This document shows, in pieces, positions 1 through 38,619 of a stretch of 38,619 nucleotides of DNA (positions are counted from its first letter, which is position 1; every line of letters starts with the position of its first letter). A program made the position numbers and the translations under genes. Source of the stretch: Bacillota bacterium (lineage in GTDB: Bacteria; Bacillota; Clostridia; Caldicoprobacterales; DTU083); contig JAKPIB010000052.1 of the NCBI GenBank assembly GCA_029549985.1, positions 1 through 38,619 on the forward strand. Direction: 5' to 3'. The notes beneath the pieces were generated by a model. The model did no database searches and was not told where the DNA came from. It saw nothing but the letters and a program-made list of their open reading frames with translations.

Positions 1-137
<137 letters not shown>

Positions 138-304
138 AAATGTCCATCTCCGATCTCCCGATCAGAGCGTTTTAACTGTTTTGTTTGAATAGCTCTAAAA
201 CTTTTGCTTAGCTTCCGCTTCGCGTTGTTCCTTGGAATTGACTTTAATTCGTCTCTACACTGTTCAGTTTTCAAGGATCAAAATATCCGCCGTCTCAGCG
301 GCGA
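138..304 (-). other. rRNA operon leader (pre-16S)
   Basis: This is the transcribed stretch between the rRNA promoter and mature 16S. On the minus strand it carries CTTGAAAACTGAACAG near 260-280, a sequence typical of pre-rRNA leaders and spacers in Firmicutes, and a small GC hairpin (GCCG/CGGC) near 288-302. It probably takes part in pre-16S processing and rRNA antitermination, but I could not assign a clear boxA. No ORF is supported here. Confidence 0.7.
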
Positions 305-312
305 CTTTTACT

Positions 313-341
313 ATGTTACCAAATGGCCTTTGCTTTGTCAA
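313..341 (-). promoter_or_regulatory. Promoter of the rRNA operon
   Basis: Minus strand -35 TTGACA (341-336), a 17-bp spacer, and -10 TAACAT (318-313). The DNA upstream (342-365) is A/T-rich like an UP element. The near-consensus -35, exact 17-bp spacing and position just before the rRNA leader make this the likely main rrn promoter in the window. Confidence 0.85.
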
Positions 342-430
342 CAGGTTTTTTAACTTAAATATTAATGGTGATTTATGGCACCCATGGTTATATTGAGACT
401 GCCTGTCGCCTGTCTCGGCCATGATATGGT

Positions 431-1054
431 TTACTGCCCGTTTTCAAGTATCCATTCCGTAACTTCTACTGCCTTGGGGATGTTGTCACTGTATGACATT
501 ATGCAAAGCACAGCATTTTTAGTATCGTAGGTGTCCTCAAAGAGCTTGAATCCCGCCAGCGGTACGCCGTACAGCTTCGGTTCAGAGCTTTCATCCGCAG
601 CCATTGTGCCCTTTTCGATCTGCTCCTTTGTCATCCTCCCCTTTATACCTTCATAGTCATCCAGGGGAAGGAGTGCGCCTTCTCTTGCCAGGTCTTTAAA
701 AGTCTTCTGGTCGAGTATGAATATGTCCCCTTCCTGGCCGAAAAGCATGGCCAGAAACTTCTGTCGGCCCACATACTCCATCTGGCCTTCCAGCAAGATG
801 TTGTGCAGGTTTATCTCCAGAAGGTCTGGGAAATCGCTCAAGATCCTCTGCTCTATTTTACTTGCCGGATCTTCAAACATATAGCCGCCTACCAGATATA
901 TGTCTACCTTCTTGTCCCCCGGTGTCCTGGGCGCTGTAACGGTGACTATCATGCTCCACACCAGAACTGTCACCGCTACGCTTACGGCATATTTCCACCA
1001 GTCATATTGTATGTGGTTTTTCAAGACCTCTTTGTTGATTTTTATCTTATACAT
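431..1054 (-). CDS. Membrane-anchored hypothetical protein (207 aa)
   Basis: I do not recognise a named family. The chosen start is the ATG at 1054, which has AAAGGG upstream; a start at 1120 would add 22 residues with no good ribosome binding site. The protein has a short basic N-terminus (MYKIKINKEVLKNH), one membrane segment (about residues 20-38, AVSVAVTVLVWSMIVTV) and an extracytoplasmic domain of about 165 residues. That domain has the features of a fragment resembling an extracellular solute-binding fold (ILSDFPDLLEINLHN, GDIFILDQKTF, ALLPLDDY, YGVPLAG). Such proteins in clostridia look like short, membrane-tethered relatives of solute-binding proteins, but no transporter genes adjoin it. 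It stands alone between the rRNA promoter and the lysS terminator. A role in ligand sensing is only a guess. Confidence 0.75.
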   Translation of the reverse strand: MYKIKINKEVLKNHIQYDWWKYAVSVAVTVLVWSMIVTVTAPRTPGDKKVDIYLVGGYMFEDPASKIEQRILSDFPDLLEINLHNILLEGQMEYVGRQKFLAMLFGQEGDIFILDQKTFKDLAREGALLPLDDYEGIKGRMTKEQIEKGTMAADESSEPKLYGVPLAGFKLFEDTYDTKNAVLCIMSYSDNIPKAVEVTEWILENGQ

Positions 1055-1150
1055 AAAAGTCACATCCCTTTGCCACTTAGCCTGACTTGTTTCCCATGAC
1101 CCAGAAATGCATATTTGCATACGCAGCTAAACATATTATATATTCCGTAA

Positions 1151-1187
1151 GAATAAAAGACAAGCAGCCCGTTTGCCGTGGCTGCCT
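1151..1187 (-). terminator. Intrinsic terminator after lysS
   Basis: On the minus strand GCAGCC pairs with GGCTGC around a 10-nt loop, followed by the T-rich TTGTCTTTTATTC. It lies about 40 nt past the lysS stop codon and ends the greA-lysS operon. Confidence 0.75.
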
Positions 1188-1223
1188 GATCTGTCCTTGT
1201 ATCAATTGTAATAAAGATAGCTG

Positions 1224-2735
1224 TTAATCCTCCCTGGGCTTCATTGTCGGGAAAAGGATGACATCCCGTATCGAATAGGAATCGGTCAGAAGCATGACAA
1301 GGCGGTCGATCCCGATACCCAGGCCGCCTGTTGGTGGCATACCGATCTCCAGGGCATTTATGAAATCCTCATCCATCATTTCGGCTTCATCATTGCCGGC
1401 TTCCCTCTGTCTGACCTGCTCCAGGAACCTCTCCTTCTGGTCGATGGGGTCATTGAGCTCGGAAAATGCATTGGCCAGTTCACGCCTTGTGACGAACAGC
1501 TCAAACCGGTAGGTCAGCCTCGGGTCATCCAGCTTCCTTTTGGCTAGTGGCGATACTTCGATCGGATAATCCATTATAAATGTCGGTTGCACAAGGTTGT
1601 CCTCGACCTTTTCTTCAAAGAGCGCATTTAAAACCTCGCCCCAGGTCGCCTTGACTCCAACATCGACCCCTACCCGCTTTGCCTCGGCCCGGGCTTGCTC
1701 TGCACTGTCTATGGCGTCCATATCGATACCGGTATACTTCTTTACGGCCTCTACCATAGTCATCCTTGTCCAGGGACGGGCCAGATTGATCTCTTCTCCC
1801 TGATAGGTTATTACCTCGCTGCCCAGTATATCCCTTGCAAGGGTGGATATAAGGTCCTCGGTCAGGTCCATCATGTCATGGTAGTCGGCATATGCCTGAT
1901 ACAGCTCGATAGAGGTAAACTCGGGGTTGTGCTTTATATCCATGCCCTCGTTGCGGAATATGCGTCCTATCTCATAGACCTTGTCGAAGCCGCCGACGAT
2001 AAGTCGCTTTAAATGCAGCTCCGTGGCTATCCTCAGATACATATCTATATCAAGCGTGTTGTGATGGGTTATGAAGGGCCTTGCTGCTGCCCCGCCTGCC
2101 GTATTGTGCAGGACAGGGGTCTCGACCTCCAAAAAGCCCCTGCTGTCCAGATAATTGCGTATGCCGCGGATTATCCGGGAACGGATGACAAAGGTACGCC
2201 GTACATCAGGATTCACGATAAGGTCGACGTATCTCTGGCGGTAGCGCAGGTCCACATCCTTTAGACCATGCCATTTCTCCGGCAGGGGTTGCAGGGACTT
2301 GCTCAGCAGGGTGATCGTCTTTGCCCTGACTGATATCTCTCCCTTGTGGGTTTTGAACACTGCACCTTCTACCCCAATGATATCCCCGATATCGTATGTT
2401 TTGAACTCATCATAGGCATCCTGGCCGAGCTCGTTTATCTGGACATAGATCTGGATCTGGCCCTTTGCATCCAATATGTGCGCAAAGCTGGCCTTACCCA
2501 TGATCCTTTTGGACATGATCCGCCCGGCTATCACAACAGGCTTCTCTTCCATCTCCTCAAAGTTATCAAAAATCTGCTGCGAATAGCTCGTAGGGTCAAA
2601 CCTGGTTATATGAAAGGGGTTTTTGCCTTCCTTCTGCAGCTTTGCGAGCTTATCCCGTCTTACCTTCAGCAGTTCGTTAAGCTCCTCTCCCTGGGTCAAA
2701 ACCTCTGTCTTAGCATCATCATTGGTATTAGCCAC
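1224..2735 (-). CDS. lysS: Lysine--tRNA ligase (class II LysRS)
   Basis: Attaches lysine to tRNA-Lys in the cytoplasm using ATP. The 503-aa length is normal for bacterial LysRS. The N-terminal OB-fold anticodon-binding domain (about residues 60-165, with [18 protein letters not shown]) is followed by the class II catalytic core. Motif 1 lies near 195-215 (FLEVETPVL), motif 2 contains [20 protein letters not shown], and motif 3 is [14 protein letters not shown] near the C-terminus. Translation starts at a GTG (2735) behind an AAGGATGTG ribosome binding site. The gene follows greA after 46 nt on the same strand, an arrangement common in Firmicutes and consistent with co-transcription. An intrinsic terminator follows. 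No key residue appears to be missing. Confidence 0.98.
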
Positions 2736-2781
2736 CGTTACACATCCTTCTGCCTTAAGTTTCTTAGCCTGCTTGCTCAGC

Positions 2782-3258
2782 CTATTTTCTGATCTCCAGT
2801 ATTTTGAGCTTGATCACGCCGTCCGGCACCTTTGCCTCGACCTCGGCACCTTTCGGTTTGCCTATCAGGGCACTGCCCACGGGTAACTCATTGGATATCT
2901 TGTTCATTGAGGGATTCGCCTCGGCGGATCCGACAATAGTATACTCTATAACATCATCGAACTCAACGTCAAGCACTTTTACGGTGCAGCCGATGCTTAC
3001 GACATTAGTATCGATGTCCTCGTCATCTATGACCTTTGCATTCTTCAGCATATTTTCAAGAGTCACTATGCGGCCTTCTATAAAAGCCTGCTCGTTTTTT
3101 GCCTCATCATATTCTGAATTTTCTGAAATGTCACCGAATGCAATTGCCTGCTTGATGCGTTCAGCCACTTCCCTACGGCGTACTGTTTTCAAAAACTGCA
3201 GCTCCTGCTCCAGCTTTGCTATACCATAAGGAGTCAAAATCGTTTCCTTATTGGCCAT
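2782..3258 (-). CDS. greA: Transcription elongation factor GreA
   Basis: Rescues backtracked RNA polymerase by stimulating cleavage of the transcript 3' end through the secondary channel. At 158 aa it has the standard length. The N-terminal coiled coil (about residues 8-75) carries the acidic tip segment [16 protein letters not shown], where the D and E residues position the catalytic metal. The C-terminal FKBP-like domain ends in the family signature [21 protein letters not shown]. The ATG start at 3258 has GGGGAG and AGGATAT upstream. It is the first gene of a greA-lysS operon. Confidence 0.98.
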
Positions 3259-3374
3259 ATATCCTATCTCCCCTTTTTAATGTTGTAGCCAGAAAAATGT
3301 ATGTTGCTAATATATGCCCATATGCTAAAATTATACTTTCGTAGTGACCGTTTTTTGCTTCCTTGACCGGAGTC

Positions 3375-3406
3375 AAAATAAAGCACTGCATGCTGTGATG
3401 CAGTAC
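3375..3406 (-). terminator. Intrinsic terminator after the 359-aa gene
   Basis: On the minus strand GTACTGCAT pairs with ATGCAGTGC around CACAGC, followed by TTTATTTTG. It sits about 55 nt past the stop codon at 3460 and separates that operon from greA. Confidence 0.7.
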
Positions 3407-3459
3407 TTGGAAAAGCTTGAGAATTTTAATAATAATTATAATTTCCAATATGGCATTTG

Positions 3460-4539
3460 TCAAGGTGTATTATTGCCTCTGTTCTTATTGTCATTCAGCC
3501 ACCGCCTTTTTATCCTGAAATAGTCCATGCGGATCCTGTCAAAATGGATCCTGCAGCCCTTTTGTACGAAGCCAAGGACCTTCAAGGGATACAGTCCGTA
3601 TATCGCGTTCAGGCGTTGCAACTGCCCCAGGGATACTCTTTGTTTTATCAGGTCCTCCCTGTAGACCTTGCTTACATTGTAGATCAGTCCTTCAAGGACA
3701 CCAAGCTCCTCCCAGGGCTTCAGACCGACCCCGGCCGACAGCTCCCTCGGAAAGTCGATCCAGGCCATCTCCACGACGTATATCCCGATATCCGGTGTCA
3801 CAGGTATTCCACCGAAAGCGTAGTCCCTCGCAACAGCAAAGTGGAAAGACGGTTTGACTAGATTATATTTTGCATCTGTCGGTCGGGCTATTACCGCTAT
3901 GTTTTTACTGTTCAAGCATACCCTGGCATCAGTCGTTATCTGGCATGATAAGCCTGTCGTCCTGAGCACCCTGTCAGCAAGGATGCTGAGGGCTTTCAAG
4001 CTGCTTCCCCCTATGCACATATTATTGACCTTGTCAGCCAGGGCTTCTACCCATACCCTTCCCTCATCCGTATCCGCACCCCATATCCCTGTATTAAGGA
4101 ATGGCATATCCCGCTTCATTATGTTCAAGAGCTGGTTAAGGACCAGGAGCAGGCCGGATGATCTCTGAAGATAGCAGTCAAGGATTGTAAAGCCTCTGCT
4201 CTCAAGGTACGATACCTCCTCATATCCGAAATATTCATATACGTGGGGAAAGCATATATGAAATACATTAAGGTCATCGAGCACCCTTGCCATGCCTTTG
4301 ACATATCTTATTTTTTCAGTGCCTGAAAGCTTGTGCCAGTCCATAAAAAAACCGGGTACATCTATGATGTAACCCAGCTCTGTGTTATCTTCATTGTCAA
4401 TGATGATCCCCGTTTTACGAGCGTATATGTATTTCAAGGCCAGCCTTGCATACTTGACGGGTAATCGTTTTAGTACCGGATGGCTGCTTATAATCCTCTC
4501 ACCATTTTCGGTGTTGGATACGACCGCAAACTTTTCCAT
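3460..4539 (-). CDS. Conserved hypothetical protein (359 aa), last gene of the HTH operon
   Basis: I do not recognise this family. The protein is soluble, with no signal peptide or membrane segment. The N-terminal half (about 1-150) contains GIIIDNEDNTELGYIIDVPG and SYLESRGFTILDCYLQRSSG. The middle (about 155-235) has the glycine-rich WGADTDEGRVWVEALADKV and a segment that reads like a regulatory or nucleotide-binding region (NSKNIAVIARPTDAKYNLVKPSF). The C-terminal part is basic (FDRIRMDYFRIKRRW). The start is the ATG at 4539 with AGGGGT upstream. It lies 53 nt downstream of the quinate-dehydrogenase-like gene on the same strand and is followed by a terminator, so it is probably the third gene of that operon. 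Its job is unknown. Confidence 0.8.
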   Translation of the reverse strand: MEKFAVVSNTENGERIISSHPVLKRLPVKYARLALKYIYARKTGIIIDNEDNTELGYIIDVPGFFMDWHKLSGTEKIRYVKGMARVLDDLNVFHICFPHVYEYFGYEEVSYLESRGFTILDCYLQRSSGLLLVLNQLLNIMKRDMPFLNTGIWGADTDEGRVWVEALADKVNNMCIGGSSLKALSILADRVLRTTGLSCQITTDARVCLNSKNIAVIARPTDAKYNLVKPSFHFAVARDYAFGGIPVTPDIGIYVVEMAWIDFPRELSAGVGLKPWEELGVLEGLIYNVSKVYREDLIKQRVSLGQLQRLNAIYGLYPLKVLGFVQKGCRIHFDRIRMDYFRIKRRWLNDNKNRGNNTP

Positions 4540-4592
4540 TCTGTATTACCCCTACAACTGCATTTTACAGTCAGTAGTAATGTATTCAACTT

Positions 4593-5498
4593 TTAACTGA
4601 AATATACTACGCGGGGCTTAAACGCTTCATCTTTCAATATGCTTTGATAATCCTCAACAGTTATCTCATCAGGCCTTTTCCCGATAAGGGCAACGATGAC
4701 CGCTTCCATAACGTTGGTGCCAAAGGACCTGCCTCCAAGCTCTGGTGTAGTTGTGACAAGCATCCTGGCCCCTCTTTCCCGGAGCAGGTCTACATCCTTG
4801 GCTGTCACCGTATTGGTCACTATGATCTTATCCTTTATGAACATCGGCAGGTGCTTCTTTATATACAGAAAATCGCCTGCGATGATATCCGCTTCATCGT
4901 AATACCTGATGAACTTAGGCTCGATCTCCTCCTGGCTCTTGCCGGAAGGGTACAGCATTTTAAGGGGCAGCATCCTGATGACAGGCATCAGCAGGGCAGC
5001 AGCCCTGTGTAGTGTCTTTATGCTTCTTATTGGGATGGGCAGGCCTAATGCGAACATTATGTCACCATATACCATCTGGCAGCCCATCTCCGGAAAAGTC
5101 TCCGCAAGTCCAAGCCGTTCCATGCCACATACCAGGAATACCTTCATTTTCTCAAGCGGAAGGCCGAGGTCGGTCTTGAGATACCTGACAACATTGGCTT
5201 CCTGTATGTTTTTCAGCCCCGAACCATCCACCATCGGCGTCTTTTGGGCAGTTTTCAGCAAGGGAAGGGCGGATTTCAGAGTATATTTGCGGTTGTTCCT
5301 GCCGTAAAGGTAAAGGCTGATGCCGCCCATACCAAAGGCATCGACCTTACCGTCCAGTTCTTTTATCAATTCTATGGCCTTTTTAGCATCCCCGTCGGTG
5401 CCTCTGCGCTCTATTTCGAATTGCTCTCCGCAAAATTCTGCAGTTACCTTGTGGTCACGGGAAGATGAACCCAGGCTAACGCTTACTATTCTTTTCAT
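4593..5498 (-). CDS. Quinate/shikimate dehydrogenase-like conserved protein (301 aa)
   Basis: From memory, proteins of this type in Firmicutes (start MKRIVSVSLGSSSRDHKV, then GTDGDAKKAIELIKELDGKVDAFGMGGI) are named 'quinate 5-dehydrogenase' in databases; I know of no firm biochemical basis for that name. The sequence has a Rossmann-like layout: FLVCGMERLGLAETFPEMG around residue 140, and KIIVTNTVTAKDVDLLRERGARMLVTTTPELGGRSFGTNVMEA near 230-270. The last segment resembles a glycine-rich cofactor or phosphate site. No classical shikimate dehydrogenase K/D catalytic pair is obvious, so the enzyme name is doubtful. It starts at ATG 5498 behind GGGGGAAT, 16 nt after the HTH regulator gene, so the pair is surely co-transcribed. 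The substrate is unknown. Confidence 0.85.
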   Translation of the reverse strand: MKRIVSVSLGSSSRDHKVTAEFCGEQFEIERRGTDGDAKKAIELIKELDGKVDAFGMGGISLYLYGRNNRKYTLKSALPLLKTAQKTPMVDGSGLKNIQEANVVRYLKTDLGLPLEKMKVFLVCGMERLGLAETFPEMGCQMVYGDIMFALGLPIPIRSIKTLHRAAALLMPVIRMLPLKMLYPSGKSQEEIEPKFIRYYDEADIIAGDFLYIKKHLPMFIKDKIIVTNTVTAKDVDLLRERGARMLVTTTPELGGRSFGTNVMEAVIVALIGKRPDEITVEDYQSILKDEAFKPRVVYFS

Positions 5499-5514
5499 TT
5501 CTATTCCCCCAGCT

Positions 5515-6036
5515 TTAGATAAGTTGATCCAGGATCTCTATGATGGACTCAGGTTCTACGTAAACATCCTCCTTGAGCGGTGAGGTACCGATGTCCACTG
5601 TGATCACCTCTTTGTCGAGCAGACCCTCGATCCACTTGGTGCGCATATCCGATGCAAGCACTATTACAGTGTCATACTTGCGGTATTCCTTGATGAGCCG
5701 AATAAGTTCGTTGACAAGGGTTAGGCCTGTCTTGGACTCCACAAAGGCTGTGCGCTCCTTCTCGTTCATCAGCAGGATATTTGTGATCCCGCGGTCCAGG
5801 AAGATTTGCCTCAGCTCTTCCTTGTTCTTGACAGGAAACCCTACTACCGCTATGTTTTTACCCTTGCGCAGCTCCCCAAGGCTCTCGAGCTTGGATATGA
5901 AGGTGCGGTCGACTCCCATGGCATCAGCCACTTCCTGCTGTGATTTGCCCTTGCTGCGCTCGGTAAGGATCTTCTCGATACCCGCGGATATCTTCTTCCG
6001 GCTGATTATTTTATCGCCTATCCTGTAATAATCCGT
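5515..6036 (-). CDS. HTH transcriptional regulator, probable ACG start codon (173 aa)
   Basis: The reading frame continues well upstream of the first GTG at 5931. In that upstream part it encodes a DYYRIGDKIISRKKI segment and a helix-turn-helix, SQQEVADAMGVDRTFISKLE, at about residues 36-55. A start at the GTG would cut the HTH in half. No ATG, GTG or TTG exists in frame further upstream, but an ACG at 6036-6034 sits 7 nt after a perfect AAGGAGGG ribosome binding site. ACG is therefore the best start, either as a rare start codon or as an ATG changed by one base. The C-terminal domain (about 60-173, KNIAVVGFPVKNKEELRQI and YDTVIVLASDMRTKWIEGLLD) is a probable ligand-sensing or partner domain. 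It heads the operon with the quinate-dehydrogenase-like gene and probably binds the palindrome in its own promoter. Confidence 0.85.
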   Translation of the reverse strand, partial: TDYYRIGDKIISRKKISAGIEKILTERSKGKSQQEVADAMGVDRTFISKLESLGELRKGKNIAVVGFPVKNKEELRQIFLDRGITNILLMNEKERTAFVESKTGLTLVNELIRLIKEYRKYDTVIVLASDMRTKWIEGLLDKEVITVDIGTSPLKEDVYVEPESIIEILDQLI

Positions 6037-6095
6037 AAGGCATCCCTCCTTTATGCACCGGGTCTCTTGTTATGTGCACAATCTTGTTCACGTAT

Positions 6096-6124
6096 ATAAT
6101 ACTCCTGTTGGAGTATTTTTTCAA
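6096..6124 (-). promoter_or_regulatory. Promoter and putative operator of the HTH operon
   Basis: Minus strand -35 TTGAAA (6124-6119), 17-bp spacer, -10 TATTAT (6101-6096). A perfect inverted repeat, AATACTCC-TGTT-GGAGTATT (6098-6117), fills the spacer and most of the -10. A repressor bound there would block RNA polymerase. The first gene downstream encodes an HTH protein, so autoregulation is the simple inference. Confidence 0.75.
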
Positions 6125-6162
6125 TAAAGCAGGAAAAATGTTTGTTGCCGCTTTCTTTTTAC

Positions 6163-7131
6163 TTAACCCTCCAGCTCATTCAGATAAGCCTGCAGTACTG
6201 ACCTTATTTCTGTCTGGCTCAATGCCTTGTTTATAACTGTCTTGACCTTGCCGGAATCCTTCAGGCCTTTCAGATACCAGGCGATATGCTTCCGCATTTC
6301 CCTGACCGCCACCTTCTCGCCCTTATATTCGCATAAAAGCTTAAGATGCCTGAGTGCCATATTGATCTTATCCGCCGGACCGGGAGGAGGCTCTATCATC
6401 CCCTTCTGAAGATAGGTGACAGCATCCCTGAAGATCCACGGATTGCCCAGTGCCCCGCGGCCTATCATGACTCCGTCACAACCGGTGCGCCTCATCAGCT
6501 CAGCTGCATCCTCCGCTGTAAACACATCACCATTGCCTATGACCGGTATAGACAGCCTTGATTTTACTTCCCCGATTATGTCCCAATCCGCCTCTCCAGA
6601 GTAAAACTGCTCCCTGGTCCTGCCGTGCACAGTGACTGCAGCAGCCCCGGCCTCCTGGGCTATCAGGGCTATTTCAACGGCATTGATGGAGGCGCTGTCC
6701 CAGCCCTTTCGGATTTTCACCGTGACCGGCTTGCATGAAGCCTTGACAGTCCTGCGGATTATCTCACCGGCCAGCTTCGGGTCTCGCATTAGAGCGCTAC
6801 CGTCGCCGTTATTGACGATCTTGGGCGTAGGACAGCCCATGTTGATATCGATTAGGTCAACATCCAGCCTTGATACCCTCTCGGCCATCTTTGCCATTAT
6901 CTCCGGATCCGAGCCGAATATCTGGGCCCCTACAGGGTGCTCGCCCGGAGATGTTTCAAGCAGTTCCTCAGTTTTTTCGCTCCCGTAGAACAAGCCTTTG
7001 GCGCTCACCATCTCCGTATAGGCCATGCCGCAGCCCTGCTCACGGCACAGCATGCGGAACACCTTGTCTGTGATACCTGCCATAGGCGCCAGAAATACAT
7101 TGGTCCTGATCTCAACATTGCCGATGAACAT
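6163..7131 (-). CDS. dusB: tRNA-dihydrouridine synthase (DusB type)
   Basis: FMN-dependent enzyme that reduces specific uridines in the tRNA D-loop to dihydrouridine with NADPH. The 322-aa protein begins with the flavin-barrel signature NVFLAPMAGITDKVFR. The catalytic cysteine lies in DINMGCPTPKIV (about C100). Further signatures are VTVKIRKGWD, VTVHGRTREQFYSG, IPVIGNGDVFTAEDA and GVMIGRGALGNPWIF, followed by the C-terminal helical domain. The start is the ATG at 7131, with GGAGGAAG upstream; an in-frame TTG at 7149 overlaps that ribosome binding site and is unlikely. An intrinsic terminator abuts the ribosome binding site, so expression may be partly set by read-through from upstream. Dus genes near lysS and greA are common in Firmicutes. 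Confidence 0.96.
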   Translation of the reverse strand: MFIGNVEIRTNVFLAPMAGITDKVFRMLCREQGCGMAYTEMVSAKGLFYGSEKTEELLETSPGEHPVGAQIFGSDPEIMAKMAERVSRLDVDLIDINMGCPTPKIVNNGDGSALMRDPKLAGEIIRRTVKASCKPVTVKIRKGWDSASINAVEIALIAQEAGAAAVTVHGRTREQFYSGEADWDIIGEVKSRLSIPVIGNGDVFTAEDAAELMRRTGCDGVMIGRGALGNPWIFRDAVTYLQKGMIEPPPGPADKINMALRHLKLLCEYKGEKVAVREMRKHIAWYLKGLKDSGKVKTVINKALSQTEIRSVLQAYLNELEG

Positions 7132-7147
7132 ATCCGCAGCTTCCTCC

Positions 7148-7172
7148 AAAAAAAATGCCGGTAAAATACCGG
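7148..7172 (-). terminator. Intrinsic terminator between the 194-aa gene and dusB
   Basis: On the minus strand CCGGTA-TTT-TACCGG is followed by CA and then eight T residues. The T-run runs directly into GGAGG, the dusB ribosome binding site. It ends the upstream gene and could act as an attenuator for dusB. The stem is only 6 bp. Confidence 0.6.
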
Positions 7173-7221
7173 TCTTATCTTTCCAATTTATCTAAATATT
7201 ATCAATCGCTACATCCTGCAC

Positions 7222-7806
7222 CTATTTCATATCCTCCGGCTTAAGGCTTTCGATAAAGACTATTCCATCAATTTTCCATTGGCCGTCGATTTTCCTGAAG
7301 TGGATCTCCTTCCTGCCGTTCTGCCACTGGGGTTTGGGTATCCTAAGCTGGAACTCCTCGCCCTCCTCCAGATCCTCTGGCATCTGGGCTGCTATGAGCC
7401 TGGATCTGAAGTCATCGGTTATCGAAAACTTCCAGGAATCCTCCTTGATGTACTCAATGACCTCTACTACTGTACTTGACTGCCAGGGCCATACCCATAG
7501 CTTCGTGACCTTCAGCTCGTAGTCGTAATCCTGTATCAGATAATCCCTGAACGGATTGCTGTTCAGCATCGGATCGGAGTTCAGGTATTTCAATGTGAAA
7601 AACCTGTTGAGCAAGGTTGGGTCTTCATTGTTCAGTATCACATTCGCCCTTTGAGTCATGCCATCGTCCAGAAACACATACACATTGGCCATGTCATAGG
7701 CTATAAAAAAGGCGATCATTATCACCATTATCAGCAGAACCAGCACTGTGAGCTTTTTGACTATATAGAACAACAGCCGCATGCCGGCACTTGTCTCAGT
7801 ACTCAT
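7222..7806 (-). CDS. Single-pass membrane protein of unknown function (194 aa)
   Basis: I do not recognise a named family. The N-terminus has one strong membrane segment (about residues 15-37, VKKLTVLVLLIMVIMIAFFIAY). The rest is a predicted extracytoplasmic domain of about 155 residues rich in aromatic and charged residues: NVILNNEDPTLLNRFFT, LKVTKLWVWPWQSSTVVEV, FRKIDGQWKIDGIVFIESL. The final segment resembles the lipocalin/NTF2-like 'H-x-x-K-I-D-G-x-W-K-I' type ending seen in clostridial membrane proteins of unknown role. The ATG start at 7806 has AGGTGA upstream. It has its own terminator and lies upstream of dusB. It is divergent from the plus-strand operon starting at 8030. Confidence 0.8.
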   Translation of the reverse strand: MSTETSAGMRLLFYIVKKLTVLVLLIMVIMIAFFIAYDMANVYVFLDDGMTQRANVILNNEDPTLLNRFFTLKYLNSDPMLNSNPFRDYLIQDYDYELKVTKLWVWPWQSSTVVEVIEYIKEDSWKFSITDDFRSRLIAAQMPEDLEEGEEFQLRIPKPQWQNGRKEIHFRKIDGQWKIDGIVFIESLKPEDMK

Positions 7807-7969
7807 CGTTATTCACCTGCTTTTCGGTTATTTGTGTATACGCAGCGGGTATAGACAAATTTCATTCATAATATACAACATAATAGCATAGAAATAGGAC
7901 TTTGTAAATTTGCAAAGTCAGGGCCTGTATCCTGGCACTCCTGATCATGTGATGCCTGCGAAATATTTA

Positions 7970-7998
7970 TTGGCAGTCTTGTGTTAATGTTATATACT
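7970..7998 (+). promoter_or_regulatory. Promoter of the YkgJ-like/GH30 operon
   Basis: -35 TTGGCA (7970-7975), 17-bp spacer, -10 TATACT (7993-7998). It lies about 30 nt upstream of the first start codon. The rest of the 7807-8029 gap shows no ORF or clear hairpin. Confidence 0.65.
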
Positions 7999-8029
7999 GT
8001 ATTTAACAGGATTTGGACAGGAGAAGCAA

Positions 8030-8557
8030 ATGGACAGGCTTGAAGCGATAAAAGAAGCTTATGACATACTGAACAAGGTCACTCCCTTGCGACGGGATTG
8101 TGGCAGCCTGTGCAACAGGGTCTGCTGTGACGGTGGTGTCGAGGATCATGGCATGTACCTGTTTCCCGGCGAAGAGGAGATACTCAAGGACCAGGCCTCA
8201 TGGCTCAGGATAGTTTCGGCAGACATGGTGATGCCGGGGCTTCATCTGGCCAGGTGCACCGGGACATGCCCGAGGCATATGCGGCCCCTGTCCTGCCGGA
8301 TATTCCCGCTCGTACCCTACCTTACCGAGGAGAATATACTGCTTATAAAAATGGACATAAGGGCAAAGGGCATCTGCCCCCTGGCATCGGAGGCTGAGAA
8401 AAGGGACCTGCAGCCTGATTTCATCAGGGCCGTGCGCAAGGCAGCCGGCATCCTGATAGCAGTACCGGAGATCAAGGACTTTATATACAGCATATCCAGG
8501 ATGCTCGATGAGTACAGCAGCCTGCCCTGGTACAGGCTGGTCGATAGTTGGAGGTGA
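8030..8557 (+). CDS. Cysteine-rich YkgJ-like protein, probable metal cluster binder (175 aa)
   Basis: Eight cysteines, at residues 24, 28, 32, 33, 76, 80, 89 and 116, are arranged as CGSLCNRVCC, then RCTGTCPRHMRPLSCRIFP, then GICP. The spaced CC pair and the RP-x2-CR-x-FP segment match the YkgJ/zinc- or iron-chelating family, whose members are thought to bind a metal or Fe-S cluster; their biochemical roles are mostly unknown. It is soluble, with no signal peptide. Start ATG 8030 behind ACAGGAGAAG. It is the first gene of a compact plus-strand operon with a 72-aa protein and a GH30 glycosidase. The functional link between them is not evident. Confidence 0.85.
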   Translation: MDRLEAIKEAYDILNKVTPLRRDCGSLCNRVCCDGGVEDHGMYLFPGEEEILKDQASWLRIVSADMVMPGLHLARCTGTCPRHMRPLSCRIFPLVPYLTEENILLIKMDIRAKGICPLASEAEKRDLQPDFIRAVRKAAGILIAVPEIKDFIYSISRMLDEYSSLPWYRLVDSWR

Positions 8558-8566
8558 CTATTAGTC

Positions 8567-8785
8567 ATGGAAGACTCCAAGGTTATTGACTTAAATGATA
8601 AGAGGAAGCAGAAAATGCAGTTGACCCGGGAAGAACATCCAGGCATGACGATGCTGACTGATTATGAGATCGCCCTTCTGCGCAAGGACAAAAAGGAATC
8701 ACTGAGGCAAGCACGAAAATTGTTCATGAAGCAAGATATTATTGTTGGCAAGAAGGGCTTGAAAGATAAAGGTAAAGAGGAGTGA
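8567..8785 (+). CDS. Small charged hypothetical protein (72 aa)
   Basis: A 72-residue, lysine- and glutamate-rich cytoplasmic protein with no known motif (MEDSKVIDLNDKRKQKMQL, then TDYEIALLRKDKKESLRQA). It is probably mostly helical. Translation starts at ATG 8567, 9 nt after the stop of the upstream gene, with GGAGGTGA in the upstream gene's last codons. The GH30 gene starts 4 nt after its stop codon, so it is clearly inside the operon. Its dense packing and good ribosome binding site support it as a real gene. Confidence 0.75.
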   Translation: MEDSKVIDLNDKRKQKMQLTREEHPGMTMLTDYEIALLRKDKKESLRQARKLFMKQDIIVGKKGLKDKGKEE

Positions 8786-8789
8786 TAAG

Positions 8790-10124
8790 ATGAAGATCAA
8801 GGTATACCAGACCGCAAGGGATACGGATGATCGGCTCTCCAGGAAGGATGACCTCTGCTTTGCCCCGGATGCTGAAGGGCAGGAGCTTCAGGTCATCAAC
8901 GTGTATGACGATGTCGAATATCAGGAGATAATAGGCTTCGGCGGCGCGTTTACCGAGGCTGCAGCGGATACCTTCTACAAGCTGAGCCCTGACAAGCGAA
9001 AGCAGATCCTGGACGCCTATTTCAACCCTGACAAGGGTATAGGCTATACCTTCTGCCGCACCCATATCAACAGCTGCGATTTCTCTCTGGGCAACTACTG
9101 CTATGTCAAAGACAATGATATCTCTCTTGACTCATTCTCCATTGAACGGGACCGGACCGCCCTGCTGCCGCTGATAAAGGAGGCTATGTCCGTTGAAGGG
9201 GCTGATTTCAAGCTGTTCAGCTCTCCCTGGAGCCCTCCGGCCTGGATGAAAACCAACAATCAGATGAACCATGGCGGCAAGCTGAAGGCCGAATACTATG
9301 ACGCCTGGGCCCGTTATTATGCAAAGTACATCAAGGCATATGCACAAGAAGGCGTAAAAATCTGGGGCATCACTGTGCAAAATGAGCCCAAGGCCGTTCA
9401 GACCTGGGACAGCTGCGTATATACCGCAGAAGAGGAAAAGGATTTTGTGAAGAACTATCTGGGGCCGGTCTTGGAAAAAGAAGGGCTGGGCCATGTAAAG
9501 ATCATGATCTGGGATCATAACAAGGAACGTGTTTATGAGCGGGCCAGAGCAGCCTACGAGGACCCTGAAGCTGCCAGGTACATTTACGGCACTGCCTTCC
9601 ACTGGTACAGCGGAGACCATTTTGACGCCCTGGATGCAGTGTACAGAAGATGGCCTGAAAAGAAACTGATTTTTTCAGAAGGCTGCGTTTCCTTCCACAA
9701 GGAACGAGGCGCCTGGATCTACGGTGAGCAGTACGGCCACGAGATCCTTGGGGACCTGAAGCATCACACCAGTGCCTGGACGGACTGGAACATGATATTG
9801 AATGAGATCGGCGGTCCCAACCATGTGGCCAATTACTGCGATGCTCCGGTCATGGCCGACACTAAGAACGACACCTTCTGCCTTGAGGCTTCCTATTATT
9901 ACATAGGCCACTTCAGCAAGTTTATAAGGCCGGGGAGCAGACGGATAGGCAGCTCCTGCTTTGATGACAGTCTAGAAACGGTTGCTTTCAAGACACCTGA
10001 CGGCAGCAAGGTACTTGTCGTTCTGAACCGTACCGACAGGGAATTTGATTTCAACCTGAGGTACAATGACCTGATTGCCAGGGCAAAAAGTCTGCCTCAC
10101 TCGATAATGACCTTGATTTTCTGA
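8790..10124 (+). CDS. Glycoside hydrolase family 30, intracellular (444 aa)
   Basis: Retaining beta-glycosidase of clan GH-A. The family start is visible (EIIGFGGAFTEAAADTFYKL, about residues 46-65). The acid/base glutamate is E199 in GITVQNEP and the nucleophile is E297 in LIFSEGCV. LFSSPWSPPAWMKTNNQMNHGG near 142-163 is typical of the glucosylceramidase-like GH30 members. A short C-terminal beta domain follows the (beta/alpha)8 barrel. There is no signal peptide, so it should act in the cytoplasm on imported glycosides or oligosaccharides (beta-glucoside, xyloside and fucoside specificities occur in the family, and I cannot choose between them). Start ATG 8790, ribosome binding site GAGGAG. 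It is the third gene of the operon begun at 8030. Confidence 0.93.
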   Translation: MKIKVYQTARDTDDRLSRKDDLCFAPDAEGQELQVINVYDDVEYQEIIGFGGAFTEAAADTFYKLSPDKRKQILDAYFNPDKGIGYTFCRTHINSCDFSLGNYCYVKDNDISLDSFSIERDRTALLPLIKEAMSVEGADFKLFSSPWSPPAWMKTNNQMNHGGKLKAEYYDAWARYYAKYIKAYAQEGVKIWGITVQNEPKAVQTWDSCVYTAEEEKDFVKNYLGPVLEKEGLGHVKIMIWDHNKERVYERARAAYEDPEAARYIYGTAFHWYSGDHFDALDAVYRRWPEKKLIFSEGCVSFHKERGAWIYGEQYGHEILGDLKHHTSAWTDWNMILNEIGGPNHVANYCDAPVMADTKNDTFCLEASYYYIGHFSKFIRPGSRRIGSSCFDDSLETVAFKTPDGSKVLVVLNRTDREFDFNLRYNDLIARAKSLPHSIMTLIF

Positions 10125-10151
10125 TATATGTCCAAGGCTTGTAAAATCATA

Positions 10152-10180
10152 TTGCTTTATCTACCGCATTGTAATATTAT
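10152..10180 (+). promoter_or_regulatory. Promoter of the cobalamin-riboswitch operon
   Basis: -35 TTGCTT (10152-10157), 17-bp spacer, -10 TATTAT (10175-10180). The expected start of transcription is about 10187, just before the aptamer. Confidence 0.65.
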
Positions 10181-10202
10181 ATAGAAAACTGACAACTGAA
10201 TA

Positions 10203-10360
10203 TAGCTGGTATAGGTTGCATCATGCATTAATAGGGAAACAGGTTAGAAGCCTGTGCGGTCCCGCCGCCGTAATAGGTTTAGCGGTTTCAATATGCCACT
10301 GGGAGACTGGGAAGGCGAAATCGCATATACGCCTAGAGCCGGAAGACCTGCCTATACTGA
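10203..10360 (+). ncRNA. Cobalamin riboswitch aptamer
   Basis: Matches the conserved adenosylcobalamin aptamer. The core TAGGGAAACAGG is followed by GCCTGTGCGGTCCCGCCGCC and GTAATAGG. The GCCACTGGGAGACTGGGAAGG arm comes next, and the B12 box AGCCGGAAGACCTGCC ends at 10352. The closing P1 stem pairs TATAGG (10210-10215) with CCTATA (10351-10356). It sits in the leader of a DUF4430-like/ECF S-component operon and should lower its expression when cobalamin is plentiful. Confidence 0.95.
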
Positions 10361-10484
10361 AACACTATTAACTTCACGGGTAATTGAAGGGTGTTGCAAT
10401 ATAAGTATAAGCCAGCGGACTTATAATATGCAGCTGTTTTACACAGCTTATGCTTATTATATGTTCGTAAATTTTGCAGCATGC

Positions 10485-10520
10485 CCCCTTCAACCGGACC
10501 GGTTGAAGGGGTTCTTATTT
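10485..10520 (+). terminator. Riboswitch expression-platform terminator
   Basis: A perfect 11-bp stem pairs CCCCTTCAACC (10485-10495) with GGTTGAAGGGG (10501-10511), followed by TTCTTATTT. TTGAAGGG at 10384-10391, just after the aptamer, is exactly complementary to the 5' arm (CCCTTCAA, 10486-10493) and can form the competing antiterminator. This makes a classical ON/OFF switch with the cobalamin aptamer. Confidence 0.9.
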
Positions 10521-10650
10521 GTCCGGAAGTCAGCAAAGGAGGAATGCCGGGAAAGTTAGGCCGGATCCCCGCCGGCATGGAGACTGACATTCGCCAGAGT
10601 GCATATTAGGTCATATCAACTGTTAATACTTGCTTATAGGAGGAGAAAAC
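10521..10650 (+). other. Structured leader downstream of the riboswitch terminator
   Basis: Between the terminator and the first gene lies about 130 nt with nested inverted repeats. GTCAG (10529-10533) pairs with CTGAC (10584-10588), enclosing ATGCCGG (10544-10550) paired with CCGGCAT (10572-10578). The inner side strands are purine-rich (AAAGGAGGA and GGAGA). I do not recognise the fold. GGAGACTG and CCGGAAG echo motifs of the cobalamin aptamer, so it could be a decayed copy. Confidence 0.45.
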
Positions 10651-11052
10651 ATGAAGAAAAAAATACTTGCTGTCATAGCAGTTTTGCTCGTCGCTGCTGC
10701 CATAATCGCAGTGTACAAGTTCTTTATTATCCCCAAAGCTACGGCAGACGAGAAAACAGTTAATATCCATATCGTTATTGAGCACCAGGATATAGACAAG
10801 CAGTTCACATACACTACCAAGTTTGAATACCTGGGTGAACTAATCAAGGAAAAGAAAGATGAGCTTGGTGCGGACTTTGGTGAGTTCACCGGATTGGGAG
10901 CATATGTGAAAGCTATGATGGACTATACCGCAGATGAATCGAAAGAATTCTTCAGTATAAAGATAAATGACGTCGACGCTGAGTACGGTATAGATCAGAT
11001 CCCGCTCAAAGACGGCGAGATATACAGCTTTGTACTAACAACCTGGAACTAG
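10651..11052 (+). CDS. DUF4430-like membrane-anchored protein, probable corrinoid capture component (133 aa)
   Basis: N-terminal signal anchor (about residues 4-26, KKILAVIAVLLVAAAIIAVYKFF) followed by a small beta-rich extracytoplasmic domain. That domain ends in the family-type segment GIDQIPLKDGEIYSFVLTTW, preceded by FEYLGELIKEKKDELGADF and TGLGAYVKAMMDYTADESKEFFSIKIND. The layout (two-strand start, 'L..L', then 'G..I.ng...' and 'idG..Y.F.l') fits DUF4430, a domain related to the C-terminal domain of the transcobalamin family. Start ATG 10651 behind TAGGAGGAG; an in-frame TTG at 10630 overlaps the ribosome binding site. It lies 2 nt before the ECF S-component gene and behind a cobalamin riboswitch. 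I infer that it helps deliver a corrinoid to the S component at the cell surface. Confidence 0.85.
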   Translation: MKKKILAVIAVLLVAAAIIAVYKFFIIPKATADEKTVNIHIVIEHQDIDKQFTYTTKFEYLGELIKEKKDELGADFGEFTGLGAYVKAMMDYTADESKEFFSIKINDVDAEYGIDQIPLKDGEIYSFVLTTWN

Positions 11053-11054
11053 AT

Positions 11055-11558
11055 ATGAAAGTAAAGGATGTCGTTATCGTGGGCCTCATGAGCGCTGCCC
11101 TGACTGCGGGCAAGCTGGCCCTGAGCTTCATGCCGAATGTAGAAATCGTAACGCTGTTCCTTATGCTCTTCGCCGTCACCCTGGGCCTGAAACGGGCCTT
11201 ACTTGCTTCAATCGTCTTCGTTACGACTGAAATACTCCTGTATGGCTTTTCAACATGGGTCCTGGTATACTATGCCTTGTGGCCCTGCCTTGTAGTAGTC
11301 ACTACCTTGCTCAGCAGGATGATCAAGTCGGAATTCGGCTATGCTGCATTGGCCGGTATATTCGGGTTCTCCTTTGGTTTCTTCTCTGCGGTATTCGAAT
11401 CCTTTTTCTATGGTCCTGCCTATGGTATAGCATACTGGTTGAGAGGCATCACCTTCGATGTCGTCCATGGCGCGTCCAACTTCATAATCGTACTAATGCT
11501 TTTCAGCCCCCTGCATAACATGTTGAAAGCCCAGGCAGCCAGGTTTATTCTGAATTAG
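11055..11558 (+). CDS. ECF transporter S component, probable cobalamin/corrinoid uptake (167 aa)
   Basis: Integral membrane protein with about five or six membrane segments, the size and layout of ECF-family substrate-binding (S) subunits. It starts with MKVKDVVIVGLMSAALTAGKLAL, followed by FLMLFAVTLGLKRALLASIVF and FSTWVLVYYALWPCLVVVT; the alanine-rich first helix is where the energising T subunit docks in this family. The start is ATG 11055 (a Met one codon after the upstream stop). The energising EcfA/EcfT subunits are not in the window, as expected for group II ECF systems that share one module. The cobalamin riboswitch and the DUF4430 partner argue for corrinoid uptake, similar in kind to CbrT, but the substrate is not proven. 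An intrinsic terminator follows. Confidence 0.85.
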   Translation: MKVKDVVIVGLMSAALTAGKLALSFMPNVEIVTLFLMLFAVTLGLKRALLASIVFVTTEILLYGFSTWVLVYYALWPCLVVVTTLLSRMIKSEFGYAALAGIFGFSFGFFSAVFESFFYGPAYGIAYWLRGITFDVVHGASNFIIVLMLFSPLHNMLKAQAARFILN

Positions 11559-11591
11559 AAGATCTTAAGCAGCTTTGGGCTTTCCCGTGAC

Positions 11592-11622
11592 CGGCGCGTT
11601 CTCCGAATGCGCCGATTTTTTT
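11592..11622 (+). terminator. Intrinsic terminator after the ECF operon
   Basis: CGGCGC (11593-11597 region) pairs with GCGCCG (to 11614) around an 11-nt loop, followed by ATTTTTTT. Strong GC stem and T-run. Confidence 0.85.
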
Positions 11623-11694
11623 GGTTTATCCGGTTTCCAGAGGCCATACGAGTGAGCTATGATCCCAAAGTGGTTTACTTTATGCAATAAGGGC

Positions 11695-11722
11695 TTGCTC
11701 CATGTCTATCAGGTTTTATAAT
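11695..11722 (+). promoter_or_regulatory. Promoter of the sugar isomerase/oxidoreductase operon
   Basis: -35 TTGCTC (11695-11700), 16-bp spacer, -10 TATAAT (11717-11722), about 70 nt upstream of the start codon at 11794. Confidence 0.6.
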
Positions 11723-11793
11723 CTACTTTGTGGGTATTAATAAGGCAAGAAAGCTTAAGCAAGACTTATCTTTATCTACGAAAGGAGATTTCA

Positions 11794-12612
11794 ATGATCA
11801 AGCTTTCCTTTAACAGCGCTAATTTTGTTGCAAGGACCAGTGGCTACAGGATATTCTCTGAAAACTGGGCTGACGGTGACAAGGCCACAAATGAGTACTT
11901 CAGGCCTCTTGACACCTTTGGCGACAGGTTTGATGAGCTGGTCTCTACTATAAAAAATCTCGGCTTTGACTATATGGACCTGTGGACCGCCCACCTCAAC
12001 TGGGCCTGGGCTACAGATGAGCATATAGAAATAGCCAACGAGGTCCTGGATTGGTACGGCATCGAGATTCTAAGCTATGTCGGTGAGTTTGGCTCGACTG
12101 AAGAGGAGTTTACCAAGGCCTGCCGCCTGGTCAAGGCCCTGGGGTTCGATCTGATGGGCGGTGGAAGCTCATTTTTCCTGAACAATAAAAAACGGGCTGT
12201 AGAGATCCTGGAGAAAGAGGGCGTGCGCTTTGCCTTTGAAAACCATCCCAACGAAAAAACTGCGTTGGATGTCGAGGCGATCATAGCAGGTACGCCTCTG
12301 GAGTACGTCGGGGTCACCCTTGACACCGGCTGGTTCATGACCAACGGCTACCCGCCGGACAAGGCAGCCGAGCTGCTTGCAGACAGGGTGATGCACGTAC
12401 ACCTGAAGGATATAAAGGCCCCCGGCCGCCATGACACCTGTGCCTACACCAAGGGCTGCGTACCCCTTTACAGATGTGTAAGGTTATTGGAGGAAAGCGG
12501 CTATACGGGCAGTTACAGCATAGAGCACGAGCCCTTTACCTTTGACCCGTCGAAGGACTGTGCAGAGAGCAAGGCAATACTCGAAAAATGGCTTGAGGAG
12601 TTTTACAGATGA
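11794..12612 (+). CDS. Sugar phosphate isomerase/epimerase family protein (272 aa)
   Basis: Xylose-isomerase-like TIM barrel of the sugar phosphate isomerase/epimerase superfamily. Recognisable segments are FDELVSTIKNLGFDYMDLWTAHLNWA, the metal-site-type VRFAFENHPNEKTALDVEAI and GVTLDTGWFMTNGYPPDKAAELLADRVMHVHLKDI, and near the end GSYSIEHEPFTFDP; the E, D, H and E residues in these are typical divalent-metal ligands. The start is ATG 11794 behind AAAGGAGAT; a longer form from 11728 lacks a ribosome binding site. Its stop overlaps the start of the next gene by 4 nt (ATGA), so the two are translated together. Such pairs degrade sugars or inositol derivatives, and the substrate cannot be read from the sequence. 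Confidence 0.9.
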   Translation: MIKLSFNSANFVARTSGYRIFSENWADGDKATNEYFRPLDTFGDRFDELVSTIKNLGFDYMDLWTAHLNWAWATDEHIEIANEVLDWYGIEILSYVGEFGSTEEEFTKACRLVKALGFDLMGGGSSFFLNNKKRAVEILEKEGVRFAFENHPNEKTALDVEAIIAGTPLEYVGVTLDTGWFMTNGYPPDKAAELLADRVMHVHLKDIKAPGRHDTCAYTKGCVPLYRCVRLLEESGYTGSYSIEHEPFTFDPSKDCAESKAILEKWLEEFYR

Positions 12613-13646
12613 AGAATACCAACATCGCGATAATCGGCTGCGGCAACATCTCGGTACAGTATGCACAGACACTGAAGCCCTATCCCTTTATAAATATCAA
12701 GGGGGTATATGACATAGACAGGTCAAGGGCAGAAGAGTTTGCCTATGCCCATGGGACTTCTGTTTTTGATTCCATAGATGATATCATAAAGGATCCGGAT
12801 ATAAGTATAGTCGTCAATCTGACGATCCCCAGGGTCCATGGCGAAATAAACCGCCGCCTTTTGGTGGGCAGCAAGCACGTTTACACGGAAAAGCCAATAG
12901 CCATGACCTATGAAGAGGCAAAGGGCATAGTCGCCCTGGCGGCTGAAAAAGGACTGATGTTGTGCTCCTCCCCCATCACCTTCCTTGGAGATACTCAAAT
13001 GGAAGCTGCCAGACTGCTGAAGGAGGACATAACCGGAAAGATCAGGCTGGTTGCAGCCCAGATGCACAACGGCATGTTTGAGAAATGGCACCCGAATCCC
13101 TCATCTCTTTATGATGTAGGAGTACTGTATGATGTGGGCATATACCCGATCACCTATATCACCTACCTCTTCGGACCCGCTGTCAGGGTAAGGGCATTTG
13201 GCAAAGTTCTGATGCCAGAGAGGTTCGACCTTCAGGACAGGGCCTTCAGGATAAAAAAGCCGGATCACCTGTACGCTGAGATCGAGCTTGCCTCAGGCAT
13301 ACACTTTACTTTGAACGCCAGCTTTTTGATCGATTATATGAAGCGACCCGCATCCGTGGAATTTGTCGGTGACAAAGGGGTATTGTACCTGGGCAGCTCC
13401 CTTTTCTTCAGGTCGCCCCTGAGGTTTGCCGAGCACTTCAAGCCATACGAGGATGTGGCTGATACCTCAGGTGCATATGACGGTATCGAATGGTGCAGAG
13501 GCCTCGTTGATATGGCAAGGGCGCTTGATAGCGGCACCAGCCCGAAAGCAGATCCCTATCATGCCCTGCATGTGATAGAAATTCTTGAGGCTATTGAAAA
13601 ATCATTGAATGAAGGTATACAAATAGATCTCACAAGTACCTTCTGA
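12609..13646 (+). CDS. Gfo/Idh/MocA family NAD(P)-dependent oxidoreductase (345 aa)
   Basis: Sugar or inositol dehydrogenase. The N-terminal Rossmann fold starts NIAIIGCGNISVQY (cofactor-binding glycine loop GxGxxS-type, residues 10-15). The family signature HVYTEKPIAMT contains the catalytic E94-K95-P96 motif. The second domain includes LYDVGVLYDVGIYPITYITYL (the conserved DxGxYP region near residue 175). Length is typical. The start codon overlaps the isomerase stop codon, indicating translational coupling. The pair probably converts an imported sugar, uronate or cyclitol. A hairpin lies about 90 nt past the stop codon. Confidence 0.94.
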   Translation: MKNTNIAIIGCGNISVQYAQTLKPYPFINIKGVYDIDRSRAEEFAYAHGTSVFDSIDDIIKDPDISIVVNLTIPRVHGEINRRLLVGSKHVYTEKPIAMTYEEAKGIVALAAEKGLMLCSSPITFLGDTQMEAARLLKEDITGKIRLVAAQMHNGMFEKWHPNPSSLYDVGVLYDVGIYPITYITYLFGPAVRVRAFGKVLMPERFDLQDRAFRIKKPDHLYAEIELASGIHFTLNASFLIDYMKRPASVEFVGDKGVLYLGSSLFFRSPLRFAEHFKPYEDVADTSGAYDGIEWCRGLVDMARALDSGTSPKADPYHALHVIEILEAIEKSLNEGIQIDLTSTF

Positions 13647-13733
13647 TCTGCTTCCCACAGCTACATACTATCCTCCTTCACTATATATAAAGCGGCCAAA
13701 ACATGATCCCTTTACAAAGACCTTTGGCAGACC

Positions 13734-13768
13734 GGCGGGCAGTACAAAGCTGCCCGCCCCGCTTTATG
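13734..13768 (+). terminator. Strong GC hairpin after the oxidoreductase operon
   Basis: GGCGGGCAG (13734-13742) pairs with CTGCCCGCC (13750-13758) around TACAAAG. It is followed by CCGCTTTATG rather than a clean T-run, and AAAGCGG at about 13690 can extend the pairing with CCGCTTT. Probably a terminator, but the weak T tract lowers confidence. Confidence 0.45.
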
Positions 13769-13933
13769 TCCAAATGCCGACAGCTATGCCGTCTGCTCCG
13801 TCTATACTGCTTTTTCCGGCAAGGGCCCGCCTTACAGCGCAGGCCTTCTTTCTGATAACGGCTTATGCTATAATAACTAACAAAAATGAGCGCTACAAAA
13901 TAGTCCACAAAGGACCGGTACAAGGAGTTGAAT

Positions 13934-14437
13934 ATGCATTTCAGAAAAGCGGTCAAAGCAGATATACCTCAGATAATGGCCATAATAGGCCAGGCAAAGG
14001 CCTATCTTAAGTCAAAGGGCGTTGATCAGTGGCAGGACGGCTATCCTGATGCCGGTGTCATCGAGAGAGATATAGAAAATTCAAACAGCTATGTGCTGGA
14101 GCGATGCGGATCTGTTGTTGGTACTGTTGCAGTCGTCCTGGATGGTGACAAAAACTATGAACACATATATGAAGGAAGGTGGCTGAGCAACTTTCCTTAT
14201 GCTGCAATACACCGGATAGCCGTATCAGATGAAACCAGAGGTACCGGGGCAGCATCCGTCATGCTGGAAAACATAGAAGGCCTTTGCAGACAAAAGGCAA
14301 TACATAGCATAAGGGTGGACACTCATGAGGACAACAGATCCATGCAGGGGCTGTTATCAAAGAACGGTTTTCAGTACCGCGGCATCATATACCTTGAGGA
14401 CGGGTCTAAAAGGCTTGCCTATGAAAAGCTGATTTGA
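13934..14437 (+). CDS. GNAT family N-acetyltransferase (167 aa)
   Basis: Acetyl-CoA-dependent acetyltransferase fold. The N-terminus MHFRKAVKADIPQIMAIIGQA is the usual beta1-alpha1. The acetyl-CoA-binding motif A region is IHRIAVSDETRGTGAASVMLENIE (R/Q-x-x-G-x-A type: RGTGAA). DTHEDNRSMQGLLSKNGFQYRG is the typical motif B near the C-terminus. The start is ATG 13934 with CAAGGAG upstream; an in-frame TTG at 13928 is part of the spacer. It appears to be a single-gene unit with a TATAAT at about 13867 but no clear -35. The substrate is unknown. Confidence 0.9.
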   Translation: MHFRKAVKADIPQIMAIIGQAKAYLKSKGVDQWQDGYPDAGVIERDIENSNSYVLERCGSVVGTVAVVLDGDKNYEHIYEGRWLSNFPYAAIHRIAVSDETRGTGAASVMLENIEGLCRQKAIHSIRVDTHEDNRSMQGLLSKNGFQYRGIIYLEDGSKRLAYEKLI

Positions 14438-14460
14438 ATATAAAAAAATAAAATTCCCTA

Positions 14461-14489
14461 TTGACAAAGCCCGTGTATGACTGTAATAT
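14461..14489 (+). promoter_or_regulatory. Promoter of the metNIQ T-box leader
   Basis: Consensus -35 TTGACA (14461-14466), 17-bp spacer, -10 TAATAT (14484-14489). The transcription start is about 14496, giving a leader of nearly 390 nt before metN. Confidence 0.8.
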
Positions 14490-14499
14490 ATAGAGCAAT

Positions 14500-14796
14500 A
14501 TAATTCTTTTTAAGAAAACTGAATATACACACCAAATGCTATGAAAAGGAGAGTAAGCATTGGGATACGCTACAGAAAGCCCGGTTGCTGAGAAAGGGCG
14601 CGGAAGACTTTGCTGAAGATGGCCTTGGAGCTGCGCACCGACTGCATATATCTGCACAGGCTGCGACGGGTACGCCCGTGAAAGCGGATGAGTATGTTAG
14701 TACTCTTTGAGGTTCATATCGTGAGGTATGGATAAAACGAGGTGGTACCGCGAAACGTAAAGTTCTCGCCCTTGAATATTTTCAAGGGCGTTTTTT
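14500..14796 (+). ncRNA. T-box leader, methionine-specific
   Basis: The hallmark T-box GGTGGTACCGCG is at 14741-14752, with the TGGT bulge that pairs with a tRNA acceptor end ACCA; the T partner fits discriminator base A. Upstream is a Stem I with the distal GGTTGCTGAGAA-type loop (about 14583-14594). The specifier loop then follows as GAAG-ATG-GCC (ATG, 14619-14621). Antiterminator or terminator formation decides expression of metN-metI-metQ according to the charging of tRNA-Met. Confidence 0.92.
14767..14796 (+). terminator. T-box regulated terminator
   Basis: CGCCCTTGAA (14767-14776) pairs with TTCAAGGGCG (14781-14790) around TATT, followed by six T residues. Formation should be blocked when uncharged tRNA-Met stabilises the antiterminator. 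Confidence 0.92.
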
Positions 14797-14883
14797 AATG
14801 CCTGTTAATGCCTGTATCTAAGGCATATAGATCTTTGGCTTATATGTTCAGCATGAGAGTATGCACCGGGAAAGGAGATAAGG

Positions 14884-15891
14884 ATGCAGGAAGACTATAT
14901 TATTCAGGTAAGGGACTTGCACAAGACATTCCACACCAACAACGGCAGTATCGTTGTCCTGGACAATATCAACATATCTATAAAGCGCGGCGAGATCTTT
15001 GGGATCATAGGGCTGTCGGGCGCTGGTAAAAGCACGCTCGTCAGATGCATGAACCTATTGGAAAAACCAACCTCGGGCAGCGTGATCGTAGACGGCCGTG
15101 ACCTTACCTCCCTTTCCGAGAGCGAGCTCCGCCGGGAACGCCAGTCCATCGGAATGATCTTCCAGGGCTACAACCTTCTTATGCAGCGCACCGCCCTTGA
15201 TAATGTCTGCTTCCCCCTTGAGATCGCCGGGGTCAAAAAAAAGGAAGCCAGGACAAAGGCAAGGCAACTGCTCGAAACCGTAGGCCTGGCTGATAAGGAG
15301 AAGGCCTATCCGGCCCAGCTCTCCGGCGGTCAGAAGCAGCGCGTTGCCATAGCCAGGGCATTGGCCACCAACCCCAAGGTCCTGCTCTGCGATGAGATAA
15401 CAAGTGCCCTGGACCCGACTACCACCCAGTCCATCCTGGCCCTGCTAAAGGATCTCAACCAAAAGCTCGGGGTGACCATAGTAGTCATCACCCATGAAAT
15501 GAAGGTCATCGAGCGGATTTGCAACCGTGTAGCCATAATAGATAGAAGCCACATCGAAGAGATCGGTACCGTGGACGAGGTGTTCCGCAGGCCTAAAAGC
15601 GCAGCTGCCAGGAAGCTTCTCTACGAGCGCAGCGAAAACATCGAAAAGTTCACAGGCAACGGCAAGCTGCTGCGTCTGGTCTTTGACGGCAGCTCTGCCG
15701 ACCGGCCTATTATAGCCGAAATGGTGCTTAAGTGCGGCACCCTGGTCAATATAGCATTTGCCGATACAAAAAATATCCATGGCAAGATATACGGCCAGAT
15801 GCTCCTGCAACTGCCGGAGGACCCTGTAGCGGTAAACAGGATACTATCCTATCTGGATTCTGAACATATATCTTATCAGGAGGAGGCCTGA
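14884..15891 (+). CDS. metN: Methionine ABC transporter ATP-binding protein MetN
   Basis: Cytoplasmic ATPase of the MetNIQ methionine importer. Walker A GLSGAGKST (residues 43-51), Q-loop GMIFQGYNLL, signature LSGGQKQR, Walker B VLLCDEITSALDP and switch-H VITHEMKVI are all intact. The C-terminal extension (about 265-335, GNGKLLRLVFDGSSADRPIIAEM onward) is the NIL domain that senses methionine and inhibits transport in this family. Start ATG 14884 behind AAAGGAGATAAGG. The gene is 2 nt from metI and lies under a Met T-box, which fits the assignment well. Confidence 0.97.
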   Translation: MQEDYIIQVRDLHKTFHTNNGSIVVLDNINISIKRGEIFGIIGLSGAGKSTLVRCMNLLEKPTSGSVIVDGRDLTSLSESELRRERQSIGMIFQGYNLLMQRTALDNVCFPLEIAGVKKKEARTKARQLLETVGLADKEKAYPAQLSGGQKQRVAIARALATNPKVLLCDEITSALDPTTTQSILALLKDLNQKLGVTIVVITHEMKVIERICNRVAIIDRSHIEEIGTVDEVFRRPKSAAARKLLYERSENIEKFTGNGKLLRLVFDGSSADRPIIAEMVLKCGTLVNIAFADTKNIHGKIYGQMLLQLPEDPVAVNRILSYLDSEHISYQEEA

Positions 15892-15893
15892 CC

Positions 15894-16556
15894 ATGACAA
15901 TTGGGGATTTGATGAAACTGACAGCAGAAGGCTTTGGAGAAACCCTGTACATGACATTTGTCTCAACAGCCTCTGCCTACCTGATCGGCATGCCAATAGG
16001 ACTGATACTGACGGTGACGGACAAGGACGGCATCAAGCCAAATCCCCTTGTCAACGGTATCATCGGATTCATAGTGAATGTCCTTCGGTCCGTACCCTTC
16101 ATCATACTGCTGATAGCGGTAATGCCGATCACCAGGGCTATAGTGGGTACGACGATAGGCTCCTCCGCTACTGTCGTACCGCTTGTTATAGCAGCAGCGC
16201 CCTACATTGCCAGGATGGTGGAAAGCTCTGTAAAGGAGGTCGATCGGGGCGTTATAGAAGCGTCCCTATCTATGGGGGCCTCGCCCTTTCAGATAGTGTA
16301 TAAGGTGCTTTTGCCTGAAGCCAGACCTTCACTGCTCCTGGGCGCTGCCATCACCACTACCACGATACTGAGCTATTCTGCCATGGCAGGCGTCGTAGGA
16401 GGCGGCGGGCTGGGCGATATAGCCATAAGGTATGGCTATCACCGAAAACAGACAGATATAATGATTGTCATGGTAGTCGTGCTGGTCGCAATAGTCCAGG
16501 TGCTGCAGGCAGCAGGCAACTGGATCTCCCGTAGAAATGACAAACGCATCAGGTAA
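15894..16556 (+). CDS. metI: Methionine ABC transporter permease MetI
   Basis: Membrane subunit of the MetNIQ importer, 220 aa with five predicted membrane segments. The EAA-type coupling loop that contacts MetN is VDRGVIEASLSMGASPFQIVYKVLLPEA (around residues 118-145, with the conserved EAxxxxGAsPxqI). Start ATG 15894, overlapping nothing, with GGAGG inside the end of metN. Length and order (N-I-Q) are standard for the family. Confidence 0.96.
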   Translation: MTIGDLMKLTAEGFGETLYMTFVSTASAYLIGMPIGLILTVTDKDGIKPNPLVNGIIGFIVNVLRSVPFIILLIAVMPITRAIVGTTIGSSATVVPLVIAAAPYIARMVESSVKEVDRGVIEASLSMGASPFQIVYKVLLPEARPSLLLGAAITTTTILSYSAMAGVVGGGGLGDIAIRYGYHRKQTDIMIVMVVVLVAIVQVLQAAGNWISRRNDKRIR

Positions 16557-16608
16557 TAATCAAATTTAACTTTATAATAAAATTCTATTGTAAAGGGGAA
16601 ATGAGAAA

Positions 16609-17424
16609 ATGAAAAGAATCGCTTTAGTTTTACTGTCACTTGTTCTCTTGGCTGCAGTATTCACAGGCTGCGCAAACACAGGAAAGAAAACCAATGTACT
16701 TAAAGTCGGGGCTAGCGTCACACCCCATGCCGAGGTCCTGGAGGTAGCCAAGGAGATCCTGGCCAAGCAGGGCATTCAGCTCGAAATCGTTGAGTTCACC
16801 GACTATGTACAGCCAAACTTAGCTCTCAACGATGGCGATTTGGACGCCAACTACTTCCAGCACCAGCCCTACCTGGACAAGTTCAACAAGGACCACGGGA
16901 CCAAGCTGGTATCTGTGGCAGCCATTCATTACGAGCCCTTCGGCCTGTTCGCCGGCAAGACAAAGTCCATTGATGACCTGAAGGACGGAGCCGTGATATG
17001 CGTACCCAACGACGGCACCAACGAAGCCCGGGCCCTCATGCTGCTCGAAGCCCAGGGGCTCATCAAGCTGAAAGAAGGCGTAGGATTTTATGCAACGGTA
17101 CTTGATATCGTTGAAAACCCCAAGAACCTGCAGATCAAGGAGCTGGCTGCAGAACAGCTCACCCATTCCCTGCAGGATGTTGATATGGCTGTAATCAACG
17201 GCAACTTTGCCATCCAGGCCGGGCTCAATGCAAGCACAGATGCCCTTGCAGTCGAAGACAAGGATTCCGAAGCTGCCCAGACATACGCAAATGTAGTTTG
17301 CGTCAAGGAAGGCAAAGAGAATGACCCGGCCATCAAAGCACTCATCGAAGCCCTGCAGAGCAAGGAAGTCAAGGAATTCATGGAGACAAAGTACAAGGGC
17401 GCTGTTGTGCCGATATTCGACTGA
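16609..17424 (+). CDS. metQ: Methionine-binding lipoprotein MetQ
   Basis: Surface-exposed substrate-binding protein of the MetNIQ importer. The signal peptide ends in a lipobox, AVFTGC, with the lipidated Cys at residue 21. The mature protein has the NlpA/MetQ family segments KVGASVTPHAEVLEVAKEIL, VEFTDYVQPNLALNDGDLDA and YFQHQPYLDKFNKDHG, then VCVPNDGTNEARALMLLEAQGLI and AVINGNFAIQAGL. Length 271 aa is standard. Start ATG 16609 behind AAAGGGGAAATG. A terminator follows at 17468, so metNIQ is a complete three-gene unit under the T-box. Confidence 0.97.
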   Translation: MKRIALVLLSLVLLAAVFTGCANTGKKTNVLKVGASVTPHAEVLEVAKEILAKQGIQLEIVEFTDYVQPNLALNDGDLDANYFQHQPYLDKFNKDHGTKLVSVAAIHYEPFGLFAGKTKSIDDLKDGAVICVPNDGTNEARALMLLEAQGLIKLKEGVGFYATVLDIVENPKNLQIKELAAEQLTHSLQDVDMAVINGNFAIQAGLNASTDALAVEDKDSEAAQTYANVVCVKEGKENDPAIKALIEALQSKEVKEFMETKYKGAVVPIFD

Positions 17425-17467
17425 TCGCTTTTTAGGAAAGAACACATAATATGCAAAATCAAATAGA

Positions 17468-17516
17468 AGGACGGTTCAGCCTGTATAGCGACATTTGGAT
17501 GAACCGTCCTTTTTTC
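17468..17516 (+). terminator. Intrinsic terminator after metQ
   Basis: AGGACGGTTCA (17468-17478) pairs with TGAACCGTCCT (17500-17510), 11 bp, followed by TTTTT. Confidence 0.9.
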
Positions 17517-17603
17517 CTGCGCGGACATAGCAACCGGTGATTTCAACTTCTGACTGTCTTCCTCATAGAATGTACTATCATTTTGTTTCATGGAGGTGGC
17601 TAT

Positions 17604-17945
17604 ATGTACAACCCGCCACAGGCACCCCTGGGAACCTTCACCTATGTTGTTGAGCCGGGGGATTCCCTGTTTACGATAGCTCAGAAGTTCAATACCACCA
17701 TTCACAATATACTGACCTTTAACTACCTTCCCGACCCGAATGTGCTGAGAGTAGGCCAGGTGCTGATCATACCGCAGTCGCCGCCGGAAGCCATCATATA
17801 TACCGTAAGGCCCGGAGATACGGTATATTTGATCGCCCGCAGGTTTGGCACGTCTGTTCAGAATATCATCATGTTCAACTACCTGGCCAACCCCGATTTG
17901 ATCTATCCAGGCCAGCAGCTGGTAGTTACCGCTTCTCTCAGATAG
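17604..17945 (+). CDS. Small LysM protein with two LysM domains (113 aa)
   Basis: Two LysM peptidoglycan-binding repeats fill the protein. The first is TYVVEPGDSLFTIAQKFNTTIHNILTFNYLPDPNVLRVGQVLIIP (about residues 13-57) and the second is YTVRPGDTVYLIARRFGTSVQNIIMFNYLANPDLIYPGQQLVV (about 66-108). The conserved GD-S/T, IA-x-R/K-F and YPGQ positions are present. There is no signal peptide or catalytic domain. Short double-LysM proteins of this kind in spore formers are often placed in the spore coat or cortex, so it may be a spore-associated protein, though that is inference. The start is ATG 17604 behind ATGGAGGTGG; the in-frame TTG at 17583 lies upstream of that ribosome binding site. Confidence 0.9.
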   Translation: MYNPPQAPLGTFTYVVEPGDSLFTIAQKFNTTIHNILTFNYLPDPNVLRVGQVLIIPQSPPEAIIYTVRPGDTVYLIARRFGTSVQNIIMFNYLANPDLIYPGQQLVVTASLR

Positions 17946-18094
17946 GACTGTCAAAATACCTTTGGCTTCCTTCTGATTCAAATAGCCTCTTCAGGACTGT
18001 CTGTGCTGCACGGGCGGTCCTATTATGCTTTTTGGTTTATTACTGCTTAATTTGGGCAGTAATATAATTAATAATAAATATTGGGAGGTTGTTT

Positions 18095-18688
18095 ATGAAA
18101 AGCTTAAAGGGTATGAAAACAGCGGAAAATCTGCTGAAGGCCTTCGCAGGTGAATCCCAGGCCAGTAACCGGTATGATTTTTACGCAAAGGTTGCAAGAG
18201 AGGAAGGCTACATACAGATCTCAAAATTCTTCAGGGAAACCTCGGACAACGAAAGACAGCATGCCAAAAGGTTCTTCAACTTCCTTGTCGAAGGCCTCAA
18301 GGAAGAGCTGCCCACTGTAGTTGAGATCAATGCCGGTTATCCCATAGCTAAAGGCAACACCCTGGAAAACCTTAAGGCGGCTGCAGCGGGAGAAAAGGAA
18401 GAATGGCATGATCTGTATCCTGCCTTTGCTGAAGTAGCAAAACAAGAAGGCTTTCCTGATGTGGCTTCGGCATTCCAGATGATAGCAGAAGCTGAGAAGC
18501 GGCATGAGACCAGATTTATCAAGCTTGCCGACAATGTGAGGAATGAAAAGGTATTCCAAAGAGACGAACCTGTCGAGTGGATATGCGATAAATGCGGCTA
18601 TGTGCACTATGGCACGACACCACCAAAGGTATGTCCCTCCTGCCTGCATTCGCAAGCCTATTTCAAGCTCTTCAAGGAAGACTATTGA
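18095..18688 (+). CDS. Rubrerythrin
   Basis: Peroxide-scavenging diiron protein of anaerobes. The N-terminal ferritin-like four-helix domain (about 1-145) has the ligands in LLKAFAGESQASNRYDFYA, TSDNERQHAKRFFNFL (ExxH), and AFQMIAEAEKRHETRF (the second E-x-x-H-type pair). The C-terminal rubredoxin-like domain binds one iron through CDKCGYVHYG and CPSCLHSQAYF. Length 197 aa is normal. Start ATG 18095 behind GGGAGG. It is a single-gene unit ending in a strong terminator. It implies an anaerobic, oxygen-stressed lifestyle. Confidence 0.97.
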   Translation: MKSLKGMKTAENLLKAFAGESQASNRYDFYAKVAREEGYIQISKFFRETSDNERQHAKRFFNFLVEGLKEELPTVVEINAGYPIAKGNTLENLKAAAAGEKEEWHDLYPAFAEVAKQEGFPDVASAFQMIAEAEKRHETRFIKLADNVRNEKVFQRDEPVEWICDKCGYVHYGTTPPKVCPSCLHSQAYFKLFKEDY

Positions 18689-18702
18689 TCCAAACTGCCA
18701 GC

Positions 18703-18746
18703 AATTGCACCACTGGCCAAAATGGCTGTGCTGGTGCAATTTTTCT
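18703..18746 (+). terminator. Intrinsic terminator after rubrerythrin
   Basis: AATTGCACCA (18703-18712) pairs with TGGTGCAATT (18732-18741), with inner GGCCA/TGGC pairing, followed by TTTC and TTTT. Confidence 0.85.
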
Positions 18747-18818
18747 TTTAAAACACCAGCATAACTGTTGCATTTTTCTTAAACTTGTAGTAGTATATTT
18801 AGTGTTCGTTATGAATGA

Positions 18819-18895
18819 CTGGGTGTGGCGCAGCTTGGTAGCGTGCTTGAATGGGGTTCAAGAGGCCGGAGGTTCAAATCCTCTCACCCAGACCA
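18819..18895 (+). tRNA. tRNA-Pro (anticodon GGG)
   Basis: 77-nt cloverleaf with encoded CCA. The acceptor arms CTGGGTG (18819-18825) and CACCCAG (18885-18891) pair, followed by discriminator A and CCA. The anticodon stem CTTGA/TCAAG encloses the 7-nt loop ATGGGGT, giving anticodon GGG (reads CCC/CCU). The T arm GGAGG-TTCAAATC-CTC is standard. Confidence 0.95.
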
Positions 18896-18936
18896 AATAA
18901 ACCGCTTGGATCAATAGATTCGAGCGGTTTATTATT
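18896..18936. terminator. Bidirectional terminator after tRNA-Pro
   Basis: AATAAACCGCT (18896-18906) pairs with AGCGGTTTATT (18923-18933), symmetrical enough to work on both strands. It can stop the tRNA transcript and, on the minus strand, transcripts from the small membrane gene at 19103. Confidence 0.8.
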
Positions 18937-19102
18937 TCAGCAAAACAGATGAAAACCGTTGAAACCCCTTGAAGTTACTCTCGTAGTTAACAAGTTAAGC
19001 TGACAAGTTGATAACAAACAGCTGCATTTATATCCGGGCAGAAATCAGGCAAAGGACAATCAAAATGCTGGATATCTGGGTAAATGACGTTGATTTGACT
19101 TG

Positions 19103-19393
19103 TTATTTACCGCCCCTTTTACGTGACAGGGCCAGGCCGCCAAAGCCGCTGATAACAGCTATATAATAGCCAAAGTCATACCACCATCCGGTATTGTATA
19201 CCTCATAAACCCTTATGTTTTTGTTGAAAAGGCCTCCAATGAGTGAAATCGGCGCAACCCAGCCATGCCAGATGCCCCGGAAGAAACCAGCGGGCTTGTC
19301 TGATGAGGACGTACCGTCCCCCGGCAGGCATCCTGTCAGTATGAACATAAGACAAGCTATGACTATGCCAAAAAGCAAAGCTCTCTTTTTCAA
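19103..19393 (-). CDS. Small membrane lipoprotein-like hypothetical protein (96 aa)
   Basis: A short hydrophobic N-terminus ends in a lipobox-like ILTGC (about residues 18-22, FILTGCLPGDG). Two hydrophobic stretches follow: HGWVAPISLIGGLFN and WYDFGYYIAVISGFGGLALSRKRGG. Short clostridial proteins with the same RGIWHGWVAPISLIGGLF-YEVYNTGWWYDFGYYIAV layout are common and uncharacterised, from memory. Translation starts at TTG (19393) behind a perfect GGAGGG, 7 nt spacing. It lies just downstream of a second small membrane gene (19470-19678). Confidence 0.8.
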   Translation of the reverse strand: MKKRALLFGIVIACLMFILTGCLPGDGTSSSDKPAGFFRGIWHGWVAPISLIGGLFNKNIRVYEVYNTGWWYDFGYYIAVISGFGGLALSRKRGGK

Positions 19394-19469
19394 TGGACTT
19401 CCCTCCTACCATTCATTATATGTCATGCCACTAGAGAAGTTGAAACCTCCTGGCATGCCAACTTTAGGA

Positions 19470-19678
19470 TCACTTGTTCAGGATCTTCTCAAGCAGGTCT
19501 ATGATTTTCCCGATGCCTATAAACATCATGCCGGACATAAAGGCCGTAAGCCAGGTGGCTGCGCTGATCATAGGGCTGCCGGCAAAAGATTTGAGTCCAT
19601 ATGCAAAACCCAATGTGAACAAGGCAAACCCTATAATGAAAAGACTACAGCTATGTAATCCTGCAACTTCGGATCCAC
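19470..19678 (-). pseudogene. Small membrane protein gene with a one-base frameshift (about 69 aa intact)
   Basis: Below the usual ORF length limit. A GTG at 19678, with GGGGTGAT upstream, opens VDPKLQDYIAVVFSL and hits TAG. One base shifted, the frame continues as IIGFALFTLGFAYGLKSFAG, then SPMISAATWLTAFM, MMFIGIGKIIDLLEKILNK and a TGA at 19470. The shift falls on a run of four A on the plus strand (19639-19642): adding one base restores a smooth ~69-residue protein with two membrane segments. So either the gene is broken, the assembly lost one base in the homopolymer, or slippage is used. It pairs with the 19103-19393 gene on the same strand. Confidence 0.65.
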
Positions 19679-19740
19679 TATATCACCCCAGGATTTGTTA
19701 TTGCTATATCATTATACCATAATCATGCTTTTCTATATAC

Positions 19741-19778
19741 AAATAAAGGCCACTCTTGTGAACCATGATGAGTGGCCT
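19741..19778 (-). terminator. Intrinsic terminator after the lipoprotein glycosidase
   Basis: On the minus strand AGGCCACTC pairs with GAGTGGCCT around a 14-nt loop, followed by TTATTTG. It lies 13 nt past the stop codon at 19791. Confidence 0.85.
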
Positions 19779-19790
19779 GTAATAAATAAC

Positions 19791-21590
19791 TTAGTTTATA
19801 TCCAGTTCAATCAGGGTCGCCGCAGGCGGGCTCTGCCCATCCCTGACTACTACCCAGAGCTGGGGCGCTTCTTTCTGCCCTGCCGTGCCTTTCAGCCTTA
19901 TTTCCCAGGAAAGCTCTGTTTTCTCTCCGGGCTTCAACTCCATTATATCTTTTATTGCAGACTGGCTGACCTCCAGGTATTTGCTTGCTACGATCTCTGC
20001 AGTTATGTTTTTGGCTTTCTCTCCGCCTGCATTAACAGCAGCTGCCCTTACCTTGTATATCCCGTCATGTCCCTTTTCAGCCCTTACATCGGTCAATGTC
20101 AGCCTTGCAGGCACAGTATCTGCAAGCAGCTCTATGATATGGATATCTGCCGGGTCAAGCTCCAGGGTAAGAGCAATGCCATCTTCGCTTTCAGTATATC
20201 CAAGGGGGGTCTTCTCGCCGGTCACCGAATACTTCAGCGCTTTCTTGTAGCTGCCCGGAACCTCTATTTTTATGGTATCCCTTTCCATGCCCCTTATCCA
20301 GGCAACCAAAACGACATCGCCGTTTTCCCGCTTGAAGCTGTATACCAGGGGAGGCTCGTCCCTGTCATGCTCTATAGTCAGGTCAACATTTATCTTCTTG
20401 TAGGGGGCAGCAAACAGCTGCCTGGCAGAAGCTATTGCAAACCACAGGTGCTTGGGGAACCGATCATGGTCCAATGCGCCGAGGAAGTAGTTGTTCACAT
20501 CACCTATTGCGGCGCTGTCCAGCCTTAGGTTCTTTATTTCATACCAAAGGACATTGGACACATCCTCCGTGGCGACGATCTGGCTGAATGACCTGTAGAA
20601 GGCCACAGCCTGGAAATGCCTCGTCTTTTCATAGGGGTAGTTCTTCCTTACCCAGCCGGACACGGTTTTGCCGTCCTCCTGCACATAATCACTGTAGCCT
20701 ATCTCTGCCACCCAAAGCTCCTGTTTGCCGCCGTGCTTGCGTATCACGTCTCCGATGAGCTTCAGGGTGCCGTATATGGTCTCTATAGGCTTCGGATCCC
20801 ATGTGCCGTTATAGAAATGCACGTTGATGACATCTATATATTGGGCGGTCCCTGAGGTGAATATGGTGTTCACATGCCCCGGGGTTTTGTTGGTCAGTCC
20901 GCCGAATATGGTCACTGCGTCCGGGTTCGCATCCTTTACTGCCCTGGCGCCTACTTTCACAAGCTCAAGCTGCTCCTGCCAGGAGCCTGTCCAAAAATCG
21001 TAGTTGTCGCCTTCGTTCCATATCTCCCAGTGGCTGATCCTGCCCTTGTAGCGCTCGACTACCCTGTATACAAAATTATACCAGTCATCAAGGTCCTTGG
21101 GAGGTCTCCTCCAGTCTCCACCCGTAGCCCAGCCGGGTGAATAGCATATATACGGATAAAGCTCTATGCCGTATTTTTCAGCCAGGTCGACCTTGGCATC
21201 CAGCAGAGTCCAGTTCTCATGCCCTTTGAATTTTTCATAGTCTCCCCAGGCAATGCTGACCCTCATATCCTTGATGCCGTACTCGACCATAAGAGCGAAA
21301 TCTTGTTCTATGGTCTCTACACTCGTGCCTTTGGGATAATCCTCACACAAGCCCAATATGGGCGAGAAGTATTCTCCTTGCTGATGCAGGTGATTGAGCG
21401 GCCCCTCGACAGGCGTTGTCTCAGGGGTAGGCTCTGGCGTTGGTTTTGGGGATGCAGTCGGGCTTTTGGTAGCTCCCGGTGTCGGACTGCTGCTGGGCTC
21501 GTCAGAAGGTATGCCCGTATTGCATGCTGCCAACAGGGTAAACATGATACATGACAAAATAAAAACTGATGCAAATCTTCTTATGCGCAT
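19791..21590 (-). CDS. Lipoprotein clan GH-A glycoside hydrolase, GH39-like (599 aa)
   Basis: Exported lipoprotein: signal peptide then lipobox LLAAC, with the lipidated Cys at residue 23. A Ser/Thr/Pro linker (about 28-62) follows, and then a (beta/alpha)8 catalytic domain. The acid/base glutamate is E193 in WEIWNEGD and the probable nucleophile is E296 in LWVAEIGYS. This spacing and the segments YGIELYPYICYSPGWA and AQYIDVINVHFYNG resemble GH39/GH5-type enzymes. The C-terminal region (about 430-599) holds beta domains (IEVPGSYKKALKYSVTGEK; then LTLTDVRAEKGHDGIYKVRAAAVNAGGEKAKN, an immunoglobulin-like repeat). It should act on polysaccharide at the cell surface; the substrate is unknown. The start is ATG 21590 behind AAAAGGAG, not the longer ORF from 21662. 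Single-gene unit. Confidence 0.85.
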   Translation of the reverse strand: MRIRRFASVFILSCIMFTLLAACNTGIPSDEPSSSPTPGATKSPTASPKPTPEPTPETTPVEGPLNHLHQQGEYFSPILGLCEDYPKGTSVETIEQDFALMVEYGIKDMRVSIAWGDYEKFKGHENWTLLDAKVDLAEKYGIELYPYICYSPGWATGGDWRRPPKDLDDWYNFVYRVVERYKGRISHWEIWNEGDNYDFWTGSWQEQLELVKVGARAVKDANPDAVTIFGGLTNKTPGHVNTIFTSGTAQYIDVINVHFYNGTWDPKPIETIYGTLKLIGDVIRKHGGKQELWVAEIGYSDYVQEDGKTVSGWVRKNYPYEKTRHFQAVAFYRSFSQIVATEDVSNVLWYEIKNLRLDSAAIGDVNNYFLGALDHDRFPKHLWFAIASARQLFAAPYKKINVDLTIEHDRDEPPLVYSFKRENGDVVLVAWIRGMERDTIKIEVPGSYKKALKYSVTGEKTPLGYTESEDGIALTLELDPADIHIIELLADTVPARLTLTDVRAEKGHDGIYKVRAAAVNAGGEKAKNITAEIVASKYLEVSQSAIKDIMELKPGEKTELSWEIRLKGTAGQKEAPQLWVVVRDGQSPPAATLIELDIN

Positions 21591-21650
21591 TGATGACACT
21601 CCTTTTCCTGCATCAGAATAAAGATGAAGGTTAATCGTTTTCCTATATAT

Positions 21651-21679
21651 ATTAAATAACACTTATGCCGATATGTCAA
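21651..21679 (-). promoter_or_regulatory. Promoter of the lipoprotein glycosidase
   Basis: Minus strand -35 TTGACA (21679-21674), 17-bp spacer, -10 TTTAAT (21656-21651), about 60 nt upstream of the start codon. The rest of 21680-21778 holds a weak hairpin only. Confidence 0.75.
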
Positions 21680-21778
21680 ACCCAAATATACTGACCCTTA
21701 GTTGTCAGGTCATTTTATCCAAAGAACAGATAGATCATAATCCCAGTGCATTACTTTGATATAGAGACGATTTGCTGT

Positions 21779-21943
21779 TCATTTTCTAATTGCAAATTGT
21801 GCTTCTACTGCAGACATAAAGGCGATAGGCGCAATATAGGCCAAATATGAACCCATCAAGAAATATTGCGCTCCTGATACAATAGACGTAATACCAAGCA
21901 AAATCGGCACAGTGCTCAGTCCCTGAACCCTGTTTTTAGCCAT
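21779..21943 (-). CDS. Small hydrophobic protein overlapping cwlD (54 aa)
   Basis: An ORF too short for most gene finders fills the gap after cwlD. It starts with ATG 21943, inside the last codons of cwlD (28-nt overlap, different frame). The product begins MAKNRVQG and then has two hydrophobic stretches, LSTVPILLGITSIVSGA and YLAYIAPIAFMSAVEA, ending QFAIRK. This looks like a two-helix membrane hairpin. The composition is convincingly protein-like over its whole length. The ribosome binding site is weak (AGGGAT, 12 nt away), so translation may be coupled to cwlD. I do not recognise the family. Confidence 0.55.
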   Translation of the reverse strand: MAKNRVQGLSTVPILLGITSIVSGAQYFLMGSYLAYIAPIAFMSAVEAQFAIRK

Positions 21944-22689
21944 CTGAAAAGCAGGGGATCCCTGCCATGGCTTTGCTTCAACATTTCTATTATCCCGTCG
22001 CCGATCGCCTCTGCCATGACCTGTTTGAACTTTTCATCCTGCAGCAGCCTCTTGTCCTCCGGATTTGTTATGAAGCCCAGTTCGACCAGGCAACCAGGTA
22101 TGATCGACTCCCTGAGTATGAAAAAGTCATTGGTCATGATCCTGGAGCGGGCATCACTTGTATTAAGATACTGCTTGTATACCTTATTGTTGATCGACCT
22201 TGAAACAGTCTCTGCGAGCTGCTTGCCCGCGTCGGAGCCAGGATAGTAGAAGACTATCGTGCCGCGGCTCTCGGGGTATTTGGGCCGTGCGTTGACATGG
22301 ATACTAACCAGCAAAGCCCCGCCGCTGTTGTTGACTATGTTTTTCCTGGCATCAAGGTCTCTCCTGTAACGGCTGGATCTTATAGTGCTGAACTTCTCTA
22401 AAGATATATCCTCCTCCCTGGTCATGACTACCTTAAGGCCTTTGCTTTCAAGGTATCGGCGCAGTATCAGGCCAACTTCAAGGTTTATGTCCTTTTCCAG
22501 GAGGCCCTTGTTGTCATGGGTGCCTCCATCTATGCCTCCATGTCCCGGGTCTACTACTATCGTTATATCGGCCATCTGGACCGGTTGCCTGGCGGGCAGG
22601 ACACTAAAGCCGGCAAATACCCCAGCTAGCAGGACAAGCCCGGCCACTGCCAGAAGCAGCTCTTTGCGGCTTATATAGCAAATCTTCAA
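21916..22689 (-). CDS. cwlD: N-acetylmuramoyl-L-alanine amidase, CwlD type
   Basis: Zinc amidase (Amidase_3) needed in spore formers to make the muramic-lactam of the cortex. An N-terminal signal anchor (about residues 10-30, ELLLAVAGLVLLAGVFAGF) is followed by the catalytic domain. VVDPGHGGIDGGT supplies the first zinc His, LLEKDINLEVG the Glu, VSIHVNARPKY the second His, and IIPGCLVELGFITNPEDKRLLQDE the catalytic Glu. The start is most likely the TTG at 22689, 8 nt after GGAGG; a GTG at 22698 overlaps the GGAGG itself. The 257-aa size and single-domain layout fit CwlD. Its last 28 nt overlap a 54-aa ORF. Divergent from the RND gene at 22859. Confidence 0.9.
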   Translation of the reverse strand: MKICYISRKELLLAVAGLVLLAGVFAGFSVLPARQPVQMADITIVVDPGHGGIDGGTHDNKGLLEKDINLEVGLILRRYLESKGLKVVMTREEDISLEKFSTIRSSRYRRDLDARKNIVNNSGGALLVSIHVNARPKYPESRGTIVFYYPGSDAGKQLAETVSRSINNKVYKQYLNTSDARSRIMTNDFFILRESIIPGCLVELGFITNPEDKRLLQDEKFKQVMAEAIGDGIIEMLKQSHGRDPLLFRWLKTGFRD

Positions 22690-22858
22690 GGCATACACCT
22701 CCGAAAGTGAGTCGGATCATTCCTCTTAAAAATGTATTCCCGGCCGCCTGATACTATGTAAAATATGGATAAAAAACCATCCCGTGCTGCATACTAAATG
22801 AAGTCAATCGAAGAGTCGATCAAACCAAACTATCGCAGATCTGAAAGGAAAATCCCCT

Positions 22859-25800
22859 ATGCTGTCAAAGCTGAGCATCAACAAGCCCTATACTGTAGTC
22901 GTGGTCATCATCATGGTGATGATCCTGGGCATCATCTCCTATACCAACATGAGCCTGGACCTTTTGCCCAGCATAAACCTTCCATATGCAGTGGTGATAA
23001 CGGCCTGTCCCGGTGCATCTCCCGAGGCAGTCGAGCTGACAGTGACCTCAGTGCTGGAGCAGGCCCTGGCTTCCACCAGCAATGTAAAGCAGCTAAAGTC
23101 CATATCCTCCGAGCACCTGTCCTATATCATCCTTGAGTTTGATACTGACACTAATATGGATTCGGCCATAGTCGAAATGCGTGAAAACCTTGACCTTGTG
23201 GCCGCTTACCTGCCGGAAGGCACAGGGACCCCGGTCATCATGAAGCTGAACCCGGATATGCTGCCCATCATGACTGCATCAGTCTCCCTGGAAGGCAAGA
23301 CCGATGCAGAAGCAGCAAGGTTCATAAATGATAAGATCATACCCGAGCTGAAAAGCATCGAGGGAGTAGCCTCGGTTTCTGCAACGGGCCTGATAGAAAA
23401 CTACATCAATGTCACCATCACGGAATCCAAAGTAAACAGCCTTAATAACAGGCTGAAGGGCCATTACCTGAAACGCGCCGAGGAAGAGATCAGAGTCGCC
23501 GCCAGGACGGAGATCATAAGGCAAATCGACGAGGGGATCGAAGCCCAGGTATCAAGGCTGGCTTCCTTGGGAATAAAGCGCTCAGCCGCAGAAGAGCTGT
23601 TGAGAGCCACCAGGCAGGACCTCTTGGACGGGGTCGAAGCCAGGGTAGACGAGATCGTGCAGTCCAGGCTTGAGGAAACAGAGATCCCGGATCTAGATAT
23701 AACTGCAGAAATGCTTGGTAAGATCCTGATGGCACAAAACCTGTCCCTGCCCGCAGGCTCGGCAGTTTCTGAGAATGGCTCAAGCCTTGTTGTCCGCGTG
23801 GGAGACGCTTTCAAAAACCTGGATGAACTTAGATCCATGGTAATTATGGATATTCCCGACTTTGGCAAGGTAAGACTCGAGGATATAGCTGAGATCATCG
23901 CCACCGACAATACTTCAAGAATATACTCACGGGTAAACGACCAATACGCTATCATGCTGTCCATACAGAAGCAGCCCGGCTATTCCACCACTGATGTGAC
24001 CAACAGGATCAGCCGCAAGGTCCTGGAGCTTTCCAGGACATATAAAGGCTTTGTCTTTGAGAGCCTTATGGATCAGGGCGACTATGTCAACATGATGATC
24101 GATACAGTGCTTGACAACCTACTCTATGGTTCCCTGCTGGCTATTGTCGTTTTGCTGGTATTCTTAAGGCGGATCAGGCCTACCTTCATAGTAGCTGCTT
24201 CAATACTGATCAGCGTTGTTACCACCTTTGTGCTGATGTATTTTTCCGGCATCACCCTGAACGTTATATCCATGGGTGGGCTAGCCCTTGGTATAGGTAT
24301 GCTGGTCGACAACTCGATAGTAGTAATAGAGAACATATATAAAATGATATCAGAGGGCAAGCCTGTAAAGGAGGCAGCTCTTTTGGGCGCAAAAGAGGTC
24401 GCTGGCCCGATCATATCATCAACGCTGACAACAGTTGTAGTGTTCCTCCCCATTGCTTTTGTCAGGGGGATCACCAGGCAGATATTCACCGATATGGCCC
24501 TTACCATAGCATTTTCGTTATCTGCAAGCCTTTTGACCTCCCTGACCCTGGTGCCTGCAGCATCTTCCTTTTCCCTTGGCAAGGAGCTGGCTGCAGGTAT
24601 GGATTTTTCCCGAAGGCTTGCTGCAGTATATAAAAGGCTGCTGAACAAGGCATTGACATGCAAATATGCTACTATTGCCCTGTGCGCAGTCCTGTTCGCT
24701 CTCAGTATTCTTGCGGCTCTTGATTTTGACAGGGTGTTATTCCCTGATATGGATACAGGCGCAATAGAGCTTAGGATCACGATGCCTGGCCATTACAGCC
24801 GCGCAGAAGCTTTTGCAGCGCTTGACGACTTTTACGGTGCCCTGTCTTCCAATGAGGAGATAAAAACCATAGGAATAATGTACACAGGAGATAGTTCAGA
24901 TGCTGCTCTTGGTATGATGAACCTTATAACCGGCAGCACTGCTACAGTCAACCTCCTGCTTGCGGATAAACGCCAAAGGACAGCTTCTGAAATAGCAGAT
25001 GAGATCAGGTCCCTTGCTGAAGGGTATGATTTTAAAGTGGACATCTCAGATATCAACCAGTACGTCAATATGCTAAGCGGCGGCGAAGTAGTAATCAATG
25101 TGTTTGGCATGGATACGGACGACCTGCGGCAGGCGGCCATGGATGTCACTGATATAATCAGCAGTATAGAAGGCACTGCTGATGTCGACAATGGTTTGGG
25201 CAAAACCAACCGTGAGCTGCGTATAACAGTAGATAAGGCTGCTGCAATGGCAGAAGGCGTGACCATATTCCAGGTTTTCAACGCAGTGAACAAGGCCCTG
25301 GCGGAGGTCACGGCCATTACAAAGCTAAAGGACGGAGATACCGTATACCAGATCACTATACACGATGCAAGGACACCCAGGATCACGGAAAGGTCCCTTT
25401 CAGACATCATAGCCGTGAGCGCAGACGGCAAAAACGTCAGGATCGGGGATATAGCCCGGATCGACAGAGCAGAAGGCTTTTCGTCCATCCACCGCAGTGA
25501 TCAGGAACGGTATGTCTCGGTCAGTGCATCCCTCAAACCCGGATACAGTATCGGAAAGGTCAGCAAAATCCTGGAGGACAGGCTCAATGCCCATGATTTC
25601 CCTGCAGGGATCCGTTGGGAGGCTGCCGGGGAGCAGGAAATGCTTAATGATACATACAAAGACTTATATGTCATCCTGGTCCTGGCAATAGTCTTTATAT
25701 ACCTCGTTATGGTAGCCCAGTTCCAGTCCCTGCTTTCGCCCTTTATTATATTGTTCACGATCCCCCTGGCCTTCACCGGTGGCTTCCTGGCCCTGTACCT

Positions 25801-26158
25801 GACCCGCTTGCCTCTCAGCATAGTGGCACTCATTGGGCTGGTGCTGCTTGTAGGCGTCGTCGTAAACAACGGCATCCTGTTTGTGGACTGTGCAAACCAG
25901 CTGATGGCGCAAGGCATGGGCAAAAAGGAGGCCTTGCTCCGAACAGCTGAAGTCAGGCTGAGGCCTATCCTGATGACCGCTCTTACGACCATATTTGCCC
26001 TGCTCACCATGGTATTTGACAGATCAAGAGGCAGTGAGATCCTCCGGCCGATGGCGGTCACGACCATAGGCGGCCTGGTCTATGCCACAGCGCTGACCTT
26101 GTTCCTGATACCTGCATTTTATATGGTCTTTGTAAAAGAAAACAGGAGCACTGACTAA
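22859..26158 (+). CDS. RND family efflux permease (1099 aa)
   Basis: Proton-driven exporter of the AcrB/HAE-RND superfamily, here a Gram-positive member. It has the two-repeat layout: first membrane helix at the N-terminus (VVVVIIMVMILGIISYTN), first porter region, then membrane bundle (LLYGSLLAIVVLLVFLRRIRPTF, with GLALGIGMLVDNSIVVIENIYKMI, the conserved GMLVDNSIVV region). The second repeat has LALYLTRLPLSIVALIGLVLLVGVVVNNGILFVDCANQL. A helical insertion of about 90 residues (about 195-285, rich in charged residues) interrupts the first porter region. No adaptor or outer-membrane partner gene is nearby, as expected without an outer membrane. Start ATG 22859 behind AAAGGAAAA. Transported substrate unknown. 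Confidence 0.95.
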   Translation: MLSKLSINKPYTVVVVIIMVMILGIISYTNMSLDLLPSINLPYAVVITACPGASPEAVELTVTSVLEQALASTSNVKQLKSISSEHLSYIILEFDTDTNMDSAIVEMRENLDLVAAYLPEGTGTPVIMKLNPDMLPIMTASVSLEGKTDAEAARFINDKIIPELKSIEGVASVSATGLIENYINVTITESKVNSLNNRLKGHYLKRAEEEIRVAARTEIIRQIDEGIEAQVSRLASLGIKRSAAEELLRATRQDLLDGVEARVDEIVQSRLEETEIPDLDITAEMLGKILMAQNLSLPAGSAVSENGSSLVVRVGDAFKNLDELRSMVIMDIPDFGKVRLEDIAEIIATDNTSRIYSRVNDQYAIMLSIQKQPGYSTTDVTNRISRKVLELSRTYKGFVFESLMDQGDYVNMMIDTVLDNLLYGSLLAIVVLLVFLRRIRPTFIVAASILISVVTTFVLMYFSGITLNVISMGGLALGIGMLVDNSIVVIENIYKMISEGKPVKEAALLGAKEVAGPIISSTLTTVVVFLPIAFVRGITRQIFTDMALTIAFSLSASLLTSLTLVPAASSFSLGKELAAGMDFSRRLAAVYKRLLNKALTCKYATIALCAVLFALSILAALDFDRVLFPDMDTGAIELRITMPGHYSRAEAFAALDDFYGALSSNEEIKTIGIMYTGDSSDAALGMMNLITGSTATVNLLLADKRQRTASEIADEIRSLAEGYDFKVDISDINQYVNMLSGGEVVINVFGMDTDDLRQAAMDVTDIISSIEGTADVDNGLGKTNRELRITVDKAAAMAEGVTIFQVFNAVNKALAEVTAITKLKDGDTVYQITIHDARTPRITERSLSDIIAVSADGKNVRIGDIARIDRAEGFSSIHRSDQERYVSVSASLKPGYSIGKVSKILEDRLNAHDFPAGIRWEAAGEQEMLNDTYKDLYVILVLAIVFIYLVMVAQFQSLLSPFIILFTIPLAFTGGFLALYLTRLPLSIVALIGLVLLVGVVVNNGILFVDCANQLMAQGMGKKEALLRTAEVRLRPILMTALTTIFALLTMVFDRSRGSEILRPMAVTTIGGLVYATALTLFLIPAFYMVFVKENRSTD

Positions 26159-26211
26159 AGAGCTTCTGGGCAAAACTACATCTTAAGGAAGCCAGTTCCG
26201 TACCCTGGGTG

Positions 26212-26251
26212 AAAAAAGAGCCCGCTTTTACCGGTCAAGGTGAAAGCGGGC
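26212..26251 (-). terminator. Terminator of the GGDEF/EAL gene, also facing the RND gene
   Basis: On the minus strand GCCCGCTTT pairs with AAAGCGGGC around TCACCTTGACCGGTA-type inner sequence, followed by TCTTTTTTC. It lies between the convergent RND and GGDEF/EAL genes. The plus direction lacks a T-run, so it is mainly a minus-strand terminator. Confidence 0.8.
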
Positions 26252-26269
26252 ATATTCATCTGATCAAAG

Positions 26270-28672
26270 CTATGATCCGATCGGCCTGTCAAAGGTATAG
26301 CCTGTCCTGATCAGGCTTTCAAACTCATCTGCTGCCATAGGCTTGCTGAACAGATAGCCCTGGAGCAAGTCACAGCCCTGGGAGGTCAGGATATCATACT
26401 GGTTGTATGTTTCAACGCCCTCTGCCACCACTTTCAGGTTGAGCCTGTGGGCCAGCAGAATAATAGCTTCAGTTATGGACCTTTCTTTATCGGTCTCTAT
26501 GTCGCGGATAAAGGATTTATCGATTTTCAGGGTATTGACCGGAAGATGCTTCAAATAGCTGAATGAAGAGTACCCTGTGCCAAAGTCGTCCAGTGAGACA
26601 CGGATCCCGATCTCCTTGAGCTGTTCAATGATATGGTGCAGCATATCCATATATTTCATAAACTCGCTCTCGGTTATCTCCAGCTCCAGAAACTCCGGAG
26701 GCAGGCCTGTCCTGGCAAGTATGCTCTGGATACTGTCAATGAAGCCCTTCCTTTGGACCTGCCGGACCGAGATGTTTACCGACACCTTGAAAGGCTCATA
26801 TCCCCTGTCCTGCCACTCCTTGTTCTGTCTGCAGGCTTCGGTCAGGACCCACTCCCCAAGTGACTCGATCAGTCCCGTTTCCTCTGCCAGTGGAATAAAC
26901 TCATTGGGAAGCACCTGCCCTTTGAATGGATGGTTCCATCTGACCAGGGCCTCAACACCAGCTATTTTGCCGGTTTTCGCAGAGATGATCGGCTGATAGC
27001 AAAGGTAAAACTCGTTTTGCTCAATTCCCTTCCTCAGGCTTTTGATCATGTCAAGCCTGGAGGTCACCTGTTCATTCATGGATTCCTCGTACAGGTGGTA
27101 CTTGCTCTTGCCTCTGCTCTTGCCCACATTCATTGCCAGATCAGCTTTCTGTAGCAAGGTTTCCGCGTCCGTACCATGATCGGGAAATATGGCGGCCCCC
27201 ATGCAGACCGTGACATAAAACTCCTGCTCCCTGATGCTGACCGCCGAGCTTAAGTGGTCATATACTGCCTTGACATAGGAATTCAGGTCGGATGACCCGG
27301 TTATGTCCTTTATAAGTACGATGAACTGGTCTCCGCCATGCCTGTACACGACATCCTTGCCCTTGCTGCAGATATCCTTGAGCAGGCCTGCTATTATATT
27401 GAGCATCAGATCGCCGGCAGAGTGCCCCATAGTATCATTGACGTCCTTGAAGTTGTCCACGTCTACGGAAAGGACCCCAAACTTCCTTTTAGACAATGAA
27501 TAATCCTTGGTCAGGGTCTCTATGTCCTGCATGAACTTTGCCCGGTTGGGCAGACCTGTCAGTGCATCATTGTAGGCCATGTACCTGGTCCGCTTGATAA
27601 GGGCTTCGATCGATGTCTGCATGGTGTCGATGCCCCTTGCCAGGGTGCCTATCTCGTCCTGGCTCTTCAAATATTCCTCCGGCAGCCTGGTTTCGAAATC
27701 TCCCGAAGCAATGGCATCCAGCCTTTCTACAGCTATAGAGATTGGCTCGGAAATCACGCTGGATAGGATATCGATTACAATGATGACAGCGATAAGGATA
27801 CTAAACAGCATCAAAGCGATTTTATAAAACAGCTGATTTGCCCGCCTGTAAAGGTCCGTTTCCAGAATGCTCATGCACAGGGCCCACCCGGGAGTGTTGG
27901 GGATCGGGTGATAGGCCGCTATTTTCTTTGTGCCGTCAGGCATAGTGTAACCTTCGATGCCGGACCGGCCGGCGATCATCTTGCGCCCTATCTCCTCAAG
28001 CCCGCCAAATCCCATCTCGGATGACCTTAGCACATTGAAATCCGGCTGGAAGCTGCTATCGGTATGGGTTATTATGTAGCCAGCCCCGTCTACGACCCAG
28101 CCATAGCCGCCTTCTCCTGTTTTTACTGTCTCGACTATGGCCGTCAACACATCAAGATTTATGGTGGCAGCGACTATTCCCCTTCTGTTTCCATCAGGGT
28201 CCTTGACAATATGAGCGATCACAAATATCAAGTTGCCTTTGGAGTTTGAAACAAGCTGGTTGGTGATCACCAGATCCTTGGCACCGCTCATCAGCTCTAC
28301 ATAATAATCCCTGTGGGAAATATTGCCGATACAGCCGTCGGCTGAATAATAATCGCCATTATCGTCAGCATAGAACAAGAGCTGGAAGTCCTCGGACAGC
28401 TCTCCCAATGACTGAAGCAGCCTTGTTATCTCATCTACCGACCCCTGCCTGAACTCAGGTAGTCTGGTCAGGCCTTCGATGCGGTCCGAATGATACTTAA
28501 TCCATTTGCCCATCTCGCCGGCACCAAACTCTACAGTCTGCATGCTCGTGTCCTTGATAACGGGAACCACTGTGCTCCTGACTATCGCCAACACAACAAG
28601 GCCTATCAATATCAGCAGAGTAATTGTCACCGTACCGAACCACAGAAGCATTTTACTTTTTATGGTCAGCAT
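26270..28672 (-). CDS. Membrane c-di-GMP phosphodiesterase, dCache-HAMP-GGDEF-EAL (800 aa)
   Basis: TM1 (about 8-30), a dCache-like extracytoplasmic sensor (about 35-280), TM2 (about 282-304), HAMP (about 305-360), GGDEF domain (about 365-530) and EAL domain (about 540-795). The GGDEF signature reads GGDQF (446-450), missing the catalytic Glu, so the cyclase is probably inactive or only binds GTP. The EAL domain looks intact: the EALVRWNHP motif (E574-A-L), DDFGTGYSSFSYL, KIDKSFIRDI and LKVVAEGVE are all present, so it likely hydrolyses c-di-GMP in response to an unknown extracellular ligand. Start ATG 28672 behind CGGAG. A Spo0A-box-like TGTCGAA lies about 60 nt upstream (minus strand). Confidence 0.93.
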   Translation of the reverse strand: MLTIKSKMLLWFGTVTITLLILIGLVVLAIVRSTVVPVIKDTSMQTVEFGAGEMGKWIKYHSDRIEGLTRLPEFRQGSVDEITRLLQSLGELSEDFQLLFYADDNGDYYSADGCIGNISHRDYYVELMSGAKDLVITNQLVSNSKGNLIFVIAHIVKDPDGNRRGIVAATINLDVLTAIVETVKTGEGGYGWVVDGAGYIITHTDSSFQPDFNVLRSSEMGFGGLEEIGRKMIAGRSGIEGYTMPDGTKKIAAYHPIPNTPGWALCMSILETDLYRRANQLFYKIALMLFSILIAVIIVIDILSSVISEPISIAVERLDAIASGDFETRLPEEYLKSQDEIGTLARGIDTMQTSIEALIKRTRYMAYNDALTGLPNRAKFMQDIETLTKDYSLSKRKFGVLSVDVDNFKDVNDTMGHSAGDLMLNIIAGLLKDICSKGKDVVYRHGGDQFIVLIKDITGSSDLNSYVKAVYDHLSSAVSIREQEFYVTVCMGAAIFPDHGTDAETLLQKADLAMNVGKSRGKSKYHLYEESMNEQVTSRLDMIKSLRKGIEQNEFYLCYQPIISAKTGKIAGVEALVRWNHPFKGQVLPNEFIPLAEETGLIESLGEWVLTEACRQNKEWQDRGYEPFKVSVNISVRQVQRKGFIDSIQSILARTGLPPEFLELEITESEFMKYMDMLHHIIEQLKEIGIRVSLDDFGTGYSSFSYLKHLPVNTLKIDKSFIRDIETDKERSITEAIILLAHRLNLKVVAEGVETYNQYDILTSQGCDLLQGYLFSKPMAADEFESLIRTGYTFDRPIGS

Positions 28673-28728
28673 TTTATTGCTCCGTTTCTAAAAGATATAA
28701 TATTGACCTTGGAGATGATTATCTATTA

Positions 28729-28735
28729 TTCGACA
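28729..28735 (-). promoter_or_regulatory. Spo0A-box-like site upstream of the GGDEF/EAL gene
   Basis: Minus strand TGTCGAA, the core Spo0A box (0A box), about 57 nt upstream of the start codon. A -10-like TATTAT sits about 29 nt further toward the gene, with no good -35, as is common at Spo0A-activated promoters. A single 7-mer could be chance. Confidence 0.4.
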
Positions 28736-28762
28736 AAATACTACGATTTCCTCTGCTAAAGC

Positions 28763-28795
28763 AAAAAAAAGCAGCCGGCATGTTTGCCGGCTGCC
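28763..28795 (-). terminator. Intrinsic terminator after gap
   Basis: On the minus strand GCAGCCGGCA pairs with TGCCGGCTGC around AACA, followed by TTTTTTTT. About 50 nt past the gap stop codon. Confidence 0.95.
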
Positions 28796-28845
28796 TGAAG
28801 CTTCATATATGATGCTTTGCTAACGCTTCTATTGCCAATCACTTA

Positions 28846-29922
<1,077 letters not shown>

Positions 29923-29955
29923 GTCAGAGTTCTGAATTTGTTAAAAAAATAACAG

Positions 29956-30411
29956 CTATTCACCATACAGCACGTTGTATAAAATATCCTTTTCCTCAAC
30001 GGTCAGGACCTTTGAGAGGTTCATCATTATGATCAGCCTGCCCCTGTCCCTGACGACTCCGGTCAGATACTCCTTGCCGATCTTGGTCATTTCAGGGAGC
30101 TCACCCAGGGTCTCTGTGGCTATGCGGTTTATGCCGACGATCTCATCTACCATAAATGCCACATAACCAATGCTCACATCGGATACGACCAGCCTGGCCT
30201 CCTCCGTATATGGGGCGGTGCCCAATTTGAACCGCTTTTTAAGGTCCAGCACAGGTACGATGTAACCACGGTAGTCGATCACACCTTCGATGAACTCCGG
30301 GTTGGACGGCACCGTTGTTGGCTCTTCTGGCATTATTATCTCCCTGATAGTATCGATTTCAGCGCCATACAGCTCATCTTCAAGCCTAAAGAGTAAAAAA
30401 TGCTTATTCAC
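29956..30411 (-). CDS. cheW: Chemotaxis coupling protein CheW
   Basis: CheW-domain protein (151 aa) that links chemoreceptors to the kinase CheA. Two SH3-like subdomains are visible: KHFLLFRLEDELYGAEIDTIREII (residues 3-26), VIDYRGYIVPVLDLKKRF (the conserved nRG-x-ivPv-DLr region), YVAFMVDEIVGINRI and VVRDRGRLIIMMNLSKVL. Translation starts at GTG 30411 behind GGGGGT. No other chemotaxis gene lies beside it, so it may serve a chemosensory array encoded elsewhere or a different signalling role. It stands alone between gap and prfB on the minus strand. Confidence 0.95.
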   Translation of the reverse strand: MNKHFLLFRLEDELYGAEIDTIREIIMPEEPTTVPSNPEFIEGVIDYRGYIVPVLDLKKRFKLGTAPYTEEARLVVSDVSIGYVAFMVDEIVGINRIATETLGELPEMTKIGKEYLTGVVRDRGRLIIMMNLSKVLTVEEKDILYNVLYGE

Positions 30412-30511
30412 ATAAACCCCCGCCTTTCGCCTTTTTTCCCCTTTATCTTATCCTGCCCCTTTGGATCATATCATATATTATCATATTTTATAAACAAAAC
30501 CAATATAAACC

Positions 30512-31610
30512 TTAGGACATGGTCAGATAGGAATGGATGAACATATCAAGGTCGCCGTCCATAACAGCCTGTACATTACCCGTCTCACAGTTGGTACGGT
30601 GATCCTTCACCATATTGTAGGGATGGAACACATAGGATCTGATCTGGCTCCCCCACTCGATTTTTTTCATCTCTCCCTTGAGGTCGGAGATCTTCTCCTG
30701 GGCTTCCCTTTCTTTCAGCTCAAGCAGCTTGGCCTTGAGCATTTTCATCGCCGTTTCCCGGTTTTGTATCTGTGATCTTTCATTCTGGCAGGTGACTACG
30801 ATCCCGGTTTCCAGGTGGGTTATCCTCACGGCGGATTCGGTCTTGTTTACGTGCTGGCCTCCGGCTCCGCTTGAACGGAACACATCCACCCTGATGTCTT
30901 CAGGCCTTATTTCGATCGTGATATCATCATCCAGCTCCGGCATGACGTCAACGGAAGCAAAGGAGGTATGCCTCCGGCCCGATGCATCAAAGGGCGATAT
31001 CCTGACCAGACGGTGGACCCCCTTTTCAGCCTTTAGATAGCCGTATGCATTTTCACCTATCACATGGAGGGTGACACTTTTTACTCCCGCCTCCTCTCCG
31101 GCCAGGAAGTCCAGGGTTTTTACCTCATAGCCCTTTTTCTCGCACCATCTGGTGTACATGCGTAAGAGCATCGATACCCAATCCATGGATTCGGTACCGC
31201 CTGCGCCTGCGTGCAGCGATATGATGGCATTATTGCTGTCATAGGGCCCTTTCAGCAGCGTTTCAAGCTGCATTGCCTCCAGGTCCTTTTCCAGCTTGTC
31301 GACCCAGCTCAGGACTTCATCCTTGACAGACAGATCCTGCATTTCCAGCCCAAGCTGGGCCAGCACCTCAGTATCCTCCAGCCTGGTTTTGAAGCCATTG
31401 TATTTGTTGACCTTGTTTTTCAGCGCTTTGAGCTCCTGGTTTATCTTCTGAGACTTCTCCAGATCGCTCCAAAACTCGGGTGCGTTCATTTGATCCTCAA
31501 GCTCTTCGATCCTTAACAGACAACCCGGGATGTCAAAGTGAATCACCCAGCTTTATAAACTCTTCTCTGACTGCTAGCAGCCTTTGCCTTGCCTGCTCCA
31601 GTTCCAGCAT
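30512..31610 (-). CDS. prfB: Peptide chain release factor 2, with programmed +1 frameshift
   Basis: Releases finished proteins at UGA and UAA. The gene begins at ATG 31610 (AAAGG upstream) with [25 protein letters not shown], then meets an in-frame TGA. The site CTT-TGA-C (31538-31532) is the classical RF2 autoregulatory +1 frameshift; after it the frame continues as [16 protein letters not shown]. The total is 365 aa, the normal RF2 size. The long ORF starting near 31546 on its own is an artefact of ignoring the shift. Key motifs: SPF in [12 protein letters not shown], which reads the stop codon, and GGQ in [18 protein letters not shown], which triggers hydrolysis. It follows secA by 30 nt on the same strand, a very common Firmicutes order. 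Confidence 0.96.
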
Positions 31611-31640
31611 ACTATCACTGCCTTTCTGTTGGTATTTTCT

Positions 31641-34328
31641 CTATTCGCCGGCTCCACAGCATTTCTTGTATTTTTTTCCGCTGCCGCAGGGACAGGGGTC
31701 GTTCCTGCCGACCTTGGCACCCTTGACCACAGGTTTTCGCTCCGGGGCCTCTCCGCCATGAGATGCTTCAGTGGGTTCAGCCACCCTTTCCCGCTTGGGC
31801 ATGTTCTGCTGCACCCTGATATGGTAAAGGAGCCTTACTACTTCCTCCTGTATGCTATGGATCATTTCCTCGAACATCTCATAGCCTTCAAACTTGTACT
31901 CAATGACCGGATCCCGCTGGCCGTAAGCTCTCAAGCCAATGCCCTGACGGAGCTGATCCATGGCATCGATATGGTCCATCCATTTCTCGTCCACAACCTT
32001 CAGGGTGATTATGCGCTCGACCTCACGCATGTTCTCTTCCCCGTTGAGCGCTTCCTGCTCCCTGTAGGCGGCCTCGGCATAGTCCAGCAAGCGCTCCTTG
32101 AGTTCATCAGTATCTATGGCAGAGATCTCGTCCTCGTTAAGGACAAAGGTGCCGGGCTTTATAAAGATCCGCTCCAGATAGTCTATAAGCCCCTTCAGGT
32201 CCCACTCAGAGCGGTGGATCTGGCTGCCGGCATATATTTCTATGGCTTTATCCACAAGGGTCGAAACCATGTCCATGATGCTGCTCCGCAAGTTTTCTCC
32301 CTCAAGCACCATGCGGCGCTGGGAGTAGATGACCTCGCGTTGCTTGTTCATGACATCGTCGTACTGCAGTACATGCTTACGTATATTGAAGTTGCGGCCT
32401 TCTACTCTTTTCTGGGCCTGCTCTATCTGCTTGGACAGGAGCCCGTATTCGATAGGCTGGTCCTCATCCAGGCCCATGGCTTCAACTATCGATTTGACCT
32501 TGTCGGACCCGAAAAGCCGCATCAGGTCATCCTCAAGGGATATATAGAACCTTGAGGAGCCCGGGTCTCCCTGACGGCCCGCGCGTCCTCTGAGCTGGTT
32601 GTCAATGCGCCGGCTTTCATGGCGTTCGGTGCCTATGATGTGGAGCCCGCCCAGCTTGACGACCTGTTCCCGCTCCCTGGAGGTAACCTCATCATACTTT
32701 TTATAAATCTCCTTGTATACCCTCCGGGCCTCCAGTATATCCGGATCATCGGTCTCCTCCAGGCTGGTGGCGGCATATAGCAGTTCGTCACTGAAGCCCA
32801 TGCCGCGCATTTCCTTTTTGGCAAGAAATTCCGGATTGCCGCCAAGGATGATGTCCGTACCGCGGCCGGCCATGTTGGTGGCTATGGTCACTGCATTGAG
32901 CCTGCCTGCCTGGGCTACGATCTCAGCTTCCTTTTCATGGTACTTTGCATTGAGCACCTCATGGGGCACGCCTCTTCTCTTGAGCATCTCGCTCAGGAGC
33001 TCGGATATCTCTATGGAGATCGTACCTACCAGGGTCGGCTGCCCCACTGCATAACGCTGGTATATTTCCTCGATGATGGCGCGGTATTTGGCCTTCTTCG
33101 TAACAAAGACGATATCATTGTAATCCTTGCGGATCATGGGCTTGTTGGTAGGTATAACGACTACGTCCAGCCCGTATATGGCCTTGAACTCATCCTCCTC
33201 GGTCTTGGCCGTACCTGTCATGCCCGATAGCTTTTTATACATCCTGAAATAGTTCTGGAATGTTATGGTGGCCAGGGTCTTGGACTCCCGCTGCACCTTG
33301 ACGTTCTCCTTGGCCTCTATAGCCTGATGCAGGCCGTCGCTGTACCGTCTGCCGAACATCAAGCGCCCGGTGAATTCATCGACGATGATGACCTGGTTGT
33401 CCTTGACCACATAGTCCCTGTCCCTGACCATCAATGCCCGGGCTTTCAAAGCCTGGTTGATATGATGGGCCAGCTCCGCATTCTCCGGATCTGCCAGGTT
33501 TTCCACCTTGAAATACTCCTCGGCCTTTGCCACGCCCTCTTCGGTGAGGTTTACCGTCCGCGCTTTCTCGTCCACCTCATAGTCCTGCCCTTGCTTCAAG
33601 CGCACTACGAAATGGTCAGCCCGGGTATACATTTCAGTAGATTTCTGGCCGACTCCGGAAATTATGAGGGGAGTCCTGGCCTCGTCTATGAGTATTGAGT
33701 CGACCTCGTCCACTATGGCGAAGTTGAGCTCCCGCTGCACCATCTCTTCCTTGTATATGACCATATTGTCCCGCAGGTAATCAAAGCCCAGCTCATTGTT
33801 GGTACCGTAGGTGATGTCAGCGCTGTATGCTTCCCGTCTCTCTGCGGTGCTGAGGCCGTGGACGATAAGCCCGACCCTAAGGCCCAGGAAGGAATATATC
33901 CGGCCCATCCACTCACTGTGGTAGCGGGCCAGGTAATCATTGACCGTGACTACATGCACGCCCTTGCCGGTCAGGGCATTCAAATATGCAGGCAGGGTAG
34001 CGACCAGGGTCTTGCCCTCGCCTGTCTTCATCTCCGCTATGCGCCCTTGATGCAGCACTATGCCGCCAAGAAGCTGAACAGGATAGTGGCGCTGCCCCAA
34101 TACCCTGACAGCTGCCTCCCGCACCACTGCAAAGGCTTCCGGAAGCAGGTCGTCCAGGGTCTCGCCCCTGCTCAGCCTTTCCTTGAACTCACCGGTCTTG
34201 GCCTTGAGCTGCGCATCCGTCAGCGCTTTCATCGAAGGCTCCAAAGCCTCGATCATTTCAACGGTTTTCATCAAGCGCTTCACTTCGCGCTCATTGCTGT
34301 CTCCAAACAGCTTCGTAATCAGGCTCAT
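31641..34328 (-). CDS. secA: Preprotein translocase ATPase SecA
   Basis: Motor ATPase that drives proteins through SecYEG. 895 aa, with intact NBD1 Walker A ([17 protein letters not shown] 103-107), [19 protein letters not shown] (Walker B and DEAD-like region), the preprotein crosslinking and helical domains, [15 protein letters not shown], and [20 protein letters not shown] in NBD2. The C-terminal zinc motif is [13 protein letters not shown] (SEC-C). Start ATG 34328 behind AGGAGAG. Co-transcribed with prfB downstream. Confidence 0.98.
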
Positions 34329-34359
34329 GCTACTTCTCTCCTATTTTACTGATCATTTT

Positions 34360-34388
34360 ATTCTAACATTATTGCCTGTCTATTACAA
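34360..34388 (-). promoter_or_regulatory. Promoter of secA-prfB
   Basis: Minus strand -35 TTGTAA (34388-34383), 17-bp spacer, -10 TAGAAT (34365-34360), about 32 nt upstream of the secA start codon. Confidence 0.6.
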
Positions 34389-34408
34389 GGACAGGTAAAC
34401 ACAGGCAC

Positions 34409-34441
34409 AAAAAAAAAAGGAGCCTTATGAGCTCCTTTTTC
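34409..34441 (-). terminator. Intrinsic terminator after hpf
   Basis: On the minus strand GGAGC pairs with GCTCC around TCATAAG, extended by A-T pairs, and followed by a run of about ten T. Just past the hpf stop codon. Confidence 0.85.
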
Positions 34442-34449
34442 TATATCGG

Positions 34450-34986
34450 CTACATATAATCCGGCTCTATCAGCCCGTAGTTGCCGTCCTTTCTCCTGTA
34501 CAGCACATTGACTTCATCGGTTTCGGCATTGGTGAATACGAAAAAGCTGTGTCCTATAAGATCCATCTGAAGCATGGCTTCCTCTGTAGACATGGGTTTT
34601 AACGCAAACCGCTTGGTTTTTACTATCTTGGGCTCAGTATAGTCATCAAAACTGATTTCGTCACTGAAGAGGGGTTTTTCCTTGAATGCGCCTTGCTTTA
34701 TGCTTTTATCGAGCTTTGTTTTGTGCTTATGTATCTGGCGTTCCAGCTTATCGAGCACCTGGTCGATCGAAGCATACATATCGTCGGTAGCCTCCTCGCC
34801 CCTGAGCAAATTGCCGTTGAAGGGGATGGTCACTTCCACGATATGACGGTTCTTCTCCACCGAGAGTGTTACCTGGACCTCCACATCCGGCCCGAAGTAC
34901 CTTTTCAGCTTCCCGACCTTCTTGTTTACCTGTTCTCTGAGAGCATCGGTGATGGGTATGTTCTTCCCGCTCAAAATGATATTCAT
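34450..34986 (-). CDS. hpf: Ribosome hibernation-promoting factor, long form
   Basis: Binds the 30S subunit and pairs two ribosomes into inactive 100S dimers in stationary phase. The N-terminal HPF/YfiA domain (about 1-100) starts MNIILSGKNIPITDALREQVNKKVGKLKRYF. The C-terminal domain (about 118-178, IVKTKRFALKPMSTEEAMLQMDLIGHSFFVFTNAETDEVNVLYRRKDGNYGLIEP) is the dimerisation domain found only in the long form. 178 aa matches the usual size. Start ATG 34986 behind GAAAGGAGC. Its own terminator separates it from secA. Confidence 0.97.
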   Translation of the reverse strand: MNIILSGKNIPITDALREQVNKKVGKLKRYFGPDVEVQVTLSVEKNRHIVEVTIPFNGNLLRGEEATDDMYASIDQVLDKLERQIHKHKTKLDKSIKQGAFKEKPLFSDEISFDDYTEPKIVKTKRFALKPMSTEEAMLQMDLIGHSFFVFTNAETDEVNVLYRRKDGNYGLIEPDYM

Positions 34987-35166
34987 CCGAACAGCTCCTT
35001 TCGTTCTTCATTGCTTATTGATTCCAGGCGATAAAATCAATTCCTCTATAAGAGCAGTTTGATCCGTCTTATTTGATTGATACCCCGTGAACGAAGGCTT
35101 AAACAATTCCATAGTTAGTATGCTCAATTTCCCTGCTATTATTTTCATGGATTGGCAGCATGGCTC

Positions 35167-35748
35167 CTATTCTATGATGGTGAAGTACCGGAGCTTGGGC
35201 AGGCCTTCAACCTGCTCGGATGTTAATACCTTATGCTCTGTTACAAGCCATTTATTACCGGATTTTATCATTCGGACATAGCTGTAGTAGGATGCGCTCT
35301 CATTTTCATGTAAGAAATACAGGGTGACACTGTCGTCCTCATTGGTATAGGTCCTTTCACTGAGCTTCAGGCTGTAGCGCTCCTGACCTGCCTCCGTGGC
35401 AGCAGTGCCCGGATCCACCGTAAGGTCCGTTGCGGCGATGCCCAGGGCGTGCATTTTGGCCTTATACTCATCCAGGTCCAGCTCACCGGATAGGTGCTGC
35501 TGAAACAGGACACCGGCCCTTTCAGCCACCAGGGGTGCCTGATAGCCTATCGTAAAATTGTAATGATATACGACCAGGCCGGCCATAAGGGCAGCAACAC
35601 CGGCAAACAGGGCGATGCGCCTTACAATCAGGCTTTTGTCGGATTTTTTCCTTTTCAATATGCCAAGCAGCACCTTTACATTGTACGCTGTCCAGGGCAG
35701 CAGCATAAATAAGCCTATCAGCATGTATACGATTTTAGCAGACTGCAT
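35167..35748 (-). CDS. Membrane protein of unknown function at the end of the amino-acid ABC operon (193 aa)
   Basis: I do not recognise this family. Two membrane segments lie near the N-terminus (about residues 5-30, VYMLIGLFMLLPWTAYNVKVLL, and 42-65, VRRIALFAGVAALMAGLVVYHY). An extracytoplasmic domain of about 125 residues follows (FTIGYQAPLVAERAGVLFQQHL, LTVDPGTAATEAGQERYSLKL, YVRMIKSGNKWLVTEHKVLTS). Start ATG 35748 behind AAGGAGG, 10 nt past the stop of the ABC ATPase gene, so it is part of that operon. The C-terminal half resembles conserved clostridial export-domain proteins of unknown function. Its role in amino-acid uptake is not clear. Confidence 0.8.
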   Translation of the reverse strand: MQSAKIVYMLIGLFMLLPWTAYNVKVLLGILKRKKSDKSLIVRRIALFAGVAALMAGLVVYHYNFTIGYQAPLVAERAGVLFQQHLSGELDLDEYKAKMHALGIAATDLTVDPGTAATEAGQERYSLKLSERTYTNEDDSVTLYFLHENESASYYSYVRMIKSGNKWLVTEHKVLTSEQVEGLPKLRYFTIIE

Positions 35749-35758
35749 ATTTGCCTCC

Positions 35759-36481
35759 TTACAGCACCTTGCTCAAAAAGGACCTGGTGCGGGGATTTTG
35801 CGGATTACCGAAAAGCTCCTCAGGTGTATTTTCTTCTACGATAAGTCCCTCGTCCATAAACAGGATCCTGTCTCCGACTTCCCTGGCGAAGCCCATTTCG
35901 TGGGTCACGACCACCATGGTCATCCCTTCCAGGGCAAGCTGCTTCATAACGTTCAGTACCTCCCCGACCATCTCAGGGTCAAGGGCTGATGTGGGCTCGT
36001 CAAAGAGCATTATCTCCGGATCCATGGCCAGTGCCCGTGCAATGGCCACCCTTTGCTTCTGACCACCCGACAGCTTGTTGGGGTACGCATAATCCTTGTC
36101 AGGTAACCCGACCTTGCGCAGCAGCTCCACAGCCTTTTCCATAGCCTGTTCCTTCGGCATTCCCTTAACCTTGACGGGTGCCAGGGTTATATTGTCCATA
36201 ACGGTCATATGGGGGAATAGGTTGAACTGCTGGAATACCATGCCGACCTTCTGACGCAGCTTGTCTATCTGCTTTTTATGCTCCATCAGGGAGATGCCGT
36301 CTATGATTATCTCGCCGCTCGTCGGCTCTTCCAAAAGGTTAAGGCACCGTAGAAAGGTGCTTTTCCCTGAACCGCTCGGGCCGATTATGCAGACCACTTC
36401 CCCCTTGGTGATCTCGTTGCTTATGCCCTTTAATACCTCAACATCGCCAAAATCCTTGTGAAGATCCACGACCTTAATCAC
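35759..36481 (-). CDS. Polar amino-acid ABC transporter ATP-binding protein
   Basis: GlnQ/ArtP-type ATPase (240 aa). Walker [10 protein letters not shown] (34-42), Q-loop [19 protein letters not shown], signature [16 protein letters not shown], Walker [14 protein letters not shown] and switch-[10 protein letters not shown] are intact. The chosen start is GTG 36481, behind AAAGGAGGATG and overlapping the stop of the permease gene by 8 nt; a start at 36511 would lie upstream of the ribosome binding site. It is the third gene of the solute-binding/permease/ATPase operon. Two ArgR-like boxes at the operon promoter suggest arginine or another basic amino acid as substrate. Confidence 0.95.
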
Positions 36482-37166
36482 TCTGGCGCATCCTCCTTTC
36501 AACCCTGCCAAGGATTTGAGTGAGCAGCAGGGTGATGTAGAAATAGATGATCGCTATGACTATATATGGCGTATAGTTGGAGAAGGTGCGCCCTCTGACT
36601 ATCTCAGCGCCTCTCATTAGGTCATCGAGGCCTATGAAGCCGGCTATGGCCGTCTCCTTCCACAGAGTTATGACCTCATTGCCCATGGCGGGCAGGATGT
36701 TTTTGATCGCCTGAGGGATGATTATATAAGTCATTGACCGGCCATAGGACAACCCCAGGGACCGGGCGGCCTCCATCTGGCCCTTGTCCACAGCCTGTAT
36801 GCCCGCTCGGATAAGCTCTGCAACATAGGCACCGCTGTTTATGCCAAAGGCTATGGATGCTACCGTGACTCTCGGCAGGCTGGTCTGGGCAAGCACCGCA
36901 TAGTATATGATCAGGAGCTGCACCACCGCAGGAGTGCCCCTTATGATATCGATATACTTGGTTGCTATATAATTGAGCGGCTTGTTGTGTGTAAGCCTGG
37001 CCAGAGCAACAAACAAGCCGATCACACCACCGACCAGCGCTGAGCAGAAGGTGAGCTGCAGCGAGATCAGCAGGCCTTTCAGAAAGAGCTCATACCTGCT
37101 TTCGCGAATGAGATTGAAATATATTTCGTCTGACAACAGCTTGAATAACCCATCAATGAATGCCAT
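36474..37166 (-). CDS. Polar amino-acid ABC transporter permease
   Basis: Single-polypeptide permease of the His/Glu/Gln/Arg (HisMQ-type) family, 230 aa. Membrane segments include [28 protein letters not shown] and [22 protein letters not shown] (the conserved RGTP region). The coupling loop facing the ATPase is [29 protein letters not shown] (the EAA-type motif). Start ATG 37166 behind ACGGAG. The stop overlaps the ATPase start by 8 nt. A partial hairpin sits between the solute-binding gene and this one. Confidence 0.95.
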
Positions 37167-37228
37167 TTAGAAAACTCCGTCCTATAATTATCAGATCTTA
37201 TACTTATACGATCTTTTTTATGCTTTGT

Positions 37229-37264
37229 CAAAAGCACAGGCTGACTCACGCGCCAGCCTGCTTG
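37229..37264 (-). terminator. Hairpin between the solute-binding and permease genes (possible partial terminator)
   Basis: On the minus strand GCAGGCTG pairs with CAGCCTGTGC around GCGCGTGAGT, followed by TTTTGAC. It lies inside the operon and could let more binding protein than permease be made, by partial termination or by 3' end protection. Confidence 0.5.
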
Positions 37265-37294
37265 ACTCACTATATTATAATTATACCAATAAGC

Positions 37295-38065
37295 CTAGTC
37301 CAACAATGAATACTCTTCGACCCATTCGTCGATCTGGCCGCTTGCGATGAGCTCTTCCAGCACCTCATCGATGACCTTTTTCAGGTCATCATCGCCCTTG
37401 CGGACAGCCATGGCGTATTCCTCGTCCTCGCCGGCTTTTTCTTCGAGTATCTTGAGTCCCGGGTTCTGGGCGACCAGGTACTGGGCCGGCAGATTATCGA
37501 TCACGATGGCATCTATCCTGCTGTTTTTCAGATCAAGCACAGCCTCCATCGGACTCATGAACCTGATGACCTCGCCGCTTTCTGAAACCAGTTCGTCGGA
37601 GGCTATAAAGTCACCTGTCGTGTTCTCCTGCACACCGACCTTTTTGTCAGCCAGGTCGTCGGGACCATTGATATCTGTATTGTCTTCCTTAACGATTATA
37701 ACCTGTACTGCTTTGAAATACTTTTTGGTGAACAGGACCTGCTCTTCACGCTCAGCATTTACAGTAAAGCCTGCACCTATGAAGTCGATCTGCTTTGCAT
37801 TCAATGCGCTGATGAGGCCTCCGAAGTCCATATCCTCTACTACCAGCTCAACTCCCAGCTTTTCGGCCACTTTTTTGGCGATCTCAGCATCCACGCCTAT
37901 TACCTTGTCCCCGCTCCGCATCTCAAAGGGCGCGAATTCAGCGTTAGTACCCCAGACGATCTTCCCCTCTTTCTGTATCTTGCTCATGGTTTCACTTTTA
38001 CCACCGCATCCCGCGATCGTCAGGCCAAGGGCCAGCGCAAGAATCATAACGAGTATCTTTTTCAT
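37295..38065 (-). CDS. Polar amino-acid ABC transporter substrate-binding lipoprotein
   Basis: Exported solute-binding protein (256 aa). The signal peptide ends in the lipobox LTIAGC, with the lipidated Cys at residue 20. The mature part begins KIQKEGKIVWGTNAEFAPFEM and has the SBP_bac_3 signature FEMRSGDKVIGVDAEIAKKVAEKLGVELV (family motif GfdvDla-x-x-ia). Ligand-pocket segments include DFIGAGFTVNAEREEQVLFTKKYF and VGVQENTTGDF. Start ATG 38065 behind GGGGAGG. It is the first gene of the operon; the promoter overlaps two ArgR-like boxes, so the ligand may be arginine. The family also binds Gln, Glu, His and Cys, so the substrate remains open. Confidence 0.95.
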   Translation of the reverse strand: MKKILVMILALALGLTIAGCGGKSETMSKIQKEGKIVWGTNAEFAPFEMRSGDKVIGVDAEIAKKVAEKLGVELVVEDMDFGGLISALNAKQIDFIGAGFTVNAEREEQVLFTKKYFKAVQVIIVKEDNTDINGPDDLADKKVGVQENTTGDFIASDELVSESGEVIRFMSPMEAVLDLKNSRIDAIVIDNLPAQYLVAQNPGLKILEEKAGEDEEYAMAVRKGDDDLKKVIDEVLEELIASGQIDEWVEEYSLLD

Positions 38066-38098
38066 AACCTAAATCCTCCCCTGAGTTTTCTTTCGTAT

Positions 38099-38127
38099 AT
38101 TATATATGCATATTTATAAATTTTCAA
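38099..38127 (-). promoter_or_regulatory. Promoter of the amino-acid ABC operon
   Basis: Minus strand -35 TTGAAA (38127-38122), 17-bp spacer, -10 TATAAT (38104-38099). It lies about 34 nt upstream of the solute-binding gene. Confidence 0.8.
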
Positions 38128-38143
38128 TGCATAAATATAAATT
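38105..38143. promoter_or_regulatory. Two ArgR (AhrC)-like boxes over the promoter
   Basis: Two 18-bp segments of the same pattern, [TA]A-TGCAT-WWWT-ATAAA-TT, lie at 38105-38122 and 38126-38143. They are exactly 21 bp apart, the 18+3 spacing of tandem ARG boxes. Each matches 11 of the 14 core positions of TGAATATTTATTCA (the four central W positions may vary). They cover the -35 and spacer, where bound ArgR would repress the ABC operon. Confidence 0.6.
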
Positions 38144-38201
38144 TCTCCTTAAATTTTTTTTCGTCAAGAAAATGCAAAAATCAAATTGCAAAAATTCATG
38201 C

Positions 38202-38285
38202 TGTGGTTATGTGGACATAAAGCATGTGGACAATGTGGATAAACCTGTGCATAACCACTGAATCCAAAGTTTCAGATGTGGAAAA
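38202..38285 (+). other. Cluster of six DnaA-box-like 9-mers
   Basis: All on one strand relative to consensus TGTGGATAA: 38202 TGTGGTTAT, 38210 TGTGGACAT, 38225 TGTGGACAA, 38234 TGTGGATAA (perfect), 38246 TGTGCATAA and 38277 TGTGGAAAA. The matches are 7, 7, 8, 9, 8 and 8 of 9. Such density (six in 84 bp) is far above chance and is typical of oriC or of DnaA-controlled promoters. The adjoining 38286-38500 DNA is A/T-rich. Confidence 0.7.
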
Positions 38286-38317
38286 GATGAAAATGGTCAG
38301 GGGAACGCATATTCTTT

Positions 38318-38352
38318 TGTCGATATTTATCTGTATTTCTTACATTTCGACA
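38318..38352 (+). promoter_or_regulatory. Two Spo0A-box-like sites beside the DnaA boxes
   Basis: TGTCGAT (38318-38324) is one base from the Spo0A box TGTCGAA. TTCGACA (38346-38352) is its perfect reverse complement. In B. subtilis Spo0A boxes interleave with DnaA boxes at oriC and inhibit initiation during sporulation; whether the same holds here is inference. Confidence 0.5.
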
Positions 38353-38524
38353 TGAAAAATCCATGCTTTAGACAGGGTAAAATGACATGAAAGTTGCATA
38401 ATCCCAAATCAACTAAACATCGATATATAAATAATCAAAATATTGTTGGCAAAATGTGGTCGTCAATCTGCAAAATAAAAAGGTTCTATAATAAATGTTG
38501 GGGTAAGAAAGCAGGAAAAATAAA

Positions 38525-38593
38525 AAGCATAAGCGAAAACCTACCGAGTAAATAAACCACCACGAATATTCACAGGAGGTTTTGCTTATGCTT
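38525..38593 (+). promoter_or_regulatory. Long hairpin burying the ribosome binding site and start codon of the right-edge gene
   Basis: AAGCATAAGC-G-AAAACCT (38525-38542) pairs with AGGTTTTGCTTATGCTT (38577-38593): 17 bp with one bulged G and a 34-nt loop. The 3' arm contains the ATG start codon (38588-38590) and three bases of the AGGAGG ribosome binding site. Translation should be blocked unless the hairpin is opened. Confidence 0.75.
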
Positions 38594-38619
38594 AATTCTA
38601 ATTATATACAAAGTTTGTT
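38588..38619 (+). CDS. 5' end of an unidentified gene (runs off the right edge)
   Basis: ATG 38588 opens MLNSNYIQSL and continues to the window edge. The ribosome binding site CAGGAGG is 9 nt upstream and strong, but lies inside a 17-bp hairpin. Ten codons are too few to identify the product. A start-codon-hiding hairpin is a known way to keep transposase expression low, so a transposase is one possibility; a translation-regulated host gene is another. It does not look like the start of dnaA. Confidence 0.5.
   Translation, partial: MLNSNYIQSL

Follow-up and report, generated by a model that had tools for sequence, protein, structure and literature searches.

In ECF transporters, the S component is itself described as the binding protein, and in the animal B12 carriers tight binding takes both an alpha and a beta domain. 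Among transporters of this type is ECF-CbrT of Lactobacillus delbrueckii, which has been purified and reconstituted with no DUF4430 protein present and which transports cobalamin and cobinamide, with affinities in the nanomolar range (PMC5997447). The corresponding gene cluster reads nrdJ-cbrS-cbrT-pduO, with cbrS named once (PMC5997447). In a proteome study of Lacticaseibacillus rhamnosus, a DUF4430 protein is encoded near rtpR, the gene of an AdoCbl-dependent reductase, and an "additional lipoprotein component of putative cobalamin ECF transporter" is listed (PMC9963975). Among the animal proteins, the human transcobalamin beta domain (TC-beta) binds cyanocobalamin and cobinamide in isolation (PMC5599065), while the haptocorrin beta domain contacts the corrinoid through Arg357, Trp359 and Tyr362 (PMC4350170). 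The open-access papers found to mention DUF4430 assign the domain no tested bacterial function in B12 uptake.

A locus in a Clostridia genome (assembly GCA_029549985.1, contig JAKPIB010000052.1) brings a CbrT-like S component and a DUF4430-type protein together under a cobalamin riboswitch; the window, meaning the whole stretch of DNA that was analyzed, is 38,619 nucleotides long. The operon begins with the gene of the DUF4430-type protein (133 amino acids; positions 10651 to 11052, forward strand), followed after an intergenic gap of 2 nt by that of the S component (167 amino acids; 11055 to 11558, forward strand). A terminator scan places an intrinsic terminator at 11592 to 11621 on the same strand (11592 to 11614 in the narrower delimitation), closing the 3' end of the operon. 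The pair is highly likely to import a corrinoid. With almost the same assurance, the locus as a whole can be read as a self-contained corrinoid (B12) import operon that is switched off by B12.

The riboswitch and its expression platform

The aptamer occupies positions 10196 to 10369 of the forward strand and matches Rfam RF00174 with 101.5 bits against a cut-off of 31.5 (E 1.9e-24). All model positions from 1 to 189 are covered, in agreement with the initial annotation, which had called the riboswitch complete. Its B12 box, AGACCTGCC, lies at 10344 to 10352, and an Rfam scan of the 2.1 Mb source genome finds this cobalamin riboswitch and no other. A P13 hairpin, read from the sequence and recurring in relatives, spans 10361 to 10395 (forward strand), with a lower stem of AACACT/GGTGTT, an upper stem of CTTCA/TGAAG and the loop CGGGTAAT. 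The CGGG within this loop (L13) could form a kissing interaction with the CCCG of L5 at 10261 to 10264.

The intrinsic terminator of the leader (10485 to 10520, forward strand), detected by the terminator scan and by its folding energy, consists of a perfect stem at 10485 to 10511 followed by the T-rich tail TTCTTATTT. The antiterminator strand (10382 to 10397, forward strand) overlaps the 3' arm of P13, and the two structures are therefore mutually exclusive. This 3' side of P13 reads TTGAAGGGTGTTGC and is complementary to the terminator 5' arm and to the bases that precede it; the core of the match, TTGAAGGG at 10384 to 10391, is the exact complement of 10486 to 10493. The extended antiterminator duplex has an energy of -20.9 kcal/mol, a value reached by none of 300 shuffles, and that of the terminator itself is about -20.8 kcal/mol. 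Both the exact terminator and the complementary antiterminator strand proposed earlier are thus borne out.

Across relatives, the terminator is present in 15 of 16 leaders examined, the window included. P13 folds in 14 of the 15 leaders with a terminator; in L116 the loop motif was missed by the script, and in L107 and L113 the P13 lower stem carries A-T instead of C-G. In some relatives the antiterminator duplex stands out less from shuffles (54 of 300 in L113), and the window is where it has the strongest statistical support.

By analogy with known cobalamin riboswitches, ligand binding would favor termination. With B12 bound, L13 would kiss L5 and hold P13 in place, trapping the antiterminator strand, so that the terminator can form and end transcription. 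At low B12, the antiterminator strand would pair with the terminator 5' arm, and both genes would be read.

Between the terminator and the first gene (10520 to 10650), a second riboswitch was considered and rejected, with no Rfam match and a fold no better than that of shuffles. An orphan ribosome-binding site, AAAGGAGG, is located at 10538 to 10545 (forward strand), between the terminator and the real ribosome-binding site, and also occurs in five relatives. An open reading frame after it was likewise rejected: an ATG is found in the window and in two of these relatives (L098 and L099), where the peptides have 21, 16 and 5 codons, respectively, and are not conserved.

The S component

The S component has no match in Pfam or NCBIfam. 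A phmmer search with the single sequence finds one relative among solved structures, 6fnp_A (E 2.9e-12), and a profile of 34 homologues of the S component finds the same chain with an E of 2.2e-27, the next match being at 0.33. Structure 6fnp is ECF-CbrT of L. delbrueckii (PMC5997447). Homology to CbrT extends over residues 21 to 153, at about 33% identity. The predicted model (pLDDT 93) has a fold of about six membrane helices, and in VIA-align it matches solved S components, including FolT, RibU, ThiT and others, with Z of 11 to 15, compared with 7 for other folds. Foldseek with this model returns no match under E 0.001. As 6fnp is absent among the Foldseek and VIA-align matches listed, the link to CbrT rests on sequence. 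By this homology the S component is assigned to the CbrT family and predicted to transport corrinoid, in keeping with the ECF S component noted at this position, 2 nt past the stop codon of the preceding gene. The label "group II" given to it also fits, because EcfA and EcfT genes do not adjoin the pair and a common EcfA-EcfA-EcfT module is found elsewhere in the genome.

The DUF4430-type partner

The DUF4430-type protein has an N-terminal membrane helix (residues 3 to 26), a transcobalamin-beta-like domain (residues 33 to 133) and no lipobox; the alpha domain is missing. The window protein reaches 18.5 bits against PF14478, below the curated cut-off of 23.8, but close relatives pass it (26.7, 26.4 and 24.5 bits) and the fold agrees, in keeping with its description as a membrane-anchored DUF4430-like protein. 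Pfam or NCBIfam alone did not suffice to identify either protein of the pair.

In a PDB profile search with the relatives of the DUF4430-type protein, the best match is 3u7z (E 2.8e-30), followed more weakly by the beta domain of human transcobalamin-1 (E 0.0011). The predicted model (pLDDT 88) contains a beta-grasp-like domain, and among solved structures the fold search again ranks 3u7z first, with Z 17.1 and an rmsd of 1.3 over 96 residues. After it, with Z of 14.0 to 15.3 (rmsd 1.8 to 2.3 over 97 to 101 residues), come the transcobalamin, intrinsic factor and haptocorrin beta domains, and the next unrelated fold is at Z 8.3. The relation to the transcobalamin C-terminal domain that the initial annotation had proposed is consistent with these values: the modeled domain has the transcobalamin beta-domain fold, and its binding of corrinoid is a prediction.

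In our own reading of the HMMER alignment, the haptocorrin contact residues fall on the stretch RSWGPY. The aligned bacterial positions hold F, Y or L, then a G that is invariant in the closer set, and two places on an M, Y or F. The window protein has L82, G83 and Y85 in this stretch, with the leucine aligned with Trp359 of haptocorrin. This mapping of contact residues may serve as a lead toward corrinoid binding, not as proof of it.

Some divergent DUF4430 partners carry a lipobox in place of the plain membrane helix, as if tethering at the outer face were what matters for the partner. Where the loci diverge most, the S component gene is preceded by one for a lipoprotein that has no Pfam match and aligns with the DUF4430 profile at a probability of 95 to 96%. 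A relationship of these lipoproteins to DUF4430 is only suggestive, given that the signal comes partly from the N-terminal membrane segment.

Distribution and gene context

Within the family of the source genome, the pair is present and always adjacent in 10 of 13 genomes, and both genes are missing from the remaining three. The riboswitch lies upstream of the pair in eight of nine relatives; the contig of the ninth ends 257 bases before the gene. Of 12 additional loci whose records carry names, 10 have it too, those of Anaeromonas, Clostridium ultunense, Youngiibacter and Proteiniclasticum among them, and within these 12 it accompanies all 10 whose S component has an identity of about 50% or more. 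Two distant relatives of the S component have no Rfam-level riboswitch. A class-wide sample of 291 genomes contains 52 that encode a relative of the S component, and in most of the loci fetched a DUF4430 gene stands directly before it. The pairing of CbrT and DUF4430 is widespread in the Clostridia loci examined.

In two of the three family genomes that lack the pair, a cobalamin riboswitch precedes CobA and then a FecCD (BtuC-type) permease; the third is 71% complete. One genome (G005) carries both systems, the pair and the riboswitch-CobA-FecCD arrangement. Genes of B12 metabolism also recur beside the pair itself. In 10 loci, metH lies on the same strand just upstream, and in four others PduO-type adenosyltransferase genes adjoin the pair, with the order riboswitch-PduO-DUF4430-CbrT in L105, a close relative, and riboswitch-DUF4430-CbrT-PduO in L240. 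At another locus, RACo and a corrinoid protein are found beside the pair. Several loci (L079, L084, L085 and others) have EcfT and a fused EcfAA between the DUF4430 gene and the S component. At L078, L081 and L083, the S component is fused to the EcfA ATPases in one protein of 805 to 900 amino acids with EcfT adjoining, and a DUF4430 gene lies nearby in L078 and L081.

A different context is seen in one family (f132), in which the pair is found at five loci within a sodium-pumping decarboxylase cluster, with a lactate-racemase-like gene and a short-chain dehydrogenase on one flank and sodium-pumping oxaloacetate-decarboxylase genes on the other. These five loci have no cobalamin riboswitch, and the ligand of the pair may have changed in this family. 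Given this cluster and the missing riboswitch, the function of the pair may not be uniform.

The genes on either side of the operon in the window have no apparent relation to it by Pfam: the upstream gene (8790 to 10124) encodes a family 30 glycoside hydrolase and the downstream gene (11794 to 12612) a sugar isomerase-like protein. Farther along the window, positions 14884 to 17424 encode a MetN-MetI-MetQ-like transporter composed of a NIL-domain ATPase, a permease and an NlpA lipoprotein. At the contig edge, positions 1 to 137 of the window (reverse strand) hold the 5' end of a 16S rRNA gene.

Corrinoid metabolism of the source genome

The source genome is a 2.1 Mb draft of about 97% completeness, and absences from it therefore carry a small risk. 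CbiC, PduO and a FecCD (BtuC-type) permease were not found in it, and CobA is present. Among ribosomal genes on contig C9, two ABC ATPases and a CbiQ/EcfT protein form the EcfA-EcfA-EcfT module, and a CbiM-CbiQ system is encoded at another place. A cluster on contig C38 contains a corrinoid protein, RACo, a PocR-AraC regulator and a B12-binding radical SAM protein with DUF4080; the same cluster encodes a 740-amino-acid protein without a Pfam match. As CbiC and the FecCD permease are lacking, yet CobA, EcfAAT, the corrinoid protein and RACo are encoded, the organism very probably needs corrinoid from outside. The pair is the only corrinoid entry route recognized in this genome.

Proposed function and rival explanations

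The assignment of the two genes as a corrinoid uptake pair, made in the initial annotation, draws agreement from several independent lines of evidence: the riboswitch, the CbrT homology, the transcobalamin beta fold and the neighboring metH, PduO, CobA and RACo genes. It is further supported by the riboswitch-CobA-BtuC operon that replaces the pair in relatives and by the lack of a BtuC-type permease in the source genome. In the proposed mechanism, the DUF4430-type protein would grip the corrinoid on the outer face of the membrane, in the manner of the isolated human beta domain, and would either hand it to the S component or cap the outer gate of the S component. The S component would take up the corrinoid in the membrane, dock on EcfAAT and deliver it with ATP, after which the imported corrinoid would go to CobA and the corrinoid methyl-transfer proteins. 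Surface capture by the DUF4430-type protein is plausible from the modeled fold, and direct contact of this domain with the corrinoid is rather likely. The stronger claim is that the DUF4430-type protein genuinely serves an ECF transporter as its corrinoid-capture subunit, as a stand-alone bacterial counterpart of the beta domain in human B12 carriers that is anchored next to the S component and supplies it with corrinoid; the chances of this appear even.

The role of the partner is where the main alternative departs. The S component might import corrinoid alone, and the DUF4430-type protein might make no contact with it, instead stabilizing or gating the S component or aiding its docking on EcfAAT. 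Since CbrT with EcfAAT moves B12 in vitro in a partner-free reconstitution, basic transport does not require the partner, and a stabilizer would make sense for apo CbrT, which is unstable without substrate (PMC5997447). This alternative is nevertheless unlikely, though worth keeping in view, as the partner's nearest fold matches are to domains that bind B12, with other beta-grasp proteins scoring far lower, and TC-beta in isolation binds B12 (PMC5599065).

The remaining alternatives concern the substrate. That the pair imports a related precursor, such as cobinamide or a lower-ligand base or riboside, in place of whole cobamides is improbable. B12 riboswitches do control precursor transport in Firmicutes as well (CblT). 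CbrT accepts cobinamide too (PMC5997447), but the neighboring genes are B12 users and adenosyltransferases instead of lower-ligand genes, and by sequence CbrT is the nearest among solved S components. Import of cobalt or another metal is less probable still: the genome has no corrin ring synthesis to use the cobalt (CbiC is absent), a CbiM-CbiQ system is already encoded elsewhere and the S component is CbrT-like. The points in favor of a metal are that cobalt transporters are often under B12 riboswitches and that 3u7z, a relative of DUF4430, carries the deposited name "putative metal binding protein". Equally remote is a B12-independent back-up function under the riboswitch, in which the pair would import something that spares B12. 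The metE gene is such a riboswitch-controlled back-up in some bacteria, but CbrT homology, the beta-domain fold and the riboswitch-CobA-BtuC replacement in relatives all argue against this reading.

Comparison with known systems

The pair is not a new kind of system, as CbrT has been characterized and the position of cbrS is already annotated in lactobacilli. The initial annotation had called the role of this domain not well documented; this stands for experiments and fails for annotation, which exists both for cbrS (PMC5997447) and for the lipoprotein component (PMC9963975). From the gene order at L240 and the L. rhamnosus proteome (PMC9963975), we infer that the DUF4430 protein of L. rhamnosus, the listed lipoprotein component and cbrS are one gene. 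Many anaerobic Bacillota must import corrinoids, and do so without BtuCDF. If DUF4430 does capture corrinoids, a substrate-capture part would be added to the ECF transporters, a class thought to need none, and B12 auxotrophs in gut and digester communities could be better annotated. Intrinsic factor and transcobalamin would also gain a bacterial relative for comparison, and the animal B12 carriers would be linked to part of a bacterial uptake system.

The S component in the window resembles CbrT of L. delbrueckii (6fnp) in its similar length, its group II organization with a common EcfAAT and its B12-related gene neighbors. It differs in being part of a two-gene operon under a cobalamin riboswitch, and its transport activity is a prediction. 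Like cbrS of the lactobacilli, which directly precedes cbrT, the DUF4430 gene directly precedes the S component, although its product has a membrane helix without a lipobox, unlike the annotated lipoprotein component. The closest solved structure to the DUF4430 model, RUMGNA_00854 of Ruminococcus gnavus (3u7z), was deposited as a putative metal-binding protein. With the beta domains of transcobalamin, intrinsic factor and haptocorrin (5np4, 2bb6, 3kq4 and 4kki), the modeled protein shares the fold (Z 14 to 15), and the bacterial family has bulky or aromatic residues at most of the aligned contact positions. However, the window protein has no alpha domain, is membrane anchored and is 11 to 17% identical to these animal domains. 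Finally, BtuFCD resembles the pair in that it provides high-affinity corrinoid import, is often under a cobalamin riboswitch and replaces the pair in two relatives, whereas its proteins, a soluble binding protein and a FecCD permease among them, are unrelated to those of the pair.
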